DNA of 64,000 nucleotides from an uncultured Acidobacteriia bacterium. GTDB taxonomy: Bacteria; Acidobacteriota; Terriglobia; Bryobacterales; Bryobacteraceae. Positions within the stretch are counted from its first letter, which is position 1, and each line of letters opens with the position of its first letter. The notes beneath the pieces are model-generated. The model was given only the letters and a program-made list of their open reading frames with translations. It ran no database searches and had not been told where the DNA came from. The stretch spans positions 1-64,000 of the forward strand of contig CAIUOG010000055.1 of assembly GCA_903900705.1 (NCBI GenBank). The letters run 5' to 3'. Made by a program: the position numbers and the translations under genes. This document shows, piece after piece, positions 1-64,000 of this stretch.

Positions 1-81
1 AATAACTTCTACCAGTTCGGCAGAAACTGGGTACCGCAGTATTCGGTCGGCGTGGGCTGGAGTTTCGGTCGCGGCGAATAG
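1..81 (+). CDS. C-terminal fragment of a CDS entering from the left edge, possibly an outer-membrane protein
   Basis: Frame 1 reads NNFYQFGRNWVPQYSVGVGWSFGRGE*; aromatic/Gly alternation resembles a barrel C-terminus. Confidence 0.5.
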   Translation, partial: NNFYQFGRNWVPQYSVGVGWSFGRGE

Positions 82-90
82 AGTAATAGA

Positions 91-118
91 AAAGGACCCG
101 GATTTCTCCGGGTCCTTT
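91..118. terminator. Bidirectional Rho-independent terminator
   Basis: AAAGGACCCGGA-TTTC-TCCGGGTCCTTT, perfect 12-bp stem followed by T's; lies between two convergent genes. Confidence 0.85.
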
Positions 119-138
119 TTCCTTTTCCAGAATAATTC

Positions 139-1527
139 TTACTGCTTGATGATCTGACCGTCGCGCTTCCGGAGTTCGCCCCAGCCGCCATTGAGGTTGC
201 TCCGTCCACCCACGCCGCTGCTGGGGGCGCGTCCGCTGTCAGCCCCGGACTGGAACGGGAACTTCGCGGCAGCCTTCTCATCCACTTCGATTCCCCAACC
301 CGGCTTGGTGCTGGGCCAGATGTAGCCGTCTTCCAGCACGGGACAGCCGTGAAACACTTCGCGGGAATTGGCATTGAAGGCGGAGTATTCCTGCACGCCG
401 AAGTTGTAGCTGACAACGTCGAGCGTGACATTCGCCATGTGGCCGATGGGTGAGACGTCCCCCGGACCGTGCCACGCGGTTTTCACGCCGAAATGCTCGC
501 CCAGAATCGCAATCTTGCGGCACGGCGTGAAGCCGCCCGCTTGAGAGACGTGAACGCGGATATAGTCGATCAGCCGTTCGGCCATCAGCGGGGTCCACTC
601 GTGCGGACTGTTGAAGAGTTCACCCATCGCCAGAGGTGTGGCGCACTGCTGTTTGATCAGCCGGAAATACGAGATATCTTCGGGAGACAACACATCTTCG
701 AGGAACAGCAGCTTGAACTTCTCCACATCTTTCGCAAACTGCACCGCCTGATTGGGCGTGACGCGCTCATGCACGTCATGCAGCAGGTTGATTTCTTCCC
801 CCAACTGGGTGCGGCAGGCATCGAAAAGCTTCAGCGCGCGGCGAATGTAAGGCAGTGGTTCGAAAACCGCGCCATCGTGCAAACCCTTCACGGCGGGAAC
901 GGCATTCGCGCCGCCGCGCCCGCCCGCGCCGTAACCGTCATAGCCCGGGGTATTGACCTGCACGCGGACGTTGCGGAAGCCCTGCTCCATGAACATCTTT
1001 GCCTGATCGATGGTCTGCTGGATTTCGGCTCCCGAAGCATGCGTGTAGGCATCCGCCGCTTCCCGGCACTTACCGCCCACCAAATCGTATACCGGCATTT
1101 TCGCCATGCGGCCCTTGATGTCCCAAAGCGCCTGATCCACGCCGCTGATGGCGTTGTTCAGCACCGGGCCGTTTTTCCAGTAGGAACTGTCGTAGCAGAG
1201 CTGCCAGGTGTCCTCAATCCGGTCCACGGGGTGGTTCAGCAGCAATGGCTTGAGATAACGCTCGACCGCGGGCTTCACGAGATCAGCACGCTGGGTAAAC
1301 GTGGCGCAGCCGTAGCCATAAAGACCATCCTGGTCGGTAAGAATCTTCACCACCGACAGCCGGACTCCGGCGGGCGCGGTTTCAATCACCTGAATGTCTT
1401 TGATCTTCGGCGCGGGCAGGCCGCGAACGGCCTTCTCCACAGCCTGCTGGGCACGCTGCTCGCGGGGCGTAACGAGGCCCGCGAGGCCGGCGGCGGCGAT
1501 CGATTTCAGCACATTGCGACGCTTCAT
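139..1527 (-). CDS. Mandelate racemase/enolase-superfamily protein, mannonate dehydratase (ManD)-like, with Tat-like signal
   Basis: MKRRNVLKSIAAAGLAG leader; enolase-superfamily segments (ISGVDQALWDIKGRMAKMPVYDLVGG, LLFLEDVLSPED, WHGPGDVSPIGHMANVTLD). Confidence 0.85.
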   Translation of the reverse strand: MKRRNVLKSIAAAGLAGLVTPREQRAQQAVEKAVRGLPAPKIKDIQVIETAPAGVRLSVVKILTDQDGLYGYGCATFTQRADLVKPAVERYLKPLLLNHPVDRIEDTWQLCYDSSYWKNGPVLNNAISGVDQALWDIKGRMAKMPVYDLVGGKCREAADAYTHASGAEIQQTIDQAKMFMEQGFRNVRVQVNTPGYDGYGAGGRGGANAVPAVKGLHDGAVFEPLPYIRRALKLFDACRTQLGEEINLLHDVHERVTPNQAVQFAKDVEKFKLLFLEDVLSPEDISYFRLIKQQCATPLAMGELFNSPHEWTPLMAERLIDYIRVHVSQAGGFTPCRKIAILGEHFGVKTAWHGPGDVSPIGHMANVTLDVVSYNFGVQEYSAFNANSREVFHGCPVLEDGYIWPSTKPGWGIEVDEKAAAKFPFQSGADSGRAPSSGVGGRSNLNGGWGELRKRDGQIIKQ

Positions 1528-1551
1528 TGTGTTTTCAGAATTCTCCGTTTG

Positions 1552-1707
1552 TTAAGACTTTTCGCGGTCCTCCACCAGCGATTTGAGACGAGCGAGTTCC
1601 CGGTCAATGCGACGGCCGCGGCTGACCAGCGAGAGAACAAATGCCGTGATGATGATCCAGCCCGCCGAGTACCCGTAGAACAGGAACGTGAGATTCGTAA
1701 TGTCCAT
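1552..1707 (-). CDS. ccmD: CcmD-like small membrane protein (51 aa)
   Basis: Hand translation MDITNLTFLFYGYSAGWIIITAFVLSLVSRGRRIDRELARLKSLVEDREKS*; single TM plus charged tail; directly downstream of ccmC; absent from the ORF track. Confidence 0.75.
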   Translation of the reverse strand: MDITNLTFLFYGYSAGWIIITAFVLSLVSRGRRIDRELARLKSLVEDREKS

Positions 1708-1775
1708 CTGGTTTGAAGACCCCCTGATTCTATAACAGTGAATGCACGAACACGAAAAGCGATAAGTGATAAATC

Positions 1776-2456
1776 TTAGGCCGCATGCAACTCGCGGCGA
1801 AGCGAGTCGATTTCACGCTGGCTGGTTTCCTGATGCATGCGCACCAGCACCAGCGCGGTGCCGATGAGGAACAACGCGAGAATGCCGATGCCGAACGGCG
1901 CTTTGAACATGGGCGCCATCTGGCCGGTTTCGAGCACCGGTCCCGGATGCTGCGTGCGGACATTAGGCAACCGGATCGCCATCAACACGAGCGGAATATC
2001 GGCATAAGCGAAGATGGCGACAATCGAGGACAGGCTGGCCCGCTGCGTCGGCTCCGCGATTGCAGGGCGGATGAGCAGATAGCCCAGATAGAGCAGGAAG
2101 CACATCAGCTGCGACGTCATGCGCAGATCCCACGCCCACCAGATGCCCCACTGGTTGCGGCCCCAGATGCTGCCGGTCACCAGGTTCAACAGGATGAGCA
2201 TGGTGCCCACTTCAATGCAGGAAACGGTGATCGAGTCCCAGATAAAGTTCTTGGTGGCCAGAAACAGGATCGCCGTAATCAGCGCGACCGTGTAGAAGAT
2301 ATCGGCGTTGATGGCGGCCGGAACGTGGATGAAGATGATCCGGTAGACAGCGCCCTGCATGGCTTCGTCCGGAAGCTTGTTGAAGACGGTGTTCAGATTG
2401 AAGATCATGACCAGTGCGCCCAGCAGGCCCAGCAGGTAGACAGCTTTTTCACGCAT
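1776..2456 (-). CDS. ccmC: Heme exporter protein CcmC
   Basis: Multi-TM with WWD-type motif WGRNQWGIWWAWDLRMTSQL; in ccm operon. Confidence 0.9.
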   Translation of the reverse strand: MREKAVYLLGLLGALVMIFNLNTVFNKLPDEAMQGAVYRIIFIHVPAAINADIFYTVALITAILFLATKNFIWDSITVSCIEVGTMLILLNLVTGSIWGRNQWGIWWAWDLRMTSQLMCFLLYLGYLLIRPAIAEPTQRASLSSIVAIFAYADIPLVLMAIRLPNVRTQHPGPVLETGQMAPMFKAPFGIGILALFLIGTALVLVRMHQETSQREIDSLRRELHAA

Positions 2457-2474
2457 AGTGGACTCCTCCCAATA

Positions 2475-3158
2475 TCAAAACACTAATACAAAATCGATCA
2501 GATAGAGCGCCAGCGAAGTATAGATCAGATCGAAGCCGATCAGCAGGCGCAGCGAAGAAAGATTGTCGCCGGTCATCGATTCGCCGCCCAGCAGCGCGGT
2601 GGTGGTGCCCATGGCGCCGATCAGGAGCGGGATCAAAATGGGATACAGCAGCACCGGCAGCATGAGTTCGCGCAGCCGGACGTTGACGGTAACGGCGCTG
2701 AACGCGGTACCGACCACGGTAATGCCCCAGGTGGCGAGCAGGATTACAATCGCGAGCGAGCCGAACGACTCGGTCCAGCGAATGTTGTAGAACAGGCCGA
2801 AGACTGGCAGCGAGATCATTTCCACAATGATCAGCAGGCAGAAGGCGGCGACGGCTTTACCCAGAAAAATAGCCCAGCCGGGGGCGGGCGAAGAGATCAG
2901 CACGTCCAGACAATCGTTCGGAATCTCGCGAGCAAAACCGCGATTCACGATGAGCGCGCCGGCGAAGGAGTAGACCAGCCAGAGCAGACCGCCGGAGATG
3001 GCGTAGAGTTCTTCCCGTCCGAGGTCGAAGGCAAAGCTGAACAGCACCAGGATAACGAGTGAGAACGAGGCTGCCGCGTTGATGGATTCCTTGGTGCGCA
3101 GTTCGGTGCGGAGGTCTTTCTGCGCGATGGCCCAGGCGGTGAGAAGTCCGTGTTTCAT
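2475..3158 (-). CDS. ccmB: Heme exporter protein CcmB
   Basis: Multi-TM, KDLRTELRTKES N-terminus; adjacent to ccmA and ccmC. Confidence 0.88.
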   Translation of the reverse strand: MKHGLLTAWAIAQKDLRTELRTKESINAAASFSLVILVLFSFAFDLGREELYAISGGLLWLVYSFAGALIVNRGFAREIPNDCLDVLISSPAPGWAIFLGKAVAAFCLLIIVEMISLPVFGLFYNIRWTESFGSLAIVILLATWGITVVGTAFSAVTVNVRLRELMLPVLLYPILIPLLIGAMGTTTALLGGESMTGDNLSSLRLLIGFDLIYTSLALYLIDFVLVF

Positions 3159-3829
3159 TGCTGGCGTTCACCGTAAGTGCGATAGAGCCAGCCGGGGTCG
3201 GCCAGCATCTCCGGCGTTTGCGGCCCTTTGTGGACGATCTGGCCGCGTTCGAGCAGCGCCACATTGGTAGCCAGTTCCATGGCTTCCCGGATCTGGTGGG
3301 TCGACATGATGATGGTGGCGCCGTTGTGCAAGGCCGACTGCAGCAGGGACTGCAGGACCGCGATAGCCTTGTCATCGAGCGACGTAAACGGCTCGTCGAG
3401 CAGCAGGACTTCCGGATTGTGCAGAAATGCGCGCGCCACAGCCAGCCGCTGGCGCATGCCGCGGGAGAACTCACGGGCCATGCCGTCTTTCACGCGCGCA
3501 AGGCCAACCCGTTCGAGCGCGGCGATGGCGGCTTTGGCGGGATCGTCCACGCCCTGCAACTGGCCGAAAAGGGTCAGGTTCTCGTAGGCCGAAAGATCGT
3601 CGTAGACGCCAATGCCGTGGCCCAGATAGCCGATACGCCCGTTGATCTTCACTTCGCCTTTAGTGGGTCTGGAGAGGTTCGCCAGGATCCGGAGCAGCGT
3701 GGTCTTCCCCGCCCCGTTGCGCCCCAGAAGAGCAAGGCAGGAACCGGACGTGACTTCAAGATCGGCTCCGCGCAGCGCCGGATAGTCGCCGAAATACTTC
3801 CAGACGCGCTCAGCCGCGACCGCGAGCAT
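3155..3829 (-). CDS. ccmA: Heme ABC exporter ATP-binding protein CcmA
   Basis: Walker A GRNGAGKTT, signature FSRGMRQRLAVARAFL, Walker B VLLLDEPF. Confidence 0.92.
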   Translation of the reverse strand: MLAVAAERVWKYFGDYPALRGADLEVTSGSCLALLGRNGAGKTTLLRILANLSRPTKGEVKINGRIGYLGHGIGVYDDLSAYENLTLFGQLQGVDDPAKAAIAALERVGLARVKDGMAREFSRGMRQRLAVARAFLHNPEVLLLDEPFTSLDDKAIAVLQSLLQSALHNGATIIMSTHQIREAMELATNVALLERGQIVHKGPQTPEMLADPGWLYRTYGERQQ

Positions 3830-4913
3830 GCTTAGAAGCTTTCGTTTCCTGGACGGGTGAGTAGGAGTCGCCTTCGATCGGGTTGCCTTTGCGGTATAGG
3901 ATGATGAAGCCGAGGATCAGCATGCCGAGCACACTGCCGAGCAGGTATTTCACCGCGTTCAGCTGCGTACCAAGATCAGAAGCGCCGCTGACCAGGCTGT
4001 AGAGCTTGGGCATGTTCATGCCGAGCGCGGGCTGGCCGCCGCCGCCGGAACTCTGTCCGCCCTCCTGCTGCGCGCCGGCGTTGGGATCACTCAGTGTGCC
4101 GGTGCCTTCCACCGTGAACTTCATGACGTTCCCGGTCACGCCCCAGATGGTCGCCTGGGTACGAGGCTCCTGACCGAGGTTTTGCAGCGTGTCGCCCTTA
4201 AAGGTGACGCCGACGGGAGCGATTACACGGGTGTTCCCACCCTTGGTGATGATTTCGTTTTCGAAAATGCCAGGGCTTCGGAAGGGCATGGACCACTGGA
4301 GATCCACGCGGGACTCGCCGGGCTTAATCGGGAAGTCGAGCTTGAACGTATTGGGGCGGGAGCCTGGATCCGGCGCCTTGCGGACCGGCAGACCACCCGG
4401 GGCGAGCGCATTCACTTCCACCTTGCCCTGCGCGAGAGCGGGGAGGGCGAACTGGAGAGTGCCGTGATCGGGGTCGTTCCAGGTCGTCTTACCGTCGTTC
4501 TTAAAGACGTAACTTTCGCTCACGTTCACGTTGCCGTCGGCCGAGGGTTCAAGCAGGATCATGTGCTGATCCACCTTGGCGTCACCCTGCTTCTTCGAGG
4601 ATTCGAAGACCGGGATTTCCACGCCGGTACCGGGCGTGCCGGGAGGCAGCATTTTGTTGTACTGCACGCCGCCATAGACGGCCTGCAGGAGCAGCGGTCC
4701 CGGACCAGCGGGGACTTCTTTCGTGATCTGGAATTTCCCCTGCGCGTCGGTCTTCACGCTGTCGATGAATTGTGGCCCCTGCTGCGTCGGCTGGAAGAGG
4801 GTTACGGTCGCGCCGGCGGCGGGTTTGCCTGTGGTGGAGTTCATCACCACGCCGTCAACGGCAGCGCTGGCCATCAGGCCTGAGAGAAGGAACAGAAGAA
4901 CGGTAAACTTCAT
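3810..4913 (-). CDS. Secreted/membrane protein with carboxypeptidase-regulatory-like domain and C-terminal TM
   Basis: Start at MKFTVLLFLLSG chosen for its signal peptide; VDGVVMNSTTGKPAAGATVTLF; C-terminal TM LGSVLGMLILGFIILY. Confidence 0.75.
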   Translation of the reverse strand: MKFTVLLFLLSGLMASAAVDGVVMNSTTGKPAAGATVTLFQPTQQGPQFIDSVKTDAQGKFQITKEVPAGPGPLLLQAVYGGVQYNKMLPPGTPGTGVEIPVFESSKKQGDAKVDQHMILLEPSADGNVNVSESYVFKNDGKTTWNDPDHGTLQFALPALAQGKVEVNALAPGGLPVRKAPDPGSRPNTFKLDFPIKPGESRVDLQWSMPFRSPGIFENEIITKGGNTRVIAPVGVTFKGDTLQNLGQEPRTQATIWGVTGNVMKFTVEGTGTLSDPNAGAQQEGGQSSGGGGQPALGMNMPKLYSLVSGASDLGTQLNAVKYLLGSVLGMLILGFIILYRKGNPIEGDSYSPVQETKASKHARGRG

Positions 4914-5341
4914 TGCGTCACTTCCATCGGCTTGCCGCATTCGCCACAGAACTTCAGGGCTTTTTCGAAGGTCGCGCCGCAGCTGGGGCAGGAGTTCTTT
5001 TTCGGTTCCGGGGCTTTTGGCTCCGGCTTTGGTGCGACAGCCGGTTTGGACGCCGTGGTTAATCCCATCTCCGCCTTGATACGGTCCGTTTCTTCCAGAA
5101 CGCGCGCGAGTTCTTTCTGCAACTGCAACTTGGAGGACTGATAGTCTTCGTCAGAGAGTTTGTCCACGCGGTACTCGAACTGGAGGTCGCGCAGGTTCTC
5201 ATAGATCGACGCCTTCCTTTCGTCCAGATGACGGAATGGGGAAACCGGGGTCGGTTTCGGAAGGTCTTTCATTCGGATGAGCAGCAGGAAACCGATCATT
5301 CCGGCTCCCATCACTGCTCCAACAATCAGGCTCGGGTCCAT
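4910..5341 (-). CDS. Membrane-anchored coiled-coil zinc-ribbon protein
   Basis: N-terminal TM; C-terminal CPSCGATFEKALKFCGECG zinc ribbon; inside ccm operon. Confidence 0.75.
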   Translation of the reverse strand: MDPSLIVGAVMGAGMIGFLLLIRMKDLPKPTPVSPFRHLDERKASIYENLRDLQFEYRVDKLSDEDYQSSKLQLQKELARVLEETDRIKAEMGLTTASKPAVAPKPEPKAPEPKKNSCPSCGATFEKALKFCGECGKPMEVTQ

Positions 5342-5357
5342 TTGCGGGGAAAGTCTT

Positions 5358-5852
5358 TCAGTCCAGCTTTTCTAAGTCTTTATCGATCTGGGCGCGGTAT
5401 TTCGCCAGCACCGGATCGTCGTCCAGGTGCGCTCCGGCAGTGGCGGGAGTCAGGTGTTTGGTGCCGCGCAGTTTCTTCAGCACAATCCAGAGGACTCCGC
5501 CGCCGGCGAGAAGTCCCAGATAAGGAATTACCCAGAAGAAGGAGTTCGGATCCGCGCGGAAAATTGCCTGGCCGTACTCGCGGATGAAGCTGGCGATCAC
5601 CTGATCGTCATTCATACCCGCGCGCTGCATCTTGTAGATCTTCGTCCGCGCCGGCTTACAAAAGTGGCACTGGCCCGAAGACATATTGCAATTGACGTTT
5701 TCCTGGCAGGCGCCACACTGGCAGGCAATGTGGACGCCGACACGCTTAACGTCGTCACTTTCAATTTCCGATGCCGATTGCGCCAGAGCCGCGACGGCCA
5801 GGGCCAGAACCAGCAACGCGCGCTTCAGCAGTTTAAGCTTCGACCGGTGCAT
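5358..5852 (-). CDS. ccmH: CcmH-like cytochrome c biogenesis protein, Cys-rich variant
   Basis: CQCGACQENVNCNMSSGQCHFC followed by DDQVIASFIREYG and a C-terminal TM; overlaps ccmF. Confidence 0.8.
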   Translation of the reverse strand: MHRSKLKLLKRALLVLALAVAALAQSASEIESDDVKRVGVHIACQCGACQENVNCNMSSGQCHFCKPARTKIYKMQRAGMNDDQVIASFIREYGQAIFRADPNSFFWVIPYLGLLAGGGVLWIVLKKLRGTKHLTPATAGAHLDDDPVLAKYRAQIDKDLEKLD

Positions 5853-7839
5853 TCTTCTTCGCCATTCCTACAACTTCGGTGCGGGCATAAGACCGCGCGA
5901 CTTTGGCCGGTACCAGCGCCACTAAGGTGCCACCAATCAGGACCAGAACGCCGATCCAGATCCAGTCCACCAACGGGAAGACATAGGCCTGCAGCGTCGC
6001 CTTGTCGCCCTGCCGGGCGGCGTAGTTGATGTAGAGATCTTCGTTCAGGCGGCTGCGCAATGCCACAATTGCCGTGGCCTGCTGAGCGGCCTTATAAAAG
6101 CGCCGGGTGGGTTCGAGCGTCTCGATATGCTGACCGTTTTTCGAAACGTCCAGAATCGCGGTCTCCCACTGATAGTTCGGCGTGTCGCCCTCGGTCAGAT
6201 CCATCACCTTGAGGGTGTAAGCGCCCACCTGCATGACGCCGCCCTTATCCACTTCACCCACAGAGGTCTGGTTAAACGGGTGTCCGCTGTAACCGATGAA
6301 CATGAACACGATACCCATGTGCACCAGATAGCCACCATAGCGGCGCGTGTTGCGATGCGTCAGTTCCACCACGGCCTGGGCGAAGCTGATATTCATCTTT
6401 TCTTTGATCGCCCTCGAGCCGCGGAAGAACTCCATCACGATGGTGGCCGCGACGAAGAAGCAGAGGCTGAGCGAGATGATCGAGTAGGCGTACCGCATGC
6501 CGCCGGCGAGCAGTGCCCCGGCCACAACCAGCATGCCGATACCCGGAATCTGGAAGTTTTTCCGGATGCTTTCGATTGACGTCCGACGCCAGGCGAAGAG
6601 CGGACCAACGCCGGTGAGGAACAGCAGGAACAGGCCGATCGGGACCATCAGGCGGTTAAACCAAACGGCGTCGAGCGAGATTTTTTCGTTCGAGAACTTT
6701 TCCGTGATGACGGGGAAGAGCGTGCCCCAGAGGACGGCGAAGCAACTGGCCAGCAGGATCAGGTTGTTAAACAGGAAGCTCGACTCGCGGGAAACGACGC
6801 TCTCTAGTTCGGCTTCGCTCTTCAGATAGTTCAGGCGATCGATGATGAGCCAGACCACGGCTGCGATGCCGAGCGCGAGGAACGAGACAAAGTATTTGCC
6901 GATGGGCGACTCCGCGAACGCGTGGACGGAGCTCACAATGCCGGAACGAGTGAGGAACGTGCCGAAAATGCACAGGAAGAAGGTGGTGGAGACCAGTACC
7001 ATGTTCCAGACCTTCATCATGCCCTTCTTTTCCTGCATCATGACCGAGTGCAGGAAGGCCGTGCCCGCAAACCAGGGCAGAATCGAGGCGTTTTCCACCG
7101 GATCCCACATCCAGTAGCCGCCCCAGCCCAGAACGTGATACGCCCATGCGGAACCGAGCGCGACGCCGATGCTCTGGAACAGCCAGGTCACCAGAGTCCA
7201 CCGACGGGTCGTCAGAATCCAGCTGTCACCCGGGACTTTTTCGATCAGCGAGGCAATCGCGAAGGCGAACGGAACCGCGAAACCGACGTAGCCCAGATAC
7301 AGGAACGGCGGATGAATCACCATCGCCCAGTACTGCAGCAGCGGGTTCAGGCCCATGCCATCGGCCACGGACGTTACAACTTTATCGACGGCCAACACCT
7401 GGAAGGGGCTCACTACGAGGGTATTCAGCGTGAGGAAGAACAGCTGAATCGCGGAGAGAATCGCGACCACCCAGGGAAGCAGGTTCCGGTGCCGGCCTCG
7501 CGTGGTGAAGATCACAACGGCGCCGTAGGTGGAAAGCAGGAAGCTCCAGAAAAGGAGCGAACCTTCCTGACCACCCCACCAGGCGGCGAACTTGAAGAAC
7601 GGCGGCATGTCGCGGTTGGTGTGCGAGGCGACATAGGCCATTCTGTAGTCGCCCGTAATCAGCGAGTACACCAGAATGCCGGATGCCACGGTCACGAGGA
7701 ACCACACGGCCAGCACAGCGCGCTCGGCGCTTAAGGTGAGAAAGGGTTTCCGTTTCAGCCGTCCGACCACGCTCGCCACAATGGCGTAGAGCGAGATACA
7801 AAGGGCTAGCAGCAGAGCGAGAGCGCCTACATTTTCCAT
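5833..7839 (-). CDS. ccmF: Cytochrome c maturation protein CcmF
   Basis: Multi-TM, WGGYWMWDPVENASILPW WWD motif, WWGGQEGSLLFW. Confidence 0.94.
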   Translation of the reverse strand: MENVGALALLLALCISLYAIVASVVGRLKRKPFLTLSAERAVLAVWFLVTVASGILVYSLITGDYRMAYVASHTNRDMPPFFKFAAWWGGQEGSLLFWSFLLSTYGAVVIFTTRGRHRNLLPWVVAILSAIQLFFLTLNTLVVSPFQVLAVDKVVTSVADGMGLNPLLQYWAMVIHPPFLYLGYVGFAVPFAFAIASLIEKVPGDSWILTTRRWTLVTWLFQSIGVALGSAWAYHVLGWGGYWMWDPVENASILPWFAGTAFLHSVMMQEKKGMMKVWNMVLVSTTFFLCIFGTFLTRSGIVSSVHAFAESPIGKYFVSFLALGIAAVVWLIIDRLNYLKSEAELESVVSRESSFLFNNLILLASCFAVLWGTLFPVITEKFSNEKISLDAVWFNRLMVPIGLFLLFLTGVGPLFAWRRTSIESIRKNFQIPGIGMLVVAGALLAGGMRYAYSIISLSLCFFVAATIVMEFFRGSRAIKEKMNISFAQAVVELTHRNTRRYGGYLVHMGIVFMFIGYSGHPFNQTSVGEVDKGGVMQVGAYTLKVMDLTEGDTPNYQWETAILDVSKNGQHIETLEPTRRFYKAAQQATAIVALRSRLNEDLYINYAARQGDKATLQAYVFPLVDWIWIGVLVLIGGTLVALVPAKVARSYARTEVVGMAKKNAPVEA

Positions 7840-7888
7840 ATGTTCGGTAGATTCCTGGCGGACAGAACTTCTTTAAAATTATAAGGAC

Positions 7889-8353
7889 TTACAGCGCGGA
7901 ACGGTAGGACGAAGACTGACCTTCAGCGGGCACAATCTTCTTCTGCAGTCCGTCGGGAGCCATGCCGGGCTTCGGCGCATACTTTGAGGCGCACTTGGCC
8001 TGCACTTCCTGCGCGTGGAACAGACCATTCGAATCAAGGCGGCCACCGGCCAGCGCCTGCGCCCCGTCTTTAAAGGTATCCGGCAGCGGATCGCGTCCCT
8101 CGTAAACCACCGGGAGGACCAGAGATTCCTGCACAAGGTTAAAGCGCACGGTACCCGAACCGCGCACGATGGAGTCTTTCTGCACATCGCCGCCGACGCG
8201 AACGCGCCTTGTGGCAGCGTTGTTTCCGAGCTTGTGGAGTTCCGTGATGGTGACGTAGTACGTCTTCGAACTGCTGATGGTGGAGGTAGCCAACCACAGA
8301 AGTGAACTGACGATGATCGCCATCAGTGCCGCGAACTTTCCGTATTTTTTCAT
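7889..8353 (-). CDS. ccmE: Heme chaperone CcmE, CxxxY variant
   Basis: N-terminal TM, RVRVGGDVQKDSIVRGSGTVRFNL, VVYEGRDPLPDTFKDG, LFHAQEVQAKCASKYAP. Confidence 0.88.
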   Translation of the reverse strand: MKKYGKFAALMAIIVSSLLWLATSTISSSKTYYVTITELHKLGNNAATRRVRVGGDVQKDSIVRGSGTVRFNLVQESLVLPVVYEGRDPLPDTFKDGAQALAGGRLDSNGLFHAQEVQAKCASKYAPKPGMAPDGLQKKIVPAEGQSSSYRSAL

Positions 8354-8415
8354 TGTCCCTCTCCTACTTAAGTATAGCGTCGGGCGCTATTCAATATAGC
8401 CCCTCGCCATTTTCC

Positions 8416-9075
8416 TTACATCCGGCCATGCAGGTCGGCATGGCAAAGGAGGCACGCACTCTGCGGATCGCTCAGACCTGCCCAGGCGACTGCAAAATTC
8501 TGGTCCCGCGTGCTCCAGGAAAATACGTTCGTGCCCCGCTCCGTTGCCACTCTGGTAAATAAGTGCTTCGAAGTTGCGCCTGCGTTCCAGAACGCAGATC
8601 GTTTTTTTCGAGAGACCAGAAGCGTTGCCGAATCGTCGTTTCCAATATGATATGCCACTGCTGCAATCAGAGTGCCACGCAGTTCCACAAGCTTCGCGCC
8701 GAGTAAATGAACCTTCCCAGGAGCCGCAGAGGGGAGCTCCAGTTCAATATTTCCTTTACTTTTCAACCACTTCACGATCACCCTGGGGTCGTCGGACTGC
8801 AGGGACACCCCCTGTGCGGCATCGGCCAGAACCCGTAGGTCCTGGCTGGTGAGCTGCGCCATATCGCGCAGGCCGCCCTGCGCCTGCCAAAACAGCGCCA
8901 CGCTTGCCAGCAGCACGGTCGCGGCCAGTGCCAGCCAGACCGGAAGCTGGCTCCGTACCGGCGGCGACGCCTGCCGCGCCGGGGACTGAATCCGGTCCCA
9001 AAGACCCTCGGGAGCCATTACGGGAGGGAACTGGCTGGCCAGTTCCATTTCGAGCCAGGGCTTGCTTTCAGCCAT
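8416..9075 (-). CDS. Putative membrane anti-sigma factor with C-terminal CxxCH motif
   Basis: Cytoplasmic-type N-terminus, one TM (LPVWLALAATVLLASVALFW), periplasmic-type C-terminus ending SACLLCHADLHGRM; immediately downstream of ECF sigma gene. Confidence 0.75.
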   Translation of the reverse strand: MAESKPWLEMELASQFPPVMAPEGLWDRIQSPARQASPPVRSQLPVWLALAATVLLASVALFWQAQGGLRDMAQLTSQDLRVLADAAQGVSLQSDDPRVIVKWLKSKGNIELELPSAAPGKVHLLGAKLVELRGTLIAAVAYHIGNDDSATLLVSRKKRSAFWNAGATSKHLFTRVATERGTNVFSWSTRDQNFAVAWAGLSDPQSACLLCHADLHGRM

Positions 9076-9078
9076 CGC

Positions 9079-9648
9079 TTACTTCCTCCTGCCGGCCAGG
9101 CGAACCAGCCGGCGTTCCAGAACCTTATGTACTCTGCTCAGCCGGGACGCTATGGTTCCCGCCGAACAGCCCAGAATCGCTGCAATTTCTTCGTAAGAAA
9201 GCCCTTCGGTATACCGCAGGACGATGACCATCCGCTGGTCCGGCGGCAGGCTCTCCACCACTTCCCGGATATGGGCGCTCATCTCCGCCCGCAGGACGTC
9301 ATCCAGAGCACTCGCCTCGGGCGCGGGCATCAGATCGAGAAAACCCTCCACCAGCGGCGTGAGGCGGCGGGTCTTCCGCTTCTGGTCGAAACAGGCATTG
9401 ACGACCAGGCGGTAGAGCCAGGAATCGAAACTGGCCTCGCCGCGAAAACTGCCGATGGAAGCGAAGAGCTTCAAAAAGGTGTCCTGCGCGATGTCCTGCG
9501 CGACCGCCGGATCGCCGCTGTAGCGGAGTGCGATCGAATACACCTTGTCTTTATAGCGGTCGAAGAGGGCGCGGAAAGCGTCGGAATCCGGGCGCGAGGC
9601 CTTCCGGCAGCGTTCCACCAATTCCTGTTGTGATTCTTCGAGCACCAT
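9079..9648 (-). CDS. RNA polymerase ECF-type sigma factor
   Basis: Region 2 DAFRALFDRYKDKVYSIALRYSGDPAVAQDIAQDTFLKLFASIGSFRGEASFDSWLYRLVVNACFD; region 4 RMVIVLRYTEGLSYEEIAAILGCSAGTIASRLSRVHKVLE. Confidence 0.93.
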   Translation of the reverse strand: MVLEESQQELVERCRKASRPDSDAFRALFDRYKDKVYSIALRYSGDPAVAQDIAQDTFLKLFASIGSFRGEASFDSWLYRLVVNACFDQKRKTRRLTPLVEGFLDLMPAPEASALDDVLRAEMSAHIREVVESLPPDQRMVIVLRYTEGLSYEEIAAILGCSAGTIASRLSRVHKVLERRLVRLAGRRK

Positions 9649-9707
9649 TTGCCAGGCTTCCGAGACCCTGAACAATTGAGACGCCGCAGCCCGCCCGAAT
9701 CTTCCTT

Positions 9708-10388
9708 TTATTTGTGCTTCTTTTTCAAAACGGCGCCGGCGACCATCACTCCGGCGGCGCAAAGGCCCTGAATGAGCAGACTGACCGGGTGCGAAAGGTG
9801 CAGAAGCGCTTCCACCCACGGGTCCCCCAGAATCATTTCGCCGCCCACACGGCCAAGAATCGCCGCTCCGATCCAGATCACAATCGGATACCGGTCCATG
9901 AGTTTTGATAACAGGCTGCTGGCAAAAACCACAAAAGTGATGCTCAGGCCGAGTCCCAGAATCAGCAGGAGCAGATTTCCTTTGGATGCGGCGGCCACGG
10001 CCAGAATGTTGTCGACCGACATGGTGACGTCCGCCACCAGAATCAGCCAGATGGCCTGACGCAGGCTCTTTGCCACGGGCGCGTTTTCATCCCCGCCGGA
10101 GCCCTCGGTCAGCAGTTTCACAGCGATCCAGAGGATGAACAGTCCGCCGATCAGCTTGAGAAGGCTGAGTTGCAGAAGCCTTGCCGCAAAAAACGTGAGG
10201 ATGATGCGCAGCACTACCGCGCCACCCGCGCCCGCCGTAATTCCCAGTTGTCGCTGCTTCGGCGGCAGTGATTTCACCGCCATCGCAATCAGCACGGCAT
10301 TGTCCCCGGCCAGGAGGACATCGATCAGGATGATCGACAGGGTATCGAAGAGGAAGCCGCCGCTCGTCACTGGCAAAGACAGGTCCAA
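9708..10388 (-). CDS. TerC-family integral membrane protein (TTG start assumed)
   Basis: LIDVLLAGDNAVLIAMAVKSLPPKQR and LILVADVTMSVDNILAVAAASKGN, the duplicated Asp motifs of TerC/YjbE proteins. Confidence 0.85.
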   Translation of the reverse strand: MDLSLPVTSGGFLFDTLSIILIDVLLAGDNAVLIAMAVKSLPPKQRQLGITAGAGGAVVLRIILTFFAARLLQLSLLKLIGGLFILWIAVKLLTEGSGGDENAPVAKSLRQAIWLILVADVTMSVDNILAVAAASKGNLLLLILGLGLSITFVVFASSLLSKLMDRYPIVIWIGAAILGRVGGEMILGDPWVEALLHLSHPVSLLIQGLCAAGVMVAGAVLKKKHK

Positions 10389-10494
10389 GAAACTATTGTG
10401 CCTTGCACTCCGGTTCGACGGCGGATACGGAGCGCGTCGGGAACCGCCACCTCCTGTCCGGACCGGCTGGGCAGCGGGCAGGGCATGAGTTTCC

Positions 10495-10830
10495 TTATTG
10501 TCTATGTCGACGGAAAGACGGTGAAGAACGCGCCGAGGCCGCCAATGCCGCACCCGCGAAAGCCGGCGCGAACGCGACCAGCGCAGCGAACGGGAAGCCG
10601 TGACCGGCTGGCCAGGGCGCCCGCAGGATGCCCCCCTGGACGAGAAGTTCACTGAGGGGGACAGCGGAACCGGTGCAGAGTGCGGCGGGCAGCCACGGCG
10701 TTCGACAAACCGAGGTCCCCGCCGCCGCGAGAGCCGCCACACAACCGAGGACAACGGGGATTTCATCGGTGTGGGTGTGGATGAACCCCGTTGCGATCGC
10801 ACAGAACAGGAGGGTGGCGGCGTGCCTCAT
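10495..10830 (-). CDS. Small hydrophobic protein of unknown function
   Basis: 111-aa ORF with several hydrophobic segments; no family recognised. Confidence 0.45.
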   Translation of the reverse strand: MRHAATLLFCAIATGFIHTHTDEIPVVLGCVAALAAAGTSVCRTPWLPAALCTGSAVPLSELLVQGGILRAPWPAGHGFPFAALVAFAPAFAGAALAASARSSPSFRRHRQ

Positions 10831-10873
10831 GCTTCCTACTATAAAGTACTTTCTCGTGACAAATGAGTGGATC

Positions 10874-13825
10874 TTAGAATGTCAGTCTTCCGAACACCTG
10901 CACCTGCCGCGGAGTACCCGACCCGACCGGTGATGTGTTGACCGGAGCGAGGATTCTGCCGAAGTTGCTGGTCGAACTGATATTGGCGCCCGGCGCGGCC
11001 AACTGCGGGTGGTTGGCCAGGTTGAAGACTTCGAAACCGAACTCGGCGCCCAGGTGTTCCCGGAGCCGCGTTTTCTTTGACAGCGCGGTATTGATCTGGA
11101 ACAGTCCGGGAGCGCGCAGCGCATTACGCCCGAGGTTTCCCCATGTGCCGGCGGCCGGGACAGAGAATGCCGCGGAATTGAGCCACAGGCCGGCGGTCCC
11201 ATAGTCGAGATAGAGCGGGACGCCGGGCACCAGGTTGGGGCGCTGCGTTGAAAGAACATTGCCATCGAGCACGGCGGAAGCCGCACGGGTCACGGTGACA
11301 TTGACCGGCAGGCCGCCGCGGGCCGTCGCCGTTCCGCTCCACTGCCAGCCACCATACCAGTGATTGCGTCCCAGCGGGATCTGGTAGGCGACGTTGGTGG
11401 TGAAGACCTGCCGCACGTCATAAGAACTGCTGGCTCGTTCACAGGACCGGCAGGCCACGTTCTGCGGTGCGCCATCGGAGCCGCCGCCACCGGACGATCC
11501 ATCGTTAATCGCATGGGAGAACATGTAGTTGGCCCGGAACAACAGCCCGTGCCAGTTGTTCACCTGCAAGGTGCTCACCAGACCGTGGAAGTTTGCGACA
11601 CCGTCTTCGCCGCGAACGTCAATATCCTGACTGAGAGTGGGAAACGGCGCTTTGCCGGTTGCTGGATTGACCACGTTGACATAGGTCCGCGAGAAGACAT
11701 GGGAATTCTCCTGGCCGTTGTAGCCCACCTGCAGCGTGACGTTCTTCATCAGAGCCTGCTGGATATTCAGGCCCCACTGCTGGCTCGTCACATTTTTGTG
11801 ATTGCGGGGCATGGAACGGGGCGCGGCGGCCAGCGCGGCGGTCGGGTTGATAAAGGGATCGAATGGGAACGACAAACCCGGTGTGGACGCCGCCGTCATG
11901 GTGTAGCGGACCGCGTCATTGTTGGCCGGGCTGTACTGATCGCCCAACTGCGCATCGCCGTAGAAGATGCCGCCACCGGCGCGAATCACCGTTCTGCCTT
12001 TCATCGACTCGGGCGCCCAGGCGAAGCTCAGGCGCGGCGCCAAGTTCAGTGTCGGCGGGAAAGCAAAGGCGGAGCCCACCGGGCAGTAGCCACCGCAGCT
12101 CTGCACATCGAAGGGGATATCGCGATTGAAACGCTCTTTGAAAGCGTTGAAGAACTCATAGCGCAGCCCAATGTTGGCGGTAAAGGTGGGACTTACTTTC
12201 CATTCGTCCTGCACGTAGCCGAAGTACTCGATCTTGCGCATCCCCTTCGTTGGCAGTTCACCGGACCCGGCCAGGGTGTTCAGCTTGTCGTTCTGAAAAT
12301 CCGTCAGGCTGGCGTAGCTCGCGGTGCCGTCGGAAAGGTTGAAATCGTGAATCATCAGCTGGACCCGGCGGATTTCAACACCGGCTTTCAGCGTGTGCGC
12401 TCCGCGCAGCGTGGTCATCTGATCGATGATGGACTGCGAAATCCCCATCGCGATCCGGCGGTTGCCGCCGGGGATCGACGAGAGTGACGGAATGCTGATG
12501 GTGGCCTGCGCACCGCTTGGAATCGAATGCAGTGGCTGCGCATAGTTTGCGCCGATGCGGAGTTCGTTGGTGGTATTCGGGTTCACCAGATACAAAAAAT
12601 CGAATAAGCCGCTGGTGGGGGCATCCAGGTTGCGCGTCCCGTAAGGCAGGGCGGCGTTGGGCGCGAAGATATTTGTGGTGTTTCCGCTGGCACGGAAGTA
12701 GGCAGTGAGCTTGTCGCTGAAGCGGTGGTCGATGCGGACCAGCCCCGTGTGCTCATCCTGGGTGGAAAGGCCGATGCCGGTCCATTGCGCCACGTTCGGA
12801 TTCACCACGCCGCCGGTCACTACCGGAGTCTGTCCCTGCGGATAGAGTGCAAGCAGCGGCTGGACGGCAGCCACGGCCTTGGCACGGAAGGAATCGGTAG
12901 GCACAAAAGCGATCTGCGTAATCGATTGGCGTTGCACGAGGCCTTCGTACGAAAGGAAGAAAAACGTCTTGTTCTTATAGACCGGGCCGCCGATGGTGGC
13001 GCCGAACTGATTCATGCGGAACGGGGGCACGGTCTTGCCGTCAAACGGGCTGCGGGAATCGAGGTCGCTGTTCCGCAGGTATTCGAACAGGCTACCCCGG
13101 AAGTCGTTCGTGCCTCCCTTGGACACGATCTCAATCTGTCCGGCCGGCGCGCCGCCGGTTTCCGCGGTATAGAGCTGCGAGTTGACGCGGAACTCGGCGA
13201 TGGCATCTTCCGAAATCTGCATGCGGCTTTTGCTCTCGGCCTGGTTACGGACCGACGTGGCGTCCACGCCATCAATGCGGAAGTTGTTGTCGTCTCCGCC
13301 CTGGCCGAAGAAGCGGACGCTGGAGCCGTTGCCCGCGCCCAGGTCAATCGCGCCCGGCGTCAGCACCATCAGGCCACCCCAGTTGCGACCGTTGATGGGA
13401 AGCTGACTGATTTGGGTGTTGTTGAAGGTGGCGCCGGTCGCCGCCGTATTACGAACCAGATCACTCTCGGAAACCACGTCGACGGAACTGCCCACCGCCG
13501 CCACTTCGAGCGAGAAATTGAGCGTGCGGGTTTCCCCCACGCTCAGATCGGTTTCGGTGCGGATCTCGCGAAAACCATCCTTTTGAGTATCGAAGACAAT
13601 ATGTCCCACAGGCAGACCGACAATCAGGAATACGCCCGACCCGTTGGTGGTGGCGGTACGTTTCAGGCCGGTCTCGGGATACGTGAGCGTGACTTTCGCA
13701 TCCGGCACGGAGGCTCCGGTCGGGTCGAGCAGCGTTCCGGTGACGGAGGCTTTATCGATCTGGGCTGATGCAATCAGCCCGCTGAACGACAGGGCACACA
13801 ACAAGCGCACGAATCTCAGTGTCAT
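10874..13825 (-). CDS. TonB-dependent receptor-like outer-membrane protein with N-terminal carboxypeptidase-regulatory domain (Oar-like)
   Basis: Signal peptide; SVTGTLLDPTGASVPDAKVTLTYPETG; INGRNWGGLMVLTPGA plug region; barrel ending RQVQVFGRLTF. Confidence 0.9.
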   Translation of the reverse strand: MTLRFVRLLCALSFSGLIASAQIDKASVTGTLLDPTGASVPDAKVTLTYPETGLKRTATTNGSGVFLIVGLPVGHIVFDTQKDGFREIRTETDLSVGETRTLNFSLEVAAVGSSVDVVSESDLVRNTAATGATFNNTQISQLPINGRNWGGLMVLTPGAIDLGAGNGSSVRFFGQGGDDNNFRIDGVDATSVRNQAESKSRMQISEDAIAEFRVNSQLYTAETGGAPAGQIEIVSKGGTNDFRGSLFEYLRNSDLDSRSPFDGKTVPPFRMNQFGATIGGPVYKNKTFFFLSYEGLVQRQSITQIAFVPTDSFRAKAVAAVQPLLALYPQGQTPVVTGGVVNPNVAQWTGIGLSTQDEHTGLVRIDHRFSDKLTAYFRASGNTTNIFAPNAALPYGTRNLDAPTSGLFDFLYLVNPNTTNELRIGANYAQPLHSIPSGAQATISIPSLSSIPGGNRRIAMGISQSIIDQMTTLRGAHTLKAGVEIRRVQLMIHDFNLSDGTASYASLTDFQNDKLNTLAGSGELPTKGMRKIEYFGYVQDEWKVSPTFTANIGLRYEFFNAFKERFNRDIPFDVQSCGGYCPVGSAFAFPPTLNLAPRLSFAWAPESMKGRTVIRAGGGIFYGDAQLGDQYSPANNDAVRYTMTAASTPGLSFPFDPFINPTAALAAAPRSMPRNHKNVTSQQWGLNIQQALMKNVTLQVGYNGQENSHVFSRTYVNVVNPATGKAPFPTLSQDIDVRGEDGVANFHGLVSTLQVNNWHGLLFRANYMFSHAINDGSSGGGGSDGAPQNVACRSCERASSSYDVRQVFTTNVAYQIPLGRNHWYGGWQWSGTATARGGLPVNVTVTRAASAVLDGNVLSTQRPNLVPGVPLYLDYGTAGLWLNSAAFSVPAAGTWGNLGRNALRAPGLFQINTALSKKTRLREHLGAEFGFEVFNLANHPQLAAPGANISSTSNFGRILAPVNTSPVGSGTPRQVQVFGRLTF

Positions 13826-13857
13826 ATTCTTTTAACCGTTCCTGTTTGGTGTTCTGG

Positions 13858-14988
13858 TCAGGCAACCGGAACAGGCTCGGCGGCCGGCCGGGCGGACTTT
13901 GCTGCGGGGACGCGGCGGCGTTTGGGGAGCCACCAGAGCAGGAAGCCGCTCACAAATAGCACCGGCGTCATCAGGCCGGACAGACCGGCGATGATTCGGA
14001 AGGCCAGCCCACCCCACTCGTCGTAGTGCAAACTCGCCATTCCCTGGACGATCTTCGTACCGGCGGCCTTCCCGCCATAGAGATCCACATTGAGAACCTT
14101 GCCGGTACTGCCGGAGACTGTGACCACGTTGTTGCCGAGTTCGCGGAAATCGCCGGGACGCCACATGCGGACCTGGACGGGTCCGCCCCCTTCGGGCAGC
14201 CGGATCTCGCGTATGCTGCCATCGGGAAGCGCCGCGCGCGCCGCCGTCACCCAGGCGGTCAGGCCCGCAGGCTCACCGGGCGTGCCGTTCTTCGGCGGGC
14301 GCGGTGGGCGCGCTTCGGTCGGAATCGGGACGACGACAGCGAGCATGCCGCGCATCGTCTGCGGGAACGCCAGCCAGAGACCAGTGAACGCTTCCACGGT
14401 GAGCAGAATTGCCGCCAGAATACCGATGGCGCGATGCAGTTCGCGCGGCGTCCGTGCCGATAAACGCGGCGTGATCAGGAACGCGGTGCGTAAGTTCGGT
14501 CGGGAAAGCAGCCAGAGACCGAGTCCGCTCAGGCTGCTGATCAGCATCACGAGCCCCATCCAGCCAGTGGCGCGGCGGCCCGTTTTGCCGCTGAGAAGGT
14601 TGTGGTGCAGATCGACGGTCCAGTCCATCCAGCTGAAGTTGATGGTGCCGAGGATGCGGTCGGAGCAGGCGTCGTAAATCACATGCTTAAACAGGATCGG
14701 GTCTTCGGTCGCCATCCGGAAGCGGTAACGGGTATCGGAACCAACGGGTCCGTAGACGCGGTTGAGTTCCGTGCCGGTGATGGCGCTCGCGGCCTTCGCG
14801 GCGCGGTCCCAGTCCGGAGAGGCAACGCAACTTGCCACCGGAGGCGCGGCGGGAGAAAGCAGACTCGCCAGAGGAGGGCGAAGAGCGACCAGGCCTCCGG
14901 TGAAACCCATCAGACAGATTACGAGACCACCGATGAGTCCCAGCCAGACATGTGTCCAGCGCACCAAAGCCCGAAGACCACGTTTCAT
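13858..14988 (-). CDS. PepSY-associated TM helix protein
   Basis: RALVRWTHVWLGLIGGLVICLMGFTGGLVAL, DLHHNLLSG, RELHRAIGILAAILLTVEAFTGLWL. Confidence 0.9.
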   Translation of the reverse strand: MKRGLRALVRWTHVWLGLIGGLVICLMGFTGGLVALRPPLASLLSPAAPPVASCVASPDWDRAAKAASAITGTELNRVYGPVGSDTRYRFRMATEDPILFKHVIYDACSDRILGTINFSWMDWTVDLHHNLLSGKTGRRATGWMGLVMLISSLSGLGLWLLSRPNLRTAFLITPRLSARTPRELHRAIGILAAILLTVEAFTGLWLAFPQTMRGMLAVVVPIPTEARPPRPPKNGTPGEPAGLTAWVTAARAALPDGSIREIRLPEGGGPVQVRMWRPGDFRELGNNVVTVSGSTGKVLNVDLYGGKAAGTKIVQGMASLHYDEWGGLAFRIIAGLSGLMTPVLFVSGFLLWWLPKRRRVPAAKSARPAAEPVPVA

Positions 14989-15115
14989 CAGCAGTTAGTT
15001 TGGCAGCTTTGTATTTCAGTGTGATGAAAAGCACAGACCGAAGGCACGGCTCGTTCGAGAGCCGAAAGTGCGGTGAAATCTCCGCCAACCGGGCAGATGC
15101 GAGATAATCCGGAAT

Positions 15116-17134
15116 ATGCGCAGTCTGGCGTGGCTGGTCCTCGCACTCTCCACTTTCCCCCCTTTCGCCCTTGCGCAGAAGCGCCCTTTCGATGCCGAGG
15201 CCCTTCTTCGGATACAGCGAGCCGGTGACCCGCAGCTCTCGCCCGATGGCAAGACTGTGGCCTTCAGCGTGAGCGTGCCGGACGTAGCCAACAACCGCTC
15301 GGCGCACAGCGTCTGGACTGTTCCGCTGGCTGGCGGCGCGCCCAGGAAACTGGTGGATCTGGCGGATCGCCCCCGCTGGTCGCCCGACGGCGGCCGTATC
15401 TTTTACACTGGCACCACCGGAGGCTCGTCGCAGATCTGGAGCATGAACCCGGATGGTTCGGACCAGCAGCAGATCACCCACCTCGCGACCGAAGCCTCCG
15501 GCGAGACGCTCGCGGCCGACGGCAAATATATGGTCGTGACCAGCGACGTCTACCCTGAATGCGGCGCGGACGATGCCTGCAATGTCAAACAAATCGAGGC
15601 GGAGAAGAACTCGAAAGTCAAAGCCCGCCTGATCACCGGCCTGCTCTACCGGCACTGGACCGCATGGCAGGGCAAAACCCGGAGCCATCTGCTGTCCGTG
15701 TCTCTCACCTCCGGCAAGGTAGTCGATCTCTCGCCCGGCGACAAAGTGGTCCCGCCGTTTTCTCTTGGAGGACCGGACGATTACGCGATTTCGCCTGACA
15801 GCCGGGAAGTCTGCTTCACGATGAACGTGGACCCGGTTGCCGCCACCAGCACCAACAGCGATCTGTATGTGGTGCCCATTGCGGGCGGCGTGGCGCAAAA
15901 GGTAACCGCCAATGCCGGCGCGGACATTTCACCGGCTTATTCGCCGGACGGAAAGTTCCTCGCCTACCGTTCGCAGCCACGTGGAGGCTACGAAAGCGAT
16001 AAGTGGCGGCTGATCGTCCTCGAACGCGCCAGCGGCAAGCTGACATTGCCGACCGATGCCGTCGACCGCTCCGTGGAGAGTTTCGTCTGGTCGCCCGACT
16101 CGAAGCGTCTGTTCTTCGGCACCATCGACCGGGGACACCAGGCCATCCAGTTCGTCGGCGTGGAAGGGGGCGCGGTGCGGGTCGCGGTGAGCGGCAGTAA
16201 TACCCTCGATGACCTGCAATTCACGCCGGACGGCAAGACGCTCGTTTTCACCCGCCAGAGCGGAGACAGCCCCGTTGAGATCTGCAAAGCCACCTCAAAC
16301 GGCGGATCAGCTATTGCACTCACCCATCTGAATGACGACCTGCTGAGCCAGTACCAGCTGACCCCTTATGAAGACTTCTGGGTGGAAGGCGCGGATAAGG
16401 CGCAGATTCAGAGCTTTCTGGTCAAGCCCCCGGCCTTCGATCCGAAGAAGAAATACCCGGTGCTGATGCTGATCCACGGCGGGCCACAGGGCGAGTGGGG
16501 AGAGAGCTGGACCTACCGCTGGAATGCGCAGGTTTTCGCCGGCGCGGGCTATGTCGTTGTCATGCCAAATCCCCACGGTTCATTTGGTTACGGACAGAAG
16601 TTCACAGATGACATTAACCAGGATTGGGGCGGTAAACCCTACGACGATCTGATGGCGGTAGCCGACTATGCGGCCAAACTTCCGTATGTGGACGCCGACA
16701 GAATGGCTGCGGCCGGCGGTTCCTATGGCGGCTACATGATTAATTGGATTCTGGGCCATACGACGCGCTTTAAATGCCTGATCTCGCATGCGGGCGTCTA
16801 TGACCTGCGCAGTGAGGCCGAGTCCACCGAAGAACTGTGGTTCCCCACGTGGGAATTCGGAGGCATGCCCTGGGACAATCCGGAGGTGTACGACCGCTGG
16901 TCCCCCAGCAAGTTCGTGAAGGAGTTCCGTACCCCGACGCTCGTCATCCACGGCGAACTCGATTTCCGCATCCCCTACAGCCAGGGCATGGCCCTCTTTA
17001 CCGCCCTGCAGTTGCAAAAGGTACCGTCTGAAATGCTGATGTTCCCCGACGAAGGGCACTGGGTGCTGAAGCCGCAGAACAGCGCGCTTTGGTACAAGAC
17101 CTTCCTCGGCTGGGTTGATCGCTGGACAAAATAG
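15116..17134 (+). CDS. S9-family prolyl oligopeptidase-like peptidase
   Basis: Propeller repeats (SPDGK...), GGSYGGYMINW nucleophile elbow, VIHGELDFRIPYSQG. Confidence 0.93.
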   Translation: MRSLAWLVLALSTFPPFALAQKRPFDAEALLRIQRAGDPQLSPDGKTVAFSVSVPDVANNRSAHSVWTVPLAGGAPRKLVDLADRPRWSPDGGRIFYTGTTGGSSQIWSMNPDGSDQQQITHLATEASGETLAADGKYMVVTSDVYPECGADDACNVKQIEAEKNSKVKARLITGLLYRHWTAWQGKTRSHLLSVSLTSGKVVDLSPGDKVVPPFSLGGPDDYAISPDSREVCFTMNVDPVAATSTNSDLYVVPIAGGVAQKVTANAGADISPAYSPDGKFLAYRSQPRGGYESDKWRLIVLERASGKLTLPTDAVDRSVESFVWSPDSKRLFFGTIDRGHQAIQFVGVEGGAVRVAVSGSNTLDDLQFTPDGKTLVFTRQSGDSPVEICKATSNGGSAIALTHLNDDLLSQYQLTPYEDFWVEGADKAQIQSFLVKPPAFDPKKKYPVLMLIHGGPQGEWGESWTYRWNAQVFAGAGYVVVMPNPHGSFGYGQKFTDDINQDWGGKPYDDLMAVADYAAKLPYVDADRMAAAGGSYGGYMINWILGHTTRFKCLISHAGVYDLRSEAESTEELWFPTWEFGGMPWDNPEVYDRWSPSKFVKEFRTPTLVIHGELDFRIPYSQGMALFTALQLQKVPSEMLMFPDEGHWVLKPQNSALWYKTFLGWVDRWTK

Positions 17135-17159
17135 TACACCAAACGACTGGAATCCAATA

Positions 17160-18557
17160 GTGAGAATCATCCTTTTAGTGGCGGGCCTGATCGTCCTGCT
17201 GGCGGCGGCCCCGCTGGCTTTGCTGGTACTTTCAACCGAGACGGTGCTGAAGCTCGACCCCGCGCCGAAAATCATCGGCTTCCAGACGCCGCTTCACATC
17301 CATGTGGAAAATTCGCACGGCGCGCGCTGGATCACCGTCGATGTGAAACAAGATGGCAAATCGCATGAAACGCGCGTGGCGCAGGCCAAGGAACAACACA
17401 TGTTCCCGGACCGTCACGTCAAGCCGCAGGACGTGACGATCAATCTGGGTAAGCAATCCACGCCAGACCTGCATGATGGCAAAGCCACGGTGACCGTGAC
17501 CGCCGTCTCCAATGACTTCCGCGGCAAAAGCAACTCGGCGTCGATCGAAGTCGAGGTGATGACCGCCCCGCCCCGCATTTCGGCCGATGGCGCGCAGCAT
17601 TACATCAACCAGGGCGGCTCCGAAATGGTGACCTTCACGCCAGGCGGCGCATGGACCGAAGCCGGCGTCCGGGTGGGAGACTACACCTTCCGCAGTTTCC
17701 CTCTGCCCAACCACCCCGGCCAGTACTTCAGCCTCTTCGCCATGTTCTGGAGCCTGCCGGTGGACACGCCGTTCTCCGTCTATGCGTCGAACCCGACCGG
17801 CGCGACGGCGAAGGCCGGCTTCTGGACAAAAATCTTCCCGAAGCAGTTCCGTAAAAGCACCATTGCCCTCGAAAACATGAACCTGGAGCGCATGGTCGGC
17901 GGCATCGACCCCGATGGCAAGATCCCTGGCGATCTGGTGCAGCGGTTCGTTTACATCAACAACGAAATGCGCAAGCAGAACAACAAGACGCTCGCCGATC
18001 TCCGATTCCAGTCGGAACAGAAGTTCCTCTGGACCGGCGCGTTTCTGCCCATGGTCGATTCCACTGTGGAATCCCGATTCGCCGATGATCGCACGTATAC
18101 GTGGCAAGGCAAGAAGGTCGACGAACAGACCCACCTGGGCTTCGATCTTGCCAAACTCGCGCACTCGCCGATCCCGGCATCGAACGACGGTAAGGTCGTG
18201 TGGGCGGATAACCTGGGGATCTACGGCAACTGCATCGTCATCGACCATGGCTTCGGTCTGATGACCATCTACGGGCACCTGAGCGAGTTCCTGGTGAAGA
18301 AGGGGGAAATGGTCAGGAAGGCGCAGGTCATCGGCAAGACCGGTACGACCGGTCTTGCGGGAGGCGACCATCTGCACTTCAGCATGATGGTGGATGGCGT
18401 ACAGGTGAACGCGGTCGAATGGTGGGATCCGCACTGGATCCGGGACCGGATTCTCAGCAGGATGGACGTGACCATGCCGGAAGAAGCCGTAAAAGGCGGC
18501 TATCCCCAGCGGACAAACCAGCCGACATCCCGCAAGGTGAGAAAGAAGCACCGGTAA
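17160..18557 (+). CDS. M23-family peptidase (GTG start)
   Basis: HLGFDLA...VIDHGFGLMTIYGHLSEF...GDHLHFSM LytM-type motifs; N-terminal TM. Confidence 0.9.
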   Translation: MRIILLVAGLIVLLAAAPLALLVLSTETVLKLDPAPKIIGFQTPLHIHVENSHGARWITVDVKQDGKSHETRVAQAKEQHMFPDRHVKPQDVTINLGKQSTPDLHDGKATVTVTAVSNDFRGKSNSASIEVEVMTAPPRISADGAQHYINQGGSEMVTFTPGGAWTEAGVRVGDYTFRSFPLPNHPGQYFSLFAMFWSLPVDTPFSVYASNPTGATAKAGFWTKIFPKQFRKSTIALENMNLERMVGGIDPDGKIPGDLVQRFVYINNEMRKQNNKTLADLRFQSEQKFLWTGAFLPMVDSTVESRFADDRTYTWQGKKVDEQTHLGFDLAKLAHSPIPASNDGKVVWADNLGIYGNCIVIDHGFGLMTIYGHLSEFLVKKGEMVRKAQVIGKTGTTGLAGGDHLHFSMMVDGVQVNAVEWWDPHWIRDRILSRMDVTMPEEAVKGGYPQRTNQPTSRKVRKKHR

Positions 18558-18809
18558 ATGGGTCAGGTCCGGACAGCCGAATGCGAAACGATCGACCGGG
18601 AACTGCGAGCGCTGTTCCCGGCCGATGTCGAAATCGAGAGCCAGAAAGACACCTACTCGGAGGACTACATCATCTGGGTAACGGCGGCGGATGTGGTGCA
18701 CCCCATCCGAATCACGGTCGAGGAGTATGAGGCCGAAGACTGGAAAGCCAACGTGCGGCAGGCTGTGCGATTGTTAACGGCGGAGACCGATACCGGGGAA
18801 GACGCCTGA
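18558..18809 (+). CDS. Small acidic protein, unknown function
   Basis: 83-aa ORF starting directly after the M23 stop; coding-like composition. Confidence 0.6.
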   Translation: MGQVRTAECETIDRELRALFPADVEIESQKDTYSEDYIIWVTAADVVHPIRITVEEYEAEDWKANVRQAVRLLTAETDTGEDA

Positions 18810-20162
18810 CACGATCTGGCCGCCTTTGACCACGGGCACGCCATTCACAATCACGTAAGGAATGCCCTCGGCATAGTGCGCCGGGTTGTCGTAGGTGGCC
18901 TTGTCTTCAATGTGCGCGGCGTCAAAGACCGTAATATCGGCGTTCGCACCCACCCGAATCCGCCCGATATTCGGAAGATTCAGCCGCTGCGCGGGAAGAA
19001 TCGTCATCTTGCGCAGCCCTTCCATCAGCGACATGGCCTTCTGTTCCCGCACATACCGCGCCAGCACACGCGAATAAGTCCCGGCCGCGCGCGGGTGGCC
19101 TTTGCCGTTGGTGATGATCCCGTCACTGGCGATAATCACGCCGGGATGCGTCACAGCCAGCTTTACCACGTTCTCCGGCATGTGGTGCAGTACGACCCAG
19201 CCGCCCTGTTCGCGGTACTTCTTAAAAGTCGCTTCGGTGAGGCGTTCGCCGGTAAGGGGCCACTGCAAGTCGGCGTAGCTGATGGTCAGCCGCTCCTGCC
19301 AGCCGGGATCAAAGATCGCGCTCTGAATCTCCGTCATGCCGGCAGTGTAGGGGTAGCATTCGGTGGTGACGTCCACCCCGTGTTTCTTCGCACGATCGAT
19401 CATTTCGAGCGCCATCGGCGTCTGCCGGAAAGCCATGCTCGGGATATGCACGATGTGGACGGAAGCCCCGGTCGCGGCCGCGTTGCCGATCATCTCCTGC
19501 AGTGAATCGATCACGCCCGGCTCAATAGGGCCCGGATTGCGCATGTGGACGTAAATAGGGGTTTTCCGCTCCGCGGCGAGGGTAAACAGATCGTAGATCT
19601 CTTCCCGGCTCGATTTCGGGAAGTAAGCAATCCCCATGCCGATCCCGAGCGCACCCTGACTAAGCCCCTGGCGCACATTATCCAGAATCTGGCGCGCCTC
19701 GGGCCTGGTGGTGGCGCGATTCACCGCGTTGTCGCGCGGCAGAAAAGTGCCGGTGTCATGCATGACGGCCATCTGTGCCGGGATATGGCCCGACGTTGCC
19801 CCGAAATTCACCAGCGCTTTGCCGGCGCGCTCACGGTACCAGGCGTCCACCGGCCACGCGCCCACTTCCATTTCCAGGGCCGTGGTGACGCCGTCACGCG
19901 CCTTGTAACGGTAGTTTTCTGCGTCCTGTCCGTGGGAATGGATATCGATGAAGCCGGGCGCGACGATCAGCCCTTTGGCGTCAATCGTCTGCCGGCCCTT
20001 CAGTGGCTTTGCCGAAATGGCTTTGATTTTGCCGGCGCTGATGCCGATGTTGCGAACGGCGTCGAGGCCGGACTCGGGGTCCATGACGTGGCCGTTTGCG
20101 ACCACAAGATCGTAATCCTGAGCCGCCAGCAGGCACGGGAGCAACAGCAGCAGAAAGCGCAT
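18774..20162 (-). CDS. Amidohydrolase, N-acyl-D-amino-acid deacylase-like
   Basis: Signal peptide; GLIVAPGFIDIHSHGQD, VASDGI-like segment, GVPYVIVNGVPVVKGG-type ending. Confidence 0.88.
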   Translation of the reverse strand: MRFLLLLLPCLLAAQDYDLVVANGHVMDPESGLDAVRNIGISAGKIKAISAKPLKGRQTIDAKGLIVAPGFIDIHSHGQDAENYRYKARDGVTTALEMEVGAWPVDAWYRERAGKALVNFGATSGHIPAQMAVMHDTGTFLPRDNAVNRATTRPEARQILDNVRQGLSQGALGIGMGIAYFPKSSREEIYDLFTLAAERKTPIYVHMRNPGPIEPGVIDSLQEMIGNAAATGASVHIVHIPSMAFRQTPMALEMIDRAKKHGVDVTTECYPYTAGMTEIQSAIFDPGWQERLTISYADLQWPLTGERLTEATFKKYREQGGWVVLHHMPENVVKLAVTHPGVIIASDGIITNGKGHPRAAGTYSRVLARYVREQKAMSLMEGLRKMTILPAQRLNLPNIGRIRVGANADITVFDAAHIEDKATYDNPAHYAEGIPYVIVNGVPVVKGGQIVSGVFPGIGLRR

Positions 20163-20181
20163 AAACTGGCCGGATTGCCTG

Positions 20182-21627
20182 CTAGGCGCCGGCTTTTTTG
20201 CCGGCGCGAACCAACTGATCGATGTTCACGAAGTCGGTCGGATAATTGCCGGTGTAGCAGGCGTAGCAGTAGGAACCGCGTCCGATCTTGTCCGGATCAT
20301 CGGCCACCGCGCGGTTCAGACCGGCGAGCGACAGATAGGCGAGGGAATCTGCCTCAATGTAGCGGCGAATCTCATCAATCGTACTGTTCGCGGCGATCAG
20401 TTCACTCTTGTTCGGGGTGTCCACGCCGTAGAAACAGGGCGAAACGGTGGGCGGGCAGGAGATCCGCAGGTGGACTTCACGCGCGCCCGCCTGGCGAACC
20501 ATGCGGACAATTTTGCGGCTGGTGGTGCCGCGCACAATCGAATCATCCACCAGAATTACGCTCTTGCCTTCGAGCAGACTGCGGATCGGATTCAGCTTCA
20601 GCTTCACACCGAAATCGCGGATCGCCTGCGAAGGTTCGATAAACGTACGGCCCACGTAGTGGTTGCGGATCAGCGCCTGGCGGTAGGGCAGACCCGACTC
20701 GGCGGCATAACCCAGGGCGGCCGCGTTGCCGGAATCCGGCACGGGGACCACGATATCGGCAGCGGCCGGAGCTTCACGGGCCAGCAGGACGCCCATCAGT
20801 TCGCGCGAAGTCTGCACCGAACGACCGAAAACCAGCGAATCCGGGCGGGCGAAATACACATGCTCGAAAACGCACTGCGAGCGCGGCTTCTCCGGCGCAA
20901 AACGTTCGCGGCTGACGCCTTCCGGCCCTACAATCACCATCTCGCCGGGCTGAACGTCGTTCAGGTAAACCGCGTTCAGAAGATCAAAGGCGCAGGTTTC
21001 CGAGGCAAACACATGGGCGTGCGAACCGCCAATTTCCAACTGGCCCATAGCCAGTGGACGGAACCCGTAGGGATCGCGGGCCACGATGATGCGGTCTTCG
21101 GCGAGGAATACAAGAGAAAACGCGCCTTCCAGTTGCAGCAGCGCGTCGCGCAAAGCCGCGGCCAGCGTCTTTTCGCGGGAATGCGCCACCAGATGCAGAA
21201 TGACTTCGGTATCGCTGGATGCCTGAAAAATCGCGCCGCGGTCTTCCAGATCCTTGCGCAGTTCCGCGGCATTCGTGATGTTGCCGTTGTGCGCCACCGC
21301 AATCCGGCCTTTGTTGCAGTGCACGGAGAACGGCTGGGCGTTGCGCGCCACCGTGTCGCCGGTAGTGGAGTACCGCGTGTGACCGATGGCCAGCGTTCCA
21401 GGCAGGCCCTTCAGAACATCGTTCGTAAAGATGTCCGACACATGGCCCATCTGTTTCGTGGTGTTGATGACCCCACCGCTGCTGCTGGAGATGCCGGCGC
21501 TTTCCTGGCCGCGATGCTGCAGAGCGTAGAGCGAAAGATACGCGAGTTTAGAGGCTTCGGGATGGCCGTAGATGGCTACGACGCCGCATTCTTCGTGCAA
21601 CTTGTCAAACTGAAGATCTTCATGCAT
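20182..21627 (-). CDS. purF: Amidophosphoribosyltransferase PurF
   Basis: N-terminal [34 protein letters not shown] loop [18 protein letters not shown]. Confidence 0.96.
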
Positions 21628-23848
21628 GGAGTGTTTTCAGAAGAGCCGGTAAGCCTGTTTCAAACGTCTGCTTCAGATCGGAAACCGCCACGTCGATCAA
21701 CAGGGCGCCCCCGTCATTCGCAATCTGTAACCGCGAATTCATTGTAACCCCAATTACGCCGCCATCCACCCCGTGCCGTAACATTATTTGCGCAATTTGT
21801 TCCGGAGCGGAGGTGGAAATCAGGATCCTGGAGGGCGCTTCGCCGAACAGTTCAAACTCGGCGCGATCCACGCCCGGCACGGTGACGCGCGCTCCGATGG
21901 CGCCGGTGCAGGCTTCGCTCAGCGTTACGGCGAGACCACCATCGCTCAGGTCGTGCGCGGATTCCGCAAGGCCCGCCGCAACGATTTCGCGCATCGCATC
22001 GTGCACGCGCTTCTCGTAGTCCATATCGAGAGCCGGAGGCAGACCCCACAGATTATTGAGGATCACCTTGGCGTATTCACCCGAACCAAAGCGTTGCGCA
22101 TCGGTCCGCCGGAAGCCGCCCAGCAGCACGAGGCTCGCGCCTTCGCGCCGGAAGGCAATCGGAACGGGAGCGGCGGTCTTCATGAGACCGATAATGCCGA
22201 GGACAGGGGTGGGATAAATCCCCTCACCCAGCGTTTCGTTGTAAAGACTGACGTTGCCTCCGGTAATCGGCGCGTCGAAGTGCGAGCAGGCCTCGGCGAT
22301 GCCTTCAATCGCTTCCACCAGCTGCGCCATGATTTCGGGCCGTTCCGGGTTCCCGAAGTTCAGATTGTTGGTTGCCGCCATCGGTTCGGCGCCCACCGTC
22401 GCGAGATTGCGGCAGCATTCGGCAACCGCGAGTTTCGCGCCTTCCCGGGGGTCGAGATAGCAGTAGCGTCCGTTGCCATCGAGAGACATGGCGATCGACT
22501 GGTCGGTTTCCTTCACACGCACCACGGCCGCATCCGCGCCCGGTCCGGCCAGGGTGTTGGTCCGGACCTGATAGTCGTACTGTTCCCAGATCCAGCGTTT
22601 CGAACAGAGATCCGGGGAGCCCACCAGACGGAGCAGGTCGGCATTCAGATCCGACGAAGCGGGGATTTCCGCCGGCGGGTCGAGAGGCGCCTTCCGGAAT
22701 GGCGGCACATTGTGGGGACGGTCGTACTTCGGAGCCTCATCCGCCAGCGCCGGATTCGGAATTTCGGCCTCTAACTTGCCCTTGTGCCGGATGCGCAGAT
22801 TGCCGTCCGGTGTGACGGTCCCGATAGTGACGGCATCGAGGCCCCACTTGCGGAACACGCGGAAGACTTCCTCTTCCCTGCCCTTTTCGGCCACCAGCAG
22901 CATGCGTTCCTGGGACTCGGAAAGCAGCATCTCATAGGCCGTCATGCCAGGTTCCCGCTGCGGAACCAGATCGAGATCAATGTCGATCCCCACGCCACCG
23001 CGACTGCCCATCTCGCAGGAGGACGACGTGAGCCCCGCCGCGCCCATGTCCTGAATGGCGACGATCGCTCCGGTCTTCATGGCCTCAATGCAGGCTTCCA
23101 GCAGCAGCTTTTCGAGGAACGGGTCACCTACCTGCACGTTGGGGCGCTTCTGTTTCGATTCTTCCGTGAACTCCGCGCTCGCCATCGACGCGCCGTGAAT
23201 ACCGTCCCGGCCCGTCTTCGCGCCCACATAAATCACCGGATTGCCGATGCCCGACGCCTTCGCGTAAAAAACCTCGTTCTCTTTGCAAACGCCGAGAGCA
23301 AAAACGTTCACCAGCGGATTGCCGGAATAGCAGTCTTCAAAGAGACACTCGCCACCCACTGTGGGAACGCCAAAGCAGTTGCCGTAGTGCGCGATGCCGC
23401 TCACCACGCCGGTGAGAATCTGCTGGTTAAGGACGGAGGTTGCCGTGCCTTCCGGCCGGCCGAACCGAAGCGAATCGAGCACAGCAATGGGCCGCGCGCC
23501 CATGGTGAAGATGTCCCGCAGAATGCCGCCGACGCCCGTTGCCGCCCCCTGGAACGGTTCAATGTAGCTCGGGTGATTGTGGGATTCGATCTTGAAAGCC
23601 ACCACCCAGCCACCGCCGATGCCGACCACGCCGGCATTTTCGCCGGGGCCCTGCACCACATACTTGCCGGTGGTGGGCAGCTTCCGAAGGTGGATGCGTG
23701 AACTCTTGTAGGAACAATGCTCGCTCCACATCACGCTGAAGACGCCGAGTTCGGTATAGCTCGGCTCACGGCCAAGAAGGGAGACGATCTTGTCGTACTC
23801 GCCCTGGGTCAGTTGGTGCTGAGCGATCAGCTCCGGAGTCATCTTCAT
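21620..23848 (-). CDS. purL: Phosphoribosylformylglycinamidine synthase subunit PurL (small type)
   Basis: [55 protein letters not shown]; 742 aa. Confidence 0.96.
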
Positions 23849-24519
23849 TTGGTCAGAACCGGGATATTGGCAAGCATCGATTGGAAAATTCCGAGACCGT
23901 CAGTGGAACCCATCAGCGGGTCACAGGCGCGTTCGGGGTGCGGCATCATCCCGAGGACGTTGCGCTCGCGATTCAGAATGCCTGCGATATCGCGGGCTGA
24001 GCCGTTAGGGTTCTCCAGATACCGAAACGCCACGCGATCCTCCGCTTCGAGCTCATCCAGCGTGCGCTGGTCGGCAAAGTACTGGCCTTCGCCGTGCGCG
24101 ATGGGGATCCGCAGCACCTGGCCTTTAGAAAGTTTCGAGGTAAACGGTGAATCTGCGGTTTCAGTCCGCAGCGCCACCTCTTTGCAGATGAAGCGCAACC
24201 CGACGTTGCGCAGCAGTGCACCCGGCAGCAGACCCGCTTCCACCAGGATCTGGAAGCCGTTGCAGACGCCGATCACCAGTCCGCCATCCGCCGCGAAATT
24301 CTTCACGGCCTGCATCACCGGCGAGAAGCGCGCGATGGCGCCGCAGCGAAGGTAGTCGCCGTAGGAGAAGCCGCCGGGAAGCACCACGGCATCCACATCG
24401 CCTAAAGTATGGGAGTCATGCCAGATGAACTCGGCGTGACCTTTCAGATTCTGGTGAATGGCGTACCACGCATCGTGGTCGCAATTACTGCCCGGGAAAA
24501 CGAGGACGCCGACTTTCAT
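23845..24519 (-). CDS. purQ: Phosphoribosylformylglycinamidine synthase subunit PurQ
   Basis: [39 protein letters not shown]; 4-nt overlap with purL. Confidence 0.96.
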
Positions 24520-24569
24520 GTGGGGAAATTTCAGTTTAGCAACAGGTGCCTGACGCTCCTTGGAAGGGG

Positions 24570-25541
24570 CTACCGGTTTCCCTTCCCAAATACCAGTACC
24601 CTCCCGTGCAGCGCGTCCGCCAGATAAACCCGGCCCTTCGCATCCACATGAATGGCATCCACCCGCTGCATCTGGTCAAGGCCGTCGCCTCTCTGTCCAA
24701 ATGATGTCACCGGGTGGCCCGCTTCGTCGTAAATCCGGACCACCATATGACCGGCATCCACCACCGCACAGCCGGACAACCGTTCATCGCACACAAATGG
24801 ACCCGGCACGCGAATGTCGTCCCATCTCGTCTCGCCCCGCAGCTTTCCCGCCGGACTGAATTCCTCCACCAGATTGGGGAAGCTGCCCAGTACATCCACC
24901 TGATTGCGTATTACCGACAACCAGACCGGCTGGTGCATTTCCCGCGGCAAGTGGAAGAAGGCGGTCTGCTCCCCTTCCCGGTTGAGGGTCACGACGCATT
25001 GCTTTCCCGCGTCCAGCACGAACAACGCGCTGCCATCGGCGGACAGCGCCAGGGAGACCGGGGTTTCCAGCAGTCGCCCGGCGCGCCGCGGAATCAGTGT
25101 CCGGTCGAACTCACCGGTCTCGTCAAAGACATATACACCGCCCGTCGCCGCATCCGCCAGATAGATGCGCCCCACCGCGTCTGCGATCATTCCCGAAGGG
25201 GATTGCAACGTGGCCTCACCAACGCGCCGGATCTCGCGGTAGGTACCCGGTTCCGGATCGAAGACATGCACCGATCCGGTTCCGCTGTCAGAGATCCAGA
25301 CCCGACCCTGGCGATCTGTCACCACGGACTGCGGCGAGCCGATGCCCCACGGAAATTCTCCCCGCCCGAACGCCGTATTCGCCGCCTTGCGGTTCAGAAC
25401 CTTCGGCGGATGGATTCCGCCACGGGTCCCAAACGTATATAAATGGCGGTACTGTGTTTCGCCCCGCGATTCCCGTGCCTCACGCTCCTGGCCGGACGCG
25501 GCGAGCACCAGCAACATCAGGCCGAAAGGGACGGTGCGCAT
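24570..25541 (-). CDS. Secreted NHL-repeat/beta-propeller protein (NHL-C)
   Basis: Signal peptide; repeats [40 protein letters not shown]. Confidence 0.85.
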
Positions 25542-25544
25542 GGG

Positions 25545-27341
25545 TTAGTAAGTTCGGGGATTGTGATTGTCGCCATGGCAGACCAGATAGCAGCCGCGGG
25601 TCGCTCCGGTGTTGAAATACCCGTAGTACGTCGTGGCACGGCTTACAACGCCGGTATCGAAATTGATCATGGCATGGTTGGCCGATGAGTTTCCGCCGAT
25701 GACGCCGTGCGGGTCGTGGCAGGTGGTGCATCCGTAACTGCGGTGATTGTCGTGGGGGCTGATGTTGGCGACAGTCGTGAGATTGTGGCACTTATTGCAC
25801 ATTGCCGACGCGGCATTGGAGTTTCCGGAGGAGCCCCCCAACGTCTCCTGATACAGCGTGAATTGCAGTAAATGCGGGAAAGTGGAGCCGTGCGGACCAT
25901 CGGGCCCGGTGCTGCTGATGGTGCGTGAGGCGTTGTTATTGTGGCAGTCGGTGCAGTAGATCAGGGATGTCTTCGTGAGGGGCCGGCTGGTGATATTCGC
26001 GCCATTGATATCAGTCACATACGGGCGCAGGGAGGAATTGCCGGTGTTCGCCACGCTGTTCCCCATGACGTTGTGCCCGATTGTGGAAGTGAATTTCAGC
26101 CGCAGGTTGTACTGGTCGGGAGGTGTCGGGGGCGGAGCGGTGTAGGTTGCCGGCAGAGGGCCTTCGAGATAACGTCCCGCCGTGCGTCCGTAAGAGCTGG
26201 TGGTAGGTTTGTTCGTGCTGTCCGCGTGGCACTTGAGACAAACCTGATACTCCTTCGTGGCCGGGACCTGGGAGCCCGTCGTGTCATATCCGCTGACGCC
26301 CGTCAGACTGAGCGGCAGCGCGGGTGGAAGCGGAAAGCCCGGCTGCGCCTGAGCCGCGTGATCGTTATGGCAGTCTTCGCACTCGGCGTGGCGCGTCGAG
26401 TTCACAGGCAGCGTCTCCGCCGCATCGTGTGCCCCGGTGACAGTCAAAGTGGGGTGCGAATATGTTTTACTGAACTCCGCCATCACATTGAGCGGCGCGG
26501 GCGAGACGTTCGCACCACTGTGGCAGGGGCTGCAATTCGCCTCTTCCTTCGCACGCAGATCCCGCGGTCCCGTGCCGTTCTGATGCGCCCCGTGACAGTT
26601 GGAACAGGCATTCGCGGCCACCGTGCCGTAAGCGCCAAATCCCGCAGTGGTGGGCACGGTGCTGGTCACGGTGGCGTGCGCTCCGCTGGTCCATCCGTTC
26701 AGAATATTGGGTTGCGGGCGAGTGGAATCATGGCATGCGGTACAGAGCGCGCCCGCGGCATTGGACCGGACCAGAAAATTCTTCGCCACGGCATCCTTGT
26801 TCTGCACATGAGGGTCGTGGCAGGTGGTGCATTCCACCTTTCCGCTGACCAGCAGCACGGTCGGATCCTTGCTCGCGGGACTGCTGCCGAAAAGTCCCGA
26901 GAATAGCTGACCGTTGTCCACGGGAGTCATGCTCACCGGGTGACTGGTTGCCAGATTGGCGCCGAAGACATCCCCCGGAGTCATGGAACCCGTTGTGGTG
27001 ATGGTCCCCTGCGCCACCGTCAGACCTACTGCAACTGTGCCGTCATGGCAGCTCAGACAGAGCTTTGAGGAACCGGCCGAAGGGGTCTGCGTGCCGGAGA
27101 CATAAGTGCTGCTCGTATAAGTAGTATAGGTCTGGACCGACAGTTTGTGATCCCACAGGGGAGTCACATTCGGCGTGATGTTGTGTGGAGCGTGGCAGAT
27201 AATACACGCGTCTATGGCCGCCGATTTCACCGGCCCTGTTCCGGCGGCAGTCAGGTCATGCTGACTCCCGATCACCGCGATCTTACTGCTCGCGCCGTAA
27301 GCACACACCGGGATCAGCAGCAGAGCCACACACAACCTCAT
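25545..27341 (-). CDS. Multiheme c-type cytochrome (MHC-C), 11 CxxCH plus one CX3CH
   Basis: CIICH, CLSCH, CTTCH, CTACH, CSNCH, CSPCH, CEDCH, CLKCH, CTDCH, CNKCH, CTTCH, CYLVCH; signal peptide. Confidence 0.93.
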   Translation of the reverse strand: MRLCVALLLIPVCAYGASSKIAVIGSQHDLTAAGTGPVKSAAIDACIICHAPHNITPNVTPLWDHKLSVQTYTTYTSSTYVSGTQTPSAGSSKLCLSCHDGTVAVGLTVAQGTITTTGSMTPGDVFGANLATSHPVSMTPVDNGQLFSGLFGSSPASKDPTVLLVSGKVECTTCHDPHVQNKDAVAKNFLVRSNAAGALCTACHDSTRPQPNILNGWTSGAHATVTSTVPTTAGFGAYGTVAANACSNCHGAHQNGTGPRDLRAKEEANCSPCHSGANVSPAPLNVMAEFSKTYSHPTLTVTGAHDAAETLPVNSTRHAECEDCHNDHAAQAQPGFPLPPALPLSLTGVSGYDTTGSQVPATKEYQVCLKCHADSTNKPTTSSYGRTAGRYLEGPLPATYTAPPPTPPDQYNLRLKFTSTIGHNVMGNSVANTGNSSLRPYVTDINGANITSRPLTKTSLIYCTDCHNNNASRTISSTGPDGPHGSTFPHLLQFTLYQETLGGSSGNSNAASAMCNKCHNLTTVANISPHDNHRSYGCTTCHDPHGVIGGNSSANHAMINFDTGVVSRATTYYGYFNTGATRGCYLVCHGDNHNPRTY

Positions 27342-28315
27342 TCCGACTTCCTCCGGAAGTGAAATACCTGCACACGGCGGTTCAGCGAATCCGCCACATA
27401 CATCACATTACGGCTGTCGATGGAAATACCGGAAGGCAACTGAAACTGGCCCGCCTGATTTCCGGTCGAACCGAAATAGTACAGCAGGTGGCCCTGCTGG
27501 TCGAATACCTGAACGGTCTCAAACAATGCATCCACCACATAGAGGTTTCCTTCGCTGTCGACGGCGATCCCCTTGGGCCGGTTCAGCGTGCCCGACGTGT
27601 TCCCCGGCTCGCCGAACGCGCTGACAAACTCACCCTCAGTGGTCAGGGTCTGGACGCGGAAATTCATGGAATCGACCACATGGAGGCGACCGGCGGATAA
27701 CGTGAGAGACGTCGGAAAATTGAACTCTCCTTCCGCCCTGCCACGCTTTCCGATCACACGTACCAGCGCGCCATCGGTACGAAAAACCAGGACCTGATGG
27801 CGCAGCGTATCGGCCACATACAAACGCCGCGCCGCGCGATCGAGAGCCATGCCCGTAGGGCGTTGCAGAGCAGTCGGCCCGGTACCGCCGATAAACCGGA
27901 GGAACTTGCCCCTGGTATCGAACACCAGGATTTTCCGGCGCACGGAATCCGAAACGTAAATATCGTCGTTCGAATCGCACGCCACATCGATCGGTGACTC
28001 AAATGTACTGCCACGCGGACCTTTCAGAAACTGGTATTTCTGCTTCTCGAAGTCATAAACGTGGACCCCCTTCTGCCCAGGGTCCGCTACCATCAAGCGT
28101 CCTCTGCTGTCCTGCGCGACCCCATACGGTCTTGTAACCTCCGGACGGTCCGGCGGCCCCACAATCCACTCGAAGACCTTCGGCAGAAAACTACGTGGCC
28201 GGGTGAACTCCCGGACCGAGGGAATCGTGCGCCAATACTCGATGCCGGCATGCGTGGTGGCGCCCGGTAACGGCAGGCAGGCAAGGAACCACAGGATGGC
28301 GGCGCGGGTTTTCAT
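27338..28315 (-). CDS. Secreted NHL-repeat protein (NHL-B)
   Basis: Repeats RPKGIAVDSEGNLYVVDALFETVQVFD, LPSGISIDSRNVMYVADSLNRRVQVF; 4-nt overlaps with both neighbours. Confidence 0.88.
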   Translation of the reverse strand: MKTRAAILWFLACLPLPGATTHAGIEYWRTIPSVREFTRPRSFLPKVFEWIVGPPDRPEVTRPYGVAQDSRGRLMVADPGQKGVHVYDFEKQKYQFLKGPRGSTFESPIDVACDSNDDIYVSDSVRRKILVFDTRGKFLRFIGGTGPTALQRPTGMALDRAARRLYVADTLRHQVLVFRTDGALVRVIGKRGRAEGEFNFPTSLTLSAGRLHVVDSMNFRVQTLTTEGEFVSAFGEPGNTSGTLNRPKGIAVDSEGNLYVVDALFETVQVFDQQGHLLYYFGSTGNQAGQFQLPSGISIDSRNVMYVADSLNRRVQVFHFRRKSE

Positions 28316-30204
28316 AGAAGCTTCGCGTTCCTTGAAATTCGCAGATACACACGACCGCGACGTGTCTCGGGATAGGTAGTGAAGGTCGTGAAGATCTGGC
28401 TCGAATCGGTGAATCCCATGTCCATCTGAATGCGCCGAAAATGGTAGGTCAGGTGCATGTCCAGAATCTGGAAGTCATTATTAATCACGCCATCGAGATG
28501 TTGCAGGGAATGCGTCCACAGCAATGAAATCTCCAGCTTCCTGACGGGCGTCGCGTGCAGCGTAATTGCCAGAGCACGCAGGTCGCTCGGCACGGGCCGG
28601 AGCACCCCGGCCAGCACAGAGCCCACCGCAATGTCACCGTAAAGCTGACTGTACAGCGGCAGAGAACTCCCCAGATTACTGTTGAGCGTGGCCGACATCT
28701 GCAACAGCGGATGCTCGATACCGAAGCGCCCCGTATAGCCTTTGCTCAGAAACGCACTGCCGCCGCTTTCGAAATTTCCCTGCTGCCAGCCGCCACCGGC
28801 GCGCACGCCCAGGCGTCCAAACAGATGCTGTGAGATGCTGCCTTCCGCCGAAAAGCTTCGGTCCGTGACCGGCTGCATATTCTGAAGGCTCTCGCTGTTC
28901 CCGTGCACCGAACCATCAAACTGCGTTGCGCCCGCTTTGCCTGCCTGAAACGAGACGAGATAGTTATCTCCGGCGAGCCGCCCCGACTGGCCTGTGACAG
29001 AGCCGCTGCCCAGTTCCCGGGCATATTGCCCCGAGACGTTCAGCCACTCAAATCTCTTGCTGTAAGTAACTCCGGCCGAGGCAGATGTGTAACTCCCGTT
29101 CACGGCGCCATCGGCGGGCGGAGTAAACACGCTGCTATGGTCCGCGCGCCCGTAGAGGCTGAGCTCTTTCGTCACCTGAAACGAAGTGGTGCCATTGAAA
29201 TTGAGACTGCCGATAGAGCGTTCGAGCAGGGCGAGCGTGGACGTGTCAGGCAAGACAGTTCCGGGGCCACCTGTTCCGAGTCCGCCGACGACGGAATTCA
29301 GCAACTGCCCGGATACGTTCGACGAATAGCCGGCATGCAACGCCGTCTTCCAGCGCCTCCGCTGAAATAGCCGGATATTCCCGTTTGCATAACTCGTCGT
29401 CAGATTAATGGGCATTCCCAGCAACACATTTGCGGTGGACTGCCGCCCGCCATCGAGATAAACTTCGGAATCGGTCCATACCGTGCGACGCGCCGATCCC
29501 TGATTCTGGTAAAGACGCTGCTGTAGCGCCGAGGTATTAATGACTCCCGCTGAGGGCGCGAACAGATCCGATTTCTGAGTCTGAATGTGACTGAAGCCCT
29601 CAATATCCCAGCCGTGCCAGTAATACTTCATGTCGGAGTTGAAGTGGTTCACGTGTGACGCGTAATCAGGGAGTCCCGCAATGCCGGAGTTCGACCCGAC
29701 CGAGCCGATACCCCAGTCGATCGTGATCGCCGGAAGGTCATGATACTTCACATTCCACGTCAGGCCCAAATCACTGTTTCGTGTTGCCAGGCGATAGGCC
29801 GACACCTGTGACAGGCTTCCGAAGTAGACGTCGGAAACGCGCAGATTCGAATAACGGAAGGTAAGAGGCGAGAGTCTCCGGAGCGCGGTGATGCGCATGG
29901 AGATGCCGTTACCGCCCTGAAAGCCCGCCTCACTGGCCTGCGGGCCGTAAACGAATTCCGGCTGCAGAGTGAAATTCAGAAAGTCCGGACTCATGTAATA
30001 ACCGTTAACGTCCAGAGAGATGCTGGCCGGCACAAAGTTGACCTTCTGATTTACCTGGCCGCGGGTCCAAGTCTCATAGTAGCCTGACGAGAAAACGCCA
30101 GACACGGTAAGTGGCACCGTCTGCGCGATTATCGCCGACGGCGACAGCAGACAGGTCAGGGTCAATAGAATTCTTTTGTCGAAATCAGTCATCTTCAGGT
30201 CCAT
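28312..30204 (-). CDS. Putative outer-membrane beta-barrel protein (porin-like)
   Basis: Signal peptide; long series of alternating amphipathic strands (e.g. PASISLDVNGYYMSPDFLNFTLQPEFVYG); no heme motifs; between cytochrome and NHL genes. Confidence 0.7.
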   Translation of the reverse strand: MDLKMTDFDKRILLTLTCLLSPSAIIAQTVPLTVSGVFSSGYYETWTRGQVNQKVNFVPASISLDVNGYYMSPDFLNFTLQPEFVYGPQASEAGFQGGNGISMRITALRRLSPLTFRYSNLRVSDVYFGSLSQVSAYRLATRNSDLGLTWNVKYHDLPAITIDWGIGSVGSNSGIAGLPDYASHVNHFNSDMKYYWHGWDIEGFSHIQTQKSDLFAPSAGVINTSALQQRLYQNQGSARRTVWTDSEVYLDGGRQSTANVLLGMPINLTTSYANGNIRLFQRRRWKTALHAGYSSNVSGQLLNSVVGGLGTGGPGTVLPDTSTLALLERSIGSLNFNGTTSFQVTKELSLYGRADHSSVFTPPADGAVNGSYTSASAGVTYSKRFEWLNVSGQYARELGSGSVTGQSGRLAGDNYLVSFQAGKAGATQFDGSVHGNSESLQNMQPVTDRSFSAEGSISQHLFGRLGVRAGGGWQQGNFESGGSAFLSKGYTGRFGIEHPLLQMSATLNSNLGSSLPLYSQLYGDIAVGSVLAGVLRPVPSDLRALAITLHATPVRKLEISLLWTHSLQHLDGVINNDFQILDMHLTYHFRRIQMDMGFTDSSQIFTTFTTYPETRRGRVYLRISRNAKLL

Positions 30205-30257
30205 CTGAGTTAAAGGCCCGGGTGGACGGCAAGTCAGCCGCCCACCCGATCATCGGC

Positions 30258-30911
30258 CTACAGGTGACAGGTGGTGCAGTGCGAGGCCGAATTCGCCTGG
30301 CGAAGGTAGTTTGTGTTGACGTCGTTGTGTGGATCGTGACAGGTCGCGCATTGCATCGTGTTGCTCGATCCATACAGGGGCAGCGTGGAGGAGACCGTGG
30401 CAACGGCCTGAAGCGAAGAATTCTTAGTCGGATCATACGGCAGGTTCACCGGATGATCGTTGGTCAGACCGAGTGATTCGAAGGCGCCGGTTCCAAACGA
30501 CGCACGGGAGCCTACCTGGTTCTTCGTCTGCATGGCAGGCGAGAAACTGGAGGTGACGCCATCGTGACAACTCAGACACAGCAGCGAGTACATACGAACA
30601 TCGGTCGATGTCGTCAGTGCGCTGCCGCCCAGTTCAACAGCTTTGTTCTGCATGGTATTCGAGTCATAAACCCCGAATGTGTTGGAAGATGCCGGAAAAC
30701 TGCGGGACCAAAGCAGGATGAGACCAGTGCCTTGCGTTCCACCGTTGGCGGAGGAGCCATTGTGCGGCGCGTGGCAGGACTTGCAACCATTACCGCCGAT
30801 ATCGTGAGTCGACCCGGCAAGGCCGGATTTGGGCAGGTTCGGCGCAGCGCCCGGCATGGAAATCGTTCCCATCCCCAAGAGGATGGCAAGTGTGAAATAC
30901 CTGTACTTCAT
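30258..30911 (-). CDS. Tetraheme c-type cytochrome (MHC-B)
   Basis: CKSCH, CLSCH, CATCH, CTTCH; signal peptide MKYRYFTLAILLGMGTISMPGAA. Confidence 0.92.
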   Translation of the reverse strand: MKYRYFTLAILLGMGTISMPGAAPNLPKSGLAGSTHDIGGNGCKSCHAPHNGSSANGGTQGTGLILLWSRSFPASSNTFGVYDSNTMQNKAVELGGSALTTSTDVRMYSLLCLSCHDGVTSSFSPAMQTKNQVGSRASFGTGAFESLGLTNDHPVNLPYDPTKNSSLQAVATVSSTLPLYGSSNTMQCATCHDPHNDVNTNYLRQANSASHCTTCHL

Positions 30912-31004
30912 GAATAATCTCTCCTTCAGAATTGAAAAGCACAATCAGTTTTTTATTGCGTTCCGGAACTTCGTCCGAACACGCGTTGACCGGGGATGAA
31001 TGCG

Positions 31005-32108
31005 TTACTTTGCGGCCTTCACCTCCTTTTTATCCGCTGCTTCCGGCTGTGGCAGGTACTGGAATACCTGAATCCGCCCATGGAACATCTCGGTTGTATA
31101 GATGCGGTCCTGTGGATCAATCCACAGTCCTGTCACCAGCGCGAATTCGCCGCGCCCCGCGCCAAGTGTTCCCACCGCAAGCAAAGGCTGACCTTCGCGG
31201 GAAAGGATCTGAAAGTTATTGAATTCCGCATCCGCCACGTAGACGTGCCCCTGAGAATCGACCGCGATGCCCTTCGGTCGGATGAACTCGCCGGGCCGAT
31301 CCCCCTGCGCGCCAAAAGACCGCAGAAACCGACCGTTGGTGTCCAGAACCTGCACTCTGTAATTGCCGGTATCGGCAACGTAGACGTTGCCCTCGTGGTC
31401 TACCGCTACGTTCGTTGGCCCGGTGAAACGGCCCTTTTCTTTCTTTCCGGGAGTACTGGGACCACCCATTTCGCCTAATAACTCCATGGTCTTCGTATCG
31501 AAGACAACAATCTTGTTTTGCTTTGCATCCGCCACATAAAGTTTGTTGCGGCTCTTATCGATGGCAATGCCGCCGGGACGACCCAGAGCGCTGGTCCCGA
31601 AGTGGGCAATCGGCTGCCCGTTCGAAGCGAAACAAACAATGGTATGAAGGTCGGCGTCAGAGACAAACAGGCGGTCTGTGCTGTCGAGAGCGACTCCGGC
31701 TGGTAAAGACAGAGGGGCCCTACTGCTCGACTCGCGCGTCTCTACGATTCGGTTTACCGGATCGATCACATAGACCAGCTTCAGTTCCGTGTCGGCGGTA
31801 TAGATGCGCCCCCGGGAATCCGTCGCGATGCCGTAAGGTTTCCGCAGTTCCTGCTTCTCATCCGCCGTCTTGGTGCCGGTCACCTTATCGAGCCAGCTGT
31901 TTTTCTTAGCTTCCGGTTTTTTGACTTTTGCCATGTCGGTATATTCCGCGAGCCAGCGAACGCGCGGAGGATCGGGCGGCAGGGGCCAGGTAAGATCGGC
32001 GGTGGCGGTGCCCGGGATGACCGGACCTTTTTTGTTGTCGGCCGCGCGCAGGAGCAGGCAAAGGACGCCAAGCATGATCAGGGCATGCAGGCAGGAACTG
32101 AATTTCAT
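31005..32108 (-). CDS. Secreted NHL-repeat protein (NHL-A)
   Basis: LTWPLPPDPPRVRWLAEY followed by NHL repeats (GPTNVAVDHEGNVYVADTGNYRVQVLD, RPKGIAVDSQGHVYVADAEFNNFQIL). Confidence 0.9.
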   Translation of the reverse strand: MKFSSCLHALIMLGVLCLLLRAADNKKGPVIPGTATADLTWPLPPDPPRVRWLAEYTDMAKVKKPEAKKNSWLDKVTGTKTADEKQELRKPYGIATDSRGRIYTADTELKLVYVIDPVNRIVETRESSSRAPLSLPAGVALDSTDRLFVSDADLHTIVCFASNGQPIAHFGTSALGRPGGIAIDKSRNKLYVADAKQNKIVVFDTKTMELLGEMGGPSTPGKKEKGRFTGPTNVAVDHEGNVYVADTGNYRVQVLDTNGRFLRSFGAQGDRPGEFIRPKGIAVDSQGHVYVADAEFNNFQILSREGQPLLAVGTLGAGRGEFALVTGLWIDPQDRIYTTEMFHGRIQVFQYLPQPEAADKKEVKAAK

Positions 32109-32725
32109 TTATGACACCTCAGACAAAGGGATTCGAAAGTTTCGGTCTCTGTGACCAGTAACTGGCTGCTCTTATCGGTGCTGTGCGGGTCATGGCAGGT
32201 CAGGCAGCTGATCGCCGGCCATTCCTTGTCTTCCTTTCGGGACACGGGATGATTGGAAACGGGATGACCGCGCCCTTCGCTAAGGGCGATCGTCTTTGCG
32301 GACCCGCTTGCGCCCGCCAGGTGACATCCCAGACACAGCTTGTTTGGCTCAGCGGTTTTCAGCATGAGCCCCCCACTGGCGTGGGGATCGTGGCAGAATG
32401 TGCAATCCTGGGCGACCGGGGCATGCACAAATTCCTTCGCAGCCTTCCCGGCATGGCAGGCCGAACACAACTCCGTCACTTTGGCCGCAAGGTAGAACTC
32501 CCCGGGCTTGGGCTTTGGATTCTCGCCATGCGTCACGTGGCAGGCGTCACATCCGCCCCCCATAGCCGGATGGAGATTCTTCGCAGACGTGGCGGGTCGC
32601 AGCAGTGTGTGGCATCCCAGACAGGCCTCATCCGTGCCGATGTTGCCCGTCGCGGCGCCCGCGGCAGCCAGCAAGAGGCTAACCAGCGAGAACAGACGGC
32701 ATATCACGAACGGCGATATCGGCAT
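32105..32725 (-). CDS. Heptaheme c-type cytochrome, doubled-CXXCH type (MHC-A)
   Basis: CLGCH, CDACH, CSACH, CTFCH, CLGCH, CLTCH, CLRCH; signal peptide from MPISPFVIC. Confidence 0.92.
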   Translation of the reverse strand: MPISPFVICRLFSLVSLLLAAAGAATGNIGTDEACLGCHTLLRPATSAKNLHPAMGGGCDACHVTHGENPKPKPGEFYLAAKVTELCSACHAGKAAKEFVHAPVAQDCTFCHDPHASGGLMLKTAEPNKLCLGCHLAGASGSAKTIALSEGRGHPVSNHPVSRKEDKEWPAISCLTCHDPHSTDKSSQLLVTETETFESLCLRCHK

Positions 32726-32892
32726 AGAACGGGAAGCGCGCCTTCCTGGCATCGCTAAGTCCTTAAGTGTTTCGGCGCAGCCCTGGAAATATATCCAGCG
32801 TCACAAAAAGTGGTAAAGAAATTTTTCAGTGAGCTTATATTTTTTGTTCTCCCTCAGCACTCTTGCTTAGTGTGTGGGAAGGTTGGGAGTCA

Positions 32893-34827
32893 ATGCGGAG
32901 ACCTGCCGGAATTCGCCTGGCACCAGGCATTCTCCTCATAGTGGCGGCGAGTCTTCAGGCTCAGATTTCACCGGGTCCGCTGTCCCTCGCCCATGCTTCA
33001 CTCGAAGGCGTCACGAAGTGCGCCAACTGTCACGACTTCGGCGCGGGAACCAAGCGATTTCGCTGTCTGGAATGTCATTTGGAAATCAAACAAAGGCTCG
33101 ACACCCACACCGGGTTTCACACGCGCGCCGTCAAACCCCTTCCCGGCGAGGCCGACTGCGCACGTTGTCACATGGAGCATAACGGACAGTCATTCGCCCT
33201 GACCCGGTTGGATCGGCGACACTTCGATCACGTCGCGCAGACCGGCTTTGCGCTCGAAGGAAAGCACCTCGGGCAGAAGTGCGAGTCCTGTCACAACGCA
33301 AAGAACCTTCCCTCGGAAGCTCGCTCCGTTATTAAGGTGAAAGATCCGGCGCGCAGCTTTCTGGGCCTGAGGCGCGACTGCGCAGGTTGCCATAAGGACA
33401 TACACGCCGGCCAGTTGGGAGCCGCCTGCTCCAACTGCCACAATCAGGACTCCTGGTCGCAGGCGCCGGGCTTCAATCACGCCCGCACGCCGTTCCAACT
33501 CACCGGACTGCATCAGTCTGTCGCCTGCGCAAAGTGCCACCTGCCGCAGCGGCAGGCTTCGGCGGAAAAGCAACTGCTTTTCAAGGGGCTATCCTTTTCG
33601 GGTTGCCAATCCTGCCACAACGATCCCCACCGCGGCGGCTTCAAAGACGCGAAAGTACGTGGCGGTTGCGAGACCTGTCACACTACCGCGGGCTGGAAGA
33701 GCAACCGCCCCGCGTCCGGCTTCGACCACGCGAATACGAAGTTTCCGCTAACCGGGGCTCACGCGGCGAAGGCGTGTGCGCAGTGTCATAAAGACAGCGA
33801 TTTCCACCGCCCGATTCCGCACGACAAGTGCGGCGACTGCCATCAGGATGTTCACAGCGGCCAGTTCACCGCCCGGCCCCAGGGCTCCGATTGCGCCTCG
33901 TGCCACAACGACATATCTTTCAAACCGCCTCTGTTTAACCGCGAAACCCACCGCACCGCCGCTTTTCCGCTCACCGCCATGCATGAGCGAGTCGCCTGCG
34001 CCGCCTGTCACAAAGCCGAAGGAAAGGCGACCGTCTGGGAGACCCGACTGTTGCAATGCGCCGGTTGTCACCAGGATGTTCACGCGGGCCAGTTCGAGGC
34101 GGCGCCCTGGACCAACCAGTGTTCTCTCTGCCACAACCAGTCCGGCTTCGACCGTAACTCTTTCTCGGTTGAACGTCACGCTATGACCAGGTTCGCACTC
34201 AAGGGCCGTCATGAAAAAGTCTCTTGTGAATCCTGTCACAAAGTACTCAATCCCGCTCCCGGCTTCCTCGCGAAAGTGAGTACGCCCGCCCGGCAATTCC
34301 GGTTCCCCTCCCGCGCCTGCAATACCTGCCACGCCGATCCGCATCGGCAGGGGCAAAAAGTCGCAGCCTGTGAAAATTGCCACACGGAGGCCTCGTGGAC
34401 TTCGTCTTTGCCTTTCGATCACAAGACGACGCGTTTTCCGCTTACGGGACGACATGTCCGCGTCAATTGCAACCAGTGTCATAACCCGGTCAGCCCTGGC
34501 GGCAGCGCCATTGCAAAGCTGGCGCCGGCGTTTTCTTCCACGCCAACGCTCTGTTCCGGCTGCCACAAGGACCCCCACGGAGGCCAGTTCCGCAAGGGCC
34601 AGGGGCGCCCGGATGCGCCCGAAGAGGAATGTTCCAATTGCCACACCACCTCCGGATGGGGCGGGGCCGATTTTGACCATGAAAAAACCCGCTATCCGCT
34701 CGACCGGGCACATATGAACGTTCCCTGCGCAAAGTGCCACAAGAATGCTCTCGGCGCGGAACGGGATTCCTCCGCCCGCATTCGGATGTTCCGGGGAACG
34801 GCCATGGAGTGCGTCTCATGCCACTGA
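32893..34827 (+). CDS. 23-heme c-type cytochrome (MHC-D)
   Basis: 23 CxxCH counted by eye; signal peptide; last residues ECVSCH*. Confidence 0.94.
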   Translation: MRRPAGIRLAPGILLIVAASLQAQISPGPLSLAHASLEGVTKCANCHDFGAGTKRFRCLECHLEIKQRLDTHTGFHTRAVKPLPGEADCARCHMEHNGQSFALTRLDRRHFDHVAQTGFALEGKHLGQKCESCHNAKNLPSEARSVIKVKDPARSFLGLRRDCAGCHKDIHAGQLGAACSNCHNQDSWSQAPGFNHARTPFQLTGLHQSVACAKCHLPQRQASAEKQLLFKGLSFSGCQSCHNDPHRGGFKDAKVRGGCETCHTTAGWKSNRPASGFDHANTKFPLTGAHAAKACAQCHKDSDFHRPIPHDKCGDCHQDVHSGQFTARPQGSDCASCHNDISFKPPLFNRETHRTAAFPLTAMHERVACAACHKAEGKATVWETRLLQCAGCHQDVHAGQFEAAPWTNQCSLCHNQSGFDRNSFSVERHAMTRFALKGRHEKVSCESCHKVLNPAPGFLAKVSTPARQFRFPSRACNTCHADPHRQGQKVAACENCHTEASWTSSLPFDHKTTRFPLTGRHVRVNCNQCHNPVSPGGSAIAKLAPAFSSTPTLCSGCHKDPHGGQFRKGQGRPDAPEEECSNCHTTSGWGGADFDHEKTRYPLDRAHMNVPCAKCHKNALGAERDSSARIRMFRGTAMECVSCH

Positions 34828-35768
34828 TACAGGAACGTCCCGTCACCCCGGCGTCGCGTCCGGGAAAAGTCCGGTCAGATACGCGACAGCCAGTTACCCT
34901 GCTAGTCGCGGTTGCTCTGGCGGTGATTCTGGTCGCCGCACTGGTCGTCACCGGCTTTCCCTACTACACGCTGCCGCCCGAGGAAAGGCCATTGTCACCG
35001 CTCCATGCGCTACTGCGCTCCAGCGGAATCATCGGCCTGAAATTGGGTATCCTCGGCGTTCTGCTGTTTGGCGTCCTGTTCCTTTATCCGCTGCGGAAGC
35101 GCTGGAAATGGCTGGCCGGAATCGGCAACACCCGCCGGTGGCTGAACGCTCATGTCTTTGTCGGAATCACCGCGCCCATCGTCATCACGTTCCATGCCGC
35201 ATTTAAGTCGCACGGGCTTGCCGGCGTTGCGTACTGGATCATGGTCATCGTGGCCTGCAGCGGCTTCGTGGGCCGCTATCTCTATGCGAAAATTCCCCGC
35301 CGCCTCAACGCGGTGAAACTCGACGCCGCTGAACTTGAAGCAGTGACAGCCACTCTCACTTCCCAGGTCGGCGCACAGGGCCTTTTCAGCGCCGCTGACT
35401 TCCTCCCGCTTCTCAATATCCCTTCGGCCGAGGAAATCCGTTCCCTGAACCTCCTCCATGCCTGGTGGATCATGCTACGTCTCGATGTCGCCCGTCCGTT
35501 CCAGGTGGGCCGCCTTCGCCGTCGCGTCCTCGCCGGTTCCCGCAAGTGGACCACCCTCGGCGGACTGCTTTCCTCCCATGACCAAACCGTGGAATCCATC
35601 GTCAGCAACGTCCGCCGGCTGGCCGGGCTCAGAACCGCCACCGCTTTTCTGCACAAAACCGAGCGCGTCTTCCACCTTTGGCACGTCATCCATCGGCCCT
35701 TCAGCCTGTCTTTTGTCGTGCTGGTGGTGATTCACGTGTGCGTCGCGTTATCCGTAGGAGTTCGCTGA
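34818..35768 (+). CDS. Integral membrane protein, possible b-type cytochrome / ferric-reductase-like
   Basis: Several TM helices with paired His (LNAHVFVGITAPIVITFHAAFKSHG; FHLWHVIHRPFSLSFVVLVVIHVC); overlaps MHC-D. Confidence 0.7.
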   Translation: MPLIQERPVTPASRPGKVRSDTRQPVTLLVAVALAVILVAALVVTGFPYYTLPPEERPLSPLHALLRSSGIIGLKLGILGVLLFGVLFLYPLRKRWKWLAGIGNTRRWLNAHVFVGITAPIVITFHAAFKSHGLAGVAYWIMVIVACSGFVGRYLYAKIPRRLNAVKLDAAELEAVTATLTSQVGAQGLFSAADFLPLLNIPSAEEIRSLNLLHAWWIMLRLDVARPFQVGRLRRRVLAGSRKWTTLGGLLSSHDQTVESIVSNVRRLAGLRTATAFLHKTERVFHLWHVIHRPFSLSFVVLVVIHVCVALSVGVR

Positions 35769-35775
35769 AGCCGCC

Positions 35776-37110
35776 ATGCCGGATACCTGGGGCTTCTACG
35801 CCTTCTACTCCGTAATTCTGCTGATCCCGATGGTCTGGTACATCCGCCGGCAGTTGCATCGCGAGAAACAGGTCCGCGAGGCCGCGGCCAAAGGCCAGGT
35901 GTTTACCGAAGCGCCGCTTGGGTTTCATCCGCAGATTGACGTCTCCCATTGCATCGGCTGCCAGGGCTGCACCTCCGTTTGTCCGGAAGGGCAGGTGCTC
36001 GGCATGGTGGGCGGAAAGGCAGCCGTGGTCAGGCCGTGGCGTTGTATCGGGCACAGCCTCTGTTCGGAAGCCTGCCCGGTGGGGGCCATCAGGATGGTGC
36101 GCGCTGCGCCCGGAATCAATGCCCGGCTACCCTTTCTCACCGAGGAGTTCGAAACTTCTGTTCCCAACCTTTACATCGCCGGCGAACTCGGAGGTCTGGC
36201 CCTGATCCGGAATGCCGTGCAACAGGGCGCCGAATGCATTGATGTCATTGCCGCCCGGCTCGCCGCCGCGCCCGACCGCGGCGCCGCGGCGATTACAGAC
36301 GTGATTATCGCCGGCGCCGGACCCGCCGGCATCAGCGCCGGCCTTCGAGCTCTTGAACTCGGACTGAGCTTCCTCGTCCTGGAACGCGATGAGGTGGGCG
36401 GGACGATCACCAAATATCCCCGCCAGAAGCTGGTCATGACGACAACGTTCAGCTTCCCGCTCTACCCACCGGAAAAGAAACGGCAGTTATCCAAGGAATA
36501 TATCGTCGATTTCTTCCGGACCGTGACAGCACGACCCGATTTCTCCATTCGCGCTCACGAAGAAGTGAAGAATATCCACGCCAACCCGGACGGTACGCTC
36601 ACCGTATCCACAGGCACTTCCCACTACCAGTGCCGCGCCGTGATTCTCGCCATGGGCCGCGCCGGTTCACCCAACAAGCTGGGAATCCCGGGCGAGGAAC
36701 TCGCCAAGGTGATGTACCGGCTGATTGAGGCGGATCACTATACGAACCGGAGAATTCTGGTCGTCGGCGGTGGCGACAGCGCGGTGGAGGCGGCCATGGG
36801 CCTCGCCATGCAACCGGGCAACAAGGTCACCCTCTCCTACAGGCGCAGTGAGTTCGCCCGTATCAAAGAGCGGAATGCGCAGAGGCTCGAAAGTGAGATT
36901 CGTGCGCGCCGAATTGAAGTTCTCTTCAATTCAGCACCGGTCGCGATCACCCAGGACACCGTCTCAATTCAAACGCCGGAAGGTATCCTTGAACTACCCA
37001 ACGACTACGTCTGGGTCTTCGCCGGCGGCGCGGCACCGGACGACTTCCTGAAGAAGATCGGCATCCACTACGGCCCCCGGGATCTGACGCGGGAAACCGT
37101 GCTCAGCTAA
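35776..37110 (+). CDS. Membrane-anchored Fe-S / FAD-NAD(P) oxidoreductase
   Basis: N-terminal TM; CIGCQGCTSVCP and CIGHSLCSEACP; FAD GAGPAGISAGLRALE; second Rossmann VVGGGDSAVEAAMGLA. Confidence 0.88.
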   Translation: MPDTWGFYAFYSVILLIPMVWYIRRQLHREKQVREAAAKGQVFTEAPLGFHPQIDVSHCIGCQGCTSVCPEGQVLGMVGGKAAVVRPWRCIGHSLCSEACPVGAIRMVRAAPGINARLPFLTEEFETSVPNLYIAGELGGLALIRNAVQQGAECIDVIAARLAAAPDRGAAAITDVIIAGAGPAGISAGLRALELGLSFLVLERDEVGGTITKYPRQKLVMTTTFSFPLYPPEKKRQLSKEYIVDFFRTVTARPDFSIRAHEEVKNIHANPDGTLTVSTGTSHYQCRAVILAMGRAGSPNKLGIPGEELAKVMYRLIEADHYTNRRILVVGGGDSAVEAAMGLAMQPGNKVTLSYRRSEFARIKERNAQRLESEIRARRIEVLFNSAPVAITQDTVSIQTPEGILELPNDYVWVFAGGAAPDDFLKKIGIHYGPRDLTRETVLS

Positions 37111-38152
37111 GCGGTTCGCCGTTCTCCGTCTCTGAGAACCTGCGCTGGATAGACTCGATTTCCTGGTCGTCAATGGCGTTGAAACACCGGACAATGTCCG
37201 GGTCGAGATGCGTACCGCTGACCCGTCGAATTTCTTCGCGCGCCGCGGCAAGGGTTCCCGCTTTGCGGTAGGGCCGGTTCGAACAAATCGCGTCTAAGGT
37301 GTCGGAAATCGCGAATATCCGGGCATTCAGGGGAATGTCCGTGCCGGCCAGAGCGTTCGGATAACCGGAGCCATTGAACCGCTCATGGTGACAAAGCACC
37401 AGGGCGCGCTCGGCGTCGAAATCCGGAACCTCGGAGAGCAGGCTCGCGCCAATCGAAGGATGCAGGCGCATCAGCCGCCACTCCTCGTCCGTGAGACGAC
37501 CGGGTTTATCGATAACATTTTGCGGGATGGCCACCTTGCCGATATCGTGCAGCAAAGCACCGGTTTCGAGTTGCTGCAGGGGCACACCCGCCAGACCGTA
37601 GCGCTGTCCGATCAGACGGGCGATCGCCGCCACGCGCTGCGAATGCTGCAGTGTCTCGAAGCGCCGGGTTCCCAGCGTGTCAAGCAACGGCAGGAGACGT
37701 CCGGACACGTCGCCGCCCGGGCCGCTTGCCGAAGCCAGAAACGCGCGTACCTGCACGCGCGCCGCCTCTTCGTTCCAGACCGCTCCGCTGCGAAGGTACT
37801 TCGCAACCGCGGCGACCAGATCCTCCTCGGTGACGGGCTTGAACAGATACTCGGTCGCTTTACCGCGCCAGGCATCCATCGCGAGAGGCTGGTCGTATAA
37901 CCCGGAGAGCAAGAGAAAGGGAAGATCGGGAATCGTCTCGCGCACGCGGCTCAGGAACTCTATGCCGTTCATCTCCGGCATCCGGATGTCGGAAACGATC
38001 AGCGCCACCTCATCGCCATGGTCCGCCAGGTACTCCAGCGCTTCCCGGCAATTCCCGAAACTCAGACAGTTGTAGCCGTTATCGGACAGGACGCAGGTCA
38101 GGTATTCCCTGACCATGTCCTCGTCGTCAACCAGCAGGATCCGATGGCGCAT
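37103..38152 (-). CDS. Response regulator with HD-GYP domain
   Basis: Receiver RILLVDDEDMVREYL...VSDIRMPEMNG; HDIGKVAIP, HHERFNGSGYP. Confidence 0.93.
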   Translation of the reverse strand: MRHRILLVDDEDMVREYLTCVLSDNGYNCLSFGNCREALEYLADHGDEVALIVSDIRMPEMNGIEFLSRVRETIPDLPFLLLSGLYDQPLAMDAWRGKATEYLFKPVTEEDLVAAVAKYLRSGAVWNEEAARVQVRAFLASASGPGGDVSGRLLPLLDTLGTRRFETLQHSQRVAAIARLIGQRYGLAGVPLQQLETGALLHDIGKVAIPQNVIDKPGRLTDEEWRLMRLHPSIGASLLSEVPDFDAERALVLCHHERFNGSGYPNALAGTDIPLNARIFAISDTLDAICSNRPYRKAGTLAAAREEIRRVSGTHLDPDIVRCFNAIDDQEIESIQRRFSETENGEPLS

Positions 38153-38277
38153 CTATTAGACTCAGTTTAAGCTACTATCGGCAGATTACACCCAAAACCT
38201 CACCGGATGGGTCTGGGATAACTTCAGATGTCGCCGCGTCAGCCGCAACACCCTGCTTGTTTGTAAGCCTGCGCCTC

Positions 38278-38610
38278 TTATTTTTTCAGCGTGCGGAGGA
38301 AAGCAACCACATCATCGGCATTGACCGACTTCACCGGCTTCATTTTGCCTTTGCCTTCCGAAATTACCTTCGCCAGATCTCCGTCTGCCTTGCCTTGTAC
38401 TTCCGCGGAACCAAGGTCCGGGATGGTGACGCTCAGCATCTTGGCGATTGCCGGGTTTCCCGCGCCTGTTGCTCCGTGGCAGCCCTTACAGGACTTGTCA
38501 AACGCGGCGCCGCCGGCCTTTGCATCGGCTCCAAAACCAGCCACTGCCAGCGCGAGGGTGGCCACCGCGATCATCATGATTTTTTTCATCTCTATTTTTC
38601 CTTTCGGCAC
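38278..38610 (-). CDS. Monoheme class I cytochrome c
   Basis: Signal peptide; CKGCHGATGAGNPAIAKML; VVAFLRTLKK ending. Confidence 0.9.
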   Translation of the reverse strand: MPKGKIEMKKIMMIAVATLALAVAGFGADAKAGGAAFDKSCKGCHGATGAGNPAIAKMLSVTIPDLGSAEVQGKADGDLAKVISEGKGKMKPVKSVNADDVVAFLRTLKK

Positions 38611-38833
38611 TTCCGTTTTCCCGCAGGCACAGTTCGGCTCCCCGCGCGGTACCTTGGCACCTGCACCTCAAGGGCCATCACAAGATGCCGGAATCCCGGA
38701 CTGCGTCTCCAGTGCGCGATCCTCCGCAGTCCATTTAGCGCAGCCTGGTGCGCCATTCCGCGCAAGGGAGCCGTATTTCCGTCTCTCCGGACGGAATGAT
38801 ACTATTTCAGATAGACATTAGGATATTTCCAGA

Positions 38834-39979
38834 ATGAGCCATTTCAAGACCCTCGCCATCCACGCCGGTCAGCAGCCCGACCCCACCTATGGCGCGGTTG
38901 TGCCCCCCATTTTCCAAAGCTCCACCTACGCCTTCCGAGCCCCCGGCGAGGCGCGCACTTTCGACTATTCCCGCAGCGGCAACCCCACCCGTCACGCGCT
39001 CGAAACCTGCCTTGCGGCTCTCGAAGGCGGTACAAATGGGTTCGCTTTTTCGACTGGAATGGCAGCCGAAACCACCGTTCTGATGCTCTTCCAGCCCGGC
39101 GACTCCATCCTGGTCCATAACGACATCTATGGCGGCACCTATCGCCTCTTCAATACCGTCTTCCGTCAGGCAGGGCTGAACCCGGAATTTGTCGACCTGC
39201 GCGACCCGGCCGCCCTCCGGGCCGCCATCACGCCACAAACCAAAGCCATCTGGATCGAGACGCCCACCAACCCGCTCATGAACCTGGTGGATCTGGCCGC
39301 CGTCGCACAGGAAGCGGGAAGCAACGGGCTCATCACCATCTGCGATAACACGTTTCTGTCGCCCTACTTCCAGCGTCCGTTGTCGTTGGGCATTGACGTT
39401 GTAGTGCATTCAACAACGAAATACATCAACGGCCATTCGGATGTGGTGGGAGGCGCCGCCATCGTCGGGAGGGTTGACCTCGCGCAGCGCATAGGATATC
39501 TCCAGAACGCACTCGGTACCGTGCAGGCGCCCTCCGACTGTGCCCTGGTGCTGCGCGGCATCCGCACCCTCGCCATCCGCATGGAAGAACACAACCGCAA
39601 CGCGCTGCGCGTGGCGCACTGGCTGGAAGCGCATCCCAAAGTGGAAGCCGTGCTGCATCCAGGACTGCCTTCACATCCCCAGCACGCTCTCGCGCAACGG
39701 CAGATGTCCGGCTATGGCGGGACGTTCTCTTTCAAAGTGCGCGGCGGGCGCGAAGAGGTCTTTCGGTTGCTGCGGAGCACCCGGCTGTTCACGCTCGCGG
39801 AATCGCTGGGAGGCGTGGAATCACTGATCGAACACCCCCGGACGATGACGCACGCATCCCTTGCGCCGGAAATCCTCGACCGCATGGGTATCACGGAGAA
39901 TGTGGTGCGCGTATCAGTTGGAATTGAAGACGCCGACGACCTGGTCGAAGACCTCACCACCGCCTTTAAAGCGGTCTGA
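38834..39979 (+). CDS. Trans-sulfuration PLP enzyme (cystathionine gamma-synthase/lyase family)
   Basis: TLAIHAGQQPDPTYGAVVPPIFQSSTY, PLP-lysine region VVHSTTKYINGHSDVVGGA, SLGGVESLIEHP. Confidence 0.93.
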   Translation: MSHFKTLAIHAGQQPDPTYGAVVPPIFQSSTYAFRAPGEARTFDYSRSGNPTRHALETCLAALEGGTNGFAFSTGMAAETTVLMLFQPGDSILVHNDIYGGTYRLFNTVFRQAGLNPEFVDLRDPAALRAAITPQTKAIWIETPTNPLMNLVDLAAVAQEAGSNGLITICDNTFLSPYFQRPLSLGIDVVVHSTTKYINGHSDVVGGAAIVGRVDLAQRIGYLQNALGTVQAPSDCALVLRGIRTLAIRMEEHNRNALRVAHWLEAHPKVEAVLHPGLPSHPQHALAQRQMSGYGGTFSFKVRGGREEVFRLLRSTRLFTLAESLGGVESLIEHPRTMTHASLAPEILDRMGITENVVRVSVGIEDADDLVEDLTTAFKAV

Positions 39980-39996
39980 AACGCGCGCCCGAACTT

Positions 39997-40527
39997 TCAG
40001 CGTTTCGCCTTGATGTCCGGACGTGAGTCCGGCACAAAACCGTCGCGATTCGGCATCACCACCTTCGGCAGCGTCTGCGCGTTCATCTCTTCATTGCGCT
40101 GCACGATGCCGTTCAGGAACAGTATGTAGGCCGTCACGGCATACACATCGTTGGGCGGCAGAATATGGGGCGTGTTGAACGGCATGGCGCGGTTGATGTG
40201 ATCGAAGACCGTCGTCGCGTAGGGCCAGTAGCTGCCCACCGTCTTCTTTGGCTTAGCCGTCGCGAGGCTTCCGATGCCGCCCACCAGCGCGGGATAGGCG
40301 CCGGGCCGCCCCTGTCCGCCCTCGTTGTGACAAACCACGCACCGGCTTTTGAAGACCACCTCGCCCTGAACAGCAGTTCCCTTCCCCGCCGGAAGGCCCG
40401 TTCCATCCGGCAAGATGGTGATGTCCATGGCGCGAACCTCTTCGGGCGTTGCCGGACGCCCCAGGCCATGCGGCTGCGCATTCAGCAGAGTGGCCAACGC
40501 GAGGCAGCTAAGCAGGAATCGAGACAT
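39997..40527 (-). CDS. Cytochrome c subunit of sulfite dehydrogenase-type enzyme
   Basis: CVVCHNEGGQGRPG heme motif; signal peptide; overlaps the SoxC-like gene. Confidence 0.85.
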   Translation of the reverse strand: MSRFLLSCLALATLLNAQPHGLGRPATPEEVRAMDITILPDGTGLPAGKGTAVQGEVVFKSRCVVCHNEGGQGRPGAYPALVGGIGSLATAKPKKTVGSYWPYATTVFDHINRAMPFNTPHILPPNDVYAVTAYILFLNGIVQRNEEMNAQTLPKVVMPNRDGFVPDSRPDIKAKR

Positions 40528-41725
40528 GCGTCACCTCCCCGTTTGCGTGTACTTTCCATGGCTTGATGGCATTGTAGTGGTACCCGCTGTTCAGCCCGCG
40601 AACAGCCACCAGTTCCTCGCGCGTGGGTTGCAGATAGCCCGTCTCATCGGTGCAGCGGCACTGGATCACGGTTTCCTGCCCATCCCATATCCATGGCAGC
40701 CGAAAGGCCGTCAGCGCCTGCGAAAGCACCGGCTCCCGCAGCGTGGCGACCGCCCAGGTCTGCCCACCGTTCAGCGAAACCTCCACCTTTTCGATCTTCC
40801 CGCGCCCTGACCAGGCGAGACCCACAATCTCATGAAAGCCCGGCTTCAGCTTCTGGCCGCCCGAAGGCCGCGTGATGACGGAACGCGCCTCCATCACGAA
40901 GGTGAACATCTCAGCCTTGCCGTCCCGGCGCAGTTCGGTGTAATAGGCCGTCTCTTTGCTGGACATGGCGGGCTGATCAAGAACGTTCAGCCGTCGCAGC
41001 CACTTCACGTTCATGTTGCCTTCGAACCCCGGCAGAATTAGCCGCAGCGGATAGCCCTGCTCCGGCCGCAGAGCCTCGCCGTTCTGCCCATAGACGAGCA
41101 GCGCGTCCGACATCACTTTTTCCATCGGAATACTGCGCGCCAGCCGGCAGTTGTCCGCGCCTTCCGCGATCACCCACTTCGCCTCGGGTTTCACGCCCGA
41201 TTCCTGAAGCAGAACGCGCAGCGGCACACCGGTCCATTCCGCGCCGCTCACCAGGCCGTGGCTCTGCTGCACGTCGGGTGTCGGCACGCCGCGCTGGTCG
41301 CCGATGTTGTTCCCGCCGCATTCGAGAAAACAAATGCGGGAGACCGCCGGGAAGCGCCGGATATCGTCGATCGTGAAGACCAGCGGCGTCTCCACAAGGC
41401 CATGCACGAGGAGCGTGTGCGTGGCCGGATCGAGCGCGGGCACTCCCGCATGGTGCCGCTCGAAATGCAGGGACGAAGGCGTGATCCATCCCGGAAACAG
41501 GTCGCCCAAAGGCGTGCGGCTGGACCCGGTGCCGGAGCTGGCCGATAAATCCCGAATGGCGCGCAGGGGCTTTTCCAGTGGAGACCGCTCTCCGTACGGG
41601 CGCATGTTGGCCGCCGGAGAGGCCTCCGGCGCAGCCGCCGCCGGTGCGCCTCCCGGTTTCCCGCAGGAAGTCAGCGCCGCCGCCCCGGCGCTGGCCGCCA
41701 GAAACTGCCGCCTGCTTTTCGCCAT
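40508..41725 (-). CDS. soxC: Sulfite dehydrogenase / SoxC-like molybdopterin oxidoreductase
   Basis: Tat leader SRRQFLAASAG; FLECGGNN, SGAEWTGVPLRVLL, LILPGFEGNMNVKWLRRL, Mo-co dimerisation domain. Confidence 0.88.
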   Translation of the reverse strand: MAKSRRQFLAASAGAAALTSCGKPGGAPAAAAPEASPAANMRPYGERSPLEKPLRAIRDLSASSGTGSSRTPLGDLFPGWITPSSLHFERHHAGVPALDPATHTLLVHGLVETPLVFTIDDIRRFPAVSRICFLECGGNNIGDQRGVPTPDVQQSHGLVSGAEWTGVPLRVLLQESGVKPEAKWVIAEGADNCRLARSIPMEKVMSDALLVYGQNGEALRPEQGYPLRLILPGFEGNMNVKWLRRLNVLDQPAMSSKETAYYTELRRDGKAEMFTFVMEARSVITRPSGGQKLKPGFHEIVGLAWSGRGKIEKVEVSLNGGQTWAVATLREPVLSQALTAFRLPWIWDGQETVIQCRCTDETGYLQPTREELVAVRGLNSGYHYNAIKPWKVHANGEVTHVSIPA

Positions 41726-41727
41726 GT

Positions 41728-43953
41728 TTACTTCGCGGCCCCCAGCACTTTGGTGGCGGCGTCAATCTGCCCCGCGAATGCCTTCAGTACAGCGGCGGCA
41801 ATCGGAATCTGCTGCTCGGCTTCCGACCAGCGGCGCTCCTCAATCGCTTCCCGCACACCGGGAATCGTCTTCACCCCATAACCGGTGTAGAAGCCCGGCG
41901 CATAGATCTGATGCCGGAACCAGGGCCGCCGCGGCAGACCCTCCTCGCGCAAAAGCACGCGCTCCGTATTCATCAGAATCTGATCCAGAGCCTTGCGTGA
42001 TTCGAGCGGCAACGGCCCGCGCAGCGCTTTTTCCTTCTCATTGAAGGCCGTCGAACTCCGCTCCAGTTCCGCGATCGCATTCTGCAGGGGCGCGAAGCTC
42101 AGAAAGGGCACAGGATCTTTGGGGGCGGGCGCGACATACCGGTCATGCGGATCACTCACCAGTTCGCGCACGTGATCGGCCAGGAGCTGGTTCGATTCCG
42201 CAGTGTCGGCGCGCATCTTATCGGCCAGCTTCGTCAGTTCGTCCACATAGCCTTTTACGGCGCGCACAAAGCCATCGAAGCGCACCGGCAGGGTATCAGC
42301 CTCCGCCAGCCGCATGGTCGCGCGCCCGCCCAGCTGTGCCAGCGCCACCGCGTACTGGAAGTCCGGATCGTCGAACTTCACGAAGTGATCGTAGGAATCG
42401 TAGATGGAGTGATAGACACCGCCGCTTGCATCCTCTCCGCCAAATCCAATCGATAGAGTGGCAATCCCCAGGTGCTGCAGAAACGGCGTAAAGTCTGAAC
42501 CTGACCCGAGCGCGCCCAGAGCCAGATCGCCCTTCTCTTTGCGCCCCATGACGGTACCGATCGCCCGCCGTCTCGCCTGCGCCGAGACGTTCTTTTCCGG
42601 ATCATTCACATCGCCCGCCGCCTCATTGATGAAATGCTCCAGCGTGTGTGACCCTGCCAGTTCCACAAATCCGCGGCCATTGTCGTCGGAATTGACGTAA
42701 GCCACCGCATGCTTCCGCAGTTCCGCCGCATGTGTTTCCGCCCATTCCGTGGACCCCAGCAGCATAGGCTCCTCGCCATCCCACACGGTGTAGATGATGG
42801 ACCGTTTCGGCTTCCAGCCCGCCTTCGCGAGTTCGCCCACGGCGCGGGCCTCTTCCATCATCGGCACCAGTCCGCTCAAAGGGTCAGAAGCGCCAAACAC
42901 CCAGCCATCATGATGGTTGCCGCGAATCACCCATTCGTCGCCCAGTTCTCCACCCGGCAGGCGCGCAATTACGTCATAAGCGGGCGTCAGTTTCCAGTCG
43001 AATTCCAGTTGCAGATGGACGGTCGCGGGCCCCGGCCCGAGGTGATAGGTGAGCGGCAGGGCTCCGCGGAAACCGCGCGGCGCAACGGGCCCGCCGAGCG
43101 CTTTCAGCAGGGGCATCGCGTCTTCGTACGAAATCGGCAGCACCGGAATCTTCGTGATGCTTTCGGCCTTTTCCTTCGTCAGGCGGGGCGCATCTTTCGT
43201 CGCGCCAATACCGGGCGTGAGCGGATCGCCGGGATACAGTGGCATGTCAAGCACGCTGCCCCGCTGCGCGCCCGAGGCAGAACGGAAGCCGCCCTTCGGA
43301 TAAGCATCGCCCACAAAGTAACCGTCCTCATGCGGGTCGGAGTAGATGAGGCAGCCAATTGCGCCGTGCTCCGCCGCCACTTTGGGCTTGATGCCGCGCC
43401 AGGAATTGCCGTAACGCGCGATCACGATTTTGCCTTTCACATCGATTCCGCGCTCCGCCAGCGCATCATAGTCGCCAGGCAAGCCGTAGTTGACGTAAAC
43501 GAGCTGACCGGTGACATTGCCGTCGACTGAGTAAGCGTTATAGACGGGCAGCTGATCCTGCCGCACACCCGAGGTGGAATCTTCTTCGAGAACAGGTTCT
43601 TCCAGCTTCGCGACAAACTTATCGGGCGAAGTCATTTCCAGCTTCCGCAGCTTTGGCGTCGGGAACAGAGGATAGAAGGTTTCTATCTCCACCTGGTAGC
43701 CCCAGGACTGGAACCGGGCCGCCACGAACTCGGCCACCTCTTTGCCCGCCGGCGACCCCAGGTGATGCGGCTTCGCGGACAGCCTCTTGAGCCATTGCTG
43801 CAGGTTGCCCCGCTGCAGCGAGGCATCGAAGGTTTTCTCGCGCGCCAACTGCGCCGCTGCGCCGGAATCAGAGAACCCGGCAAGAGCGCGCGGAGCGGGC
43901 GACTGCGCGGACAGTGCCGCAACCAAAAGGACGATTACGCCAAATCGAAGCAT
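41728..43953 (-). CDS. M28-family metallopeptidase (glutamate carboxypeptidase II-like)
   Basis: PA-like insert; RGNHHDGWVFGASDPLSGLVPMMEEARA; VWDGEEPMLLGSTEWAE; GSGSDFTPFLQHLG. Confidence 0.92.
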   Translation of the reverse strand: MLRFGVIVLLVAALSAQSPAPRALAGFSDSGAAAQLAREKTFDASLQRGNLQQWLKRLSAKPHHLGSPAGKEVAEFVAARFQSWGYQVEIETFYPLFPTPKLRKLEMTSPDKFVAKLEEPVLEEDSTSGVRQDQLPVYNAYSVDGNVTGQLVYVNYGLPGDYDALAERGIDVKGKIVIARYGNSWRGIKPKVAAEHGAIGCLIYSDPHEDGYFVGDAYPKGGFRSASGAQRGSVLDMPLYPGDPLTPGIGATKDAPRLTKEKAESITKIPVLPISYEDAMPLLKALGGPVAPRGFRGALPLTYHLGPGPATVHLQLEFDWKLTPAYDVIARLPGGELGDEWVIRGNHHDGWVFGASDPLSGLVPMMEEARAVGELAKAGWKPKRSIIYTVWDGEEPMLLGSTEWAETHAAELRKHAVAYVNSDDNGRGFVELAGSHTLEHFINEAAGDVNDPEKNVSAQARRRAIGTVMGRKEKGDLALGALGSGSDFTPFLQHLGIATLSIGFGGEDASGGVYHSIYDSYDHFVKFDDPDFQYAVALAQLGGRATMRLAEADTLPVRFDGFVRAVKGYVDELTKLADKMRADTAESNQLLADHVRELVSDPHDRYVAPAPKDPVPFLSFAPLQNAIAELERSSTAFNEKEKALRGPLPLESRKALDQILMNTERVLLREEGLPRRPWFRHQIYAPGFYTGYGVKTIPGVREAIEERRWSEAEQQIPIAAAVLKAFAGQIDAATKVLGAAK

Positions 43954-44002
43954 GATCGATGATAACGAAAACGGTCCGCATCCCGCGCTAAACTGGGCCG
44001 AT

Positions 44003-45397
44003 ATGTCCCGCGCCATCGCTCTCTTTCTGTTCGCCACAGTAGCCGCCACAGCCCAGACACCGGACTGGAACAAAGTCAACCCGGAAGCGCTGCAGCACTT
44101 TCAGTCGCTCATCCGCATTGACACGACAGACCCGCCGGGCAACGAAACGCGCGTCGTGGAATACCTGAAAAGAGTGCTCGACGCCGAGGGCATCCCGAAC
44201 ATGGTGGTTGCAAAAGACCCCGCCCGCGCCAATCTCATCGCCAGACTCAAAGGCAATGGAAGCAAGCGTCCGCTGCTCATCATGGCCCACAGCGATACGG
44301 TCAAAGTGGATCTGGCCAAGTGGACGTTCCCGCCCTTCAGCGCCACTCTCAACGGCGGATATGTGTATGGCCGCGGCGCGCTCGATGACAAGAGCAATCT
44401 CTTCGCCGCGCTGACCGTGATGCTGCTGCTGAAGCGGAACCATGTCCCCCTGGATCGTGACGTGATCTTCGTCTGCGAAGCCGGTGAGGAAGCCGCCACC
44501 GGGCCTGGCATTCAGTATCTGGTGGAAGAGCACTGGAAAGATATGGATGCCGAAATCGCGCTCGCCGAAGGTGGCGGGGTACGGCGGGCGAAGGGGAAGA
44601 TCGCTTACTCGCTGGTGCAGACCACCGAAAAACAGCCGCGGTCCATGACGCTGGTGGCTCACGGTCCTTCCGGACACGGTTCCCGTCCGCTGCGCACCAA
44701 TGCCGTGCTGCATCTCTCCCGCGCAGTGGAGAAGGTTGCGATGTGGGATCCGCCGATGCGCTTCAACGACACGACCCGCTACTATTTCGAGAAGCTCGCC
44801 ACCCTGAGCGACCCCGAAGATGCCGCGCGCTACAAGGGCCTCTTCGACCCACAGAAATCGGCTGCGATCCGCGAATACCTGGCCGAGAATGACCCGGGCG
44901 CTTACTCGATGCTGCACACCTCCATCTCCCCGAACATCTTTCAGGGGGGCTATCAGGTAAACGTGATTCCGTCCGAGGCCAAAGCCACGCTCGACGTCCG
45001 CGCGCTGCCCGATGAGGACATGCCAGCCTTCATCGAACTGATGAAGAAGGAAATCAATGATCCGAATGTGGAAGTGATCCCGAACACAACCAACCAGCGC
45101 CCCGGCGCCGCGCCGTCCCGCATCGACAGCCCCGCGTTCAAGTCTCTCGAAGCAGCTTACGCGAAGGTCTATAATTCGGTCACCTTACCGGTGATGGCCA
45201 CCGGTGCGACCGACATGGCCTTCCTGCGCGCCAAAGGCGTGCAGTGCTACGGCATCGGGGCCATGGCCGATATCGAAGACGCACCCAAGGGTTTCGGCGC
45301 GCACAGCGATCAGGAACGCATCCTCGAAGAGGCTGTCTACAAGCACCTGCGGTTCTATTGGGAAGCGGTCACGTCTATCGCGGGTTCGAAGAAGTAG
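44003..45397 (+). CDS. M20-family peptidase
   Basis: LLIMAHSDTVKVD, GRGALDDKSNLFAALTVM, CEAGEEA, ATGATDMAFLRAKGV. Confidence 0.93.
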   Translation: MSRAIALFLFATVAATAQTPDWNKVNPEALQHFQSLIRIDTTDPPGNETRVVEYLKRVLDAEGIPNMVVAKDPARANLIARLKGNGSKRPLLIMAHSDTVKVDLAKWTFPPFSATLNGGYVYGRGALDDKSNLFAALTVMLLLKRNHVPLDRDVIFVCEAGEEAATGPGIQYLVEEHWKDMDAEIALAEGGGVRRAKGKIAYSLVQTTEKQPRSMTLVAHGPSGHGSRPLRTNAVLHLSRAVEKVAMWDPPMRFNDTTRYYFEKLATLSDPEDAARYKGLFDPQKSAAIREYLAENDPGAYSMLHTSISPNIFQGGYQVNVIPSEAKATLDVRALPDEDMPAFIELMKKEINDPNVEVIPNTTNQRPGAAPSRIDSPAFKSLEAAYAKVYNSVTLPVMATGATDMAFLRAKGVQCYGIGAMADIEDAPKGFGAHSDQERILEEAVYKHLRFYWEAVTSIAGSKK

Positions 45398-45429
45398 ACC
45401 AGCAATGCGGCGGCAGCTGCTTTGTCCCG

Positions 45430-46908
45430 TCAGACCGGATAGTTCGGCGAATGCAGTTGCGATTTCACTCTTAGCTGCAGCTTTCCATCCTTCACCCAGG
45501 CGGGGCCGCGGGACTCCAGTTCCTTCACCATCCGTCCGCGCCACAGAGCCAGTTCCGCAGTCCATGTCGATTCGGCGGAGAGGTCCCGCAACTCACTGGG
45601 ATCCGCCGCCAGATCGAACAACTGTTCCTGGCCCGTCATGGCATGGAAGATGTACTTTTTCTTGCCGTCGGTGAGCGCGTTCCAGTGGTTCTCAGCGGCA
45701 TAGCAAACGTCGTGCTCCAGGTCGATCCACTCCCGCCACGGGGCCTTCGGATCGCTCGCGATGCGCAGCAGACTCTTTCCATCCACCGCCGCCGGAATCG
45801 CCACGCCCGCCGCCTCAAGCAGCGTCGGCAGCACGTCCCGAATCTCCACCGGGTGCTCCGCCACCTGGCCGCCGCGAATTTTTGCCGGCCAGTGTATGAT
45901 CATCGGAATCCGGGCTGATCCCTCATACGCGTAACTCTTCCGCCAGAGATTATGGTCGCCCAGCATGTCGCCGTGATCCGCCAAAAACACCACCAGCGTA
46001 TTCTCCAGCCAGCCCCGCTTGTTCAGAGCGTCCAGAATCCTGCCGAACTGCTCATCCACAAAACTGACTGATCCCGCGTAACCCTGCCGCGAAAGCCTTA
46101 CCTGGTCTTTGCCGAGATCTCCATGCCAGGGCGCGGGTCCGGCGTCGGACCGCGGCGCATAACCAGCCGCCCAGGCGCCCACATTCGCCTGTGGCAAGGC
46201 TGCTTTCTCATAACGGTCCCACCATCGCCTGGGCGGATCATAGGGGCTATGTGGCCGCTCAAAGGAAACCTTCAGAAAGAAAGGCTCGGGCTTCTGGTAT
46301 TCCTCCAGAAAACGTACGGCAGTGTCGCCAATCCACGCCGTGGGATGCAGCCGTTCCGGTAGTGCGTAGGGCTTCGCATCGTACCCGTTCCAGTCAATGC
46401 CTGTCGCATCCGGATTCAGCGTGGGCGCTTCTGAATAAAACCACGAGCGGTAATCGCTCCGGAAGTCCGGCGACTCTTCCCGGCCCGATTCATCGAGCAG
46501 CAACTGCTGAAACCCGTGCGCGGCGCGCTGCGAATGGTAATGCATTTTGCCGATGCCGCACGTGTAATACCCGGCATCGCGCAGCAACCGCGGCAATTCG
46601 ACCGGCAGCGTTGGAGCTACCGCTCCGTAGCCCAGCAGACCGTGCTTCCAGGGGGACATGCCAGTGAGCAGGGCCGACCGCGCGGGCGTGCAGGTCGGGG
46701 TGGACGAATACGCGTGCCGGAAGCGAATACCGCCCGCCGCCAAGCGGTCCATATGCGGCGTAATCAGCGCCGCGTTGCCGGCGGCGTGAGTCCAGTCGCC
46801 CCGATGCTGATCCGACATCAGAATCAGCAGATGGGGCCGCGTCCCGGCGGCGGACGCCCCGGCGCATGCCGCCGCCAGGCCTGCCTTCAGAAAGCCTCTT
46901 CGCTCCAT
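45430..46908 (-). CDS. Type I sulfatase
   Basis: HLLILMSDQHRGDWTH, formylglycine motif CTPARSALLTG. Confidence 0.93.
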   Translation of the reverse strand: MERRGFLKAGLAAACAGASAAGTRPHLLILMSDQHRGDWTHAAGNAALITPHMDRLAAGGIRFRHAYSSTPTCTPARSALLTGMSPWKHGLLGYGAVAPTLPVELPRLLRDAGYYTCGIGKMHYHSQRAAHGFQQLLLDESGREESPDFRSDYRSWFYSEAPTLNPDATGIDWNGYDAKPYALPERLHPTAWIGDTAVRFLEEYQKPEPFFLKVSFERPHSPYDPPRRWWDRYEKAALPQANVGAWAAGYAPRSDAGPAPWHGDLGKDQVRLSRQGYAGSVSFVDEQFGRILDALNKRGWLENTLVVFLADHGDMLGDHNLWRKSYAYEGSARIPMIIHWPAKIRGGQVAEHPVEIRDVLPTLLEAAGVAIPAAVDGKSLLRIASDPKAPWREWIDLEHDVCYAAENHWNALTDGKKKYIFHAMTGQEQLFDLAADPSELRDLSAESTWTAELALWRGRMVKELESRGPAWVKDGKLQLRVKSQLHSPNYPV

Positions 46909-48362
46909 TACTTTAATCCCGGCCCTTTCCGTGCGCTCTCTTCCGGCAGGCGCTGCTTCGTCGAACTTCGCCATTCTTCGAGCGGCGGTGCGCCGATTCC
47001 CGCGAACCACTCCGACATCTCTTTGTGAAAAGCTTCCCGCTGCTTCGCCCAGGCAGGCAGCCCGATCACATCCCGCGTCTCCCCTGGATCCGCCTCCAGA
47101 TCATACATTTCTGAGCGCCAGCCTTCCGCGCGTTCCAGATACTTGAGGTTCTTCGTCCGGATGCCGCGCACGTGGGCATACTCGAAATACAAGCGATCCC
47201 GCCAGGCAACCGGCGTCGCCCCCTGCAGGAAACCAGCGTAGCTCCGCCCGACCCGCCTCTTGTCGGACGCGGTGGCCAGTCCCAGATATTCCAGAATCGT
47301 GGGGAAGTAATCGTACGACGACACCATTCCCTCCGGTGCGATGCCAGCCTTCACCCGGCCCGGATGATTCCAGATCAGGGGCACGCGCAACGACTCTTCA
47401 TACAGATTAAACGGCACTGTTCCATTGCCTTTTCCCCACACGCCGTGATGCCCGGCGTTCCAGCCCTGATCGGCCGTGAAGATGACCAGAGTATCCTCCC
47501 GCAGGCCCATCTCTTCCAGCTTCCTGACTACGCGCCCTACGTTTGCATCCGCCCCCGTAATCAGCGCGGAATAGGCCAGTTTCGGCTCCCGCCTGCCAAA
47601 CAGGCCTTTCAGCCCGGGATTCTGATCCCGGCTCATCGGCACGTCCGGATAACAGGGGAACCGCGATTCCGCATAAGGCTTCCGGTAGGCTTCGGGCTGA
47701 TAGTCGTAAGGAGTGTGCGGCGCATAGAACGGCACCAGCAGATAGAAAGGACGATCTTTGTTTTCGGGCAGCTTTTGCCCTTCGAGGAATTCGAGCGCGA
47801 GGTCACCAACAATGTCGGTTTTATAGCCGGGAATTTTCCGCTTTTTCCCGTTGACCACAAATTCCGGGTCACGGTAGGCGCCGCCCCCGCCCGGTACGGA
47901 CGCCCAGTATTCAAAGCCCGCCTGCGCCTGATCGTCATGCCCCATGTGCCACTTCCCGCACATGCCGAGGCGGTAGCCGTTGCGCGCCAGCACCTCCGTG
48001 TAGGTCTCATGCCCTTCCAGCCAACGGCGGCTGGTGGGACCAAAGCTGTCTTCGGGAATGATCCAGTCCTGCACGCCGTGGGTGGAAGGCAGGGTGCCGG
48101 TCATGTACGTCATGCGGCTCGGCGAGCAGACGGGCGTACACGCGAAGGCATTGCGGAAACGCGCTCCGCCCGCCGCCAGACGGTCGATGTTGGGAGTCCT
48201 GATATCCGGGCAGCCATAAGCGCCCGTGGCCCACGCCCCGTGGTCGTCCGTCATGAACATCACCACGTTCGGACGCCGCGCGGCGCCCTGCGCCAATCCC
48301 GCCAAACCGTATGCCGATCCACCGAGAGCCGCCACCGCTTCACGGCGCGAAAGAGTAGCCAT
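46908..48362 (-). CDS. Type I sulfatase
   Basis: PNVVMFMTDDHGAWATG, formylglycine motif CSPSRMTYMTG. Confidence 0.94.
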   Translation of the reverse strand: MATLSRREAVAALGGSAYGLAGLAQGAARRPNVVMFMTDDHGAWATGAYGCPDIRTPNIDRLAAGGARFRNAFACTPVCSPSRMTYMTGTLPSTHGVQDWIIPEDSFGPTSRRWLEGHETYTEVLARNGYRLGMCGKWHMGHDDQAQAGFEYWASVPGGGGAYRDPEFVVNGKKRKIPGYKTDIVGDLALEFLEGQKLPENKDRPFYLLVPFYAPHTPYDYQPEAYRKPYAESRFPCYPDVPMSRDQNPGLKGLFGRREPKLAYSALITGADANVGRVVRKLEEMGLREDTLVIFTADQGWNAGHHGVWGKGNGTVPFNLYEESLRVPLIWNHPGRVKAGIAPEGMVSSYDYFPTILEYLGLATASDKRRVGRSYAGFLQGATPVAWRDRLYFEYAHVRGIRTKNLKYLERAEGWRSEMYDLEADPGETRDVIGLPAWAKQREAFHKEMSEWFAGIGAPPLEEWRSSTKQRLPEESARKGPGLK

Positions 48363-48421
48363 AGAGATCCCTCAAGAATACTAATGCCGCCGGCATTCCG
48401 GTTTCCGATACAATCCCTGAT

Positions 48422-48652
48422 ATGTCGAAATGGGTTCTACGGATTGGCATCGCGTGCCTGGCCGCCAGCGTACTGCTGTACCTTGCTTTGAAGACTTTCG
48501 GCTCGGAACCGGATGACCGCCTCCGGATAGCCGGTCACACGCTCACCGGGGTTGTGCCGATCTCCATGGCTCTGGCGGGCGTGGCGGTGGTCTTCATCGT
48601 TGCGTCGAGCGTCATCGACCGGATCACGATCTCAGACCACTCCCACCACTGA
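48422..48652 (+). CDS. Small two-TM membrane protein
   Basis: 76-aa ORF with two hydrophobic helices. Confidence 0.55.
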   Translation: MSKWVLRIGIACLAASVLLYLALKTFGSEPDDRLRIAGHTLTGVVPISMALAGVAVVFIVASSVIDRITISDHSHH

Positions 48653-48678
48653 GGCGCCGCGGTATTAAGACTGCCGGA

Positions 48679-48807
48679 TTACGACTCCTGCCGCTCCGGC
48701 TCCCACGGATCGAATTCATCCCGCACGATCCGGTCCTCCCGATCGACTTTCCGTTCCTGTTCAATCCGGAAATCCCGTTCCACGCGCTCTTCACGACCGT
48801 CAGGCAT
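48679..48807 (-). CDS. Putative 42-aa highly charged small protein
   Basis: Hand translation MPDGREERVERDFRIEQERKVDREDRIVRDEFDPWEPERQES*; not in ORF track. Confidence 0.4.
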   Translation of the reverse strand: MPDGREERVERDFRIEQERKVDREDRIVRDEFDPWEPERQES

Positions 48808-48872
48808 CACAGCTCCTGATTCCAGTTTAGATCCATGCTTTTAACCTCAGCCTCGCGCATAATGGAACGAGC

Positions 48873-49106
48873 ATGCCGCACGTTTCCATCAAACTCTATC
48901 CCGGCCGCACCGAAGAGCAGAAACAGCAGCTCACCGAGCAAATCGTGCAGGACCTCATGAAGTTCCTCAACAGCAAAGAAGCCTCGATTTCCGTGGCCTT
49001 CGAGGAAGTCAGCCCCGCCGACTGGCCTGAGCGGGTCTACCGTCCCGAAATCCTGCAGAAGCCGGAGACACTTTACAGAAAGCCCGGATACAACCCCTTC
49101 GAGTAG
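48873..49106 (+). CDS. Tautomerase-family protein
   Basis: MPHVSIKLYPGRTEEQKQQLTEQIVQDL; Pro directly after initiator Met. Confidence 0.85.
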   Translation: MPHVSIKLYPGRTEEQKQQLTEQIVQDLMKFLNSKEASISVAFEEVSPADWPERVYRPEILQKPETLYRKPGYNPFE

Positions 49107-49108
49107 CG

Positions 49109-49513
49109 CTATTTCTTCTTCTTCGCTTTACGCTCCGCCTGCGCCGCGGCGTTGGCGGCCACCGCCGCGCGAATGAGTTGCTGAAAGGCCGCTTCGTCGA
49201 GCTTCCCGCCCTGGCGGATGTCGATCGCGCGGCGCACATTCCCTTCGAGGCTCGAATTGAACAGCTTGTCTGGATCGTCGAGCGATGCCCCGCGATGGAA
49301 CGTGAGCTTCACCACCTGTTTATAAGTTTCACCGGTGCAAATGCCGCCGTCGTGTTCCCAGACGGGTGTCCCCATCCACTTCCATTCCTCCCGCACATCG
49401 GGGACGGCCTGGTGGATCAGCTTCCGGACGTAGGCGAGGGTCTCGCCCCGCCAGTCTGCCAGATCCGCAATTCGCTGCGTGATTTTTTCCGTGGCTTCCG
49501 TGGGCGGTTTCAT
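49109..49513 (-). CDS. DUF1801-type protein
   Basis: VRKLIHQAVPDVREEWKWMGTPVWEHDGGICTGETYKQVVKLTFHRGASLDDP. Confidence 0.8.
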   Translation of the reverse strand: MKPPTEATEKITQRIADLADWRGETLAYVRKLIHQAVPDVREEWKWMGTPVWEHDGGICTGETYKQVVKLTFHRGASLDDPDKLFNSSLEGNVRRAIDIRQGGKLDEAAFQQLIRAAVAANAAAQAERKAKKKK

Positions 49514-49915
49514 TCAATCAATTCTCTCCAGGACGTTTTCCAGGGAGCTGATAAACCGCGGCCAGCCAGCCTGCGCGCCCTGGTAGAAGTGCGGCTGATC
49601 CGGAGAGAAGCCCGTGTGTTCCATGCGGAGATGGGTTCCGGAACCGGTGGGAGTCAGCGTCCATATCACGGTACTTTTCAGTCCGAATCCACCCCACGAA
49701 TAGGCCAAAGTTTTATGCGGTTCGACAGTCACAACCTGACATTCCACTCCGCCCCAGTCGGCTCGGAAATGAAACGCGTGCCCCACCTCCGGCAGGAAGT
49801 CATTCTTCATCAGCCACGCCCCGATGAGATGGGGCTGGGTGAGCGCGCGCCAGATCTTTTCGGGAGCGTAAGGAAACTCGCGTTCCACGACGACAGACAG
49901 GGATTCAGCAGACAT
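49514..49915 (-). CDS. SRPBCC/AHSA1-family protein
   Basis: VEREFPYAPEKIWRALTQPHLIGAWLMKNDF...GAQAGWPRFISSLENVL. Confidence 0.9.
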   Translation of the reverse strand: MSAESLSVVVEREFPYAPEKIWRALTQPHLIGAWLMKNDFLPEVGHAFHFRADWGGVECQVVTVEPHKTLAYSWGGFGLKSTVIWTLTPTGSGTHLRMEHTGFSPDQPHFYQGAQAGWPRFISSLENVLERID

Positions 49916-49918
49916 GGT

Positions 49919-50242
49919 TTATTGATCCATCCTTTTCAGCAGGTCTTCCAACTGGTCAAGTTTTCCGTGCCAGAAGCGGCTGTAGAACTGAAGCCAGTCG
50001 AGCAGCGGAACCAACGCGCGCGGACGAGCGCTGTAATGCGTCTCGCGTCCGGCGGGGCGGGCATCCACCAGACCTGCCTCCCGCAGGATGCCGAGATGCT
50101 TGGACACGGCGGGCTGTGACACACCCGAATGTTCGGTCAGCATCCGAACGGTCTGCGACCCTTCCCGGCTCAGCCGCTCGAAAAGCGCGCGGCGGGTAGG
50201 ATCGGCAAGCGATTTGAAGAGTGCGTCCGGGGCGGCTTGCAT
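49919..50242 (-). CDS. ArsR-family HTH regulator
   Basis: KSLADPTRRALFERLSREGSQTVRMLTEHSGVSQPAVSKHLGILREAGLV. Confidence 0.93.
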   Translation of the reverse strand: MQAAPDALFKSLADPTRRALFERLSREGSQTVRMLTEHSGVSQPAVSKHLGILREAGLVDARPAGRETHYSARPRALVPLLDWLQFYSRFWHGKLDQLEDLLKRMDQ

Positions 50243-50298
50243 GGAGAACAGATAACTCGTTGGCTATGCATAAACCATAACCGGATGGTGATTAGTTG

Positions 50299-51222
50299 TC
50301 AACTCAGCCGGTAGCAGTTTTTCGCATTCCCGGCAAAGAATTTCGCGGAAGAGTCCGGCCCTTTTTCGGTGACGTAGGAATGAACGATGCGGAACACGAC
50401 CGCGTAGGGCGCGATTCGGTCGCTCACCGGCCAGTTGCTGCCGTACATCACGCGGTCTTCCCCAAACAGATCCCATAATTCGTCCAGCGTTTGCCGGTAA
50501 GCGGCCGGATTCACGACAGGCTTGCCTTCCACCTGCCGCACCACGCCCGACACTTTGCTGTAGACCTGCGGCACCTTCGCCAGATCGCGCATGGCCGCAC
50601 GGGTATCCTCGGTTTTTTGCCAGCCGCCGGGCAGGTCCGCCATGTGGTCGATGGCGATCCGCAACCCGGGCAACCGATGGCTCAGTTGCGCGAGAGCCGC
50701 CACCATCGGGAAGTTCCCGATGGCATCGATCATCAGTCCGCGGTCCTCCATCCGACGAAGGTCGTCCACAAACGCGGGTTGCCGCACGCCCGCCACCAAA
50801 GCCGCCTCATTGAGCCGGATGCCCCGGAAAAGCGGGTTCGACGCAAACCGCGCGAGGTGCCCGGCAAACGCCTTCGTTCCGGGCTCCAGATGCCCGACGA
50901 AGCCGGCAATTACCGGATGATTCCGGGCCAGATCGAGAATCCACTGATTGTCTTCGAGCAGCGGACTGGCCTCCACGACTACCGCCGCGGTGACGCCGGA
51001 CGACCGCGTGACTTCGAGGAATCCTGGAGGCATGGTGGGCTGATACAAAACGGGGTCGCTTTTCGGAGGCCACGGCACACCCTGTGGACGAGTGGGGTCG
51101 TAAAGGTGAATGTGCGTGTCGATCATGGGAACCGGCGCGGCCCCGGAACAGGGGAGAACGCCCAGAACAGGCGCGGTCAGCATGGCGCCGCAAAAGCCGC
51201 GTCGGGTGAGAGGTCCGGTCAC
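50299..51222 (-). CDS. Amidohydrolase-2 family protein (TIM-barrel hydrolase, Tat-like leader)
   Basis: IDTHIHLYDPTRPQGVPWP, AIDHMADLPGG, RVMYGSNWPV. Confidence 0.9.
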   Translation of the reverse strand: MTGPLTRRGFCGAMLTAPVLGVLPCSGAAPVPMIDTHIHLYDPTRPQGVPWPPKSDPVLYQPTMPPGFLEVTRSSGVTAAVVVEASPLLEDNQWILDLARNHPVIAGFVGHLEPGTKAFAGHLARFASNPLFRGIRLNEAALVAGVRQPAFVDDLRRMEDRGLMIDAIGNFPMVAALAQLSHRLPGLRIAIDHMADLPGGWQKTEDTRAAMRDLAKVPQVYSKVSGVVRQVEGKPVVNPAAYRQTLDELWDLFGEDRVMYGSNWPVSDRIAPYAVVFRIVHSYVTEKGPDSSAKFFAGNAKNCYRLS

Positions 51223-51407
51223 AGTGGGATTATAGCCCTCGCGGAAGCCGAATGATTTACCAGAGTTAATACCGCACCCCTAACCTGAGTCATCATTCAG
51301 GAAATCCCGGGTAATAACCTTGGTAAACCAACCCTCCAAGTTAACCAAAGATGTATTGAATCCTCCTTATATGCACTCTACGATTCAATTACGAGTCGGA
51401 GACGAAA

Positions 51408-52382
51408 ATGAACCTGCAAAACGAGAGATTCTTCATTACCGGAGCTACCGGATTCGTCGGTTCGTGTCTCGCCCGCAAGCTCGTGGAGATCGGCTGCGAA
51501 GTCCATATCCTGATTCGGGCCCAGGCAAAAAGATGGCGGCTGCAGGGAATTGAGGAAAAGCTCCATATCCATATCGGCGACATGAATAACGCCGAGCAAC
51601 TCCGCGACCTTGTCAGCGACATTCAGCCCACCGTCATTTACCACCTGGCCGTGCACGGCGCTTACCCGACCCAGAATGACGCCGATCAGATCATTCTCAC
51701 CGATGTCTTCGGCACGTGGAACCTGCTCAAAGCCTGTTCCGAGGTGGACTACAAGGTCTTCATCAACACCGGCAGTTCTTCCGAATACGGCGCCAAACAG
51801 CAGGCGATGCGCGAGAGCGACCTGCTGGAACCGAACAGTTACTACGCGGTCGCCAAATCCGCGCAGTCCCTGGTTTGCCAGCACATGGCGCGCGCCGACC
51901 GCCGGCCGATCAATACCTTCCGCCTGTTCAGCGTCTACGGCCCTTACGAAGAGCCCACGCGACTGGTGCCTACGCTGATCCGCCGCTGCCTCGAAGGCCG
52001 TTCGCTCGACATGGTTTCGCCGGACACGGCCCGAGACTTCATTCATGTGGATGACGTGGTCGCCGCCTATCTGCAGGTGGGCCAGCTCAATCTGCAGTGC
52101 GGCGAGGTCTTTAATATCGGCACGGGTGTGCAGACGACCATGCGTGAAATCGTGCGCGCCGCCATGAACTCCACGCATCGCACTGTGAAGGTCGCCTGGG
52201 GCACCATGCCCGCCCGCACGTGGGATTCCGATATCTGGCTCGCCGACATCACCAAGGTGCGCCGGGTGCTGAAGTGGTCGCCCAAAATCTCCCTTCCGGA
52301 AGGGATCGAGAAGACCACCGCCTGGTTCCGCGAATATGACGCCGCGCAGAGTGAGGCCGCGGCACAGGCGGTCTGCGCATGA
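51408..52382 (+). CDS. NAD-dependent epimerase/dehydratase
   Basis: FFITGATGFVGSCLARKLVE; YYAVAKSAQ YxxxK; VDDVVAAYL. Confidence 0.93.
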   Translation: MNLQNERFFITGATGFVGSCLARKLVEIGCEVHILIRAQAKRWRLQGIEEKLHIHIGDMNNAEQLRDLVSDIQPTVIYHLAVHGAYPTQNDADQIILTDVFGTWNLLKACSEVDYKVFINTGSSSEYGAKQQAMRESDLLEPNSYYAVAKSAQSLVCQHMARADRRPINTFRLFSVYGPYEEPTRLVPTLIRRCLEGRSLDMVSPDTARDFIHVDDVVAAYLQVGQLNLQCGEVFNIGTGVQTTMREIVRAAMNSTHRTVKVAWGTMPARTWDSDIWLADITKVRRVLKWSPKISLPEGIEKTTAWFREYDAAQSEAAAQAVCA

Positions 52383-53296
52383 TCACCACCACCTGCGCGG
52401 TCTGCGAAACAGACGCGGCGGACCAGGAAGTTTACGCGGACACTCTCCCGCATGACGCCGCCACCAGTGCCCGATTCTCCGCGCGCAGGACACCGGACCG
52501 AGTCCATTACCGCATGGTCCGCTGTGGCAATTGCGGCCTTCTGCGCTCCAACCCCATCCTTTCCGATGAGGAACTCGCCAGCCTTTACCGCGAAAGTACG
52601 CTGACCTACGAAGACGAAGCCACCTTCGCCCGCCGCACGTACGGCAACTATCTGCGGCAGTGCATTTCCTCCCTGCCGGCCGGCATTGAACCTCGCCAGG
52701 CCCGACTGCTCGAAATCGGCTGCGGCAATGGCTTCTTTCTCGATCAGGCTCTGCAGAGCGGCTTTGGGGACGTGGCCGGTGTGGAACCCAGTCTCGACGC
52801 GGTGGCTCTCGCGCCCGATTCAGTGCGCCATAAGATTGTCACGGACATCTTTCGCGACGGGCTTTTCCCGGCAAACCATTTCGACATCGTCTGCGCCTTC
52901 CAGGTCTTCGACCACCTCGCGCATCCGAATGAAGTGCTGCAAAGCTGCCGCAAGGTGCTGAAACCCGGCGGACTCGCGCTGTTCATCAATCACGACGTGG
53001 GCGCGTGGACCAATCGGATGCTGGGCTCCCGCAGCCCGGTCATTGACATCGAACATATCTATCTCTTCGACACCTCCACCATGGCGAAGATCTTCCGCAA
53101 GAACGGCTTCGAGGTTCTGAACGTATTCCCGGTGGAAAACTCCTACCCGTTGTATTACTGGGCGAAAATGGCGCCGCTGCCCAAAAACTGGAAGGAAAAG
53201 ATGATCCCCGCCCTCAAGAAGACCAGCCTGGGGCGCGTGGAATTGGCCTGGAAGGCCGGCAATCTGGGTCTGGTGGCGCGAATCGGAGGGGCTTAA
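52379..53296 (+). CDS. Class I SAM methyltransferase with N-terminal Cys pairs
   Basis: CAVCETD...RCGNCGLL; LEIGCGNGFFLDQAL; 4-nt overlap with epimerase. Confidence 0.9.
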   Translation: MITTTCAVCETDAADQEVYADTLPHDAATSARFSARRTPDRVHYRMVRCGNCGLLRSNPILSDEELASLYRESTLTYEDEATFARRTYGNYLRQCISSLPAGIEPRQARLLEIGCGNGFFLDQALQSGFGDVAGVEPSLDAVALAPDSVRHKIVTDIFRDGLFPANHFDIVCAFQVFDHLAHPNEVLQSCRKVLKPGGLALFINHDVGAWTNRMLGSRSPVIDIEHIYLFDTSTMAKIFRKNGFEVLNVFPVENSYPLYYWAKMAPLPKNWKEKMIPALKKTSLGRVELAWKAGNLGLVARIGGA

Positions 53297-54121
53297 ATGA
53301 CTCTGGAAGCGATTGCACGTTCCGTCCGCTCGAAGGTGGTCCGGATGGCCCACTTCGGCAAAACCCCGCACGTCGGCTCGGCGCTCTCCTGCGTTGACCT
53401 TCTGGTGGGGCTCTACTTCGACCGTCTCAATGTGGATCCGGAGCAGCCGGCGCATCCCCGGCGTGACCGCTTCATCCTCAGCAAAGGGCACGGCTGCATG
53501 GCGCTCTACGCCACGCTCGCCGAACGCGGGTTCTTCCCGGAAGCGGTGCTGGAGGAATATGCGCGCGACGGCGGACGTCTTGCCGAACACCCGGGGCCAC
53601 ACTGTGTGCCGGGCGTCGAGCTGGCCACCGGCTCGCTGGGCCACGGCCTGTCAGTCGGAGCGGGACTCGCGCTTGCGGCAAAGATCAGTGGACAGGACTA
53701 TCGGACTTTTGTCCTGCTGAGCGACGGCGAATGCGAAGAAGGCAGCATCTGGGAAGCCGCCCTGTTTGCACCCGCCCGCAATCTGGACAATCTGACGGTC
53801 ATCATCGACTACAACAAGTGGTCAGCCATGGACCGTACCCATCAGAGGCTCGCCCCGCTCGGCAGAAAGTGGGAGGCCTTCGGCTGGGACACCATTGAAA
53901 TCGACGGGCACGACATGACGTCGGTCACAGGCGCGCTGGCGTTATCGGGAAACCCCACGGCGATCATTGCCCATACCGTCAAGGGCAAGGGAGTGTCGTT
54001 CATGGAAGATGATCTTGAATGGCATTACCGTCCGCCCACGAAGGCGGACCTCGAACGGGCACTCGCCGAAATCGGGGCGGCGGAAGCAAAGCGGGAAATC
54101 AAAGTGGAGGTGATGGCATGA
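53297..54121 (+). CDS. Transketolase N-terminal subunit
   Basis: HVGSALSCVDLLVGLYFDRLN, SKGHGCMALYATL, GSLGHGLSVGAGLALA, SDGECEEGSIWEAALFA. Confidence 0.94.
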   Translation: MTLEAIARSVRSKVVRMAHFGKTPHVGSALSCVDLLVGLYFDRLNVDPEQPAHPRRDRFILSKGHGCMALYATLAERGFFPEAVLEEYARDGGRLAEHPGPHCVPGVELATGSLGHGLSVGAGLALAAKISGQDYRTFVLLSDGECEEGSIWEAALFAPARNLDNLTVIIDYNKWSAMDRTHQRLAPLGRKWEAFGWDTIEIDGHDMTSVTGALALSGNPTAIIAHTVKGKGVSFMEDDLEWHYRPPTKADLERALAEIGAAEAKREIKVEVMA

Positions 54122-55047
54122 GAAACGCCTTCATTCGCGGCCTTACCGCGCTCGCAGCGAAAGACCCGTCGGTGGTCTTCCTCACCGCCGACCTCGGCTT
54201 CAAACTGTTTGACGATTTCGCTGCCCGCTTTCCAGGCCGTTTCATGAATGTCGGCGTGGCGGAAGCGAACATGATCGGCGTCGCGGCCGGGCTTGCGCTC
54301 GGTGGCTACCGGCCGTTCGTTTACTCCATCGTCCCCTTCGCCACGCTGCGCTGTTTCGAACAGATCCGCAATGATGTCTGTTACAACAAGGTGCCCGTGA
54401 CGGTGGTGGGCGTCGGCGGTGGTTTCGCGTATGGCCCCAACGGCCCCACGCACCACGCCACCGAAGACATCGCGGTGATGCGCAGCCTGCCGAACCTGAC
54501 CGTGGTGTGCCCCGGTGACCCTGTGGAAGCGGAACTGGCCGTCATGGCTATCGGCGAACAGCAGGGACCAACCTATCTGCGACTGGGCCGCGCGGGTGAT
54601 CCCGTGGTCCACACCACGAAGCCGGACTTCTGTCTGGGCAAGGCCATCACGTTGCAGCGCGGCTCGGATTGTTCTTTGATCTCCACGGGGGGCATGTTGC
54701 CGGTCGCAATGGAAGCCGCGGAATTGCTGAGAGGCGAGATCAGTTGCCAGGTCGTCAGCATGCATACGGTCAAGCCACTCGACGGCATCGCCCTCCGGGA
54801 CTGCTGCCGCGAAACGCAGGCCATCTTTACGCTCGAAGAACACAGCCTTACCGGGGGCTTCGGCTCCGCGGTCGGCGAATGGCTTGCTGGTCACAGGATG
54901 CAGACGCCGCTGCACAGCTTCGGCTCACGCGACAGTTTTCTTCACGTAAGCGGCAGCCAGGACTATCTGCGCGAGGCGTCGGGCATCTCCGCCCGACAGA
55001 TCGCGCAAACCATTCGTCTCCGGATGAGCGAGACGGCACTGGCCTGA
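54118..55047 (+). CDS. Transketolase C-terminal subunit
   Basis: VGVAEANMIGVAAGLALGGYRPFVYSIVPF; GPNGPTHHATEDIAVMRSLPNL. Confidence 0.94.
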   Translation: MRNAFIRGLTALAAKDPSVVFLTADLGFKLFDDFAARFPGRFMNVGVAEANMIGVAAGLALGGYRPFVYSIVPFATLRCFEQIRNDVCYNKVPVTVVGVGGGFAYGPNGPTHHATEDIAVMRSLPNLTVVCPGDPVEAELAVMAIGEQQGPTYLRLGRAGDPVVHTTKPDFCLGKAITLQRGSDCSLISTGGMLPVAMEAAELLRGEISCQVVSMHTVKPLDGIALRDCCRETQAIFTLEEHSLTGGFGSAVGEWLAGHRMQTPLHSFGSRDSFLHVSGSQDYLREASGISARQIAQTIRLRMSETALA

Positions 55048-55049
55048 CT

Positions 55050-56075
55050 ATGTTGACCAACCGAATGATTTCAGTGGTGGTGGCCTGTTACCGGGACGCG
55101 GGCAGCGTTCAGGAAATGTACCGTCGTCTCCGGCTGATGCTTGACCAGACGACACCGCGCTGGGAAATCATCTACGTAAATGACAACAGCCCGGACAATG
55201 CCGACGAAGTGCTCACCGAGTTGGCGCGGCTCGATTCCCGGGTAACCGTGATCACCCACAGCCGCAACTTCGGCTCTCAGATGGCCTTCACGAGCGGCAT
55301 GAAAAAGGCCCGGGGAGAAGGGGTCGTCCTCATGGACGGCGACCTGCAGGATCCCCCGGAGGTGATCCCGGACCTGGTCCGAAAATGGGAAACCGGATTC
55401 GAAGTCGTTTACGGAGTCCGCGAGCGACGCAGGGAAAGCCGGCCCATGGAAGCGGCCCGCAAGATGTTTTACCGGATCTACCGCCGCATGTCGTACCTTG
55501 ACATGCCACTCGACGCCGGCGACTTCTCCATCATGAGCCGCTGCGTGGTGGATGCCCTGCTGCTGCTGCCCGAGCGGGATCGGTTTCTGCGCGGCCTGCG
55601 CGCCTGGGTGGGATACAGGCAGACCGGAGTGCCGTATGTGCGCCCGGAACGCTTCTCCGGCGAATCCACCAACTCGTTCAGCGATAACATTCGCTGGGCG
55701 AAGCGTGGCATCCTTTCGTTCTCCTACAGGCCGCTCGAAATGGTTTCCATCCTTGCGTTCATGGTGACGGTGCTGGCCGGCATCGCCATCCTGGGCTATT
55801 TCCTCGCCTGGTTCCTGATTCCCAATGCGCCGCGTGGTTTCATGACGCTGCTGGTGGCCGTGCTGTTTCTTGGGGCCGTACAACTGCTCAGCCTCAGCGT
55901 GATCGCCGAGTATCTTGGTAAGATCTTCGAGGAAGTGAAACAGCGTCCCCCGTTTATCGTGAAGAAGATCCTCAACGATCATTCGCAGGTTGATCGTTCG
56001 CTGGAAGCGATGGAACCGGTTCCGGTTAACCGGAATCCGGTGCGGGAAGCCATTTTCGCTGCCCTCGAAAGGTGA
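55050..56075 (+). CDS. GT2-family glycosyltransferase (DPM/ArnC-like) with C-terminal TM helices
   Basis: SVVVACYRDAGSVQEMYRRL, YVNDNSPDNADEVL, VVLMDGDLQDPPEVIPDLV. Confidence 0.93.
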   Translation: MLTNRMISVVVACYRDAGSVQEMYRRLRLMLDQTTPRWEIIYVNDNSPDNADEVLTELARLDSRVTVITHSRNFGSQMAFTSGMKKARGEGVVLMDGDLQDPPEVIPDLVRKWETGFEVVYGVRERRRESRPMEAARKMFYRIYRRMSYLDMPLDAGDFSIMSRCVVDALLLLPERDRFLRGLRAWVGYRQTGVPYVRPERFSGESTNSFSDNIRWAKRGILSFSYRPLEMVSILAFMVTVLAGIAILGYFLAWFLIPNAPRGFMTLLVAVLFLGAVQLLSLSVIAEYLGKIFEEVKQRPPFIVKKILNDHSQVDRSLEAMEPVPVNRNPVREAIFAALER

Positions 56076-57493
56076 TACCCGCCGTCGGATTCCTCACGGC
56101 GCTGTTCATCGCGCTCGTCGCTGGTCCTCTCGGTCGCCGGCTTTGGTTCGACGAGTTGTTCACGTTCTATATCGCGCAGGCCCCCAGCCTTGCCCGGCTG
56201 TTTGACGGCATCGCTCATGTTGACCTGAACCCGCCCCTGATTTATCTGCTGGTACGGCTGTTTCACCGCCTCGCGGGGACCTCCGAACTGATTACCAGGC
56301 TCCCCGCCGCGATCGGTTTCTACCTCGGCAGCATCGGAGTCCTCGTCTTTCTTCGTCGCCGGATCGGGGTGTTGTGGGGCACTGCGGCTGTCCTGCTGTT
56401 CTGGACCACCCCGTATTTCCGGCTCGCTACCCAGGCCCGCCCGTACGGACTGTTGTTCGGCTTCTTCGCCTTTTCCCTGGTCTCGTATGATCGCCGGTCG
56501 GTGAAAGGCCTTGCCATCGGCAACGCCGGCATGATGCTGAGCCACGTTTTCGCGCCCCTGTCGATCGCCGCGTTTGGCGCCGCGGAACTGTTCCGCACCA
56601 TGAAAACGCGCCGGATCGACTGGCGCGTCTGGGGTTCTCTGATACTGCCTCTTTTGATCAGTCTGGCCTATATCCCGGCAACCCGGAACTTTCAGAAGTT
56701 CTACTTTCCGGCTGCGTTTCAGGCCTCCGGCGACCAGATACTGCACTACTACGTCCGGCTGTTATTCCTGTACATGTATCCGGCCGGATTCCTTGGCATC
56801 GGCCTGGCTCTGGTGGCGCTGCCGTTCACAAAGTTCGTCCGTCGCGGGCTTCCCGGAGGCGGGGCCGCTATCCTCTGGTCTGTCGCGCTCCTGGTCACAC
56901 CGGTGGCGCTCAACCTCGTCCTGATGCGCTCCGGCGGAGCGTTCTGGGAGCGTTATTGCATGACTTCGGCCCTGGCTTTTTACCTCCTGGTAACTATAGG
57001 CCTTGGCTGGGTGACCGGCTTTCGGAAGAGTTCCGGCCTCGCCGCCTGTTTCGCCTTCGCGGCAGTGGCACTCGCGACCCCGTTCCCACCGGATAGCCAG
57101 TTGCCCGAGCCAAAAGCCCTGGAAGCGCTGCCCGGAGACCTGCCCATCGTCTCCGCCAGCGGCCTCAGCTTTCTGGAGATGGACCACTATCTGGGGAGCA
57201 GCCTGTTGTCCCGCGTGTACTATTTGGTCGACCGCCCGTCCGCCATCGCGTATGCGCACGCCACGATCTTTGAGAATCTGCCCACGGTTGCCCAGGACTT
57301 CCCGGTCCGCGCCCATGTGGAGGACTACCACAGCTTCGCAGCGGCCCACCGCCGCTTCCTCGTCATCGACCGGCCCGACTATATGGAAGACTGGCTCCTG
57401 CGCAAACTCTGCGATGACGGCGCCAGTATCCGACTGCGGTCCACGTTGCCGGGTCCGGAACGTGAGTTCCTGCTTTACGAGGTGAGCTTCTGA
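56072..57493 (+). CDS. Multi-TM glycosyltransferase-like protein (GT39/PMT-type)
   Basis: GTG start, 4-nt overlap; LWFDELFTFYIAQAPSLARLFDGIAHVDLNPPLIYLLVRLFHRLAG. Confidence 0.85.
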   Translation: MIPAVGFLTALFIALVAGPLGRRLWFDELFTFYIAQAPSLARLFDGIAHVDLNPPLIYLLVRLFHRLAGTSELITRLPAAIGFYLGSIGVLVFLRRRIGVLWGTAAVLLFWTTPYFRLATQARPYGLLFGFFAFSLVSYDRRSVKGLAIGNAGMMLSHVFAPLSIAAFGAAELFRTMKTRRIDWRVWGSLILPLLISLAYIPATRNFQKFYFPAAFQASGDQILHYYVRLLFLYMYPAGFLGIGLALVALPFTKFVRRGLPGGGAAILWSVALLVTPVALNLVLMRSGGAFWERYCMTSALAFYLLVTIGLGWVTGFRKSSGLAACFAFAAVALATPFPPDSQLPEPKALEALPGDLPIVSASGLSFLEMDHYLGSSLLSRVYYLVDRPSAIAYAHATIFENLPTVAQDFPVRAHVEDYHSFAAAHRRFLVIDRPDYMEDWLLRKLCDDGASIRLRSTLPGPEREFLLYEVSF

Positions 57494-59244
57494 TGCTGGC
57501 CATCATCAAGGCCATCGCGCTCGCTGGCTATGGCGGCTTTGGACTCTTTCTGGTCTGGATGGCCGCTACCCGACGAACGCCGCGGCTCCCGATCTCCGGC
57601 AAGATCCCTGGCCTTTTCTTCGGCCTGCTAACCGGCCTGATGCTGGTCCGCTTCGGCGTCAATAGCCCGCTTTACCTTGCAGGGGTAGCCAGCGCGACCG
57701 TGCTCTCCGCCATTTGGAACCGGCGGCAGGTGGTGTTTGCCGCTGGTGTTGCCACCCTCTCGCTGTCGCTCGCCTGGTGGCTCCAGCCCGAACAACAACC
57801 GCAGGGCTGGTGGCGACTGGCCCTCTTCATTCCGGCTACCGCGGCCATGCTGTTGGGCCTCAATCGTCCGGGGCGGGCCACGCGATGGGCGTATCTCGTG
57901 TTCGCTCTGGCGGGCATCACGCTGCTGACGGACTTCGCGGCTTTTGCGCCCGGCAGCCAGGCACTCGCATTCCTGGCGCATCACCAGGGCGCCTACATCG
58001 GTTCGGCACTCCACGTCCTTGCCGGGCTGGTTCCCTTTTATGACGTTCCGTTGCAGTATGGCCTGGGCCCCGCCCTCACCGTCGCGGCAGCCTGCAAGGT
58101 TGCGGGTTGCTGGAACGGCGTCGCCCTCCTCACGACGGCGGCCACGGTCCTGATGGGGTTGCTGATTCTCCGGATGGCAGCGGACGGGAAGCCCACCCTC
58201 GCCGCGACCGTCGCGGTCTTCGTCGCTGTCTTCCTCTGGCCCGGCTTCCCGGATCTGGGCACCATCACGGCAGCCACGCCCAGCGTGGGCGGCATGCGAT
58301 ACCTGCCGGTTACGCTGGTGGCGTATCTGTTGTTCGCGGGGTGGTTCCGCCTGGCCATAGTGGCGATGATCCCGGCGGTTCTCTGGTCGCCCGAGGTGGC
58401 ATTCATGACCATTGCGGTCTTCGGAGTCCATGAGACCGCGCGTCTGGGGCTCCTCCAATCCGCGGCGAAAACCTTCGTGATCGTGGCTGGAAGTTTCACC
58501 GCGCTCCTGCTGGTTCATCACCTGATTTACGGCGTCTGGATGCAGCCGGATGTAGTGATCGAATATATCCTGCATGTGCCGGGACCGCTGCCGATCGACC
58601 CACTGAGCGATTTCCTCTTCCTGGCCGCGGCGATGGCGCTTGCCGGGTGGACAGTCCTGCGGGAACAAGGGGACCGCCGCGCGCTGATCGTCGCCACCCT
58701 GCTGTTCGCCGCTTCGAGTTATTACCTGGGTCGAAGCCACCCGAACAACATCTGCAACCTGATGCCGTTCGTGGTGCTGGTGGCCCTGCGCGCCCGGCCA
58801 TCCCCGCTGGTCCGTCTGGGCATCGCGACTTCGATAGCCGCCATCACGCTCTCGTACTGGACGTATGTACCTTTTGGGATCGACCGCGCCGACCCGGTGG
58901 AGGTCCGAATCGCGAAGCTGGACCCGGGCATGAACGAGATCCGGAGCCACATCGCGAACCCGGACCGGCTGGGCATAGCAGATATCGGGCAGTCGCTCAA
59001 CCGACACCCCGATGAGAGCCTGGTCTGGACGCCGATGGATCCCTATTCGCTTTGGAGCTTCGTCCCTTCTGAGCGTCGGCGGCTCTACATTCGCCGCTCC
59101 GCCCAGCGACTGCGCCGGAGTGGCTGGGTGATTCTGCAGGGGGATGCGGCCAAACTGCTCAGCGAGTTCGAGGCTGGCTACAACGTTGCGGAACTGAGCA
59201 GGACGGGCGAGTACACGGTGGCGAAACTGATCCCTAAACCCTGA
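57493..59244 (+). CDS. Multi-TM protein of unknown function
   Basis: Overlaps previous stop by 1 nt; many TM segments, soluble C-terminus. Confidence 0.8.
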   Translation: MLAIIKAIALAGYGGFGLFLVWMAATRRTPRLPISGKIPGLFFGLLTGLMLVRFGVNSPLYLAGVASATVLSAIWNRRQVVFAAGVATLSLSLAWWLQPEQQPQGWWRLALFIPATAAMLLGLNRPGRATRWAYLVFALAGITLLTDFAAFAPGSQALAFLAHHQGAYIGSALHVLAGLVPFYDVPLQYGLGPALTVAAACKVAGCWNGVALLTTAATVLMGLLILRMAADGKPTLAATVAVFVAVFLWPGFPDLGTITAATPSVGGMRYLPVTLVAYLLFAGWFRLAIVAMIPAVLWSPEVAFMTIAVFGVHETARLGLLQSAAKTFVIVAGSFTALLLVHHLIYGVWMQPDVVIEYILHVPGPLPIDPLSDFLFLAAAMALAGWTVLREQGDRRALIVATLLFAASSYYLGRSHPNNICNLMPFVVLVALRARPSPLVRLGIATSIAAITLSYWTYVPFGIDRADPVEVRIAKLDPGMNEIRSHIANPDRLGIADIGQSLNRHPDESLVWTPMDPYSLWSFVPSERRRLYIRRSAQRLRRSGWVILQGDAAKLLSEFEAGYNVAELSRTGEYTVAKLIPKP

Positions 59245-59803
59245 CGCCGATCTTCCACAGTCCGTAGCCCACCGCCTGCCGGAACCAGAGCCACCACTTC
59301 CTGGGACCACTCAGATCGGCGGCTTCCCGGGGCGAGCCATAGACCGTAAAACCTTCCTGCCGCAGGATCCGCTTTACCCGGAACAGATGGTAGCCGTCGC
59401 TGACGATGATGCAGGAGCGCAGACCCATCCGGCGCAGGATTTCCGAGGCCGCTGAGAGCGACCAGGCAGTGCTGCCGCCCTCGTTCTCGACGATGATGGC
59501 TTCAGCCGGGATGCCGCGGTCAATCAGATAAGACCGGCCGACATCGCCTTCCGTAAAAGAGGGATCTCCACCCGGACCACCGGTGGTCATGATGTAGGGA
59601 GCCAGGCGCTGGCCGTAGAGATGGATAGCGTGGTCGAGCCGCAGCTTCAGGACGGGCGAGGGATGCCCACGATACTCCGCGGCGCCCATGACCATAATGA
59701 CGTCCGCCGGGCGAGCTTCATCGAGCGTGCTTTCCCGCCCGATCCGCGCGGAGAGCGCGATCAGGTAGCCGAGCACGAAAGTGACGAGTACCATGGCCAG
59801 CAA
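59234..59803 (-). CDS. YdcF/ElyC-type DUF218 protein
   Basis: DVIMVMGAAEYRGHPSPVLKLRLDHAIHLY, IIVENEGGSTAWSLSAASEIL, CIIVSDGYHLFRVKRIL. Confidence 0.9.
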   Translation of the reverse strand: MLAMVLVTFVLGYLIALSARIGRESTLDEARPADVIMVMGAAEYRGHPSPVLKLRLDHAIHLYGQRLAPYIMTTGGPGGDPSFTEGDVGRSYLIDRGIPAEAIIVENEGGSTAWSLSAASEILRRMGLRSCIIVSDGYHLFRVKRILRQEGFTVYGSPREAADLSGPRKWWLWFRQAVGYGLWKIGVRV

Positions 59804-59892
59804 AGCGGCCCCGCGCCTGAGGTAAGTTCCTATGATTTCTATATTCTAGGGGATAGGGCCTGCCCCTGGGGTATTCTGAGGTCACCAACACC

Positions 59893-60702
59893 TTGTCTCA
59901 ACACAATTTTCCATCCGCCCCCCGCGTCGAGAACATCACCAGCCCCGCGAATTCGCTGGTCAAAGAGATCCGGCGGGCCGCGGGCCGCGGCAGCCTCACC
60001 ACCGAAGGCCTCTGTATAGCCGAAAGCTTCCACCTGCTGGAAGAAGCTCTCCGCAGTGGCCGCGAGGTGCCGGCGGTCCTGGTGGCCGAATCGACCTATA
60101 AAGCTTCGGCCTTCGAATCCCTGGCGCGAGTCCTGATCCTGCCGGACGCCCTGTTTCAGACCATCAGCACCACGGAGGCGAGCCAGGGCGTGATCGCCCT
60201 CGTGAAGCCGCCTCGCTGGCAGGTGGCGGATGTGTTCCGGGGCAAGAGTCTGGTCGTTGTGCTGGACGGCATTCAGGACCCCGGCAATGCGGGCGCGATC
60301 ATCCGTGCCGCGGAAGCCTTCGGGGCCTCCGGAGCGATCTTCATGAAGGGTACGGCAAGTCCGGCGAATCCGAAGACTCTGCGCGCCTCCGCGGGCTCAT
60401 TGTTCCGGCTTCCGTACACAGCCGGGCACGACGCGGAGGCGACGCGGGACGCGCTGCAAAAGGAACGCGTCGTGGTCTTCGCGGCCATGCCCTACACCGG
60501 TTCAGAACACCTGGCGGAAGATGTGGATCTGACGCGGCGCTGCGCTCTGGTCATCGGCAGCGAGGGCCATGGGATCGGCCCGGAACTGATGTCGATCGCC
60601 GAGCCCGTCGCCGTACCCACCGCAGGCGTGGAGTCATTGAACGCCGCCGTCGCGGCCGCGGTACTGCTCTACGAAGCGAGGCGGCAGAGGGGCCCCGCAT
60701 GA
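59893..60702 (+). CDS. TrmH/SpoU-family RNA 2'-O-methyltransferase (TTG start)
   Basis: VVLDGIQDPGNAGAIIRAAEAFGASGAIF; LVIGSEGHGIGPELM; VPTAGVESLNAAVAAAVLLYE. Confidence 0.93.
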   Translation: MSQHNFPSAPRVENITSPANSLVKEIRRAAGRGSLTTEGLCIAESFHLLEEALRSGREVPAVLVAESTYKASAFESLARVLILPDALFQTISTTEASQGVIALVKPPRWQVADVFRGKSLVVVLDGIQDPGNAGAIIRAAEAFGASGAIFMKGTASPANPKTLRASAGSLFRLPYTAGHDAEATRDALQKERVVVFAAMPYTGSEHLAEDVDLTRRCALVIGSEGHGIGPELMSIAEPVAVPTAGVESLNAAVAAAVLLYEARRQRGPA

Positions 60703-62009
60703 GCCTGTTCGATGGCGAGGTCCTGGGCGGCCCCGGCCCAGAAGATCCGGACCAGAAGAGGCCTCTCGCCGACCGGCTTCGGCCGGTTTCTCTGGACGAT
60801 TATGCGGGGCAGGAACATGTTCTTGGTCCCGGGAAGCCCCTTCGCCGTCAGATCGAACAGGACCGCCTGACGTCCATCATTTTGTGGGGGCCGCCGGGAG
60901 TGGGCAAGACCACCCTCGCGCAGATCATCGCCCGCATGACGAAGAGCGAGTTTCTGCCCTTCAGCGCGGTGCTGAGCGGGATCAAAGAGATCAAAGGCGT
61001 GATGGCCGATGCCGAACGCCTGCGCAGACTTGGCCGGCGGACCATTCTTTTTGTGGATGAGATCCACCGCTTCAACCGCGCACAGCAGGACGCGTTTCTG
61101 CCCTATGTGGAAAAGGGCGATATTGTCCTGATCGGCGCGACTACTGAGAATCCGTCGTTTGAGGTGAACGCGGCGCTGCTCTCACGGTCGAAGGTTTACA
61201 TGCTGCGGGCGCTCACGAATGAAGAGATCGCCGGACTGCTGCGGAAGGCGCTCCCGCTGATTGGCGCAACGGCCTCAGAGGAGACGCTGGAGAAGATAGC
61301 GGAGGTCTCGAACGGGGATGCGCGTTCGGCTTACAACACCCTCGAAGTGGTGGCTGCCGCGAGTCCGGGCGGCGTAATTACCGACGAGGTGATGGCGGAT
61401 GCGCTGGGCCGCAAGGTTCTGCTTTACGACAAGAGTGGCGAGGAACACTATAATCTGATCTCCGCGCTTCATAAGTCCGTCCGGTCGAGCGATCCCGACG
61501 CCGCGCTTTACTGGCTGGCCCGGATGCTGGAATCGGGTGAGGACCGGATGTATATTGCGCGCCGGGTTGTGCGGATGTCGATCGAAGACATCGGTCTGGC
61601 CGATCCCCGTGCGATGGAGCAGTGCATCGCCATGCAGAAGACAGTTCATTTCCTCGGTATGCCGGAGGGGGATCTCGCGCTCGCGCAGGCGGTTCTTTAC
61701 CTCGCCGTGGCGCCGAAATCCGACGCTGCTTACAACGCGCTGGGCAGTGTGTTGAATGAGGTGCGGAACGGGCGCGCCGAACCGGTCCCGATGCACCTTC
61801 GCAATGCGCCGACCAAAGCGATGAAGAGTTGGGGATACGGCGATGGATATCAGCACGCGCATCAGTTCGAGGATGCGGTGAACGAGATGGAGTGCCACCC
61901 GGAGCCACTCGCCGGACGCCGTTGGTATCTGCCGACGGAGCGGGGCGTGGAGAAACGCATCAAAGAACGGATAGAGGAATTGCGCACGCGGCGTGGACAG
62001 CCGCTCTAA
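60699..62009 (+). CDS. rarA: Replication-associated recombination protein A (RarA/MgsA AAA ATPase)
   Basis: LADRLRPVSLDDYAGQEHVLG, GPPGVGKTTLAQ, FVDEIHRFNRAQQDAFLPYVE. Confidence 0.95.
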   Translation: MSLFDGEVLGGPGPEDPDQKRPLADRLRPVSLDDYAGQEHVLGPGKPLRRQIEQDRLTSIILWGPPGVGKTTLAQIIARMTKSEFLPFSAVLSGIKEIKGVMADAERLRRLGRRTILFVDEIHRFNRAQQDAFLPYVEKGDIVLIGATTENPSFEVNAALLSRSKVYMLRALTNEEIAGLLRKALPLIGATASEETLEKIAEVSNGDARSAYNTLEVVAAASPGGVITDEVMADALGRKVLLYDKSGEEHYNLISALHKSVRSSDPDAALYWLARMLESGEDRMYIARRVVRMSIEDIGLADPRAMEQCIAMQKTVHFLGMPEGDLALAQAVLYLAVAPKSDAAYNALGSVLNEVRNGRAEPVPMHLRNAPTKAMKSWGYGDGYQHAHQFEDAVNEMECHPEPLAGRRWYLPTERGVEKRIKERIEELRTRRGQPL

Positions 62010-62069
62010 GTCCTTTAGAAATAAGGCCAAAAAGACGTTTGCCGCTTTGCATGGTATCTTGAAAATGCC

Positions 62070-64000
62070 TTGCTTTATAAACGAATTTCACTGTCACTCA
62101 CCCTTGGGCTGGTCTGTTCCTGGAGCCTGTCGGCTCAGGCACTATACCGCAAGCCGCTGAAAGTATTGGGAGATCCGCAGTTTGTTGGCACGGCCAGCAA
62201 CCCTACACAGCTCACCACGAACGGACCGAACTGGGTGGAAGGCCGGGAATTCAGCCTCCCCTTCGGTGTGGCGCTCGACACTTCGGTGACGCCACCCAAC
62301 GTTTATATTTCCGACGCGGGCAACAACCGGGTACTCGGCTTTCAGTACGCCACGCAACTCAAGGCCGGCGCGGTGGCAGATGTCGTCATCGGGCAGGTGG
62401 ATAAATACGCCAATCTCCCGTCGACGCAGAATGGCCGCCCCACGACGGGGCTGAACCTTCCCTCCGGTCTGGCCTGTGATGCGTTTGGAAACCTTTATAT
62501 CGCCGACACTTCGAATAACCGGATTGTGCGCTATCCCCGACCGGTTTCGCAGCCCGCCGGACAGCAGTTTCCGGATCTGGTGATCGGCCAGACGTCTTTC
62601 TCGGGCCGCAGTGCGAACGCAAACGGGCTGACGGCAAGTTCGCTGTCTCTGGCCGGAACCACCGTCTCCCGGGCCGCCCTCGCATTCGATGCCCAGGGGA
62701 ATTTGTGGGTCGCAGATACCGGCAATAACCGGGTACTTCGCTACCCTGCTTCGGTGCTGAAAGCGAATCAGAACGGGCCGTCTGCCGACGTAGTTGTGGG
62801 GCAAAACGATTTCACTTCAAGAACGGCGCCGGTAAATTCCCAGAACACCAAGACCGCTCTGATCAACCCGCAGGGCATCGCATTTGATCCCGCCGGGAGG
62901 ATGTTCGTGACCGACGCGGCAGCGCGTGTAGTGGTTTATCCGGCAGGCGTGGCATCTGGTGGAGTCGCATTGAGGATTATCGGCCTGGATCCCAGTTTGC
63001 AGACGGTTGGCGGGACGACTCAGATCGCGTTGGCTGTGGGGACTCCCTTTGGCGTGACCGCAACCGCAGGCGGAATTATTGTGGCCGATACGGGCAATCA
63101 CCGCCTGATGGTTTACCCGCCGTTTGATTCGTGGCCTGTGGAATCTTCACAACTTTCCCCTTCCGCGAATGCCGTTATCGGGCAAACTTCGTACACGGCT
63201 AAGAAAGCAAATCAGGGCAATGGAGATGCTTCGGCGTCGTCGTTCAACACGCCGGTGGACCTCGCTGTTGCAGGTAACGAGTTGTATGCGGTGGATGGAC
63301 AGAATAACCGCGTACTGGTATTTCAGGTCAGCCCCTCCGGAGTGAGTGGCGCCGCGACAAGGGTGATCGGGCAATTGGATTTCCCCTATACCGGGGTCGA
63401 TTTGGTGGAAGGCAGGGAGTTCAACATCTTCTCAACGGGCGGCGCGAACGGCTCGGCGGTACTTGACCAGAGTTCCAATCCTCCTCATTTATATGTGGCG
63501 GACTCGCAGAACAACCGCATCCTGGGATTCAAGGATTTCAACAGTTTACAGAACGGGCAAAAGGCGGATCTTGTAATTGGCCAGCCCGATCTTCTTCGCA
63601 CAGTGGTGAATTATCCGTCGGGCGATCCCACGCAGCCGAACGCCCAGGGACTCCGATCCCCGACCTCGCTCGCCGTCGATTCGGCTGGCAACCTTTATGT
63701 GACGGACCTCGGGAATTCGCGGATCCTGCGCTTCCCCGCCCCGTTTGCCTCCGGTCAGACAGCGCTCGAAAATGCCGATCTTGTGCTGGGCCAGACCAGT
63801 TTCAATTCGATCGTAACGGACCCGAGCGAACGGACGATGAGCGCGCCGATTTCACTCGCTCTGACTGCGGATGCGGCCAACGCTTCCGTCAACAACAGCG
63901 GGTATCTGGTGGTGTCGGACGCCAGCCATAACCGTGTACTGTTCTTCCCCAAACCGTTCAGTAACGGCATGGCGGCGACGAAGGTACTGGGCTCCACGAA
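62070..64000 (+). CDS. Secreted NHL-repeat protein, truncated by right edge (TTG start inferred)
   Basis: Hand translation LLYKRISLSLTLGLVCSWSLSAQALYRKPLKVLGDPQFVG...NVYISDAGNNRVLGFQ; repeated VIGQ/VLGQ and GNLYVTDLGNSRILRF units to the last base. Confidence 0.85.
   Translation, partial: MLYKRISLSLTLGLVCSWSLSAQALYRKPLKVLGDPQFVGTASNPTQLTTNGPNWVEGREFSLPFGVALDTSVTPPNVYISDAGNNRVLGFQYATQLKAGAVADVVIGQVDKYANLPSTQNGRPTTGLNLPSGLACDAFGNLYIADTSNNRIVRYPRPVSQPAGQQFPDLVIGQTSFSGRSANANGLTASSLSLAGTTVSRAALAFDAQGNLWVADTGNNRVLRYPASVLKANQNGPSADVVVGQNDFTSRTAPVNSQNTKTALINPQGIAFDPAGRMFVTDAAARVVVYPAGVASGGVALRIIGLDPSLQTVGGTTQIALAVGTPFGVTATAGGIIVADTGNHRLMVYPPFDSWPVESSQLSPSANAVIGQTSYTAKKANQGNGDASASSFNTPVDLAVAGNELYAVDGQNNRVLVFQVSPSGVSGAATRVIGQLDFPYTGVDLVEGREFNIFSTGGANGSAVLDQSSNPPHLYVADSQNNRILGFKDFNSLQNGQKADLVIGQPDLLRTVVNYPSGDPTQPNAQGLRSPTSLAVDSAGNLYVTDLGNSRILRFPAPFASGQTALENADLVLGQTSFNSIVTDPSERTMSAPISLALTADAANASVNNSGYLVVSDASHNRVLFFPKPFSNGMAATKVLGST

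What the first reader, a model, noticed from the sequence alone, without database searches (positions are those of the whole stretch)
24570..37110. Divergent electron-transfer island: four multiheme cytochromes, three NHL propellers, a putative barrel, b-type membrane protein and Fe-S flavoprotein
Seen: minus strand MHC-A (7 hemes) - NHL-A - MHC-B (4) - barrel - NHL-B - MHC-C (12) - NHL-C; plus strand MHC-D (23) - membrane protein - Fe-S/FAD oxidoreductase. Several starts and stops overlap by 3-4 nt. Established: porin plus multiheme cytochrome sets (MtrCAB, Geobacter porin-cytochrome complexes) move electrons across the outer membrane. Inference: this could be a trans-envelope conduit from NAD(P)H/quinol (flavoprotein and b-type protein) via periplasmic hemes to an outer-membrane barrel complex, with unusually many propeller proteins.
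Basis: partly seen in the sequence, partly recalled or inferred. Interest (0 to 1): 0.8.

Follow-up and report, generated by a model that had tools for sequence, protein, structure and literature searches.

The report
Acidobacterial nanowire and electron-conduit gene island
A soil-type bacterium (an acidobacterium) carries, in one block, genes that look able to pass electrons from its inner membrane, through a protein barrel in its outer membrane, onto a filament of heme proteins outside the cell; the same outer half recurs in many phyla.

Summary
In detail: all ten genes are at the stated coordinates, with 7, 4, 12 (11 CXXCH + 1 CX3CH) and 23 heme motifs. The island joins two modules. (1) Minus strand: an outer-membrane cassette. 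The 28312-30204 protein is predicted as a large beta-barrel whose best solved match is MtrB (6R2Q_B). MHC-A's best match is chain A of the same complex. MHC-B and the N-terminal third of MHC-C match only two PDB sequences, the OmcE nanowire (7TFS) and 9YUQ, and keep all eight heme ligands. The core order (OmcE-like tetraheme, NHL, barrel, NHL, dodecaheme) recurs in about ten phyla and corresponds to the described Uet system. (2) Plus strand: MHC-D (23 hemes), a ~300-aa membrane protein with every sequence motif of the PCC3/PCC4 inner-membrane protein, and an Fe-S/FAD protein. This module is common in Acidobacteriota, usually without the cassette. Likely function: trans-envelope electron transfer ending in an OmcE-type filament. 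Known parts, so a new variant, not a new kind; new are the joining of the modules and MHC-C as candidate adaptor between barrel and filament. No expression or biochemical evidence exists; filament formation and direction of electron flow are inferred.

The parts
32105..32752 (-). MHC-A: heptaheme c-type cytochrome, MtrA/DmsE-like repeat; candidate conduit inside the barrel
   Evidence: 7 CXXCH; best PDB match 6R2Q chain A (Mtr complex) E 3e-13; profile match to the pentaheme 'DGVP' lipoprotein at the barrel of other phyla, probability 99.5%; absent in four relatives, pentaheme in one
31005..32108 (-). NHL-A: secreted NHL beta-propeller
   Evidence: Pfam NHL E 7e-34; 4-nt overlap with MHC-A; kept in relatives at 46-67% identity
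30258..30944 (-). MHC-B: tetraheme OmcE-like cytochrome, predicted filament subunit (probable start 30911)
   Evidence: profile matches only 7TFS (OmcE) E 8e-23 and 9YUQ in PDB; four CXXCH and four distal His aligned with OmcE and 91-100% conserved in a 47-row alignment of window, OmcE and 45 relatives; only full-length copy in the genome
28312..30204 (-). Outer-membrane beta-barrel, MtrB-like fold, family absent from Pfam/NCBIfam
   Evidence: AF2 pLDDT 76, about 26-28 long antiparallel strands; Foldseek best PDB match 6R2Q_B (MtrB) E 2.5e-10, TM 0.50
27338..28315 (-). NHL-B: secreted beta-propeller between barrel and MHC-C
   Evidence: Pfam NHL E 2e-28; an NHL gene lies directly upstream of MHC-C in 66 of 75 testable loci
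25545..27341 (-). MHC-C: dodecaheme cytochrome; residues 1-204 OmcE-like, remainder 8 further hemes; UetJ-like
   Evidence: residues 6-206 match 7TFS E 1e-25; 11 CXXCH + CX3CH pattern, CX3CH present in 74/74 relatives, ligands conserved; at least 557 relatives found
24570..25541 (-). NHL-C: third, degenerate propeller, seen only in this lineage and close kin
   Evidence: Pfam NHL E 5e-9; present downstream of MHC-C in L011, L014, L016, L018, L022, L023
32753..32862 (.). A+T-rich divergent intergenic region between the two transcription units
   Evidence: 110 bp (140 bp to the ATG at 32893); a sigma-70-like match on the minus strand, not evidence of function
32863..34827 (+). MHC-D: 23-heme cytochrome, PCC3-periplasmic-MHC-like (probable start 32893)
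   Evidence: 23 CXXCH; Cytochrome_C7/c3 repeats E 3e-27; C-terminal quarter matches DmsE below cut-off; orthologues keep 23 hemes
34734..35768 (+). Inner-membrane diheme b-type protein, PCC3/PCC4 IMP-like (probable start 34818)
   Evidence: WX3HX13H at 136 and 316, SGXXG at 176, all invariant in orthologues; 35/150 family and 50/297 phylum genomes; next to an FeS/FAD gene or a 14-20-heme gene at nearly every locus read
35776..37110 (+). Membrane-anchored Fer4 + FAD/NAD(P)-binding oxidoreductase
   Evidence: Fer4_10 E 7e-11, Pyr_redox_3 E 4e-46; N-terminal hydrophobic helix 5-23, two GxGxx[GA] motifs

Best explanation
The island encodes a complete electron path across a Gram-negative envelope. 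Electrons from the quinone pool, or from a reduced nicotinamide/ferredoxin via the Fe-S/FAD protein, reach the diheme b protein in the inner membrane. They pass to MHC-D, a 23-heme wire that may be long enough to cross the periplasm, then to the MtrA-like MHC-A (or directly from MHC-D) inside the MtrB-like barrel. At the outer face they enter MHC-C. Its N-terminal domain is an OmcE-type protomer, so it can join the barrel's heme chain to a polymer of MHC-B, an OmcE-type filament subunit. The NHL propellers sit at the outer membrane or outside and assist secretion, folding or capping. Shown here: gene content and order, fold or profile matches, ligand conservation, recurrence. Inferred: filament formation, the docking order, the propeller role, and net outward flow (extracellular respiration on metal oxides or humics).
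For: Barrel is MtrB-like by fold. MHC-A is closest to chain A of the Mtr complex. MHC-B and the MHC-C N-terminus are OmcE-like, with only two PDB sequences hit out of 177,635 and all eight axial histidines conserved. The membrane protein meets the published sequence motifs of the PCC3/PCC4 inner-membrane protein. Gene order is conserved across phyla and the divergent junction in five other genomes. The cassette components match the Uet system described for Tenderiales and Gallionella. The same genome has a second, canonical MtrCAB-type cluster, so an EET lifestyle is plausible.
Against: No expression, proteomic or electrochemical data. AF2 on MHC-B gave pLDDT 49, so the OmcE likeness rests on sequence. 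Multiheme profiles share CXXCH spacing, which can inflate E-values. MHC-A is missing in four relatives that keep the rest, so it cannot be the only conduit. The PPIase of other cassettes is absent here. Physiological use of cytochrome filaments as conduits is itself disputed (PMC11077965, PMC13194489). The membrane module usually occurs without the cassette, so their coupling may be loose.
Confidence: 0.7

Rival explanations
1. A porin-cytochrome conduit without filaments: MHC-B and MHC-C are monomeric surface cytochromes (as proposed for UetA/UetJ) that hand electrons to soluble or mineral partners; OmcE likeness is only shared ancestry.
For: Uet was described as a porin-MHC complex with an extracellular tetraheme, not as a filament. 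OmcE is reported as not essential for current or Fe(III) oxide reduction in Geobacter. AF2 gave no confident fold for MHC-B.
Against: Distal-ligand histidines, including the N-terminal one, are conserved as in OmcE, where one heme is ligated by the neighbouring subunit.
Confidence: 0.25
2. Electron uptake rather than export: the system oxidises extracellular Fe(II), Mn(II) or a partner and feeds electrons inward to quinone and, via the Fe-S/FAD protein, to NAD(P)+.
For: Uet and PCC3 were both proposed for cathode or Fe(II) oxidisers. The flavoprotein could take part in reverse electron flow.
Against: An MtrCAB-type cluster with an OmcA/MtrC homologue, classically a reductive system, lies in the same genome. 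Autotrophy genes were not looked for.
Confidence: 0.25
3. Two unrelated systems that merely lie back to back: an outer-membrane OmcE/Uet-like cassette and a separate MHC-D/IMP/flavoprotein module with its own partners.
For: The membrane protein of the plus-strand module is about 3-4 times commoner than the barrel in the family (35 v 8 of 150) and elsewhere sits with giant cytochromes instead.
Against: The same divergent junction is kept in five other genomes (G399, G348, G428, G441, G353), and MHC-D also follows MHC-C in another family (G073).
Confidence: 0.2

Closest known systems
Uet (undecaheme electron transfer) system of Ca. Tenderia electrophaga and some Gallionella (Eddie et al. 2022, as described in PMC10734462)
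   Same: 11-CXXCH doubled-motif cytochrome (MHC-C ~ UetJ), tetraheme cytochrome (MHC-B ~ UetA), beta-barrel (~ UetC), two NHL proteins (~ UetHI).
   Different: No triheme UetDEG and no PPIase UetB in the locus; MHC-A (7 hemes) and a third NHL are present; joined to a PCC3-like inner-membrane module.
OmcE cytochrome nanowire of Geobacter sulfurreducens (PDB 7TFS)
   Same: MHC-B matches over nearly its whole length with all four CXXCH and all four distal histidines; MHC-C carries the same domain at its N-terminus.
   Different: Distant in sequence; filament formation not shown; MHC-C adds eight hemes.
MtrAB(C) porin-cytochrome conduit of Shewanella (PDB 6R2Q)
   Same: Barrel is closest in fold to MtrB; MHC-A closest in sequence to chain A of the complex.
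   Different: Barrel shows no sequence relation to MtrB/PioB models; MHC-A has 7 hemes, not 10; no MtrC homologue here (one exists elsewhere in the genome).
PCC3 / PCC4 putative porin-cytochrome clusters (He et al. 2017, PMC5566968)
   Same: 23-heme cytochrome resembles the PCC3 periplasmic MHC (median 21 hemes); membrane protein has the two WX3HX13H motifs and SGXXG of the PCC3/PCC4 IMP.
   Different: The PCC3 porin and giant extracellular MHC are replaced here by the OmcE/Uet-like cassette; an Fe-S/FAD protein follows the IMP. No sequence comparison with PCC3 proteins was made.
omcS-companion (osc) nanowire assembly cluster, GSU2500-GSU2493 (Shen et al. 2025; paper not held, contents recalled from memory; existence of the eight-gene block confirmed in PMC12977616)
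   Same: From memory: a beta-propeller, channel-like outer-membrane proteins and a prolyl isomerase accompany a nanowire cytochrome.
   Different: OmcS is not OmcE; no sequence comparison was possible; no PPIase in the window's locus (present in other Acidobacteriota loci).

Membership tests
Uet system | Undecaheme (11 CXXCH) doubled-CXXCH cytochrome | tested here: met
   11 CXXCH + 1 CX3CH, Paired_CXXCH_1 E 8e-19; CX3CH in 74/74 relatives, 71 of them with 11 CXXCH
Uet system | Tetraheme cytochrome, beta-barrel and two NHL proteins in the same cluster | tested here: met
   conserved order in loci from about ten phyla
Uet system | Triheme cytochromes UetDEG and PPIase UetB in the cluster | tested here: not met
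   No such genes in 24570-37110; PPIase found at the equivalent place in other Acidobacteriota
Uet system | Homology to Tenderia Uet sequences | not testable with these tools
OmcE-type cytochrome nanowire | Four bis-His hemes with the OmcE ligand pattern | tested here: met
   8 of 8 ligand histidines aligned, 91-100% conserved; E 8e-23
OmcE-type cytochrome nanowire | Polymerisation through an inter-subunit His-heme bond | not testable with these tools
   Candidate donor histidine H47 is conserved; AF2 model uninformative
MtrAB porin-cytochrome conduit | Large (about 26-strand) beta-barrel of the MtrB/PioB family | tested here: inconclusive
   Fold closest to MtrB, TM 0.50, but no MtrB_PioB (PF11854/TIGR03509) hit
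MtrAB porin-cytochrome conduit | Decaheme MtrA/DmsE cytochrome above curated cut-off | tested here: not met
   MHC-A has 7 hemes; DmsE score 65.5 v cut-off 192.2; best PDB match is still 6R2Q chain A
PCC3 inner-membrane protein | About 300 aa, two WX3HX13H motifs and one SGXXG motif | tested here: met
   W136/H140/H154, W316/H320/H334, SGFVG at 176, invariant in orthologues; definition in PMC5566968
PCC3 inner-membrane protein | Five transmembrane helices, motifs on TM3 and TM5 | tested here: inconclusive
   Hydropathy shows strong segments at 54-72, 99-117, 139-157, 161-179 and 325-343, i.e. five with the histidine pairs at the third and fifth, but also one weak segment at 212-230; a simple profile, not a structure
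PCC3 cluster | Porin plus very large extracellular MHC in the same cluster | tested here: not met
   Neither lies on the plus strand here; giant MHCs occur with the same module in other genomes
Respiratory nitrite/tetrathionate reductase | NrfA/NrfH or related family hit above cut-off | tested here: not met
   NrfH, NrfB and related hits far below cut-off

The most novel reading that the evidence does not exclude
MHC-C is the missing electrical and mechanical anchor of OmcE-type nanowires: a filament protomer fused to an eight-heme domain that plugs the polymer into an MtrB-like barrel. The cassette MHC-B/NHL/barrel/NHL/MHC-C, found in about ten phyla, would then be a self-contained machine that builds and wires a cytochrome filament, here joined directly to its own inner-membrane electron source.
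Probability: 0.35. Interest if true: 0.85.

Novelty: new variant of a known kind. Interest (0 to 1): 0.6.

Why it matters
How cytochrome nanowires are anchored in, and electrically joined to, the cell envelope is stated as unresolved in a 2025 review (PMC12307469). This locus and its many relatives offer a concrete candidate: a filament-type domain fused to an octaheme extension, usually encoded beside a barrel and propellers. If true, it makes the anchoring question directly testable, extends OmcE-type wiring to many uncultured phyla including soil Acidobacteriota, and suggests that envelope-spanning electron paths are assembled from exchangeable inner and outer halves.

Tried and rejected
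AF2 of MHC-B with 47 sequences: pLDDT 49, uninformative, no fold search made. The membrane protein against PDB by profile: nothing credible. The barrel against PDB by profile: nothing. MHC-D against PDB by phmmer: nothing. Barrel against the same genome's MtrB-like protein: no similarity. Eddie 2022, Wang 2022 (OmcE) and Shen 2025 were not in the library. Considered and rejected: nitrite or tetrathionate reduction, and a defence function (two proteins only). A quick codon-based gene caller missed low-GC loci, so neighbourhoods were redone from all ORFs.
Full report
OBSERVATION. Heme motifs number 7 (MHC-A), 4 (MHC-B), 12 (MHC-C: 11 CXXCH and one CX3CH) and 23 (MHC-D). Three proteins carry NHL repeats. 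Three gene pairs overlap by 4 nt.

RECURRENCE. The window lies in a 6.1-Mb, near-complete genome. Orthologues of the barrel occur in 8 of 150 genomes of the same family, the window's own included. Of 297 genomes across the phylum only one other has a detectable barrel relative, and that one is distant (G073, 25% identity). The regions around them keep the order NHL-A, MHC-B, barrel, NHL-B, MHC-C, usually then NHL-C. In five other genomes of the family, MHC-D, the membrane protein and, in four of them, the Fe-S/FAD protein lie divergently on the other side. Ten genus-mates keep purQ, most with purL read beside it, but none of those loci has the island beside it, so the island is an accessory block in this genus. 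Base composition does not mark it as foreign.

OUTER HALF. The barrel family is absent from Pfam and NCBIfam. AlphaFold2 on a ten-sequence alignment gave pLDDT 76 and roughly 26-28 long antiparallel strands. Foldseek ranked MtrB of the Mtr complex first (E 2.5e-10, TM 0.50; next hits LptD, TM about 0.35). A profile of MHC-A finds chain A of that complex first (E 3e-13); the library labels that chain with an unrelated enzyme name, but the entry is the Mtr complex and the 333-aa length fits MtrA. In other phyla the gene next to the barrel is a pentaheme lipoprotein with a DGVP motif that aligns with MHC-A. MHC-A is absent in four relatives, so MHC-D, whose C-terminal part also resembles DmsE, may enter the barrel there.

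NANOWIRE LIKENESS. Profiles of MHC-B and of MHC-C each match only two PDB sequences at E up to 0.01: OmcE (7TFS; E 8e-23 and 1e-25) and 9YUQ, a 'putative multiheme cytochrome c'. In MHC-C the match covers residues 6-206. In a 47-row alignment of the window, OmcE and 45 relatives, four CXXCH histidines and four further histidines (47, 61, 164, 206) line up with OmcE and are 91-100% conserved. In 74 MHC-C relatives the same ligands are 99-100% conserved, and all 74 have the CX3CH site. In OmcE one heme is ligated by a histidine of the neighbouring subunit (PMC9473688). The donor in MHC-B is probably H47; this is inference. Structure prediction of MHC-B failed.

BREADTH. One genome-collection scan with the MHC-C profile gave at least 557 relatives; the best 80 loci come from Acidobacteriota, Verrucomicrobiota, Planctomycetota, Nitrospirota, Pseudomonadota, Bacteroidota, Myxococcota and others. 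An NHL gene lies directly upstream of MHC-C in 66 of 75 testable loci. An OmcE-like tetraheme is present in 46 of 61 loci with at least 6 kb of flank (counts are lower bounds because contigs end). The MHC-C tree largely follows phyla, with the window in a supported acidobacterial group. Some Acidobacteriota loci carry a SurA/PpiC-type isomerase between MHC-B and the barrel.

INNER HALF. The membrane protein has two WX3HX13H motifs and an SGXXG motif, invariant in its orthologues. These are the published marks of the PCC3/PCC4 inner-membrane protein, proposed to bind two b hemes and exchange electrons with quinone (PMC5566968). Relatives occur in 35 of 150 family and 50 of 297 phylum genomes, some of them weak partial matches. 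Among the 48 loci examined, nearly all have a neighbouring Fe-S/FAD gene or a cytochrome with 14 or more hemes. In other Acidobacteriota the module is MHC-D, a giant cytochrome (up to 64 CXXCH), two unknown proteins, the membrane protein and usually the Fe-S/FAD protein, with no NHL/barrel cassette in the regions read.

MECHANISM AND RIVALS. The most economical reading is an envelope-spanning path: b-type protein, MHC-D, MHC-A/barrel, MHC-C, MHC-B filament. Each component's identity is supported by sequence or fold; each contact is inferred. Direction is open. The genome's separate MtrCAB-type cluster with a NapC/NrfH-like partner makes extracellular respiration plausible, but Uet and PCC3 were proposed for uptake. 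The physiological role of cytochrome filaments is itself debated.

KNOWN AND NEW. The outer cassette is Uet-like. Undecaheme-centred porin-cytochrome clusters are reported in cave metagenomes in which most such clusters belong to Gammaproteobacteria or Acidobacteriota (PMC13264449), porin-MHC clusters in bog Verrucomicrobia (PMC5615132), and NHL-cytochrome clusters in Desulfovibrio ferrophilus (PMC9769857). I found no paper in the library that links the Uet-type tetraheme and undecaheme to OmcE, nor one that describes the two modules joined; absence from an open-licence library is weak evidence. Verdict: a new variant of a known kind.

Noticed in passing
L180:4876-12507 (same genome, contig C118): A canonical MtrCAB-type cluster: OmcA/MtrC decaheme (TIGR03507, E 8e-138), DmsE/MtrA decaheme above cut-off, MtrB_PioB barrel above the Pfam cut-off, a further c-type cytochrome and a NapC/NrfH-like multiheme protein, followed by bd oxidase genes.
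   Followed up: partly
L177:2272-7059, L170:3075-6929, L173:3323-6295, L172:13497-15860: Giant cytochromes with 64, 51, 40 and 31 CXXCH motifs in other Acidobacteriota, each between a 23-heme MHC-D and the diheme b membrane protein, with two Pfam-less proteins (about 550 and 255 aa).
   Followed up: partly
L019:8155-10920: In a genome of another acidobacterial family the barrel carries a 290-residue N-terminal extension; an AMIN domain was found in one member of the barrel alignment, most likely this one, which would suggest peptidoglycan anchoring.
   Followed up: no
L063, L090, L079, L062, L074 and similar loci: In Bacteroidota/Ignavibacteriota/KSB1-type loci the cassette is rearranged (NHL, MHC-C, then tetraheme, NHL, often a pentaheme), and some carry two OmcE-like genes.
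   Followed up: no
window 39997-41725: Molybdopterin oxidoreductase of the sulfite-oxidase type next to a monoheme cytochrome c, a likely sulfite dehydrogenase pair; another monoheme cytochrome c lies at 38278-38610.
   Followed up: partly
window 37103-38152: Response regulator with an HD domain, convergent with the Fe-S/FAD gene and overlapping its 3' end by 8 nt; not known to regulate the island.
   Followed up: partly
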